Source: Kiritimatiellia bacterium
GTDB taxonomy: Bacteria > Verrucomicrobiota > Kiritimatiellia > RFP12 > UBA1067
Direction: 5' to 3'
Assembly (NCBI GenBank): GCA_016284515.1
Contig: JAEEOY010000150.1
Location: 1 to 32,878 of the forward strand
Length of the DNA stretch: 32,878 nt
Program-made: the position numbers and the translations under genes
Notes under the pieces: generated by a model
What the model was told of the DNA's origin: nothing
Database searches by the model: none
What the model saw: the letters and a program-made list of their open reading frames with translations, nothing else
In this document: positions 1-32,878 of the stretch, in pieces
Position numbering within the stretch: the first letter of the stretch is position 1
Layout: each line of letters opens with the position of its first letter

Positions 1-222
1 CTCGAGACGCTTTCCGTCGACCTCTCGGTCTCGGAGCGGCTTCTCGGGGAGATTCCCGATGGGATCTTGCGCGTCGCGGAAAGCGGCGTGCGCACGCGCG
101 CCGACATCGAGCGCCTCGCAGCAGCCGGCGCGGACGCCTTTCTCATCGGAACGACGCTCATGAAGTCGTCCGATCCCGTCGCGCAGCTCCGCGCGCTCAG
201 GGGCTCGGGGTCCTTAAAGTAA
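1..222 (+). CDS. trpC: Indole-3-glycerol phosphate synthase, C-terminal part (5' end outside window)
   Basis: Frame 1 reads LETLSVDLSVSERLLGEIPDGILRVAESGVRTRADIERLAAAGADAFLIGTTLMKSSDPVAQLRAL..., stop TAA at 220-222. ESGVRTRADIERLAAAGADAFLIGTTLMKSSDP is the TrpC C-terminal phosphate-binding motif. Confidence 0.87.
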   Translation, partial: LETLSVDLSVSERLLGEIPDGILRVAESGVRTRADIERLAAAGADAFLIGTTLMKSSDPVAQLRALRGSGSLK

Positions 223-257
223 AAGGGCTGCAGTTTTAGGGGGGGGGATTCTTCATG

Positions 258-260
258 AAC
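258..260. repeat. Target-site duplication AAC (left copy; right copy 1956-1958)
   Basis: AAC directly abuts both IS ends. Removing the IS and one AAC joins ATGAAC to GTATTTGCG and restores a start codon and signal peptide. Confidence 0.85.
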
Positions 261-285
261 TGCACTATTCCCCGAATTTGAGACA
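261..285 (+). repeat. IS left terminal inverted repeat (IRL)
   Basis: TGCACTATTCCCCGAATTTGAGACA, partner of 1931-1955. Confidence 0.92.
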
Positions 286-307
286 CTCTAAATAAGCCGT
301 AGTGGTT

Positions 308-334
308 GTCTCCTTTCTCAAGAAGGAAGGAGAC
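308..334 (+). promoter_or_regulatory. Hairpin sequestering the Shine-Dalgarno of the first IS ORF
   Basis: GTCTCCTT (308-315) is perfectly complementary to AAGGAGAC (327-334), which contains the SD AAGGAG upstream of ATG 339. Confidence 0.65.
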
Positions 335-338
335 TGTA

Positions 339-605
339 ATGGATGAAGGAAACGGGATGACCGGGGAATGGGCTGCGCATTGTGTTGCAGCCAGACCTAT
401 AGACGTCGAAGTCAAGCAGGAGTGCCTGAGATTGTTTAGGCAAGGAATGGGATACCATCGTGCGGCAAAGAGTCTTGGACTCAAGCCGTACACGGTCAGA
501 GACTGGCTCAGGCGTTTCAAGCGTCTGGACGACAGTTGGGCGACAACCGACGGATGGGGGCACTGGCGTCGCGCCGAGGCTCGAGATTTGGTAAAATACC
601 AACAT
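339..605 (+). CDS. IS3-family OrfA-like N-terminal helix-turn-helix segment (frame 3; no stop, runs on into the OrfB frame; end approximate)
   Basis: SD AAGGAAGGAG then ATG 339. Contains VKQECLRLFRQGMGYHRAAKSLGLKPYTVRDWLRRFKRL, typical of IS3 OrfA HTHs. Downstream, frame 3 becomes non-protein-like until OrfB. Confidence 0.6.
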
Positions 606-804
606 GAGTTCGAAAGCAATCCAGAATGCCGTCTCCCGCATGATGCAGGCGACCGATCCGGATGCGATACCAAAGGAGGTGTCGTTGGAGGAGAGGGTCA
701 GGCTGCTAGAGATGCAGAACAAGATTCTGCGCTTCCACCTTTCAGCGCAGCTGGAGCGTGGTCAGCAATCCTCGCCGGAGGATGTCGTAAAAAAAAAGAG
801 ATAG
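604..804 (+). CDS. IS3-family OrfA-type coiled-coil/leucine-zipper segment (frame 1)
   Basis: MSSKAIQNAVSRMMQATDPDAIPKEVSLEERVRLLEMQNKILRFHLSAQLERGQQSSPEDVVKKKR*, heptad-like, ending just past the A9 slippery run. Confidence 0.65.
   Translation: MSSKAIQNAVSRMMQATDPDAIPKEVSLEERVRLLEMQNKILRFHLSAQLERGQQSSPEDVVKKKR
777..797 (+). promoter_or_regulatory. Programmed -1 ribosomal frameshift signal (SD-like GGAGG plus A9 slippery run)
   Basis: GGAGG 777-781, then A9 at 789-797. Frame 1 reads GTA AAA AAA AAG AGA TAG; a -1 slip enters the OrfB frame AAA GAG ATA GAG GCG. Confidence 0.75.
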
Positions 805-1733
805 AGGCGGTCGAGAATCTTGTTGCGCAAGGATACGACCGCAAGTCCGCCTGCATTGCAGCCGGCATCAGCCGTGCGACATACTATCGAGCCAAGAAGA
901 TCTCGCCTAAGGCCGAGAGCGACGCCGAGCTTGTCGAACTAATGTGCAGGATCGAGAATGATCGCCACGTGTCGCAGACGTATGGCGTCGACAGGCTGAC
1001 CGCTGAGATCAACAGGCAACTCCAGATCATCGACGAGGCCACTTCCGCAAAGATCCTCGGCAATAGCGCCAGGGTGAATCGCAAACGCACACACAGGCTC
1101 ATGAAGCTGTACGGAGTGCATTCGCGCCTGCGCCGAAGAAGGCATCCCGACAACTATTACAAGGGCATCGGCGAGATGCTCAAGGTCAACAAGGCGCCAA
1201 ACATCCTGCACCGGGAGTTCAAGTCCGCCCGCCCAATGCTGAAGATGGCAACAGACGTTACATACATCCCCTGTAGTGACTCAAAGTTTTTATATCTCAG
1301 CACACTTCTCGACCTCTTCAACAAGGAGGTCGTGTCCTATACGATGAGCACCGTCAACTCTGTGGAGTTCGCAATCCGGATGATTCGCCTACTGCCGCCT
1401 GAATTACTGAAGAATGCCTTGCTGCATTCTGACCAGGGCAATCTCTACTGGTCAAATGCGTGGGTGGCGCTCTGCGACGAACTAGCCATCGTCCGCAGCA
1501 TGTCCAGGCGCGGCAACTGCTGGGACAATTCGCTCTGCGAAGGTTTCTTCTCTCACATGAAGAGCGATTTGGGCCTCTGCAAGTGCGACTACAGGCATCT
1601 ATTACCGGAAAGGACGATCAGGGCAATGATCGACGATTACATACCGTGGTACAACGAGGGCCGCATCCAAAAGAGTCTTAGTTACATGTCCCCGGTGGAA
1701 TACAAGAAGGCATTCGCAAGCGCTCTGAGCTGA
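789..1733 (+). CDS. IS3-family transposase OrfB (rve/DDE integrase core), made by -1 frameshift
   Basis: ATDVTYIP...HSDQGNLYWSN...MSRRGNCWDNSLCEGFFSHMKSD...YNEGRIQKSLSYMSPVEYKK: DDE triad and C-terminal IS3 motif present. Contained in track ORF 306..1733. Confidence 0.92.
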   Translation, partial: KKKEIEAVENLVAQGYDRKSACIAAGISRATYYRAKKISPKAESDAELVELMCRIENDRHVSQTYGVDRLTAEINRQLQIIDEATSAKILGNSARVNRKRTHRLMKLYGVHSRLRRRRHPDNYYKGIGEMLKVNKAPNILHREFKSARPMLKMATDVTYIPCSDSKFLYLSTLLDLFNKEVVSYTMSTVNSVEFAIRMIRLLPPELLKNALLHSDQGNLYWSNAWVALCDELAIVRSMSRRGNCWDNSLCEGFFSHMKSDLGLCKCDYRHLLPERTIRAMIDDYIPWYNEGRIQKSLSYMSPVEYKKAFASALS

Positions 1734-1760
1734 TACATAGCGCAAAGGCTAATCGACTAC

Positions 1761-4700
1761 ATGTCGGACTTGGAGTTCCAGGTGCGGATCGTCGCCGCCT
1801 CGGCCCTTTGGGCCGCCTCCTTCGGAGGACGGCGCCTCCTCCCCGCACCTGGAACCGGAGGAGCTTGCCCATCTTCCCGAAGTTCCGTCTTTTATGCTAC
1901 AATACAGTCACTCTCGAGATTGGAGGCTCATGTCTCACTTTCGGGGCATGGTGCAAACGTATTTGCGACGGCGGTGGTTTCAGTGTTTGCGGCGGCGGGA
2001 CTCCAGGCGGCGCCGACGCTCGAGGAGGGCTTTGCGAATCCGCCGGATTCCGCGAAGCCGCACACGTGGTACCACATGATGAACGGCAACGTCACGAAGG
2101 AGGGCATCACCTGCGACTTCGAGGCGCTCGCCAGGGTCGGCATCGGCGGAGTGCAGATGTTCGACGCGGGATGCGACATCCCGCCAGGCCCGCTCAAGTT
2201 CAATTCGGACGAATGGTTCGACATGTTCCGCCACGCGCAGAAGGAGGCGAAGCGGCTTGGACTTGAGATATGCATCCCCAACTGCTCCGGATGGTCCAGC
2301 TCGGGCGGTCCGTGGAACCCTCCCGCCAATGCGATGAAGGTAGTCGTCTTCACAGAGACGCCCGCGAAGGGTCCGTCGAGTTTCTCCGGGAAACTCCCGC
2401 GCACGTCCGACGACCACGGCTTCTACGATGACATAGCGGTTCTCGCCTATCCGACGCCGAAGCCGGGCGCGAAGCTTGACCGCCTCGACAACAAGACGTT
2501 CCGCGAGCGCGGGGACACGTGGCACGTTTCGCCGGAGTTCCCGAAGGACCAGCTCGTCGCGCGCGGAAGCGAAATCGACCTCACGGAGAGGATGACGAAG
2601 GACGGCTCGCTCGAGTGGGACGTCCCGGAAGGGGACTGGACTATTCTCCGCATAGGTTATATCTGCAACGGGCGCTGCAACCACCCCGCGTCCGAGAAGG
2701 GACGAGGACTCGAGGTGGACAAGCTTTCCGCCTCCGCGATGGACTACCACTTCGACCAGTACGTGACGCGCCTCTGCCGCGACCTCGGCATCACCGCGCA
2801 GACCGACAACTCGACTGGATTCAACAACATCCTGGTCGATTCGTACGAAGTCGGATGCCAGAACTGGACGCAGGGGCTCGACGCAGAGTTTGAACGGCGC
2901 ATGGGCTACTCGCCGCGTCCGTACCTCCCCGTCTTCGCCGGACGCGTCGTAGGCTCGGCGGACGAGAGCGAGCGCTTCCTCGAGGACTTCCGCCGCGTCG
3001 TCGCCGATCTCTTCGCGGAGAACTACGCCGGCAGGCTCACGAAGCTCTGCCACGACCACGGACTTATGTGCTCCATAGAGCCGTACGGGAACTGCACCTC
3101 CGACGACCTCCAGTACGGACAGGACATAGACGTTCCGATGGCCGAGTTCTGGTCCAACGCCGCTCTCGGCGCTCACGGTTCCGGTGATGTCGGAAACTCG
3201 CGCCACGCTGCGCATATCGCGCACGTGTGGGGACGCCGCTACGCCGCCACGGAGTCGTTCACGGCAGATCCCGGCTACGGCGGAAGATGGCGCACCACGC
3301 CGTTCTCGATCAAGAGCCAGGGAGACAAGGTCTTCGCCGCCGGCATAAACCGCATCATCTACCACCGCTTCACGCATCAGCCCTGGCCGGGGAGCGCGTA
3401 CCTTCCCGGAATGACGATGGGCCGCTGGGGGATGCACCTCGACCGCACGCAGACGTGGTGGGAGCTTTCGCCGGCGTGGTTCAGGTACCAGGCGCGCTGC
3501 CAGTGGATGCTGCAGGAGGGGGTGTTCGCCGCGGATGCGCTCTACTGGACCGGCGAGGAGGTCCCGAACGGAGGCGGCATGCCAGTCCCGATGCCCGACG
3601 GATACTCCTACGACGTCTGCGCGACGAAGGCCGTCGAAATGCTGTCCGTGAAGGACGGCAAGGTCGTCGCGCCGGGCGGGGTGGAGTATTCGCTCCTCGT
3701 CCTTCCCGAGACGGACACGATGAGCGAGCGGATGGTCCGCCGCATCGGCGAGCTCCTCGCCCAGGGCGCGAAGATCTGCGGACGCAGAAGGCCGACGCGC
3801 GCGCCTGGCCTGCGCGGATATCCCGACGCCGACGAGTCCGTCAGGAATCTCGCGGCGGAAGTGTGGTCGCGCGGCGTGATGGAGTGCAGCCCCGCGGACG
3901 CGTTTGCGAAGCTCGGCGTCAGGCCGGACTTCGCGGGGCAAGGCCTCTCGTGGATACACCGCAGGAGCGCAGCGTCCGCCAAGGGCGACAAGGCGGAGTG
4001 GTACTTCGTCGCGATGGACAACGAGGAGCCGGCGACGGTCGAGGCGTCGTTCCGCCAGCAGGGGCTCGAGCCCGAGATATGGGACGCGGAGACGGGATCG
4101 ATGCGTCCGGCGCGCGTGTGGCGCGAGGATGGCGGACGGACAGTTGTGCGCCTCGAGTTCCGTCCGAGCGGCTCCGCGTTTGTCGTCTTCAGGAAGCCCG
4201 CCAGGGGTCCGCATCTCGTCGCCGTCAAGGCGTCCGTCTCGCCGAATCCCGAGCCTGCGACTGGTGAGAAGGAGGTCCACACTCTCGTAGTAAAGAAGGC
4301 AGAGTACGGCACGGCGGCGAAGGACATCCGTCCGAAGTGCGTCGAAGTCTCGCCGTTCATCAAGCCGGGAGAGGCGGTGCGAATCGACAACACGCTCGCG
4401 GGTGATCCGGCGCAGGGAAAGGTCAAGACGACGGAGATCACGTACGCTGAGGGAGGAAAATCCATTACAAAGACAATCGGCGAGGGCGCGACGTTCACGC
4501 TGCCGAAGGGCGCGGAGCTGGTGGGCGCGTGGTACGGACTTCCCGAGCCCGGCTGGAAGAAGCCCGAGTCTCCGGCCGCGGACATCACCGCGAAGCTCAA
4601 CGCGCTCGTGAAGGACGGATATCTTTCAGTCGTCGTGAACAACGCTTTCGTCGGATACGATCCGGTTCCGGATGTCAGGAAGCGCACGAAGGTTGTGTAC

Positions 4701-5504
4701 GAGTATGACGGACGCGAGTCGACGGTCGAGGTGGGGGAGGGCACGCGCATCGTTATTCCCGCCCCTGTCGAAAAGAGCCAGCCACCGCCGGAGTGGGAGT
4801 GGACGGGCGACAGTGGTGTGCTTGCCTGGCAGCCGCTTGAAATGGAGCTCGAGTCGTCCGATGGCTCGAGGCGCACGCTCTCCGCGAAGCCTGCCGCGCC
4901 CGTTGCTGTCGAGGGCGAGTGGAAGGTCTCGTTCCCGTCCGGATGGGACGCGCCCGAGTCGACTGTGTTCCCGAAGCTGATTGCTTGGGACCGCCACGAG
5001 GACGAAGGCGTGAAGTACTTCTCCGGGACGGCGACGTATTCGAGGAAGGTCGCGCTGCCCGCTCCGCGTGCGGAAGGGCGCGTGATGCTCGACCTCGGGG
5101 TCGTCAAGGACTTCGCCGAGGTCAAGGTGAACGGGAGGGCGTATCCGGTCCTGTGGAAGCCTCCGTTCCGCGTGGACGTCACGGACGCGCTGCAGGATGG
5201 CTGCGAGTCGTTCGATCTCGAGGTGAAGGTCACGAACCTCTGGGCGAACAGGCTCATCGGTGACGACGGGCTCTATGCCGACGACTGCGAGTGGAGCGGC
5301 GCGAGCCACGCGGGGAAGAAGGAGATCGCGATCAGGGAGATTCCGCAGTGGGTGAAGGAGGGTCGCAAGTCCCCGACCGGACGCCACACCTTCACGACGT
5401 GGAAGCACTGGTCGAAGGAGGACGACCTTCTTCCGTCGGGCCTTATCGGTCCCGTCGTCCTCCGCTTCGGCGAGCCCGCAACCTGTCGCTCGACTGCTGA
5501 GTAA
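1761..5504 (+). CDS. GH106-like alpha-L-rhamnosidase, secreted; 5' end displaced by IS (native sequence resumes at 1956; native ATG at 255)
   Basis: GFANPPDSAKPHTWYHMMNGNVTKEGITCDFEALARVGIGGVQMFDAG...PNCSGWSSSGGPWNPP matches the GH106 N-terminal signature. C-terminal GTATYSRKVAL...VKVNGRAYPVLWKPPFRVDVTDAL resembles a galactose-binding-like domain. Residues encoded 1761-1955 come from the IS tail. Confidence 0.83.
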   Translation: MSDLEFQVRIVAASALWAASFGGRRLLPAPGTGGACPSSRSSVFYATIQSLSRLEAHVSLSGHGANVFATAVVSVFAAAGLQAAPTLEEGFANPPDSAKPHTWYHMMNGNVTKEGITCDFEALARVGIGGVQMFDAGCDIPPGPLKFNSDEWFDMFRHAQKEAKRLGLEICIPNCSGWSSSGGPWNPPANAMKVVVFTETPAKGPSSFSGKLPRTSDDHGFYDDIAVLAYPTPKPGAKLDRLDNKTFRERGDTWHVSPEFPKDQLVARGSEIDLTERMTKDGSLEWDVPEGDWTILRIGYICNGRCNHPASEKGRGLEVDKLSASAMDYHFDQYVTRLCRDLGITAQTDNSTGFNNILVDSYEVGCQNWTQGLDAEFERRMGYSPRPYLPVFAGRVVGSADESERFLEDFRRVVADLFAENYAGRLTKLCHDHGLMCSIEPYGNCTSDDLQYGQDIDVPMAEFWSNAALGAHGSGDVGNSRHAAHIAHVWGRRYAATESFTADPGYGGRWRTTPFSIKSQGDKVFAAGINRIIYHRFTHQPWPGSAYLPGMTMGRWGMHLDRTQTWWELSPAWFRYQARCQWMLQEGVFAADALYWTGEEVPNGGGMPVPMPDGYSYDVCATKAVEMLSVKDGKVVAPGGVEYSLLVLPETDTMSERMVRRIGELLAQGAKICGRRRPTRAPGLRGYPDADESVRNLAAEVWSRGVMECSPADAFAKLGVRPDFAGQGLSWIHRRSAASAKGDKAEWYFVAMDNEEPATVEASFRQQGLEPEIWDAETGSMRPARVWREDGGRTVVRLEFRPSGSAFVVFRKPARGPHLVAVKASVSPNPEPATGEKEVHTLVVKKAEYGTAAKDIRPKCVEVSPFIKPGEAVRIDNTLAGDPAQGKVKTTEITYAEGGKSITKTIGEGATFTLPKGAELVGAWYGLPEPGWKKPESPAADITAKLNALVKDGYLSVVVNNAFVGYDPVPDVRKRTKVVYEYDGRESTVEVGEGTRIVIPAPVEKSQPPPEWEWTGDSGVLAWQPLEMELESSDGSRRTLSAKPAAPVAVEGEWKVSFPSGWDAPESTVFPKLIAWDRHEDEGVKYFSGTATYSRKVALPAPRAEGRVMLDLGVVKDFAEVKVNGRAYPVLWKPPFRVDVTDALQDGCESFDLEVKVTNLWANRLIGDDGLYADDCEWSGASHAGKKEIAIREIPQWVKEGRKSPTGRHTFTTWKHWSKEDDLLPSGLIGPVVLRFGEPATCRSTAE
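1775..1855. repeat. Multibranched inverted repeat in the IS 3' non-coding tail
   Basis: Outer 13-bp arms GTTCCAGGTGCGG (1775-1787) / CCGCACCTGGAAC (1843-1855). Inner CGCCG/CGGCG and hairpins CGGCCC-TTT-GGGCCG (1801-1815) and CCTCC-TTC-GGAGG (1816-1828). Confidence 0.8.
1891..1903 (+). promoter_or_regulatory. Outward-facing extended -10 promoter near IS right end
   Basis: TTTATGCTACAAT: TGn plus TACAAT (1898-1903), directed into the interrupted GH106 gene. Confidence 0.5.
1931..1955 (-). repeat. IS right terminal inverted repeat (IRR)
   Basis: TGTCTCACTTTCGGGGCATGGTGCA; reverse complement TGCACCATGCCCCGAAAGTGAGACA. Confidence 0.92.
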
Positions 5505-5510
5505 TAGGAA

Positions 5511-5525
5511 TTTTTTTGGTATAAT
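5511..5525 (+). promoter_or_regulatory. Extended -10 promoter TTTTTTTGGTATAAT
   Basis: TATAAT 5520-5525; predicted +1 falls on the A of ATG 5532. Confidence 0.65.
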
Positions 5526-5531
5526 ATAGCC

Positions 5532-8500
5532 ATGAAAACGAAATTCCTCCGCTTCTGCGGCGCGATTGCGTCCGCAATTTCGCTCATTGCCGTGCCGGCG
5601 TCAGACGCGTCGGCGGAATCCGCCGCGTTCGTTTCGGGCGAGATCGCGGCCGAATACGAGACGGGTGCGGAGATTGCGCCTGTTGTGCTGTCCGTCGGCG
5701 GGCAGGCTCCGCTGACCGTGAGGGCGTCGGGACTTCCGTCTGGACTCAAGTTCACCGCGAAGGCGCTATCCGTGAAAGCGACAAGGACGACGCCCGCCCG
5801 CGAATACGAGGCGAACACGATCTACGGAATTCCGACGAGAAGCGGAATCTACAACGCGACCGTTTCCGTGACGGCGGCGGACAAGTCGAAGGCGTCGGAG
5901 GTGTTCAAGTTCGTCATTCGCAGGGAAGGTGAAAAAGTGATCGACCTCGTTGCTGGGGCCGAGGGATGCAAGGTTTCCGGAGCGGGCGTGTACCTTCCCG
6001 GGAAGAAGGTGTCGCTGAAGGCGACGGCGGCGCGTGGATACGTCTTCGCCGGATGGTATTCGGACGAGTCCTATTCGCAGCCGATCGACGGAAGCGCCGA
6101 CTTCCGCACTGCGTCGTATCCGTACGTCGTAGAAGACTCCGACGCGACATTCTACGCGAAGTTCATCCCGACGACCGACGACTGGGCGACTGTCGACGCG
6201 ACTGCCGAGGCCGAGTACGCGACTGGATCGGAGATCATTCCGATCGCGGTGGCGGCGGACGGAGGGAGCCTTCCGACGGCCAAGGTCGCTGGGCTGCCCT
6301 CGGGGTTGAAGTTCACGGCCAAGGAACTCGTCATCAAGGGACGCAACGGCACGGTGGAGCGCGAGTACGCGGCGAACACGATATACGGCACGCCGACGAA
6401 GAGCGGAATCTACAACGCGACGGTGACTGTCACCACTGCAGGAAAGGCAAAGGCGGAGAAGACCCTGAAATTCATAGTCCGCAAGGATGGCGAGATCATC
6501 CTCGATGCCGTCGCCTCCGCTCCTGGCTGCAAGACCGCCGGCGCCGGCGTGTACGCGGCAGGCAAGAAGGTGTCTCTTAGGGCGACTGCCGCACGCGGGT
6601 ACGTCTTCGCCGGATGGTACGCCGACTCGGGATTCTCGGTACCAGCCGAGACGCCGGTGGATTTCCGCACGGCGTCCATGTCGTACATCGCGCCAGAGTC
6701 CGACACGACGCTGTACGCAAAGTTCGTGGAGTCTTCCGAAGACGGCTCCATCGTGATCGACACGGCGGACTCGTATGCGTATTCCGACGCCGTTGACCTC
6801 AAGATCGGCGTCGAGTCGACGAGCCTTCCGAAGGTCACGGTCTCGACTCTTCCCGCTGGCCTCAAGTTCGATGCGTCGACGCTGACGATCAAGAAGGGCT
6901 CGGCGACTGTTCCGAAGCCCGGAACCTATCCGGTGACGGTAAAGGCGACGAACGCAACGGTGAAGAAGGCGGTGACGAAGACGTTCTCGATCATCGTGGA
7001 CAACTTCACGGACGCCAACGGGCTCTTCGTCGGCGGAATCGCCAATGGCCCAGGGGAGAAGTACGTCGCTACCGTCGGCGTGGAAGGAGGCGACCTGCCG
7101 TCGCTTGAGCTTCTGGACGAGACGATGAAGCTCAAGGTGTCCGGACTCCCCTCCGGCATGACGTACAACGCGTCCGAGAAGCGCATCGCCGGCGCGCCGT
7201 CCAAGGCGGGAACGTTCACCGTGACGCTCACGGTCGGGACGGCTGTCTCGACGTTCACGCTCGTCGTGGAGCCGCTTCCGGCGTGGCTCGTCGGCGACTT
7301 CGGATTCGAGCTCGACCTCACCGATGAAAGCGGCGCGACGAACCGCGTCACTTGGCAGGACATGACGGTGACTTCCGCCGGAAAGGTGAGCGGCAGGGGC
7401 AGGTGCTTCGCGCTCGCGAAGTCCGGCGACTGGACCGACGCGTGGCTCGGGAGCTGGACTGGACGCATCGTCTCGCGCTCCGGCGAGGGGAACTCCCTCA
7501 AGTTCGTCGTCCGCCGCGAGGTCGTGGCGAAGTCCGGCGACGCGACCGTAACATACGTTCTCAACCTCGAGGTGAAGCCCGAAGTCCTCAACGATGCCAC
7601 TGTGGCGTCGATCTCCGGAGCTCTCGAGCCCATTGACCACGGTATCACCGGCGGCGATGGCGACGGCATTGGCGCCGCAGTGTCCAACGGAGGCGCGAAC
7701 GTCTGGACGAAGGCCGCGGGCACCTCCGTAGCGCCGGCGTTCGAGTCCGGTCTGGCGATGAACCTGGACATCACGGCTCCGCAGACGAGGGTCTGGGATG
7801 CGAATGTGTCGTTCGAGTACGAGGGCACGCTGCACCTCGCGTTCGGGAAGTCCGGAAGCGTCACGTACTACTACGTATCGCCTGAGGACGGGTCCGTTTC
7901 CGGTACAGGAACGGCAACGCCCGTGCTCTCCAGCCAGACCGGCGGATCTGGCGGCGGCGGAATCATCGGCGGCGGCGATGCGCCCAAGCCCGCAGGCAAC
8001 GTCTGGCATTTCCCGGTCGTCTGCGCGCCGAAGGAGAGGACTCCGTTTGTCGCGATCGTTGAGATGAAGGCGTCCGCGGAGGAGAAGACCCTCTCCGCCG
8101 AAACGGTTGAGCTCTCCGTGCTGAAGATATGCGCCCGCGAGCGCGATCCGTACTGCGGCTGGGCCGCGGGAACGTTCTACGGCTACCATCTGCTGCGGAA
8201 CTTCGACAACGGAGGCGCCTCCGGCTACCACAGGGTCGTGAAGATCGCGCTTCCGAAGTCCGGCGGACTCACCATGTACGAAGTCGGCCTCGCGGGGACC
8301 GAGCGGATCACGCAGTACTACATGACGACGAACACCGTCGAGGCCGACGGCGCGCGGATGGAGTTCAACGCGTCCTTCAGCACGACGAAGAACTCGTACG
8401 GAAACAGCTCTGCTACAATCTCGCGGATATGGGAGACGCTCAGCAACGTGGTGGAGCGCGCGGAGCTCGATGGACTTGCGGTGGGGGTACTCGAGGGAGA

Positions 8501-9050
8501 CGGCAGGGGGCAGCTTGAGGGTTCGCATACATTCGACTCCCACATCTGCCTCGTGAAGTCGCCGTGGCTCGATGACAGGGCCGACGGAATCGTGCTTGGT
8601 TTCGCGGACACGAACACGTCCGTGTCGTGCGAGCTCAATCTCAACGAAGGCGGACTTGACGTCGGCTACACGTCCGTCACCGCTGCGCTCAACATCGCGT
8701 CCAACGGAGTCGTCGACGTGCGCTTCACTCCGGCAGGCGACGCGACGCTTCCAGGAGAGCTGTACGTGGACGCCGGGAACGGGACGCGCAGGAGGGTGCA
8801 GCCTCTCAAGTACTGCTCGTCGAGGCTTGTTCCGTACGAATTCGACGGTTCCGTCCTCAAGGCGTTCGTGACGGTCAGCGGTGCGATAAAGGGCAGGAGC
8901 GGCGTTCCGCGCGAGGAGCACGGCGCGTTCTTCTCCGCCGTCGTGAACCTCGAGATCCCGGTCGACGGCGAGGGCAGGGCGGACATTCCCGGCGCGACCT
9001 GCTCGCTGCTCGAGGCGCCGGTGGTGTATCCCGTGTACGTGACGCAGTGA
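5532..9050 (+). CDS. Secreted repeat protein with He_PIG-like Ig and InlB B-repeat-like modules
   Basis: Signal peptide MKTKFLRFCGAIASAISLIAVPASDASA. Repeated GLPSGLKFTAK...NTIYGxPTxSGIYNATV and ATAARGYVFAGWY...DFRTAS...YAKF. Confidence 0.75.
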   Translation: MKTKFLRFCGAIASAISLIAVPASDASAESAAFVSGEIAAEYETGAEIAPVVLSVGGQAPLTVRASGLPSGLKFTAKALSVKATRTTPAREYEANTIYGIPTRSGIYNATVSVTAADKSKASEVFKFVIRREGEKVIDLVAGAEGCKVSGAGVYLPGKKVSLKATAARGYVFAGWYSDESYSQPIDGSADFRTASYPYVVEDSDATFYAKFIPTTDDWATVDATAEAEYATGSEIIPIAVAADGGSLPTAKVAGLPSGLKFTAKELVIKGRNGTVEREYAANTIYGTPTKSGIYNATVTVTTAGKAKAEKTLKFIVRKDGEIILDAVASAPGCKTAGAGVYAAGKKVSLRATAARGYVFAGWYADSGFSVPAETPVDFRTASMSYIAPESDTTLYAKFVESSEDGSIVIDTADSYAYSDAVDLKIGVESTSLPKVTVSTLPAGLKFDASTLTIKKGSATVPKPGTYPVTVKATNATVKKAVTKTFSIIVDNFTDANGLFVGGIANGPGEKYVATVGVEGGDLPSLELLDETMKLKVSGLPSGMTYNASEKRIAGAPSKAGTFTVTLTVGTAVSTFTLVVEPLPAWLVGDFGFELDLTDESGATNRVTWQDMTVTSAGKVSGRGRCFALAKSGDWTDAWLGSWTGRIVSRSGEGNSLKFVVRREVVAKSGDATVTYVLNLEVKPEVLNDATVASISGALEPIDHGITGGDGDGIGAAVSNGGANVWTKAAGTSVAPAFESGLAMNLDITAPQTRVWDANVSFEYEGTLHLAFGKSGSVTYYYVSPEDGSVSGTGTATPVLSSQTGGSGGGGIIGGGDAPKPAGNVWHFPVVCAPKERTPFVAIVEMKASAEEKTLSAETVELSVLKICARERDPYCGWAAGTFYGYHLLRNFDNGGASGYHRVVKIALPKSGGLTMYEVGLAGTERITQYYMTTNTVEADGARMEFNASFSTTKNSYGNSSATISRIWETLSNVVERAELDGLAVGVLEGDGRGQLEGSHTFDSHICLVKSPWLDDRADGIVLGFADTNTSVSCELNLNEGGLDVGYTSVTAALNIASNGVVDVRFTPAGDATLPGELYVDAGNGTRRRVQPLKYCSSRLVPYEFDGSVLKAFVTVSGAIKGRSGVPREEHGAFFSAVVNLEIPVDGEGRADIPGATCSLLEAPVVYPVYVTQ

Positions 9051-9122
9051 TTCCACGCGGTTTCCCCGTGATTATAAAAGGGATGTCGTTGCATTTACGA
9101 ATGGGATGTGTCGTTTCTCCGG

Positions 9123-9134
9123 TTTTGGTATAAT
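9123..9134 (+). promoter_or_regulatory. Extended -10 promoter TTTTGGTATAAT
   Basis: TATAAT 9129-9134 upstream of an SD-led ORF. Confidence 0.65.
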
Positions 9135-9164
9135 TGACGCAACCAAAGAGAGGAGCCACAGCAC

Positions 9165-11447
9165 ATGTTCGTAATTGCATCGATTATAGCCGCGGCGCTC
9201 ACGCTGCCGCCGTTCGGCGAGGTAAAGGTGGTCGACGAGATCGACTGCACGAAGTCGGACCACCGGTTCGTCGACAGCCCGAAGGGCTCGAGCACGGTGG
9301 AGACGGTAGCAGGCAGGCAGTGCCGCGTCCTTCCCGTCCAGGGAGGGAAGTCGTCGTACCTCAACTGGCGCATAGGCGAGGGCAAGGGGCTCAAGCCGAA
9401 TGGCGCGTACGTTCTCGTGATCGAATATCCCGACGACAAGCCGCGCAGCTACTTTGTGCGCAACTACGGCAACAACTCGCGCCGTTCGTTCTACACGGGC
9501 GCGGCCACGGGCGATGCGTACGAGGGGCCGATCGTCCACCACAAGCCGGAGTCGCTCAAGATTCCGCAGAGCGGCGCGTACGAGAAGTGGACGGCCCTCT
9601 CGATACTCAGCGAGAAGGCGTCCAACCTGCGCGACCTCGATGCGAAGAAGTCGGAGGCCGCCGGAGTGAAGCAGTTCCTCGACATCGCGACGGAGGGCTT
9701 CGACGTCGTCGTCGGACAGTACCGCCGCGAGTGGAACCCCGCCTCGGAGGGCGTCGCCGTGTCGAAGATTCAGCTCTGCGAGATAGTCGACGAGAAGGCG
9801 GCGTGGGCGAACGTCAACCTGCCGCCGGCGCCGCTTCCGCGCCGCCACGTGTTCTGGCGCGAGGAGATGAGCGACGGACAGATGGACGCCCAGTGCAAGG
9901 GCAACGCGGGCGTTGACTGGTTCGAGCAGAAGTGCAGGGCGATGAAGTTCTTCGGGCAGAACACGTTCTGCAAGGACCTCCTGGAGTTCGGACACAACCA
10001 GCATTGGGACTGCAACTGGAAGCAGGGCAAGCCGGGCGGCAAGACGTGGAAGTGGATGTGGGGCACGAAGGGAGAGCTTGCGGACCTCTGGTCGAAGCTC
10101 GTTCCGATGGTCGTCGACAAGTACGGCTTCGACATCCTCCCGTACTACGAGTACGCCGGCGCGTCGGGCGATCCGTCCGAGTCGCTCGGTCCGCAGAAGA
10201 GGGCGGAGCCGCTCGACATGGACAACAAGCCCGACAGGGCCACGAAGGGCGCAAACTACACGCACATCTGGTGGACGGACGGCTCGCTTCGCGTCGACAT
10301 AACCGACCCCGACACGATCGAGGAGCTCAAGTACGTGCTCGAAGGCACGATCCTCCGCTACTCCGAGCAGGTCGCGAAGGGCGGCTTCGCCGGAGCCCTG
10401 ATGCGTCCGAGGCCCGGTCAGTGGGCCGTCGGATTCTCCGACAGGACGCGCGAGAGGTTTGCGAAGGAGGCGAACGGAGGCAAGAGCGTCTCGCGCGACG
10501 ACCTGAAGCGCGACAAGGCGCTCTACGAACGCTACATCGCGTGGTGGGGCGAGAAGCGCGCGAAGTTCATGGACGAGATTCGCAGGTATCTCGAGGAGAA
10601 CGGAGTCAAGAACGCTATGGCGATCCTCGAGAACGACGACAGCGAGACTGGACGCTTCCTCGCCGACGCTGACGGAATGGTAACCGACGATCCGGCCGCG
10701 TGGAAGGCGCGTCTGCCAGGCAAGAAGTTTACGGACATAAACGATCCGCGGCTCGTCAAGGACCATCTCTTCATGAAGTCGCTCAGGTCTCCTTCCGGAA
10801 CGTGGGGCCCGTGGGAATGGCAGCACGCCTCGCCCGCGTGCGATCCCGAGCACTACGCCGGGATGAAGAACGTCTGGATCGCGCTTCCGTTCCACGCGCT
10901 CTTCACGGTGACGGACCCCGCGTGCTTCTCCGCCTTCGGCAACGCGGACGGAACGGAGACGATCATCCGCCACTACGACCTCAACGAGGGCACGCTCGAC
11001 GATCTCGGATACGCGATGGCCGACTGGGAGCGCGCCGGAAGGGCGTGCATGCTCTCGGAGATCACCGCGGTCGCGAACGGCGATCCAGTGAACCTCGGCT
11101 ATCTCATGGGATCGAACTACACGCGCGGCTTCCCCGGTCCGGTGAGGGAGTTCAACCAGAACTTCCTCGCGCTTCCGGCCGTGAAGTCCACTGTCGTGAA
11201 GGGCGCGTGCTCCGATCCGGAAGTCGTCCTCCGCGAGATCGACTGTTCCGCGTTCGGCGTGAAGGCGAAGTACTACGCGCTTGTCCACACCGGGCTCGCC
11301 GAGAAGCATGACGTCGTCGTCAGGCTGCCGAAGGGAGCGAAGGACTCCGTGGAGTTCCTCGCGTACGGCAGGACGCGTCCGCTGAAGAACGGCGCGCTCG
11401 AGTTCAAGAAGCTCAAGCCGCTGCAGCTCATCGCCATCAGGCGCTGA
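9165..11447 (+). CDS. Secreted protein of unknown family (possible glycoside-hydrolase-like TIM barrel)
   Basis: SD AGGAG 9151-9155. N-terminus MFVIASIIAAALTLPP is signal-like. Trp/Asp-rich segments such as YTHIWWTDGSLRVDITDPDTIEELK. No family confidently recognised. Confidence 0.6.
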   Translation: MFVIASIIAAALTLPPFGEVKVVDEIDCTKSDHRFVDSPKGSSTVETVAGRQCRVLPVQGGKSSYLNWRIGEGKGLKPNGAYVLVIEYPDDKPRSYFVRNYGNNSRRSFYTGAATGDAYEGPIVHHKPESLKIPQSGAYEKWTALSILSEKASNLRDLDAKKSEAAGVKQFLDIATEGFDVVVGQYRREWNPASEGVAVSKIQLCEIVDEKAAWANVNLPPAPLPRRHVFWREEMSDGQMDAQCKGNAGVDWFEQKCRAMKFFGQNTFCKDLLEFGHNQHWDCNWKQGKPGGKTWKWMWGTKGELADLWSKLVPMVVDKYGFDILPYYEYAGASGDPSESLGPQKRAEPLDMDNKPDRATKGANYTHIWWTDGSLRVDITDPDTIEELKYVLEGTILRYSEQVAKGGFAGALMRPRPGQWAVGFSDRTRERFAKEANGGKSVSRDDLKRDKALYERYIAWWGEKRAKFMDEIRRYLEENGVKNAMAILENDDSETGRFLADADGMVTDDPAAWKARLPGKKFTDINDPRLVKDHLFMKSLRSPSGTWGPWEWQHASPACDPEHYAGMKNVWIALPFHALFTVTDPACFSAFGNADGTETIIRHYDLNEGTLDDLGYAMADWERAGRACMLSEITAVANGDPVNLGYLMGSNYTRGFPGPVREFNQNFLALPAVKSTVVKGACSDPEVVLREIDCSAFGVKAKYYALVHTGLAEKHDVVVRLPKGAKDSVEFLAYGRTRPLKNGALEFKKLKPLQLIAIRR

Positions 11448-11474
11448 CAGCGCGGCGTGACGTCCGGCGTTCCG

Positions 11475-11489
11475 TTTTTTTGGTACAAT
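11475..11489 (+). promoter_or_regulatory. Extended -10 promoter TTTTTTTGGTACAAT
   Basis: TACAAT 11484-11489; ATG at 11497. Confidence 0.65.
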
Positions 11490-11496
11490 AGGGGGT

Positions 11497-12708
11497 ATGG
11501 AAGACATCTCCCATGAAAACGGGGCGCCCTGGCTGTCTGAAAAGGTGCTGAGGGCCGCGCCGGCAATTGCCGCCGCGGCCTTTGCCGTGCTTCTCGTCGC
11601 GTTTTACGCGAGCCTCATGGAGTACCGCGCCTCGATCGAGACGGACGCGCGGCGCGAGCTCGAGGCGCGCGCGGAACTTGCCGCGATGACGCTCGCCGAG
11701 CCGCTGCGCACGCAGGACTTCGCGAGCGTGCATGCGTTCGGAGAGTCGTGCCGCGCGATGGGCTACTACCTCTGCATCACGTCGTCCGCCGGCGGCAGGC
11801 TGTTCGCGAACTACCAGGGGGTCGGGCCGACGAAGGTCTCGATCCATGCGTTTGCCCATGCCGGGGAATACGACGTCATGCTCTTCCGCATGCGTGCCGA
11901 GGTGTTCGCGCCGTACCGCAAGGCGTATCGGCTCTTTCTCCTCGCCGCGCTTGCTGGCGCCGCCGGCATGTTCTTCTTCTTCTTCGCGTTCTACCGCCAG
12001 CGCGTGCGGCTGCGCGAACTCGCGCGCTCAGAGCGCTTCAGGCGCGAGTTCGTAGCGGACGTCTCGCACGAGATCAAGACTCCGCTCACCGGCATACTCG
12101 GCGCGGTCGAGATGCTTGGCGACGATCCGCCGGATCCCGCGGTGCGCGCGAGGCTCCTAGGGATGGTCGGCAAGGAGTCGAAGCGCCTCAACGCGCTCGT
12201 GCAGCAGATACTCGACCTCGCGCGCCTGGAGCGCGAGGGGGATGCGCTGGACCTCGCGGAAACTGACCTTGCGGACGTCGCGCGGGAGACTGTGGAGTCG
12301 ATGCGCGAGCGCGCCGAGGGTGCGGGCGTGCGGCTGGAACTGTCCGCAACGCCCGGTGAATGCGTGGCGAAGGTGGACGCGCGGCTTGTCGGCGAGGCGC
12401 TTGGAAACCTCGTCGCGAACGCGATAAGGCATTCCGGCTCGCCGACGGTCTCAGTGTCGGTGTCGCGCGCGGCGCGCGGCTTTTCGATTTCCGTCGAGGA
12501 TCACGGAACCGGAATTCCGCCAGAGCACGTGGAGCGCGTGTTCGAGCGCTTCCACCGCGTCGACCCTGCGCGCGCGGCGGAATCCGGCGGCGCGGGACTC
12601 GGACTTGCAATCGTGCGCCGCATCGCGCGCATGCACGGCGGCGAGGCGACGCTTGAGCCGGCGAAGCCGCACGGATGCCGTTTTTCGGTGCTCATTCCGG
12701 TCGCTTGA
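11497..12708 (+). CDS. Membrane sensor histidine kinase (HisKA + HATPase_c)
   Basis: TM segments; H-box FVADVSHEIKTPLTGILGAVEML; N-box LVANAIRHS; G boxes VEDHGTGIPPEHVERVFERF and GGAGLGLAIVRRIARMHGG. Confidence 0.92.
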   Translation: MEDISHENGAPWLSEKVLRAAPAIAAAAFAVLLVAFYASLMEYRASIETDARRELEARAELAAMTLAEPLRTQDFASVHAFGESCRAMGYYLCITSSAGGRLFANYQGVGPTKVSIHAFAHAGEYDVMLFRMRAEVFAPYRKAYRLFLLAALAGAAGMFFFFFAFYRQRVRLRELARSERFRREFVADVSHEIKTPLTGILGAVEMLGDDPPDPAVRARLLGMVGKESKRLNALVQQILDLARLEREGDALDLAETDLADVARETVESMRERAEGAGVRLELSATPGECVAKVDARLVGEALGNLVANAIRHSGSPTVSVSVSRAARGFSISVEDHGTGIPPEHVERVFERFHRVDPARAAESGGAGLGLAIVRRIARMHGGEATLEPAKPHGCRFSVLIPVA

Positions 12709-12730
12709 AGTTACACAGGGCAGGGGGAAA

Positions 12731-12741
12731 TTTGCTATACT
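12731..12741 (+). promoter_or_regulatory. Extended -10 promoter TTTGCTATACT
   Basis: TGC-TATACT 12736-12741 upstream of SD GGAGAG. Confidence 0.55.
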
Positions 12742-12766
12742 ATTTTGCCAAACGGAGAGTAGCAAG

Positions 12767-13582
12767 ATGAGAGAGTTTGGAGAGATACTTGAAGACGTTC
12801 GCGGCAGAATCGCCGCGGCGTGCAAACGCGCGGGGCGGAGCCCCGACGAGGTGGAGATCGTCGCCGTGACGAAGACGCACGGCGCGGAGGTCGTGAAGGA
12901 GGCGTGGGACGCAGGACTGACGATCGTCGGAGAGAACAAGGTGCAGGAGGCGGCGTGGAAGAAGCCGGCGAGCGTGTCGGGTCCGTCGTGGCACCTCATC
13001 GGGCACCTCCAGTCGAACAAGGTCCGCCACGCGCTCGAGCTGTTCGACTTCATCCATTCCGTCGACTCGGTGAAGCTCGCGGACAGGATAAACCTCATTG
13101 CGGACGAGACCGGCGCGTCCCCGCACATCCTTCTCGAGGTAAACGTCTCGGGGGAGAAGTCCAAGAGCGGGATGAAGCCCGAGGACGTCCGCTCGGCGGT
13201 CGAGCACATCGTCTCGGAGTGTCCGCGCGTCACGCTCGAGGGGCTTATGACGATGGCGCCTTTCAGCGAGAACCCGGAGGACGCGAGGCCGTACTTCCGC
13301 CGGCTGCGCGAGCTGCGCGACTCGCTCGAAAGCGAGCTCGGGGTCGGGCTCCCGAGGCTGTCGATGGGGATGAGCGGAGACTACGAGGTCGCCGTCGAAG
13401 AGGGCGCGACATGGGTGAGGCTCGGCACGGTGCTTTTCGGCGAGAGGCCGAAGGTGAAGCGCGTTGCGTCGTCAGACGGCGACGACGGGTCGACCCCGTG
13501 CGGTGATTCGGACACGTACGCGGGCTTCGGAGGGCTCGACTCCTATTCCGGAGCTGGTCCGACGGCGAAGATTCTCGACTGA
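12767..13582 (+). CDS. yggS: YggS/PROSC family PLP homeostasis protein
   Basis: VEIVAVTKTHGAEVVKEAWDAGLTIVGENKVQEAAWK...WHLIGHLQSNKVRHALE...HSVDSVKLADRI...LLEVNVSGEKSKSGM...LSMGMSGDYEVAVEEGATWVRLGTVLFGER. Internal ATG of track ORF 12605, preceded by SD GGAGAG. Confidence 0.93.
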   Translation: MREFGEILEDVRGRIAAACKRAGRSPDEVEIVAVTKTHGAEVVKEAWDAGLTIVGENKVQEAAWKKPASVSGPSWHLIGHLQSNKVRHALELFDFIHSVDSVKLADRINLIADETGASPHILLEVNVSGEKSKSGMKPEDVRSAVEHIVSECPRVTLEGLMTMAPFSENPEDARPYFRRLRELRDSLESELGVGLPRLSMGMSGDYEVAVEEGATWVRLGTVLFGERPKVKRVASSDGDDGSTPCGDSDTYAGFGGLDSYSGAGPTAKILD

Positions 13583-13618
13583 CCGCGTCAACTTTAGCCT
13601 TGTCCATTTCGGTCAATA

Positions 13619-13629
13619 TTTGGTACAAT
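13619..13629 (+). promoter_or_regulatory. Extended -10 promoter TTTGGTACAAT upstream of rnfC
   Basis: TGG-TACAAT 13624-13629. Confidence 0.6.
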
Positions 13630-13707
13630 TTCAGTCAGAAGGGTTAAGGCGCGGCGGTTTGCCGTAAAGCCGCGCGCCTCGTGTCCGTTCGAATAAGGTC
13701 GCAAGAA

Positions 13708-15090
13708 GTGAAAACAGTCAAGAGTCCATTCAAGTTCAAGGGCGGGGTTCATCCCGACTACAACAAGGAACTCGCGCGTGGCAAGGCCATCGAGACGATG
13801 CCTGTCCCGGCGGAGCTGGTCGTCTCGATGAGCCAGCACCTCGGCGCGCCGGCGAAGTGCGTCGTGAAGGCGGGCGACTATGTCGCGAAGGGACAGCTCC
13901 TCGGCGAGAAGAACGGCTTCATATCGGTGCCGGTGTACGCTTCGGCGGCAGGGCTCGTAAAGTCGGTCGAGCCGCGTCTCGGCCCGGCCGGCGGCAAGGC
14001 GCTCGCAGTCGTGATCGACACGACCGCTCCCGCGCCCGAGGGCTTTGACGCCTCCGAGTGCACGCTCCCCCCGCTCGACTGGAAGACCGCGACGAAAGAG
14101 GAGCTCCTCGCGCGCGTCAACGACGCGGGAATCTGCGGAATGGGCGGCGCGGGCTTTCCAACGTGCGTGAAGCTCAATCCCCCGCCCGGCAAGCGCTGCG
14201 AATACCTCATCCTCAACGGTGCGGAGTGCGAGCCGTACCTCTGCGCCGACCACCATCTCATGCTCGAGCGGGCGGACCGCGTCCGCCTCGGCGTTGAGAT
14301 CATGCGCAAGGTGCTCGGCATGCCCGCCGTCAGGATCGCGATCGAGGCGAACAAGCCGGACGCGATAGCGGCGATGGAGAAGGCTTTCGCCGACATCGAC
14401 GGCAACGTCGAGATAGTCGTGCTTCCGGTGCTGTATCCGCAGGGCAGCGAAAAGCACCAGATCTTCGCTACTGTCGGACGCGTCGTGCCCGAGCCGCCGG
14501 CGCTGCCGATCGACGTCGGATGCGTCGTCGAGAACGTCGGCACGGTCGCCGCGATAGCGGACGCGGTGGAGAAGGGGCACATCCTCCTCTCGCGCGTCAC
14601 GACGGTTTCGGGCGATGCCGTCGCCGAGCCGAAGAACGTCGAGGCGCCGCTCGGGACGAAGTACGCGGACCTCATCGCGTTCTGCGGAGGCGAGAAGGGA
14701 CATGTCGCCAAGCTGATCTCCGGCGGAACGATGATGGGCTTCGCCGTGTCGACGGCCGAGATCGCGACGACCAAGACGACCTCGGGTCTGCTGCTCCTTT
14801 CTGACAGCCGTGTCTTCCAGTACAGCTCGCAGGCATGCATAAACTGCGGCAGGTGCGTGAGGGCGTGTCCGATGAACCTGAACGCCGCGGAGATCGCAAA
14901 GGCGGTCGAGGCGGACGACATAAAGGCCGCGGAGGACGCGCATGTGATGACGTGCATCGAGTGCGGTGCGTGCAGCTTCAGCTGCCCCGCGTACCGTCCG
15001 ATAACCCAGTTCTGCCGCCGCGCGAAGAACTCGATCCGCGCGCGCATCGCCGCGGAGAAGGCGAAGGCCGCAGCGGCCGCGGGGAAATAG
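13708..15090 (+). CDS. rnfC: Rnf electron transport complex subunit C
   Basis: FKGGVHPDYNKELARGKAIE...DAGICGMGGAGFPTCVKL...LILNGAECEPYLCADH; 4Fe-4S motifs CINCGRCVRACP and CIECGACSFSCP. GTG 13708 preferred; the track starts at GTG 13681. Confidence 0.93.
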   Translation: MKTVKSPFKFKGGVHPDYNKELARGKAIETMPVPAELVVSMSQHLGAPAKCVVKAGDYVAKGQLLGEKNGFISVPVYASAAGLVKSVEPRLGPAGGKALAVVIDTTAPAPEGFDASECTLPPLDWKTATKEELLARVNDAGICGMGGAGFPTCVKLNPPPGKRCEYLILNGAECEPYLCADHHLMLERADRVRLGVEIMRKVLGMPAVRIAIEANKPDAIAAMEKAFADIDGNVEIVVLPVLYPQGSEKHQIFATVGRVVPEPPALPIDVGCVVENVGTVAAIADAVEKGHILLSRVTTVSGDAVAEPKNVEAPLGTKYADLIAFCGGEKGHVAKLISGGTMMGFAVSTAEIATTKTTSGLLLLSDSRVFQYSSQACINCGRCVRACPMNLNAAEIAKAVEADDIKAAEDAHVMTCIECGACSFSCPAYRPITQFCRRAKNSIRARIAAEKAKAAAAAGK

Positions 15091-15165
15091 TTAGGTGGTT
15101 AGGTAGTTGGGTAGTTAGGTGGTTATTAGGTAGTTGGGTAGTTAGGTGGTTGGATAGTTAGGTGG
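15091..15165 (+). repeat. Octameric tandem array (TTAGGTGG/TTAGGTAG/TTGGGTAG) between rnfC and rnfD
   Basis: Nine 8-mers of consensus TTRGRTRG, including a duplicated 24-mer TTAGGTAGTTGGGTAGTTAGGTGG at 15099-15122 and 15126-15149. Confidence 0.9.
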
Positions 15166-15180
15166 TTTAAGGAGAAAACG

Positions 15181-16182
15181 ATGAAGCCAAAGGAGACAGC
15201 AGAGCATTTCATTCTGAGTTCGAGTCCGCACGCGCACGCTAACTCGAGCGTGTCGCGCATCATGCTAGACGTGATAATCGCGCTTCTTCCGACGACGGCG
15301 ATGGGCATCTTCTTCTTCGGGATGCCGGCGGTCTGGACGATTGCGACATGCGTCGCGACGTGCGTCCTCACCGAGGCGCTCTGCCGCATGGCGATGAAGC
15401 GCGAGTCGACGGTAGGCGACCTTTCGGCCGTCGTCACGGGACTTCTCCTCGCGCTGAACCTCCCGGCGGGGATTCCGCTCTGGATGGCCGTCGTCGGTTC
15501 GGTGTTCGCGATAGGCGTCGCCAAGCAGGTCTTCGGCGGGCTCGGGATGAATCCGTTCAACCCGGCTCTCGCAGCGCGCGCGTTCATGCTCATCTCGTTT
15601 ACGGGTCCGATGACAACGTGGCTCAAGCCGTTCTGGTGGCGCACTCCCGACGCGATGACTACGGCGACGCCGCTCGCCTCGATGAAGACGATGTTTGCCG
15701 CCGAGGCGGCGACAACGGCGTCTCCGCACGGACTGTGCAGCGCCGCCACGGGAGGCCTGGAGGGCATCTGGAACCTCGCCATCGGCAACGTCCCCGGATG
15801 CATCGGCGAGGTGTCGGCGATCGCGCTCGCGATCGGCGCTGCGTACCTGCTCGTGCGCAAGGTGATCACGTGGCACATCCCGGTGTCGTTCATCGCGACG
15901 GTGTTCGTCTACTCGCTCATTGCGGGCGGAGCGCCGGCGATGGCGCAGGTCTTGGCGGGCGGCGTGATGATCGGCGCGTGCTTCATGGCGACGGACTACG
16001 TGACCTCTCCGACCACGGCGAAGGGCAAGCTCGTGTTCGGCTTCGGGTGCGGACTCCTCTGCATGCTGATCCGCCAGTTCGGCGGATATCCCGAGGGATG
16101 CTCGTTCGCGATTCTCATCATGAACGCCGTCTGTCCGCTCATCAACCGCTTCACCCAGCCGAAGCCCTTCGGAGCCAAGTGA
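15181..16182 (+). CDS. rnfD: Rnf electron transport complex subunit D
   Basis: STVGDLSAVVTGLLLALNLPAGIPLWMAVVGSVFAIGVAKQVFGGLGMNPFNPALAARAF...TTATPLASMK...ATDYVTSPTTAKGKLVFGFGCGLL. SD TAAGGAG upstream. Confidence 0.93.
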   Translation: MKPKETAEHFILSSSPHAHANSSVSRIMLDVIIALLPTTAMGIFFFGMPAVWTIATCVATCVLTEALCRMAMKRESTVGDLSAVVTGLLLALNLPAGIPLWMAVVGSVFAIGVAKQVFGGLGMNPFNPALAARAFMLISFTGPMTTWLKPFWWRTPDAMTTATPLASMKTMFAAEAATTASPHGLCSAATGGLEGIWNLAIGNVPGCIGEVSAIALAIGAAYLLVRKVITWHIPVSFIATVFVYSLIAGGAPAMAQVLAGGVMIGACFMATDYVTSPTTAKGKLVFGFGCGLLCMLIRQFGGYPEGCSFAILIMNAVCPLINRFTQPKPFGAK

Positions 16183-16234
16183 AGTCGGCCTGGATTCTTC
16201 GGGGACATTCCCCGTGGAAACCTTCTGGCCCTGA

Positions 16235-18484
16235 ATGACTCCAGCTGAATTCATAGACGATCCGAACTGGGCGGCGTTTCTTCCTGAAATCGACCGCGCG
16301 GCGAAGTCCCGTGCGCTTCCAACGCACGAGGACTGCTCGCCGATCGACCCCGAGTCGGCCGCGATGCACCTGAGGAAGGGCGGCACTCTCGGACTTATGG
16401 ACGGATACGAGGAGCGCCCCGGACAGATCGACATGCTCTCCGCCATCGTGCGGGCGTTCAACTCGCGCGAGCACCTCATGATCGAGGCAGGAACCGGCGT
16501 CGGCAAGTCGCTCGCCTATCTGATTCCGTCCATCCTCTGGGCCGCGGCCAACGACACGCCCGTCGTGATCTCGACGGCGACCCGCAACCTGCAGAGCCAG
16601 CTCATCGGGTCCGACATCCCGCGCGCGCTGCGCGTTCTCGGCGACGGCGCGGCGAAGTTCCGCGTCGCGCTTCTCAAGGGGCGCACCAACTACCTGTGCC
16701 TGCGCGCCGTCGGAGACTTCTTCTCTGGCGGATACTGGACGATGTCGAAGGAGGAGCAGGACGAGATGCCGCACTTCATCGACTGGCTGAAGTCAACGCC
16801 CGACGGTGATCTCGACCGCTACGAGGGACTCCAGCGGAGTCTTCTCACGTGCCCGGGCGAGGAATGCGGTGGCAGGAGGTGTCCGTTCTACTCTCGCTGC
16901 TTCGTCTACCGCGCGCGCAAGAAGGCGGCGGAGGCGGACCTCATAATCGCCAACCATTCACTCGTCCTCGCCGAGGCCACGGGCGGCAACGCGACGATCC
17001 TGCCAGCCTACGGGCGGCTTGTCCTCGACGAGGCGCACAACCTCGAGGCGATTGCGACGGAATACCTGAGCTACGAGTTCTCCATGCCTGCGCTCGCGCG
17101 CCTCCTTAACCGGCTCATCCGCCGCGGGAAGGGAAAGCGCGGAAGGGCCGGCGGCATACTCGCCTCGGTGGAGCGCCAGCTCGCCAAGGGAATACTCTCC
17201 GGCTCCGACGTCGGAAACCATGTCCGGCGACTGCTCACGGAAGCGTCCTCGCTCGTCGTTCGCGTCACGGATTCCGCAGACGAGATGCTCTCGCTCGCGG
17301 AGGCGCAGGTGCTGGCGGACCACACGCGGGAGATTATCCGCTACCGCGGTCCGCTCGACATGAAGGACGCCCACGCGCGCTTCGACGACGCCGTCGCCGC
17401 GATGGTGACTCTTCTGCACGACCTCCGCGACACGCTGGACGATGCGGCCGCGCCCGGCGAGATGAATTTCATGGCCGACCTCTCGACGCAGGTAGGCGGC
17501 ATGGCCGAGAGCTTCGTGTCGTTCGCGAACGAGGCGGATTTCGTGGTGTCCGGGGACAGGGATACCCACGTCTACTGGGCGGAGCGCGTGCGGCTCGAGA
17601 AACGCCGGCGCTACGTGCGGCTAGTCGCCGCTCCGCTCTCAGTCGCCGACGCGCTGAGAAAGCTCCTCTACGACCTCAAGGATTCCGTCGTGATGTCGTC
17701 CGCCACGCTCAGGGTCGGCAACGACTTCAAGTACATGTGCAGACGGCTCGGCTTCTTCGACCCCGCGGACCGCGAGCAGCGAGCATCGACCCCCGAGCAA
17801 CGCTACCGCTGCCTGACGGCGGCTTCGCCATTCGACTACCTGAGGCAGTGCCTCGTCGTTGCGCCGGACTGCCTGCCCGATCCGTCTGCCGACGCGCCCG
17901 GCTACGCCTCCGCGCTCGCGGGGATGATGAAGGACCTCTTCGCGGCTACCGAGGGTCGTGCGCTCGTGCTGTTCACGAGCTACGAGATGATGAAGGCCGT
18001 TGCGGACCTCGCCGCTGTTCCGCTCTCCGAGGCCGGCATACGCCTGCTCGTGCAGGGCGAGGGCCTTTCGCGCGAGTCGATGACGCAGGTCCTGAAGGAC
18101 AACGCCAAGGTAGTCCTTTTCGGAGCGCAGTCGTTCTGGGAGGGAGTTGATGTCGCAGGCGAGGCGCTCAGCTGCGTCGTGATAGCGAGGCTTCCGTTCG
18201 CGCAGGTGGGCGATCCCGTTGTCGAGGCGCGCGGAGAGAAGGTCGAGCGCGAAGGCGGCAGCCCATTCCGCGACTACGCGCTCCCAGAGGCGGTGATTCG
18301 CTTCCGGCAGGGGTTCGGACGCCTCATACGCACGAAGTCGGACCGTGGGGTCGTCGTGGTGACGGATCCGAGAATCGTGACGAAGAACTATGGCGCGGTG
18401 TTCAGGAAGTCGATCCCTGCATCCGTGCACACAGTGGTGTCGTCCGACGAGCTGCTCGACCGCGTCTCGGGATTCTTCTCCTGA
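16235..18484 (+). CDS. dinG: DinG/XPD-type Fe-S ATP-dependent DNA helicase
   Basis: Walker A EAGTGVGKSLAYLIP; cysteines CPGEECGGRRCPFYSRC; Walker B-like LVLDEAHNLE; FGAQSFWEGVDVAGEALSCVVIARLPF; RQGFGRLIRTKSDRGVVVVTDPRI. Confidence 0.88.
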   Translation: MTPAEFIDDPNWAAFLPEIDRAAKSRALPTHEDCSPIDPESAAMHLRKGGTLGLMDGYEERPGQIDMLSAIVRAFNSREHLMIEAGTGVGKSLAYLIPSILWAAANDTPVVISTATRNLQSQLIGSDIPRALRVLGDGAAKFRVALLKGRTNYLCLRAVGDFFSGGYWTMSKEEQDEMPHFIDWLKSTPDGDLDRYEGLQRSLLTCPGEECGGRRCPFYSRCFVYRARKKAAEADLIIANHSLVLAEATGGNATILPAYGRLVLDEAHNLEAIATEYLSYEFSMPALARLLNRLIRRGKGKRGRAGGILASVERQLAKGILSGSDVGNHVRRLLTEASSLVVRVTDSADEMLSLAEAQVLADHTREIIRYRGPLDMKDAHARFDDAVAAMVTLLHDLRDTLDDAAAPGEMNFMADLSTQVGGMAESFVSFANEADFVVSGDRDTHVYWAERVRLEKRRRYVRLVAAPLSVADALRKLLYDLKDSVVMSSATLRVGNDFKYMCRRLGFFDPADREQRASTPEQRYRCLTAASPFDYLRQCLVVAPDCLPDPSADAPGYASALAGMMKDLFAATEGRALVLFTSYEMMKAVADLAAVPLSEAGIRLLVQGEGLSRESMTQVLKDNAKVVLFGAQSFWEGVDVAGEALSCVVIARLPFAQVGDPVVEARGEKVEREGGSPFRDYALPEAVIRFRQGFGRLIRTKSDRGVVVVTDPRIVTKNYGAVFRKSIPASVHTVVSSDELLDRVSGFFS

Positions 18485-18490
18485 AGCCTG

Positions 18491-21400
18491 CTACGGGCGA
18501 ACCTCAGCCCACTTCGCGTCAAGGCGCTTCTCGCTCACCGGAATCGCCGCACGCACCTCAGGCGCGAACACCGAGACGCGGAACTCCTCCACCATCCAGC
18601 GGTATTCCGCGAGCGCTTCGCGGTCGATCTTCGCGTCCTTCGAGACGATTGCCTCGCGGTAGCGCTCCCAGAAGGGCGCGACGCGCAATTCCTTCGCGCG
18701 GTCTCCCGACGGATTCGACCTCGCGCGGTCTACGCGCACCGCGATCGCCTTCATGTAGCGCGCGTAGTGGCGAAGCCGCTCCGGGGAGACGGCGCGCAGA
18801 AAGCCCGGGAACACGAGCCACGCGAGCTGGGTGTCTATAGAGTCGGCGACGTCTTCCGCCGCGTTCGAGCGTGCGAGCGCGTCCGAGCAGTTCGCTGCGG
18901 CGTCCAGCGCGGACGCGAACAGCGCCTCGATCTCCGCCTTCGCCGCGGCAAATGCGCCGCGCCGGTCCTTGAGTCGCGACTCGAATTCGTCCTTGTCGCG
19001 CACGGTGGGAAGTCCGTCGACCATCGACGACCTTACGGCCGACCAAAGTATGTCCGAGCCGATGCGCTCGGAGTCGTATCCGATTGACTTCAGGTACAGC
19101 GCCGCGCCGAGCGAGAGGCGCTTCGTCTGGAACGTCGGGCGCGACTTGCCCGCGATCCTGATGCACATCAGCCGCGCGACGCCCGCCGCGTGCGAGCGCG
19201 CGGCCTCGGCGGCCGACTTGAAGAGACGCACGACAACGCCGTCGCCGCAGTCCGAGAGCGCGGGGTAGTGCGCGAGCGTCCAGTCGCCGCTGCGCGACTC
19301 GACCTGCTCCGCGACTGCACCGAAATCCCAGTCGACGTGCTTCGCCGCTTCGCCCTGGAGGGGCTTTCGGCCGGACGACGCACCTGCCGCGGCGAGGGCT
19401 TCGTCGAGGCTGCGGGTGTCGGCGATGATGCGGCCGTCTTCGTCCTTGATCCTGTAGCGGACTATCAGATGCGGCGGATACTTCACGTTGGCCCACGCGC
19501 TCTCTGGGACTATGATTCCGTTGTGGTCGCGCAGCAGCTTCCTGAGCGCGTCGGCGAGCGGCGTGTCGTCCGGACGGAGAAGCGGCGCGAGAATCGAGAC
19601 TGTGTCCGAGATCGGCGAGACGACGCGCCGCAGCGATGAGGGAAGCGAGCTGAGCAGGAACGCTAGTTTCTCCGGGAGCGCGCCTGGAACGAGCCAGTCG
19701 GCGTTCCACAGCGCGAGCGCGCCGGCGTCCGCCTTCGCGACGGTGCACGTTATGCCGTCCGTCGCAGGATCGTCCGGCGTGTGGCGGTACGAGAGCGCGA
19801 GTCGGGCCTGGCCGATGCGGAGCGAGTCTGGGAACGCCGAGTTGGAGGTGCCGACCTTCGGGAGCCATTTGCGCCTGTCGAGCCTGAAGCGCGACTTCTC
19901 CTCGTCCGTTGCGGACCAGAGCCACTTCGCAAGGTCGCGCGCCGAGACTATCTCTGGCGGAACCGCGGCGTCGAAGTGAGCGGCGAGCGCGTCTTCGTCG
20001 AAGAGCTCAGGACGCCTCATGCGCTCCGCGCGGCGGAGCATCTCGGCGATGACGGACGAGTTCTCGCGCACTTCGCGCGGGGGATGTGGGAACTCGCGCC
20101 GGACGAGTCCGCAGAGGATGAAGAGCCTTCGCGACACGACGGGGTCGATTCTGCTGTAGTCGCGGCGCCGCGCCGGGACGATGACGAGTCCGTAGAGCGT
20201 CACCTGCTCCGTCGCGCGGACGAATCCGTTCGCCGCGTCCCACTCCGGCTCGCGGTAGCTGCGCTTCACCACGTCGGCGGCGATGGACTCGATCCAGCGC
20301 ACGTCTATGACTGCGGCGTTGCGCGCGAAGAGGCGGGAGGTGTCGACAAGTTCGCCTGCGACGATCCATTCGGGAGCGTGGTTTACGGTCCGCTGTTCGT
20401 GGTTTGCGGGGCGTGGCGCGCGAGTCTTCTTCGTCAGGACCGAGCTTGGATGCAGGGCGAAGCGAAGGGCGTGTGCGCCGCGGTAGTCGTGTTCCTCGGG
20501 ATCGAGGTGTCCGATGCGCGAGAGGAGCCCCGTCATGAGCGCTCGGTGGAGCGAGTCAGGCCCGCCGTTGTCGCTCTCCACGTCGAGTCCGAGGCGCTTC
20601 GACAGTTCCGCGAGCTGACGCGACAGGTCGCGCCATTCGCGCATCTTCGGATACGAAAGGTACGTCTTCTTCGCGAGCTTGCGCAGCTGCGACTGCGAGA
20701 GCGTCTTCGTCTGGTCGTCCCACCAGTTCCAGAGCGCGAGCGTTCCGAGGAAGTCGGAGCCCGGACGCCTGAACTGCGCATGCGCCTGGTCCGCCTTCTC
20801 GCGCTCCTCCACCGGACGCCGCTTCGGGTCGTCGCAGCTCATCGCGGCGACGACGGGGATTGCGGAGGGGAGCGTCGCGAATTCGGAGGCGGCGATGAGC
20901 ATGCGCGCGAGGCGCGGCTCAACGGGGATGCGCGCGAGGCGGCGTCCCGTTTTCGTGAGCGCGATGTCGTGTTCGGCGTCGTGCTGTATCGCGCCGAGTT
21001 CGAGGAGCTCCTTGAGTCCTTCGCGCACCATCGCCGGTTTCGGAGGGTCGATGAACGGAAATTCCTCGATGTTGCCGAGGCCAAGGTCGAGCATCGTGAG
21101 GATGACGCCGGCGAGCGAAGAGCGAAGGACTTCCGGCGGAGTGTACTTCTCGCGCGATTCGAAGTCCTCCTCCGAGTAGAGACGCACGCACGTGCCGGGT
21201 CCGAGCCTTCCGCACCTTCCCGCGCGCTGCTTCGCCGAGGCCTGCGAGACGGGCTCGATCTGCAGGCGCTGCACCTGTGTGCGGTGGATGTAGCGCGAGA
21301 TGCGCGCGAGGCCGGAGTCTATGACTGCGCGGATTCCAGGAATAGTCACCGAGGTCTCCGCGACGTTCGTCGCGAGGACGACGCGGCGGCGCGGCGAGAG

Positions 21401-22228
21401 GCGGAACGCGCGCTGCTGCTCGCCGGAGGGCAGGGACGCGAGAAGGGGGATGATGTCGTCCGCGGCGAAGGAGGGCGTGTGGCGCAGGTGGTCGGCCGTC
21501 TCGCGGATGTCTCGCTCGCCAGGGAGGAACACCAGCACGTCGTCCTTCGGCGGGAGTGTCGCGAGCGCGGCGGTTACGTCGCGCGCGAGGTCGCGCTCCT
21601 CGCGGTCCGGCGGCTCCATGTACCGCACCTCGATGGGGAAGAGCCTTCCAGGGACCGATATCGCCGGCGCGCCGTTGAAGAATGCGGAGAAGCGCTCGGA
21701 GTCGAGCGTCGCGGAGGAGACGATCACCTTCAGGTCGCGGCGTTTCGCGAGGATGCGCTTGAGGATGCCGAGGAGGAAGTCGACGTTGAGCGTGCGCTCG
21801 TGCGCTTCGTCGACGATGATCGCGTCGTAGGCGCGGAGGAGGGGATCTGCGCGCGTCTCGGCGAGAAGGACTCCGTCGGTCATGAACTTGACGCGGGTGG
21901 AGTCGGAGAGTTTTCTCGCGAACCTGTGCTGGTATCCGACGGTCGCGCCGACCTCGCATCCGAGCTCCTCGGCGACGCGTTCCGCGACGGTGACGGCGGC
22001 GAGTCGGCGAGGCTGGGTGCAGGCGATGCGGCGCCCGTGCGCGCCGAGTCCGAGCTCCATAGCCATCTTCGGCAGCTGCGTCGTTTTCCCCGAGCCGGTG
22101 TCGCCGCAGACGATAACGGCCTGGCTGCGGCGGAGCGCGTCCATGATCTCCGCGCGGTGCGCTGAGATCGGCAGCTCCTCCGGGTATCGCAGCGTGATTC
22201 CGCCGTCTTCTCTCTCGGTCTCCGTCAT
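18491..22228 (-). CDS. hrpA: ATP-dependent DEAH-box helicase HrpA
   Basis: VIVCGDTGSGKTTQLPKMAMELG, TQPRRLAAVTVAERVAEELG, VDEAHERTLNVDFLLGILK, VIVSSATLD, QRAGRCGRLGPGTCVRLYSEEDF, long HrpA C-terminus. Start at MTETERED inside track ORF 18491..22423. Confidence 0.93.
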   Translation of the reverse strand: MTETEREDGGITLRYPEELPISAHRAEIMDALRRSQAVIVCGDTGSGKTTQLPKMAMELGLGAHGRRIACTQPRRLAAVTVAERVAEELGCEVGATVGYQHRFARKLSDSTRVKFMTDGVLLAETRADPLLRAYDAIIVDEAHERTLNVDFLLGILKRILAKRRDLKVIVSSATLDSERFSAFFNGAPAISVPGRLFPIEVRYMEPPDREERDLARDVTAALATLPPKDDVLVFLPGERDIRETADHLRHTPSFAADDIIPLLASLPSGEQQRAFRLSPRRRVVLATNVAETSVTIPGIRAVIDSGLARISRYIHRTQVQRLQIEPVSQASAKQRAGRCGRLGPGTCVRLYSEEDFESREKYTPPEVLRSSLAGVILTMLDLGLGNIEEFPFIDPPKPAMVREGLKELLELGAIQHDAEHDIALTKTGRRLARIPVEPRLARMLIAASEFATLPSAIPVVAAMSCDDPKRRPVEEREKADQAHAQFRRPGSDFLGTLALWNWWDDQTKTLSQSQLRKLAKKTYLSYPKMREWRDLSRQLAELSKRLGLDVESDNGGPDSLHRALMTGLLSRIGHLDPEEHDYRGAHALRFALHPSSVLTKKTRAPRPANHEQRTVNHAPEWIVAGELVDTSRLFARNAAVIDVRWIESIAADVVKRSYREPEWDAANGFVRATEQVTLYGLVIVPARRRDYSRIDPVVSRRLFILCGLVRREFPHPPREVRENSSVIAEMLRRAERMRRPELFDEDALAAHFDAAVPPEIVSARDLAKWLWSATDEEKSRFRLDRRKWLPKVGTSNSAFPDSLRIGQARLALSYRHTPDDPATDGITCTVAKADAGALALWNADWLVPGALPEKLAFLLSSLPSSLRRVVSPISDTVSILAPLLRPDDTPLADALRKLLRDHNGIIVPESAWANVKYPPHLIVRYRIKDEDGRIIADTRSLDEALAAAGASSGRKPLQGEAAKHVDWDFGAVAEQVESRSGDWTLAHYPALSDCGDGVVVRLFKSAAEAARSHAAGVARLMCIRIAGKSRPTFQTKRLSLGAALYLKSIGYDSERIGSDILWSAVRSSMVDGLPTVRDKDEFESRLKDRRGAFAAAKAEIEALFASALDAAANCSDALARSNAAEDVADSIDTQLAWLVFPGFLRAVSPERLRHYARYMKAIAVRVDRARSNPSGDRAKELRVAPFWERYREAIVSKDAKIDREALAEYRWMVEEFRVSVFAPEVRAAIPVSEKRLDAKWAEVRP

Positions 22229-22237
22229 ATGGCGGAT

Positions 22238-22248
22238 ATTATACCAAA
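22238..22248 (-). promoter_or_regulatory. Extended -10 promoter TTTGGTATAAT for hrpA
   Basis: Plus strand ATTATACCAAA; ATG begins 9 nt after the hexamer on the minus strand. Confidence 0.65.
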
Positions 22249-22412
22249 TCGCAATTCGGAGATAGCTGGATCGACCGGCAAATTCGAAAATTACCTTTGC
22301 GGATTTTGTCCGCATATATTTGCCGATAATTTCCGTTCCATTTTTGCAGTTTCGTGTATAATCTTCGGTGCATCGACGGACCGTCCCGCACGATGCACAA
22401 GGAGACGCATAC

Positions 22413-24785
22413 ATGAGACACATCAGACTCGCCGCGTTCGTTTCTCTTGCCGCCGTGATTTCGGCGACGCAGACGCTTTTCTCCGAAACCGAGGGGAGGC
22501 GCTGGACCGCCTGCGGATGGGGCGGAGGCGGATGGTTCTGGAGCTCCGCGGCCGATCCGCTTGATCCCGACGTGTTCTACATGGGCGGTGACGTGGACGG
22601 CGTGTGGAAGACTGTCGACGGAGGCGAGAGCTGGCTTTTCGCGAACAGGGGGCTGTCAAACTACGCGGTCTACTCGCTCGCCGTCGCGCCGTCCAACGGA
22701 GACAGGGTCTACGCACTCACCGGGAACGGAGTGTGCGCGTCGTCCGACGGCGCGGCGCACTGGACGCACTGCGCGGCGACGAAGGGCCTCGGAATCATCG
22801 CCGGACGCGACGGATCGGTCCACGCAATCGCGGTCGATCCGAGCAATCCCGACGTTGTATACGCGGGAGGCAAGAACGGGAAGGCCGCGAAGTCGACGGA
22901 CGGCGGCACGAGCTGGAAGACGATGTCGTATGGCGGCGAGTCCGGCGGGGCGGTCTGCACAATCGCTGTCTCTGGTCGCGATCCGCGCACCGTGCTCCTG
23001 TGCAGCAGGAACGGCGGACTCTACCGTTCCGTTGACGCGGGCTCGTCGTGGTCGCGCGTATCCTCCGCTCCGTCGTCCGCGCGCGCCGTCTTCTGGGCGG
23101 GACCTGCCGCCCCGCGGAAATGGTACGGCGCGTTTGGCGCGGACGCGGTGCATGTCTCGCAGGACGACGGCGCGACGTGGGCGAAGCTCGGCGAGTCGTC
23201 TTCCTACGAGTGCCGCGACGTGGTGTGCAGCGCCGTGGATCCGCTCGTCGTGCACGCGCTGTTCGCGAGCGGATACAGCACTTTCATATCCACCTCGCGC
23301 GACGGCGGCGGGAGCTGGACGCGCAGCTGGAACTTCGCGTACGACCACGCGGCGAATCCGACGCTGCCGGGACAGGGCGCGAACGGAAGCTTCAGCGGAC
23401 TCAAGAACCTTTCGATAAGCCCGGCGGATCCCGACCGCATCCACGCGCCCGGGAACTGGAACCCGGTGATGTCGCACGACGGCGGGAGGACTTGGCGCGA
23501 GAGCTGCAGTGGTGCGGACATCTCGTGCCACCACGATCTGCAGTTCCTCGGGTCGGACGTCTACACCGCGACGATGGACGAGGGCACGCTGCGCACGTCC
23601 GACCGCGGCGCGACGTGGAGCGGACTCTGTCCGACGGTGTGGAAGGCGGGGCTTAGCGGACACCACTGGCGCGTGATCGCGCAGCGCCTCGCGAACGGAA
23701 ACACGCGCGTCGTTTCGTCCGTCTCTCCGTGGGCGAACGCGGGGATCACCTATCCGGTCAAGGTCGTGTGGAGCGAGGACGGAGGCCGCACCTTCACCGA
23801 GGCGACCGGCCTGCCCGACTACCGTCCTACCGCCAACACGATGTGGGGTGAAGGACACGGAAGGGCCATGGCGGCCGATTCCAACAATCCCGACGTCATC
23901 TATCTCGGCATCGACGCTGATCCGACGCAGGGCAGGTGCGGCGGAGGCGTGTTCAGGTCGACGGACGGAGGAAAGTCCTTCTCGCAGCTTCCGAACCAGC
24001 CCGCGTCGCGCCGCATGTTCTACGGCCTTGCGGTTGATCCGACGAATTCGAAACGCATCGTGTGGGGTGCGTGCGGAGACAACTCGGGAGTCTACGTCTC
24101 GAACGACGCAGGCGCGAGCTGGCAGAAGAAGTCTTGGATCGGAGACTGGATCTACAACGTCGAGATAACGCCTTCCGGTACGATATACGCGTCCGGCGGA
24201 AGCCTCTACCGCAGCACGGACCACGGCGAGAACTTCGCGGTCGCGGGTTCGTTCTCGGGCGGCACGGTGCTTGGCATCGCCGTCGATCCCGCGGACGAGC
24301 GGCGCGTATGGGTATCCGTCGCGCCTTGGTCTGACGATGCGACGGGAGGGATATACGAGACGACGGACGGATGTCGCACCTGGCGCGAGATATCTGGCGA
24401 CATTGGCTTCATCCAGCCGCGCGTGTTGCGGTACGATCCAGAGGGGCACGAACTGTGGGCCGCGGGAAACGGACTGTTCCGGACGAAGGTCGACGGCGTT
24501 GAAAGCGTCGACGGCATAGCGGAAGACGCCGTGGAGCGTCCGGTGATAGGGGGACTGGATGCTGCGTCCGGAGCGATCTCCGTCGCGAACGCGGAAAAGG
24601 ACGTGTCCTACGCCGTCTACGCGTGCGAACTGCTCGGCGGGGATTTCTCGCCCGCTGGCAGGCGGGTTCGGGCGAAGTCGGACGGGGCGCTCGAGCTAGG
24701 GATAGAAGTGTCCGCGCTTCCTCCGTCCATGTTCTTCAAGGTCGTCGCGTTCCCGCCCGAGACCACCGGCATCCTGCACAGGTGA
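22413..24785 (+). CDS. Secreted BNR/Asp-box (VPS10/GH74-like) beta-propeller protein
   Basis: Signal peptide MRHIRLAAFVSLAAVISATQTLFS. Repeats GVWKTVDGGESW, AKSTDGGTSWKTM, GLYRSVDAGSSWSRV, VFRSTDGGKSF, GVYVSNDAGASWQK, IYETTDGCRTWRE. SD AAGGAG. Confidence 0.85.
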   Translation: MRHIRLAAFVSLAAVISATQTLFSETEGRRWTACGWGGGGWFWSSAADPLDPDVFYMGGDVDGVWKTVDGGESWLFANRGLSNYAVYSLAVAPSNGDRVYALTGNGVCASSDGAAHWTHCAATKGLGIIAGRDGSVHAIAVDPSNPDVVYAGGKNGKAAKSTDGGTSWKTMSYGGESGGAVCTIAVSGRDPRTVLLCSRNGGLYRSVDAGSSWSRVSSAPSSARAVFWAGPAAPRKWYGAFGADAVHVSQDDGATWAKLGESSSYECRDVVCSAVDPLVVHALFASGYSTFISTSRDGGGSWTRSWNFAYDHAANPTLPGQGANGSFSGLKNLSISPADPDRIHAPGNWNPVMSHDGGRTWRESCSGADISCHHDLQFLGSDVYTATMDEGTLRTSDRGATWSGLCPTVWKAGLSGHHWRVIAQRLANGNTRVVSSVSPWANAGITYPVKVVWSEDGGRTFTEATGLPDYRPTANTMWGEGHGRAMAADSNNPDVIYLGIDADPTQGRCGGGVFRSTDGGKSFSQLPNQPASRRMFYGLAVDPTNSKRIVWGACGDNSGVYVSNDAGASWQKKSWIGDWIYNVEITPSGTIYASGGSLYRSTDHGENFAVAGSFSGGTVLGIAVDPADERRVWVSVAPWSDDATGGIYETTDGCRTWREISGDIGFIQPRVLRYDPEGHELWAAGNGLFRTKVDGVESVDGIAEDAVERPVIGGLDAASGAISVANAEKDVSYAVYACELLGGDFSPAGRRVRAKSDGALELGIEVSALPPSMFFKVVAFPPETTGILHR

Positions 24786-24843
24786 CGCGGTGCGGCGGAC
24801 TCCCGCATATTTTCGCGCTTCGCGTGCGCGCGCTGTGCGGAAA

Positions 24844-24854
24844 TATGGTAGAAT
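24844..24854 (+). promoter_or_regulatory. Extended -10 promoter TATGGTAGAAT
   Basis: TGG-TAGAAT 24849-24854. Confidence 0.5.
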
Positions 24855-24890
24855 ATTGGAAAACAACAATCCAACAAAAGGAGTGCATCA

Positions 24891-25814
24891 ATGAGCGGAG
24901 GCCTTATCTTTTTCGCCATACTGGCGTTCATCGTCCTCGTCGCGGTTCTCAAGACCGCGGTGATCGTGCCGCAGAAGACGGCGTACATCGTTGAGCGGCT
25001 GGGCAAGTACCGCTGCACGCTCGACGCCGGCTTCCACATCCTCGTCCCGTTCTTCGACAGGATCGCCTACCGCCACACGCTCAAGGAGCAGGCGATCGAC
25101 GTTCCGCCGCAGGAGTGCATCACGAAGGACAACATTGCGGTGTCCGTTGACGGAATCCTCTACATGCAGGTGATGGATCCCGCGAAGGCGTCGTACGGAA
25201 TCGGAAACTACCTCTTCGCGACGACTCAGCTTGCGCAGACCACGATGCGTTCCGAGATGGGCAAGCTCGACCTCGACCGCAGCTTCGAGGAGCGCACCTC
25301 GATCAACGCGGCGATCGTTGCGGCCGTCGACAAGGCGTCCGACCCCTGGGGCATCAAGGTGACGCGCTACGAGATAAAGAACATCACCCCGCCGCGCACG
25401 ATCCGCGACGCGATGGAGAAGCAGATGCGCGCCGAGCGCGAGAAGCGCGCGATGATCGCAGAGTCCGAGGGCGAGCGCCAGGCGAAGATCAACCGCGCCG
25501 AGGGCGAGAAGCAGGAGGCGATCAACCTCTCCGAGGGCGAGAGGCAGCGCAAGATCAACGAGGCCGAGGGCCGCGCGAAGGAGATCCTTCTCGTCGCCGA
25601 GGCGCAGGCTGCCGGAATCCGCAAGGTCGCGGAGGCGATCAACTCGCAGGGCGGCATCGAGTCCGTCAACATGCAGCTCGCCCAGCAGTACCTCCAGCAG
25701 TTCGGCAACCTCGCGAAGACGAACAACACGATGATCATCCCGTCCGACCTCGCCAACGTGGCAGGCGTCATCAAGGCCTGCACGTCCATCGTCGGCAAGG
25801 TCGAGAAGGCGTGA
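24891..25814 (+). CDS. SPFH/Band 7 (stomatin/QmcA-like) membrane protein
   Basis: N-terminal TM, VPQKTAYIVERLGKYRCTLDAGFHILVPFFDRI, IDVPPQECITKDNIAVSVDGILYMQVMDP, MRAEREKRAMIAESEGERQAKINRAEGEKQ coiled coil. Confidence 0.93.
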   Translation: MSGGLIFFAILAFIVLVAVLKTAVIVPQKTAYIVERLGKYRCTLDAGFHILVPFFDRIAYRHTLKEQAIDVPPQECITKDNIAVSVDGILYMQVMDPAKASYGIGNYLFATTQLAQTTMRSEMGKLDLDRSFEERTSINAAIVAAVDKASDPWGIKVTRYEIKNITPPRTIRDAMEKQMRAEREKRAMIAESEGERQAKINRAEGEKQEAINLSEGERQRKINEAEGRAKEILLVAEAQAAGIRKVAEAINSQGGIESVNMQLAQQYLQQFGNLAKTNNTMIIPSDLANVAGVIKACTSIVGKVEKA

Positions 25815-26461
25815 GCGTCGGCGGGCGGATCCTCGACGCCGTCTGGCCGCGGCGGTGCGAGGTCTGCGGGGCGGATGTCGACAGACCGGGGCGGTACATC
25901 TGCGCCGACTGCCTGAACCGCGTTCCATTCGTGCGTCCGGAAGATGGCGTCTACGAGATTCCGGACGCCGCGAGCGCCGTCCGCTTCGAGTGCGAGACGC
26001 GCGAGATGATACTCGGCTTCAAGTTCAACCGGCGCGTGTGGCTGAGGGACGACTTCGCGGACTGGCTCGAGGCCGCCGCGGCGTCCCGCTTCGACCTTGC
26101 CGCCGTAGATCTCGTCGTCCCGATGCCGACGACGGTTCGTCACCGCATGGACCGCGGCTACAATCCGTGCGATCTGCTGGCGCGCGAGCTTGCGCGGCGC
26201 ATGTGCCGCGTCTGCCGGCGCGTCCTCGCGAGGTGCGGGAAGTTCGCGCGCCAGGGCTCTCTCAACGAAGAGGAGCGGCTCGAGAACGTGAAGGGCACTT
26301 TCGCGGTGAGGTGTCCGGAGTACGTCCGCGGCAGGACCGTCCTTGTGGTGGACGACATAATGACCACTGGTGCGACACTTGCGGAGTGCGCCAGGACGCT
26401 GAAGGCATCGGGCGCATCGCGCGTCTGGAGCGTAACGTTGGCGCGCAGCGTCCGCACATGA
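25811..26461 (+). CDS. comF: ComF-family phosphoribosyltransferase with N-terminal zinc ribbon
   Basis: RCEVCGADVDRPGRYICADCLNRV, RGYNPCDLLARELARRM, PRPP motif VLVVDDIMTTGATLAECARTL. GTGA overlap with preceding stop. Confidence 0.87.
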   Translation: MSVGGRILDAVWPRRCEVCGADVDRPGRYICADCLNRVPFVRPEDGVYEIPDAASAVRFECETREMILGFKFNRRVWLRDDFADWLEAAAASRFDLAAVDLVVPMPTTVRHRMDRGYNPCDLLARELARRMCRVCRRVLARCGKFARQGSLNEEERLENVKGTFAVRCPEYVRGRTVLVVDDIMTTGATLAECARTLKASGASRVWSVTLARSVRT

Positions 26462-26568
26462 CCGACTTCGGACGATAAGGCGCTGTAATCCGCGGATGAG
26501 GCGTAATTTTGCGGAATTATGTCGTCCTCAGAAAAGACTTCATTTTCCCACTCCACGCGCCGCGGCAA

Positions 26569-26579
26569 TTTGGTATAAT
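26569..26579 (+). promoter_or_regulatory. Extended -10 promoter TTTGGTATAAT for carB
   Basis: TGG-TATAAT 26574-26579. Confidence 0.7.
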
Positions 26580-26623
26580 ATTCGTCCGATTGCAAACATT
26601 TTCAAATTGAAAGGCAGTTGGCT

Positions 26624-29600
26624 ATGAAGCGTGCGGACATTGACAAGGTCCTTATCATCGGTTCTGGCCCGATCGTAATCGGGCAGGCTTGCGAATTCGA
26701 CTATTCCGGAACGCAGGCGTGCAAGGCCCTGAGGGCCTGCGGATACAAGGTCGTCCTGGTGAACTCCAATCCGGCGACCATTATGACGGACCCGGTGATG
26801 GCGGACGCCACGTACATCGAGCCGCTCAACGAGGCGCGTCTCGAGCAGATAATCGAGAAGGAAAGGCCCGATGCCATTTTGCCGAACCTCGGCGGGCAGA
26901 CGGGCCTTAATCTTTCCATGGAGCTCGCGAAGAAGGGCATCCTCGACAAGTACGGCGTGAAGGTCATCGGCGTCAACCTCGGCGCGATCGAGCGCGGAGA
27001 GGACCGCGAGATCTTCAAGGAGACGATGCAGAAGCTCGGCATCGAGACGCCGAAGTCGGGCATCGTCCACTCCGTTGAGGCGGCTATCAACCTCGTCCAC
27101 GACACGATCGGCTACCCGGTCGTCGTCCGTCCCGCGTACACGATGGGCGGAGCGGGCGGAGGCTTCTGCTACAACGACGAGGAGCTGCAGACGATCTGCG
27201 CCCGCGGACTCGACGCCTCGCTCACGCACCAGTGCCTCATCGAGGAGTCGATCCTCAACTGGGAGGAGCTCGAGGTCGAGGTTGTTCGCGACGCCAAGAA
27301 CCAGATGATCGCTGTGTGCTTCATCGAGAACATCGACGCGGTGGGCGTGCATACGGGCGACAGCTTCTGCGCGGCGCCGTTCCTCACGATCTCCAAGGAC
27401 CTCGAGGAGAGGCTGAAGCGCGACGCGTTCAAGATCGTCGAGGCGATCGGCGTCATCGGCGGGACGAACGTGCAGTTCGCGCACGATCCGAAGACGGGCC
27501 GCGTCGTGATCATCGAGATCAACCCGCGCACCTCCCGCTCGTCGGCGCTCGCCTCGAAGGCGACCGGCTTCCCGATTGCGCTCGTCTCCGCCAAGCTCGC
27601 CTCGGGCATGACGATGGACGAGATTCCCTACTGGCGCGACGGAACGCTCGAGAAGTACACGCCGGACGGGGACTACGTCGTCCTCAAGTTCGCGCGCTGG
27701 GCGTTCGAGAAGTTCCGCGCAGTCGAGGACAAGCTCGGCACGCAGATGAAGGCCGTCGGCGAGGTGATGTCCATCGGCAAGACGTACAAGGAGGCCTTCC
27801 AGAAGGCTATCCGCGCGCTCGAGCGCGGCAGGGCGGGCCTCGGCTTCGTCAAGAACTTCCACGACCTCTCGCTCGAGGAGCTTCTCAAGCTCCTCTCCGT
27901 TCCGAACTCCGAGCGCCACTTCCAGATGTACGAGGCGCTCAGGAAGGGCGCGACGGACGAGCAGATCTTCGCGCGCACCGGCGTGAAGGCGTACTTCGTC
28001 CAGCAGATGCGCGAGCTCGTTCAGGAGGAGGAGGAGATCCTCAAGCACAAGGGCGCGAAGCTCCCCGACGACATGCTCGTCCAGGCGAAGAAGGACGGCT
28101 TCAGCGACAAGTACCTCGCGCAGCTCCTCGGCATCGCGGAGAAGGAGATCCGCGACCAGCGCAAGGCGCTCGGATGCAAGGAGCGCTGGTTCGCGGTTCC
28201 CGTGTCGGGAGTCGAGGGCCAGTCGTACTACTACTCGACATACAACGATCCGAAGCCGGGACACGCCGCGTTCGGCGAGGCGCCGGTGTCGTCCAACCCG
28301 AAGAAGGTGATGATTCTCGGCGGAGGGCCGAACAGGATCGGACAGGGAATCGAGTTCGACTACTGCTGCTGCCACGCCGCGATGGCGATGCGCAAGATGG
28401 GCTACGAGACGATCATCGTCAACTGCAACCCCGAGACGGTCTCGACGGACTACGACACGTCCGACAAGCTCTACTTCGAGCCCGTCACGGTCGAGGACGT
28501 CCTGCAGATCTACGAGGCCGAGAAGCCGATGGGCGTGATCGTCCAGTTCGGCGGGCAGACCCCGCTCAACATCGCGCGCGGACTCCAGGAGGCCGGGTGC
28601 AGGATCCTCGGCACGTCCGTCGACTCGATCGACGACGCGGAGGACCGCGATCTCTTCCACTCCATCATGGACCGCCTCGGCATCCCGATGCCGGAGTCGA
28701 TGATGGCGAGCGACATCGACGGCGCGCTCAAGTGCGTCGAGAAGCTCGGCTACCCGATCATCATCCGCCCCTCGTTCGTCCTCGGCGGACGCGGAATGGA
28801 GGTCATCTACGACGAGTCTGCCCTGCGCGAATACGTCGCGAAGGCCGTCGGCGTGACGCCCGACCGTCCGCTCTACCTCGACCGCTTCCTCCACCACGCG
28901 CTCGAGTGCGAGGCTGACGCGCTTTCGGACGGCAAGGACATCTTCATCCCGGCGATCATGCAGCACGTCGAGCTCGCGGGCATCCACTCCGGCGACTCCG
29001 CGTGCGTGCTGCCGCCCGTGTCGATCAGCGAGAAGAACAAGGCGACTATCCTCGACTACACGCGCCGCATCGCGACGGAGCTCAAGGTCGTCGGACTCAT
29101 GAACATGCAGTTCGCGATCGAGGACGACAAGGTGTACGTCATCGAGGCGAATCCGCGCGCGAGCCGCACGGTTCCGCTCGTGTCTAAGGTCGGCGGAGTC
29201 CAGATGGCCGGCATCGCGACGCACCTCATGCTCGGCGACACCGTGAAGTCGATGGGCCTCGACAAGAAGCACGTCGTCCCGTACTTCGGCGTGAAGGAGG
29301 CGGTGCTGCCGTTCGACAAGTTCCCGGAGGTCGACCCCGTTCTCGGACCGGAGATGCGCTCCACGGGCGAGGTTCTCGGTCTTGCGGACAACTTCGGCCT
29401 TGCGTACTTCAAGTCGCAGGAGGCCGCGGGCGCGCCGCTTCCGACGAAGCCTGGACGCGTCCTCGTCTCGCTCACGCAGAAGCAGGCCGACATCGAGTCC
29501 GCCGTCAAGAAGCTCGTGGACCTCGGCTTCACGATCCTCGCGACCGAGGGCACGGCCAACTGGCTCCGCGACCTCGGCATTCCGGCGTATCCCGTCGCGA

Positions 29601-29854
29601 AGATCGGCGAGGGGCGTCCCGACTGCCTCGACGTCGTCAAGAACCGCGAGGTCTCGCTCGTCATCAACACTCCGTCGGTGAAGGCGAACTCCATCGAGCA
29701 CCTCGGGCGCATCCGCAAGGCGTGCATCAAGTACAAGGTGCCGTACCTCACGACCATCGCCGCGGCCTACGCCGCGGCGGAGGGAATCGAGGCCGCGATG
29801 AACGGAAAGGGCGAGGTCAAGTCGCTCCAGGAGTACCACGCGACGATAAGCTAA
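26624..29854 (+). CDS. carB: Carbamoyl-phosphate synthase large subunit
   Basis: KVLIIGSGPIVIGQACEFDYSGTQACKALR; PNLGGQTGLNLSMEL; KKVMILGGGPNRIGQGIEFDYCCCHA; C-terminal MGS domain. Track start TTG 26618; ATG 26624 preferred. Confidence 0.97.
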   Translation: MKRADIDKVLIIGSGPIVIGQACEFDYSGTQACKALRACGYKVVLVNSNPATIMTDPVMADATYIEPLNEARLEQIIEKERPDAILPNLGGQTGLNLSMELAKKGILDKYGVKVIGVNLGAIERGEDREIFKETMQKLGIETPKSGIVHSVEAAINLVHDTIGYPVVVRPAYTMGGAGGGFCYNDEELQTICARGLDASLTHQCLIEESILNWEELEVEVVRDAKNQMIAVCFIENIDAVGVHTGDSFCAAPFLTISKDLEERLKRDAFKIVEAIGVIGGTNVQFAHDPKTGRVVIIEINPRTSRSSALASKATGFPIALVSAKLASGMTMDEIPYWRDGTLEKYTPDGDYVVLKFARWAFEKFRAVEDKLGTQMKAVGEVMSIGKTYKEAFQKAIRALERGRAGLGFVKNFHDLSLEELLKLLSVPNSERHFQMYEALRKGATDEQIFARTGVKAYFVQQMRELVQEEEEILKHKGAKLPDDMLVQAKKDGFSDKYLAQLLGIAEKEIRDQRKALGCKERWFAVPVSGVEGQSYYYSTYNDPKPGHAAFGEAPVSSNPKKVMILGGGPNRIGQGIEFDYCCCHAAMAMRKMGYETIIVNCNPETVSTDYDTSDKLYFEPVTVEDVLQIYEAEKPMGVIVQFGGQTPLNIARGLQEAGCRILGTSVDSIDDAEDRDLFHSIMDRLGIPMPESMMASDIDGALKCVEKLGYPIIIRPSFVLGGRGMEVIYDESALREYVAKAVGVTPDRPLYLDRFLHHALECEADALSDGKDIFIPAIMQHVELAGIHSGDSACVLPPVSISEKNKATILDYTRRIATELKVVGLMNMQFAIEDDKVYVIEANPRASRTVPLVSKVGGVQMAGIATHLMLGDTVKSMGLDKKHVVPYFGVKEAVLPFDKFPEVDPVLGPEMRSTGEVLGLADNFGLAYFKSQEAAGAPLPTKPGRVLVSLTQKQADIESAVKKLVDLGFTILATEGTANWLRDLGIPAYPVAKIGEGRPDCLDVVKNREVSLVINTPSVKANSIEHLGRIRKACIKYKVPYLTTIAAAYAAAEGIEAAMNGKGEVKSLQEYHATIS

Positions 29855-30439
29855 ATGTCCAAGAAGCACTATCCTGTCCGGATACCGCGGTATGCCGCGG
29901 GAATCCGCGCGCAGGAGTCTCGCTCCGGCGGCGCGCGCACATGGTGGGCGCGCCGCTGGCTTGAGGTGCTGGAGCGGATGGGACTCGGCGCGCGGCTCGG
30001 GAGGGGAAAGCACTACGCCGTATCCGGACAGGTCACCGGAATGCGCATAGAGGGTCCGCACGTCGAGGCGCAGGTAGTCGGCACGCGCGAGAATCCATAT
30101 CGGGTCACGATCGACTTCCGCGTTCCCGAGGGCGCGGCGCGCGAGGCGATCGTCTCGCGCATAAAGGGCGAGCCGATGCTCGCCGCGCGGCTCATAGCGG
30201 ACGACATGCCGATGGAAGTCGAGCAGGCGTTCCGCGACTGCGGGCTCGACTTCTTCCCGGGCGGGAAGCTCGCGCCCGGCGTGTACGACATGACGACCGC
30301 GTGTTCGTGTCCGGACTACGCCAACCCCTGCAAGCACGTCTCCGCCGTGTTGCTCATCCTGGGAGAGGAGATCGCGCGGCGTCCGATGACGCTCCTGGAG
30401 CTGCGCGGAATCGGCGAGGAGGAGCTCTATGAGGAGTGA
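29855..30439 (+). CDS. SWIM zinc-finger protein
   Basis: CxCx(n)CxH motif CSCPDYANPCKHVSAVLLILGEEIARRP; N-terminal RTWWARRWLEVLE. ATG directly abuts the carB stop. Confidence 0.85.
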   Translation: MSKKHYPVRIPRYAAGIRAQESRSGGARTWWARRWLEVLERMGLGARLGRGKHYAVSGQVTGMRIEGPHVEAQVVGTRENPYRVTIDFRVPEGAAREAIVSRIKGEPMLAARLIADDMPMEVEQAFRDCGLDFFPGGKLAPGVYDMTTACSCPDYANPCKHVSAVLLILGEEIARRPMTLLELRGIGEEELYEE

Positions 30440-30614
30440 GTGCGCGAAGAAGGAGAGCGCGGTCCTGAAGCGGCTCGGACCCGTTCCGTTCTGGCGAGGC
30501 GAGCGCAAGTGCCTAGACGCCCTCGGCGAGATGTACTCGCGCGCGATGGAGAGCGCCGACAGACGCCTCCTGGCGCTCGAAAAACGCCATCGTTCCAGCG
30601 ACGGAAACAAGTGA
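30429..30614 (+). CDS. Small 61-aa protein of unknown function, coupled to the SWIM gene
   Basis: MRSECAKKESAVLKRLGPVPFWRGERKCLDALGEMYSRAMESADRRLLALEKRHRSSDGNK, 11-nt overlap with upstream ORF and SD GGAGGAG upstream. Confidence 0.5.
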   Translation: MRSECAKKESAVLKRLGPVPFWRGERKCLDALGEMYSRAMESADRRLLALEKRHRSSDGNK

Positions 30615-30636
30615 CGGAGATGCGCCCGAAGGGCAC

Positions 30637-30652
30637 CCCTACGATCGTAGGG
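30637..30652. promoter_or_regulatory. Perfect 16-bp palindrome CCCTACGATCGTAGGG next to a promoter -35
   Basis: Self-complementary; followed by TTGCAT 30654-30659, 17-nt spacer, TATAAT 30677-30682. Confidence 0.6.
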
Positions 30653-30714
30653 ATTGCATCCGCGCGCCGTTGCGTATATAATCTTCAGTGTAAAATCTAG
30701 AGGAGGGTCTGCAC

Positions 30715-30765
30715 ATGAAGATTACGGATATGAGTTTCGGCATTCGGAAGGAGGCGGTCCGATGA
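30715..30765 (+). CDS. 16-codon leader ORF MKITDMSFGIRKEAVR, stop overlapping the next start (ATGA)
   Basis: SD AGAGGAGGG before ATG 30715; TGA 30763-30765 overlaps ATG 30762-30764. Confidence 0.45.
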   Translation: MKITDMSFGIRKEAVR

Positions 30766-32878
30766 CGGCGGCGCTTTTGCTTGCGGCGGCGATGAGCGTC
30801 TTCACGGACGATTTCGCCACGAACCAGACGCTTGCGGAGCACTGGCAGGCGGACGGCGAGATACGCAGCGAGGAAGGCCATCTCGTCGTGGCTCCGGGCG
30901 CGAAGGCGACCTGGCGCGGTTCTGTGCCTGAGAAGTACGTCCTCACGTGGGTCGAGGGCGAGGAACGCCGCTCGCGCCGCGAGGAGTGCACGAGTTCCGA
31001 AAAGCCGAAGGTCGTCTTCATCGCGGGGGCGCGCGCGCGCATCATCGACGATGTCGTCGTCTCGCTTCCGGAGGACGCAAACGCCTCGCCTAACCTGATC
31101 GTGAACTCAGGGTTCGAATTCGACGAGGACGGCATACCCCCGTACTACTGCAACCGCGGCAGCTTCAACTGGCGCAAGCACTCCGGCGACGAGTACGAGA
31201 GCTGGACGCGCGCCTTCATGGTCGACGGGAAAGAGCGGCACTCCGGCAAGCAGTCGCTGCGCATCGTCGTGAATTCGCTTTGGGGCTCGCTCAGCTTCTA
31301 TCCGTGGCGCACGGCCACGCAGAAGGGCGCGCACGGCGTCTTCACAGGGTGGATGAAGGCCGAGCGCCCGGGAATGAAGATCGAAGTCGCGATCGGGAAC
31401 GAGCGCCGCACGTTCGACCTTGCGACGGACTGGGCGCGCTACGAGTTCGCTTCCACGAACATGCCTGCGCCCGGGATCTTCAGCCCGGTGACGTTCAGCG
31501 TCCGCGACCCCGCAAAGTACAGCGGCGCCATATGGCTCGACGACCTTCAGCTCGAATACGGCGACAAGGCGACGGAGTGGCGCGCGAGCGACCTGGACGC
31601 CTCGCGCTTCGGCGCGCAGCCGAAGGTTGAGCGTCCGCCGACGGTGCAGGTGAAGAAGCTGCCAGATGGCGTGCATCCGACTACGGACCTTGCCTCCTGG
31701 GAGAAGTTCGCGGCGGACGCCGGCAGGTTCTACATCAAGCGCCAGGAGCCGATCAACCGCACGCAGGCGTTCCTCGCGTGCGACGACGACAACCTGTACA
31801 TCGGATACCGCAACTTCGGAGAGGACGTTTCGCAGCTCTCGCACAAGCCGTACTTCAAGGACGACACCGGGATATGCATGAACGACTCCGTCGAGGTTCT
31901 GCTTCGCCCGACGGAGGAGAAGAAGAACTACCACTTCTTCTGCGCGCCCAACGGAAGCCGCGCCGACGCCTACGGAGAGGACAAGACATGGGACGGAACA
32001 TGGACCGTCACCGCGCGCGACGCGGGCGGGGCCGTGGAGTACCTCGTGACCGTTCCGTTCGCCGACATCGCCGCGAACGGCATCTCGCCGCGATGGCTCT
32101 TCAACCTCGGGCGCAACGACCGCCACAGCGTGAATCCGCAGTGCCCCGGCACGTCCTACACCAAGGGCGGAGACTTCCGCGACGACGCGTATTGGGCGTC
32201 GCTCGAGCTGCCCGCCGACGTCGCCGCGAAGTGGGCGCGCGTCGCGGACGCGAAGAAGCCAGCGGCGAAGCCGGTCGTGCTAGGACGCCTCGACTTCTAC
32301 ATGAACGAGCCCGAGGCGCGCTGGCGCATATGGGACGAGAAGGGGAAGATGGAGGAGGTGTCGCTCGACATCTCGAAGATGGCGTGCGGGACGAACTCCG
32401 TGACGGTGAAGGCGCACGGACGCGACTGGCCGGTCGAGGTCGTGAAACTCCCATACTGGAAGGGCGCCACGCAGGTGAACCGCTTCTCGAGGTCCGTCAT
32501 GCACGGCGGCGAGCAGGTCCTGATGGTCTCGAACTGCCTGCTCGTGAGGGAGAATCCGAAGAACGACAACGGACGCTACGAGCAGCTGGAGATCATGAAG
32601 AAGCGCGGTTTCCGCTACGGACACCTCTGCACGTTCTCCGACAAGAAATTAACGGAGCAGACGGCCGAGATGCTCGAATACGGCAGGTCCATCGGCATGG
32701 ACTTCATCCTCTGGACCGGTGACAGGGACGGACGGGACGAGACGCGCGCCGATACGCGTGCGCGCCTCAAGGACTTCGACAACATCATCAGCCGCGTCGC
32801 GACCGACGAGCCGGAGCTCGCGCGTCCGAGCGACGAGGTGCGAGACTTCATGATCGAGGAGAAGAAGCACTATCCCTA
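30762..32878 (+). CDS. Secreted protein with CBM9-like domain (3' end outside window)
   Basis: SD AAGGAGG then MTAALLLAAAMSVFTDDFATNQTLAEHW... CBM9-like TQAFLACDDDNLYIGYRNFGED...NDSVEVLLRPTEEKKNYHFFCAPNG...TWTVTARDAGGAVEYLVTVPFADI. Open to window end. Confidence 0.7.
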   Translation, partial: MTAALLLAAAMSVFTDDFATNQTLAEHWQADGEIRSEEGHLVVAPGAKATWRGSVPEKYVLTWVEGEERRSRREECTSSEKPKVVFIAGARARIIDDVVVSLPEDANASPNLIVNSGFEFDEDGIPPYYCNRGSFNWRKHSGDEYESWTRAFMVDGKERHSGKQSLRIVVNSLWGSLSFYPWRTATQKGAHGVFTGWMKAERPGMKIEVAIGNERRTFDLATDWARYEFASTNMPAPGIFSPVTFSVRDPAKYSGAIWLDDLQLEYGDKATEWRASDLDASRFGAQPKVERPPTVQVKKLPDGVHPTTDLASWEKFAADAGRFYIKRQEPINRTQAFLACDDDNLYIGYRNFGEDVSQLSHKPYFKDDTGICMNDSVEVLLRPTEEKKNYHFFCAPNGSRADAYGEDKTWDGTWTVTARDAGGAVEYLVTVPFADIAANGISPRWLFNLGRNDRHSVNPQCPGTSYTKGGDFRDDAYWASLELPADVAAKWARVADAKKPAAKPVVLGRLDFYMNEPEARWRIWDEKGKMEEVSLDISKMACGTNSVTVKAHGRDWPVEVVKLPYWKGATQVNRFSRSVMHGGEQVLMVSNCLLVRENPKNDNGRYEQLEIMKKRGFRYGHLCTFSDKKLTEQTAEMLEYGRSIGMDFILWTGDRDGRDETRADTRARLKDFDNIISRVATDEPELARPSDEVRDFMIEEKKHYP

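Follow-up and report, generated by a model that had tools for sequence, protein, structure and literature searches.

An IS3-family insertion at the start of a GH106 gene in a Kiritimatiellia bacterium, probably placed by a G9 tract, and the directional poly-G preference of its subgroup

Introduction

Elements of the IS3 family in general show weak target specificity. Insertion of one member, IS911, is said to be targeted next to end-like sequences, in work ascribed to Loot in 2002 and to Rousseau in 2007 and 2008. These studies are among the references of PMC2909936.

In other families, the duplication made by IS186B is GGGGTGCCCCC (PMC12102499), and IS231A is cited in PMC3299598 for a target that combines bending with a consensus. 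IS elements also insert in REP sequences (PMC1525189).

The element described here resembles the copy-out/paste-in DDE elements of the IS3 family (IS911, IS2, IS150) in its DDE transposase, its imperfect ends with TG...CA tips and the 3-4 bp duplications, and an A9G run ahead of OrfB is a candidate for the -1 frameshift of the family. It differs from them in the strong one-sided poly-G target preference of its subgroup, in having its helix-turn-helix and zipper-like parts in two frames, and in a right end with a hairpin and an outward promoter-like site. As in IS911 targeting, the element inserts a set distance away from a directional site, and this site may partly mimic the IS end; unlike in IS911, the site is a simple G homopolymer instead of a whole inverted repeat, and the subgroup apparently uses it as its usual target. 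The target sites of IS186 and IS231A are G/C-patterned too, but these elements belong to other families and their target is symmetric and at the insertion point, whereas the homopolymer here lies to one side, some 10 bp away. Insertion in REP is likewise a reproducible choice of site in a repeated motif, but REP is a palindrome and the motif here a G homopolymer. A full-text search of literature outside ISfinder, with few subscription papers among it, turned up no IS3 element described as having poly-G as its target.

Insertion by most members of the IS3 family is regarded as almost random, and a subgroup with a simple, directional homopolymer target at a roughly constant distance would show how an IS picks its sites. 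If true, a short synthetic tract would suffice for a direct test of end mimicry, and the landing sites of these elements in rumen Kiritimatiellae genomes would become predictable.

Materials and Methods

The window is the whole stretch of DNA that was analysed (32,878 nucleotides). When 346 genomes of the class were searched with the left end of the element, 20 copies were found, spread over seven genomes. The right end was found at 20 sites, all in those seven genomes, with left-end cross-matches set apart. The readable flanks from these seven Kiritimatiellae-class genomes numbered 39 (19 left, 20 right) and are not 39 independent events, as an insertion readable on both sides was counted twice. 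Flanks of the same genome were rejoined by identical 3-4 bp duplications, which gave ten insertions, or eleven with the window; several of the ten pairs rest solely on the 3-4 bp identity. The first 400 residues of the GH106 body were aligned to homologues from Kiritimatiellae metagenome-assembled genomes (MAGs), several of which came from the guts of ruminants, and the sequence upstream was read in frame. Neither OrfB nor the exact pattern of the ends had relatives in IMG/VR.

Results and Discussion

The insertion

The IS3-family element (Table 1) was read directly from the sequence and recomputed. Its 26-bp ends were identical at 21 of 26 positions and formed imperfect terminal inverted repeats with TG...CA tips, as is characteristic of the family. 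The duplicated AAC of the window, and the 3-4 bp duplications in the ten rejoined relatives, fall within the 3-5 bp of the family. OrfB matched NCBIfam NF033516 transpos_IS3 (233.9 bits, cut-off 160), and the transposase also matched Pfam rve, rve_2 and HTH_21, as do DDE transposases of the IS3 type. Ends, duplication and domain matches are jointly far beyond chance. The initial annotation had placed an IS3 element directly behind the second codon of a GH106 gene, which was borne out by the ends, the AAC duplication, and the profile matches to an IS3 transposase and to GH106; the span that it gave (255-1990) did hold the element and was slightly too wide. The element was single-copy in its source genome of 292 contigs and lay inside a contig. 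Many copies in related genomes lie at contig ends, because the element is multi-copy in those genomes. The trpC fragment upstream of the insertion begins at the contig end.

Table 1. Features of the locus, with positions in the window
Feature	Position	Strand	Evidence or remark
trpC 3' end (indole-3-glycerol phosphate synthase), upstream of insertion	1..222	+	Pfam PF00218 IGPS, E 2.9e-14
G9 tract, putative target signal	239..247	+	ends 13 bp 5' of IS, 10 bp from duplicated AAC
Native ATG and codon 2 (AAC) of GH106, severed by IS	255..260	+	homologue N-termini
Target duplication AAC, left copy	258..260	+	read directly
IS3-family insertion sequence	261..1955	+	1,695 bp, single copy in own genome
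Left inverted repeat (IRL)	261..286	+	TGCACTATTCCCCGAATTTGAGACAC; CCCC at positions 10-13 from tip
Transposase N-terminal helix-turn-helix frame (frame 0)	339..603	+	Pfam HTH_23, E 6.1e-11
66-aa overlapping frame (+1), resembles OrfA leucine-zipper part	604..804	+	sequence comparison
A9G run, junction of 66-aa frame and OrfB	789..798	+	conserved in three elements
OrfB, DDE (rve) transposase	798..1733	+	TDVTYI, HSDQGNLYWS, NSLCEGFFSHMK
Chimeric 1,247-aa ORF	1761..5504	+	residues 1-65 from IS
Long three-way hairpin (two smaller hairpins inside), between OrfB and right end	1774..1856	+	z -3.3 for region
Outward promoter-like site	1874..1903	+	TTCCCG (1874-1879), 18 nt, TACAAT (1898-1903)
GGAGG and ATG (1930) in IS right end	1922..1932	+	ATG out of GH106 frame
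Right inverted repeat (IRR)	1930..1955	-	reverse complement TGCACCATGCCCCGAAAGTGAGACAT; CCCC at positions 10-13 from tip
GH106 (alpha-L-rhamnosidase family) gene body, parted from start codon	1956..5504	+	Pfam PF17132
Target duplication AAC, right copy	1956..1958	+	read directly

Poly-G tracts beside the element

Apart from the G9 tract, no run of G or C in the window reached 7 nt. Runs of 7-14 G pointing at the element occurred in 18 of the 39 flanks, and 17 of these 18 runs ended 10-16 nt from the IS tip. Positions -19, -18 and -17 were G in all flanks with a G run of at least 6 that ended 9-16 nt from the tip (18/18). Runs of 7 or more C were absent from the same flanks (0/39; one C6), and control positions within them gave no such tract (0/20,039). 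Runs of at least 8 G were found once in 663 kb of the relatives' loci, and at no more than 18 overlapping positions in a whole genome of 3.86 Mb. Such runs were counted in five IS-bearing genomes, and at the highest density among these the binomial P for 16 of 39 flanks with such a run was about 1e-53, which is a guide and not exact, since both flanks of one insertion were counted. G tracts were not confined to gene starts, as many others lay elsewhere.

Rejoining of flanks recovered the duplications CCG, GCC and CCC in G263, GTC, GTA, CTAG and CTCC in G264, AGA and ACCG in G076, and GCG in G035. The pairing of one G264 insertion (G264b) was backed by a reading frame that continued across the rejoined site, and the pairings of two others (G264c, G264d) by repeated sequence that matched across the sites. 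The tract stood on a single side in all eleven insertions: on the left in six, on the left as a G7 at 21 nt in one, and on the right in four (one of them G6 only). Its distance to the duplication was 7-12 nt, with one at 18. Both orientations of the element relative to the tract occurred, and therefore the tract, and not the element, sets the polarity. A complete copy in G065 had neither tract nor duplication. Some unpaired flanks also lacked a tract, which fits a rule of one side per insertion without proving it.

Uninterrupted alleles of two of the G264 sites were found in G261, a genome of the same genus. One (280 nt, about 98% match) carried a G7 tract and a single GTA, and the other (224 nt, about 95% match) a G8 tract and a single GTC. 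The tracts thus precede the insertions, as the empty alleles already carry them.

Recognition of the tract

The reading preferred here, with a probability of roughly 0.88, is that the IS3 element jumped into the start of the GH106 gene and was placed there by the G9 tract, and that its subgroup targets poly-G directionally. The element would have landed after codon 2 because a rare G9 tract stands just upstream of the start codon. The comparison of flanks and the two empty alleles show that elements of the subgroup insert at an approximately fixed distance 3' of a poly-G tract, as read on the strand that carries the G run, whichever way the element faces.

Each end of the element, read towards its tip, carries GGGG followed by 9 nt, with the polarity of the tract. 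On the simplest reading, a transposase holding the IS ends would take the G tract as a pseudo-end, much as is reported for IS911 beside end-like sequences, a tentative proposal to which we give somewhat less than even odds. Protein recognition of the tract and its binding as a pseudo-end are both steps that we infer. Target and inverted repeat match in the G box, the polarity and the approximate spacing, and in nothing further. The model is only approximate, as the distance of the tract varies while the GGGG box is fixed at 9.

Recognition may instead depend on the structure of the tract (G-quadruplex, A-like helix, or a barrier to replication or R-loop) or on a host protein that binds it. This is allowed by the variable distance and by runs longer than four: the targets include runs of 8-14 G, while the IS end itself has no more than GGGG, and the distance varies by several bases. 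Strict polarity and a one-sided spacing near the 9 nt of the GGGG box suggest protein contact instead. Recognition through structure or a host factor is given a chance only a little short of one half. Just under even odds are given to the wider proposal that, for this Kiritimatiellae IS3 subgroup, G tracts would be the normal directional target, which the transposase would take for a pseudo inverted repeat, so that insertions would fall next to contingency-like tracts, among them tracts close to the starts of genes.

The interrupted GH106 gene

The gene body matched the GH106 domain (PF17132, 602 bits, E 2e-180) and the NCBIfam jelly-roll domain NF045579, and scored 235 with the specific model of BT4145 type, far under its cut-off of 1300. 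Joining the flanks, with the element and one AAC removed, gave MNVFATAVVSVFAAAGLQAAPTLEEGF, and the rejoined pre-insertion allele reads MNVFATAVVSVFAAAGLQAAPTLEEGFANPPDSAKP. The closest GH106 homologues (L043, L057, L041, L039 and L042) opened with M and a signal peptide some 20 residues long, followed by (A)LTLEEGF..PP.SAKPHTWYH, for example MNCKTLTLAAAITLACALPLGALTLEEGF in L057 and MNLNKTAIAAVTALTVTLPLCSLTLDEGF in L043. This shared N-terminus of signal peptide plus TLEEGF agrees with the intact signal peptide that had been claimed for the rebuilt allele. Because the closest homologues share the rebuilt N-terminus, ATG 255 is very probably the real start of the GH106 gene, and the 1,247-aa ORF is probably not a natural product. 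The suspicion that this ORF takes its N-terminus from the element was likewise well founded, as its residues 1-65 are IS sequence and the homologues place the start at 255. The uninterrupted junction, which the initial annotation had proposed to look for in related strains or metagenomes, was sought in 95 relatives and had no orthologous counterpart among them (longer matches to the gene body were about 65-83% identical).

Before the interruption, the enzyme is predicted to have been secreted. The insertion interrupts this GH106 and has deprived the gene of its ATG and codon 2. The native ATG now yields just MNCTIPRI*, which recomputing the translation confirmed. The frame of ATG 1930, supplied by the element, differs from that of GH106 and reaches a stop at 2077-2079, after 49 codons. 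Since this ATG is in the wrong frame, the cell probably fails to make the enzyme or to export it, with loss or mislocalisation of the product as the likely outcome.

The insertion could also be read as a gain or a switch, in which GH106 is transcribed from the IS promoter and a working enzyme comes from the chimera or from an internal start (TTG 1920, GTG 1974). The right end does offer an outward promoter-like site, a GGAGG that resembles a ribosome-binding site, and an ATG, a design conserved in related right ends, which have at the same place a TTGAC-type -35, a TA..AT -10, and a purine-rich site before GTG; the GH106 frame, moreover, remains open through the IS end. A strict consensus promoter scan did not pick up the site of the window. 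The out-of-frame ATG argues against a gain, as do the chimera, which begins upstream of the promoter-like site with IS sequence and not a signal peptide, and GTG 1974, from which the signal peptide would be shortened and without a basic residue. A gain or switch is accordingly held to be improbable, and interruption of the gene is preferred. The G9 tract went unmentioned in the initial annotation, as did the promoter-like site and start codon of the right end.

The initial annotation had taken the position of the insertion as accidental, which was not upheld, given a G9 tract 13 bp upstream and similar spacing in the IS flanks of relatives. An ordinary random IS3 insertion, with the site after codon 2 due to chance and the G9 incidental, would suit the weak specificity of the family, and the window by itself is one event; but copies from four other genomes have an equal tract at an equal distance, control positions have none, and the empty alleles already contain the tract, which together make it very improbable. 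A chimera of assembly is also very improbable: the MAG is a draft and multi-copy relatives of the element break other contigs, but the 3-bp duplication is perfect, the ends are intact on both sides, and the trpC and GH106 flanks are coherent. The locus also serves as a warning for annotation: long ORFs that fuse an IS to a gene, such as the 1,247-aa GH106, are not natural proteins.

Anatomy of the element

The OrfA-like parts were split over two frames, and OrfB was back in frame 0 after the conserved A9G run, a candidate -1 frameshift site. The helix-turn-helix part of frame 0 had no stop before the next frame begins (603/604). The third positions of the +1 frame (604-804) varied fastest in a comparison of three elements, and hence this frame looks like the coding one there. 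A 475-aa ORF was rejected as a single natural protein, because third-position variation in 604-786 fell in the +1 frame and not in frame 0.

The hairpin had no match in Rfam over 1-5600, where the sole match was a sub-threshold Guanidine-II at 5414-5454. A genome-wide REP-like family of such hairpins was considered and rejected, as the core pattern was absent or nearly absent from most genomes and occurred at most twice per genome. Hairpins in G065, G053 (opposite strand), G002 and G033 shared its inner design but differed in their outer stems, and the copy in G033 lay outside any recognisable IS.

Features within the insertion sequence

The zipper-like part of the transposase and the hairpin are located in the table below. 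In three elements, a TAAAAT/TACAAT box lay 6 nt upstream of the ATG/GTG of the zipper-like frame (box end to start codon), the codon possibly being a leaderless start.

Positions of two features of the IS3-family element in the window
Feature	Window position	Remarks
Zipper-like part of transposase	604-804	+1 frame, overlaps open frame 0
Long hairpin with two small GC hairpins inside	1774-1856	right part of the element

The outer stems of the hairpin were wholly different between elements with their pairing preserved (window; loci L023, L024, L025 and L027 of relatives' genomes). The copy of the hairpin in genome G053 was inverted, and that on contig C49 of genome G033 (L027) lay outside any recognisable IS. 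Right ends of the family (window 1898-1955; L108-L126) had in common a promoter-like site that faces outward, together with a purine-rich site and an ATG/GTG placed where the inverted repeat begins. Across the putative circle junction of the window element (right end, AAC, left end), this arrangement would encode a 19-aa peptide, MSHFRGMVQTALFPEFETL.

Related sequences in other genomes

A contig from another species (G040:C80; locus L022) carried at 1501-2247 a 747-bp piece, without the IS ends, 99.9% identical to positions 166-912 of the element. It was bordered on either side by TGGACCAT(G/T)CCCC, similar to an IS tip, and represents either a recent transfer or an assembly chimera.

A group II intron was found at 51-139 of locus L180 (Rfam RF00029, 53.5 bits). 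The intron-bearing stretch matched sequence flanking one IS insertion on its left side (L107), and such matches recurred many times, at many loci, in the genus of genome G263. L107 itself was below the cut-off in the Rfam search.

GH106 gene and protein

Close to the end of the GH106 gene, a Guanidine-II riboswitch match (window 5414-5454) was sub-threshold (20 bits vs. a cut-off of 32) and probably due to chance. Residues 836-1000 of the protein (P0002) unexpectedly matched the Pfam DnaJ-like C11 C-terminal domain (E 2.5e-9), perhaps through a shared beta-sandwich signal.
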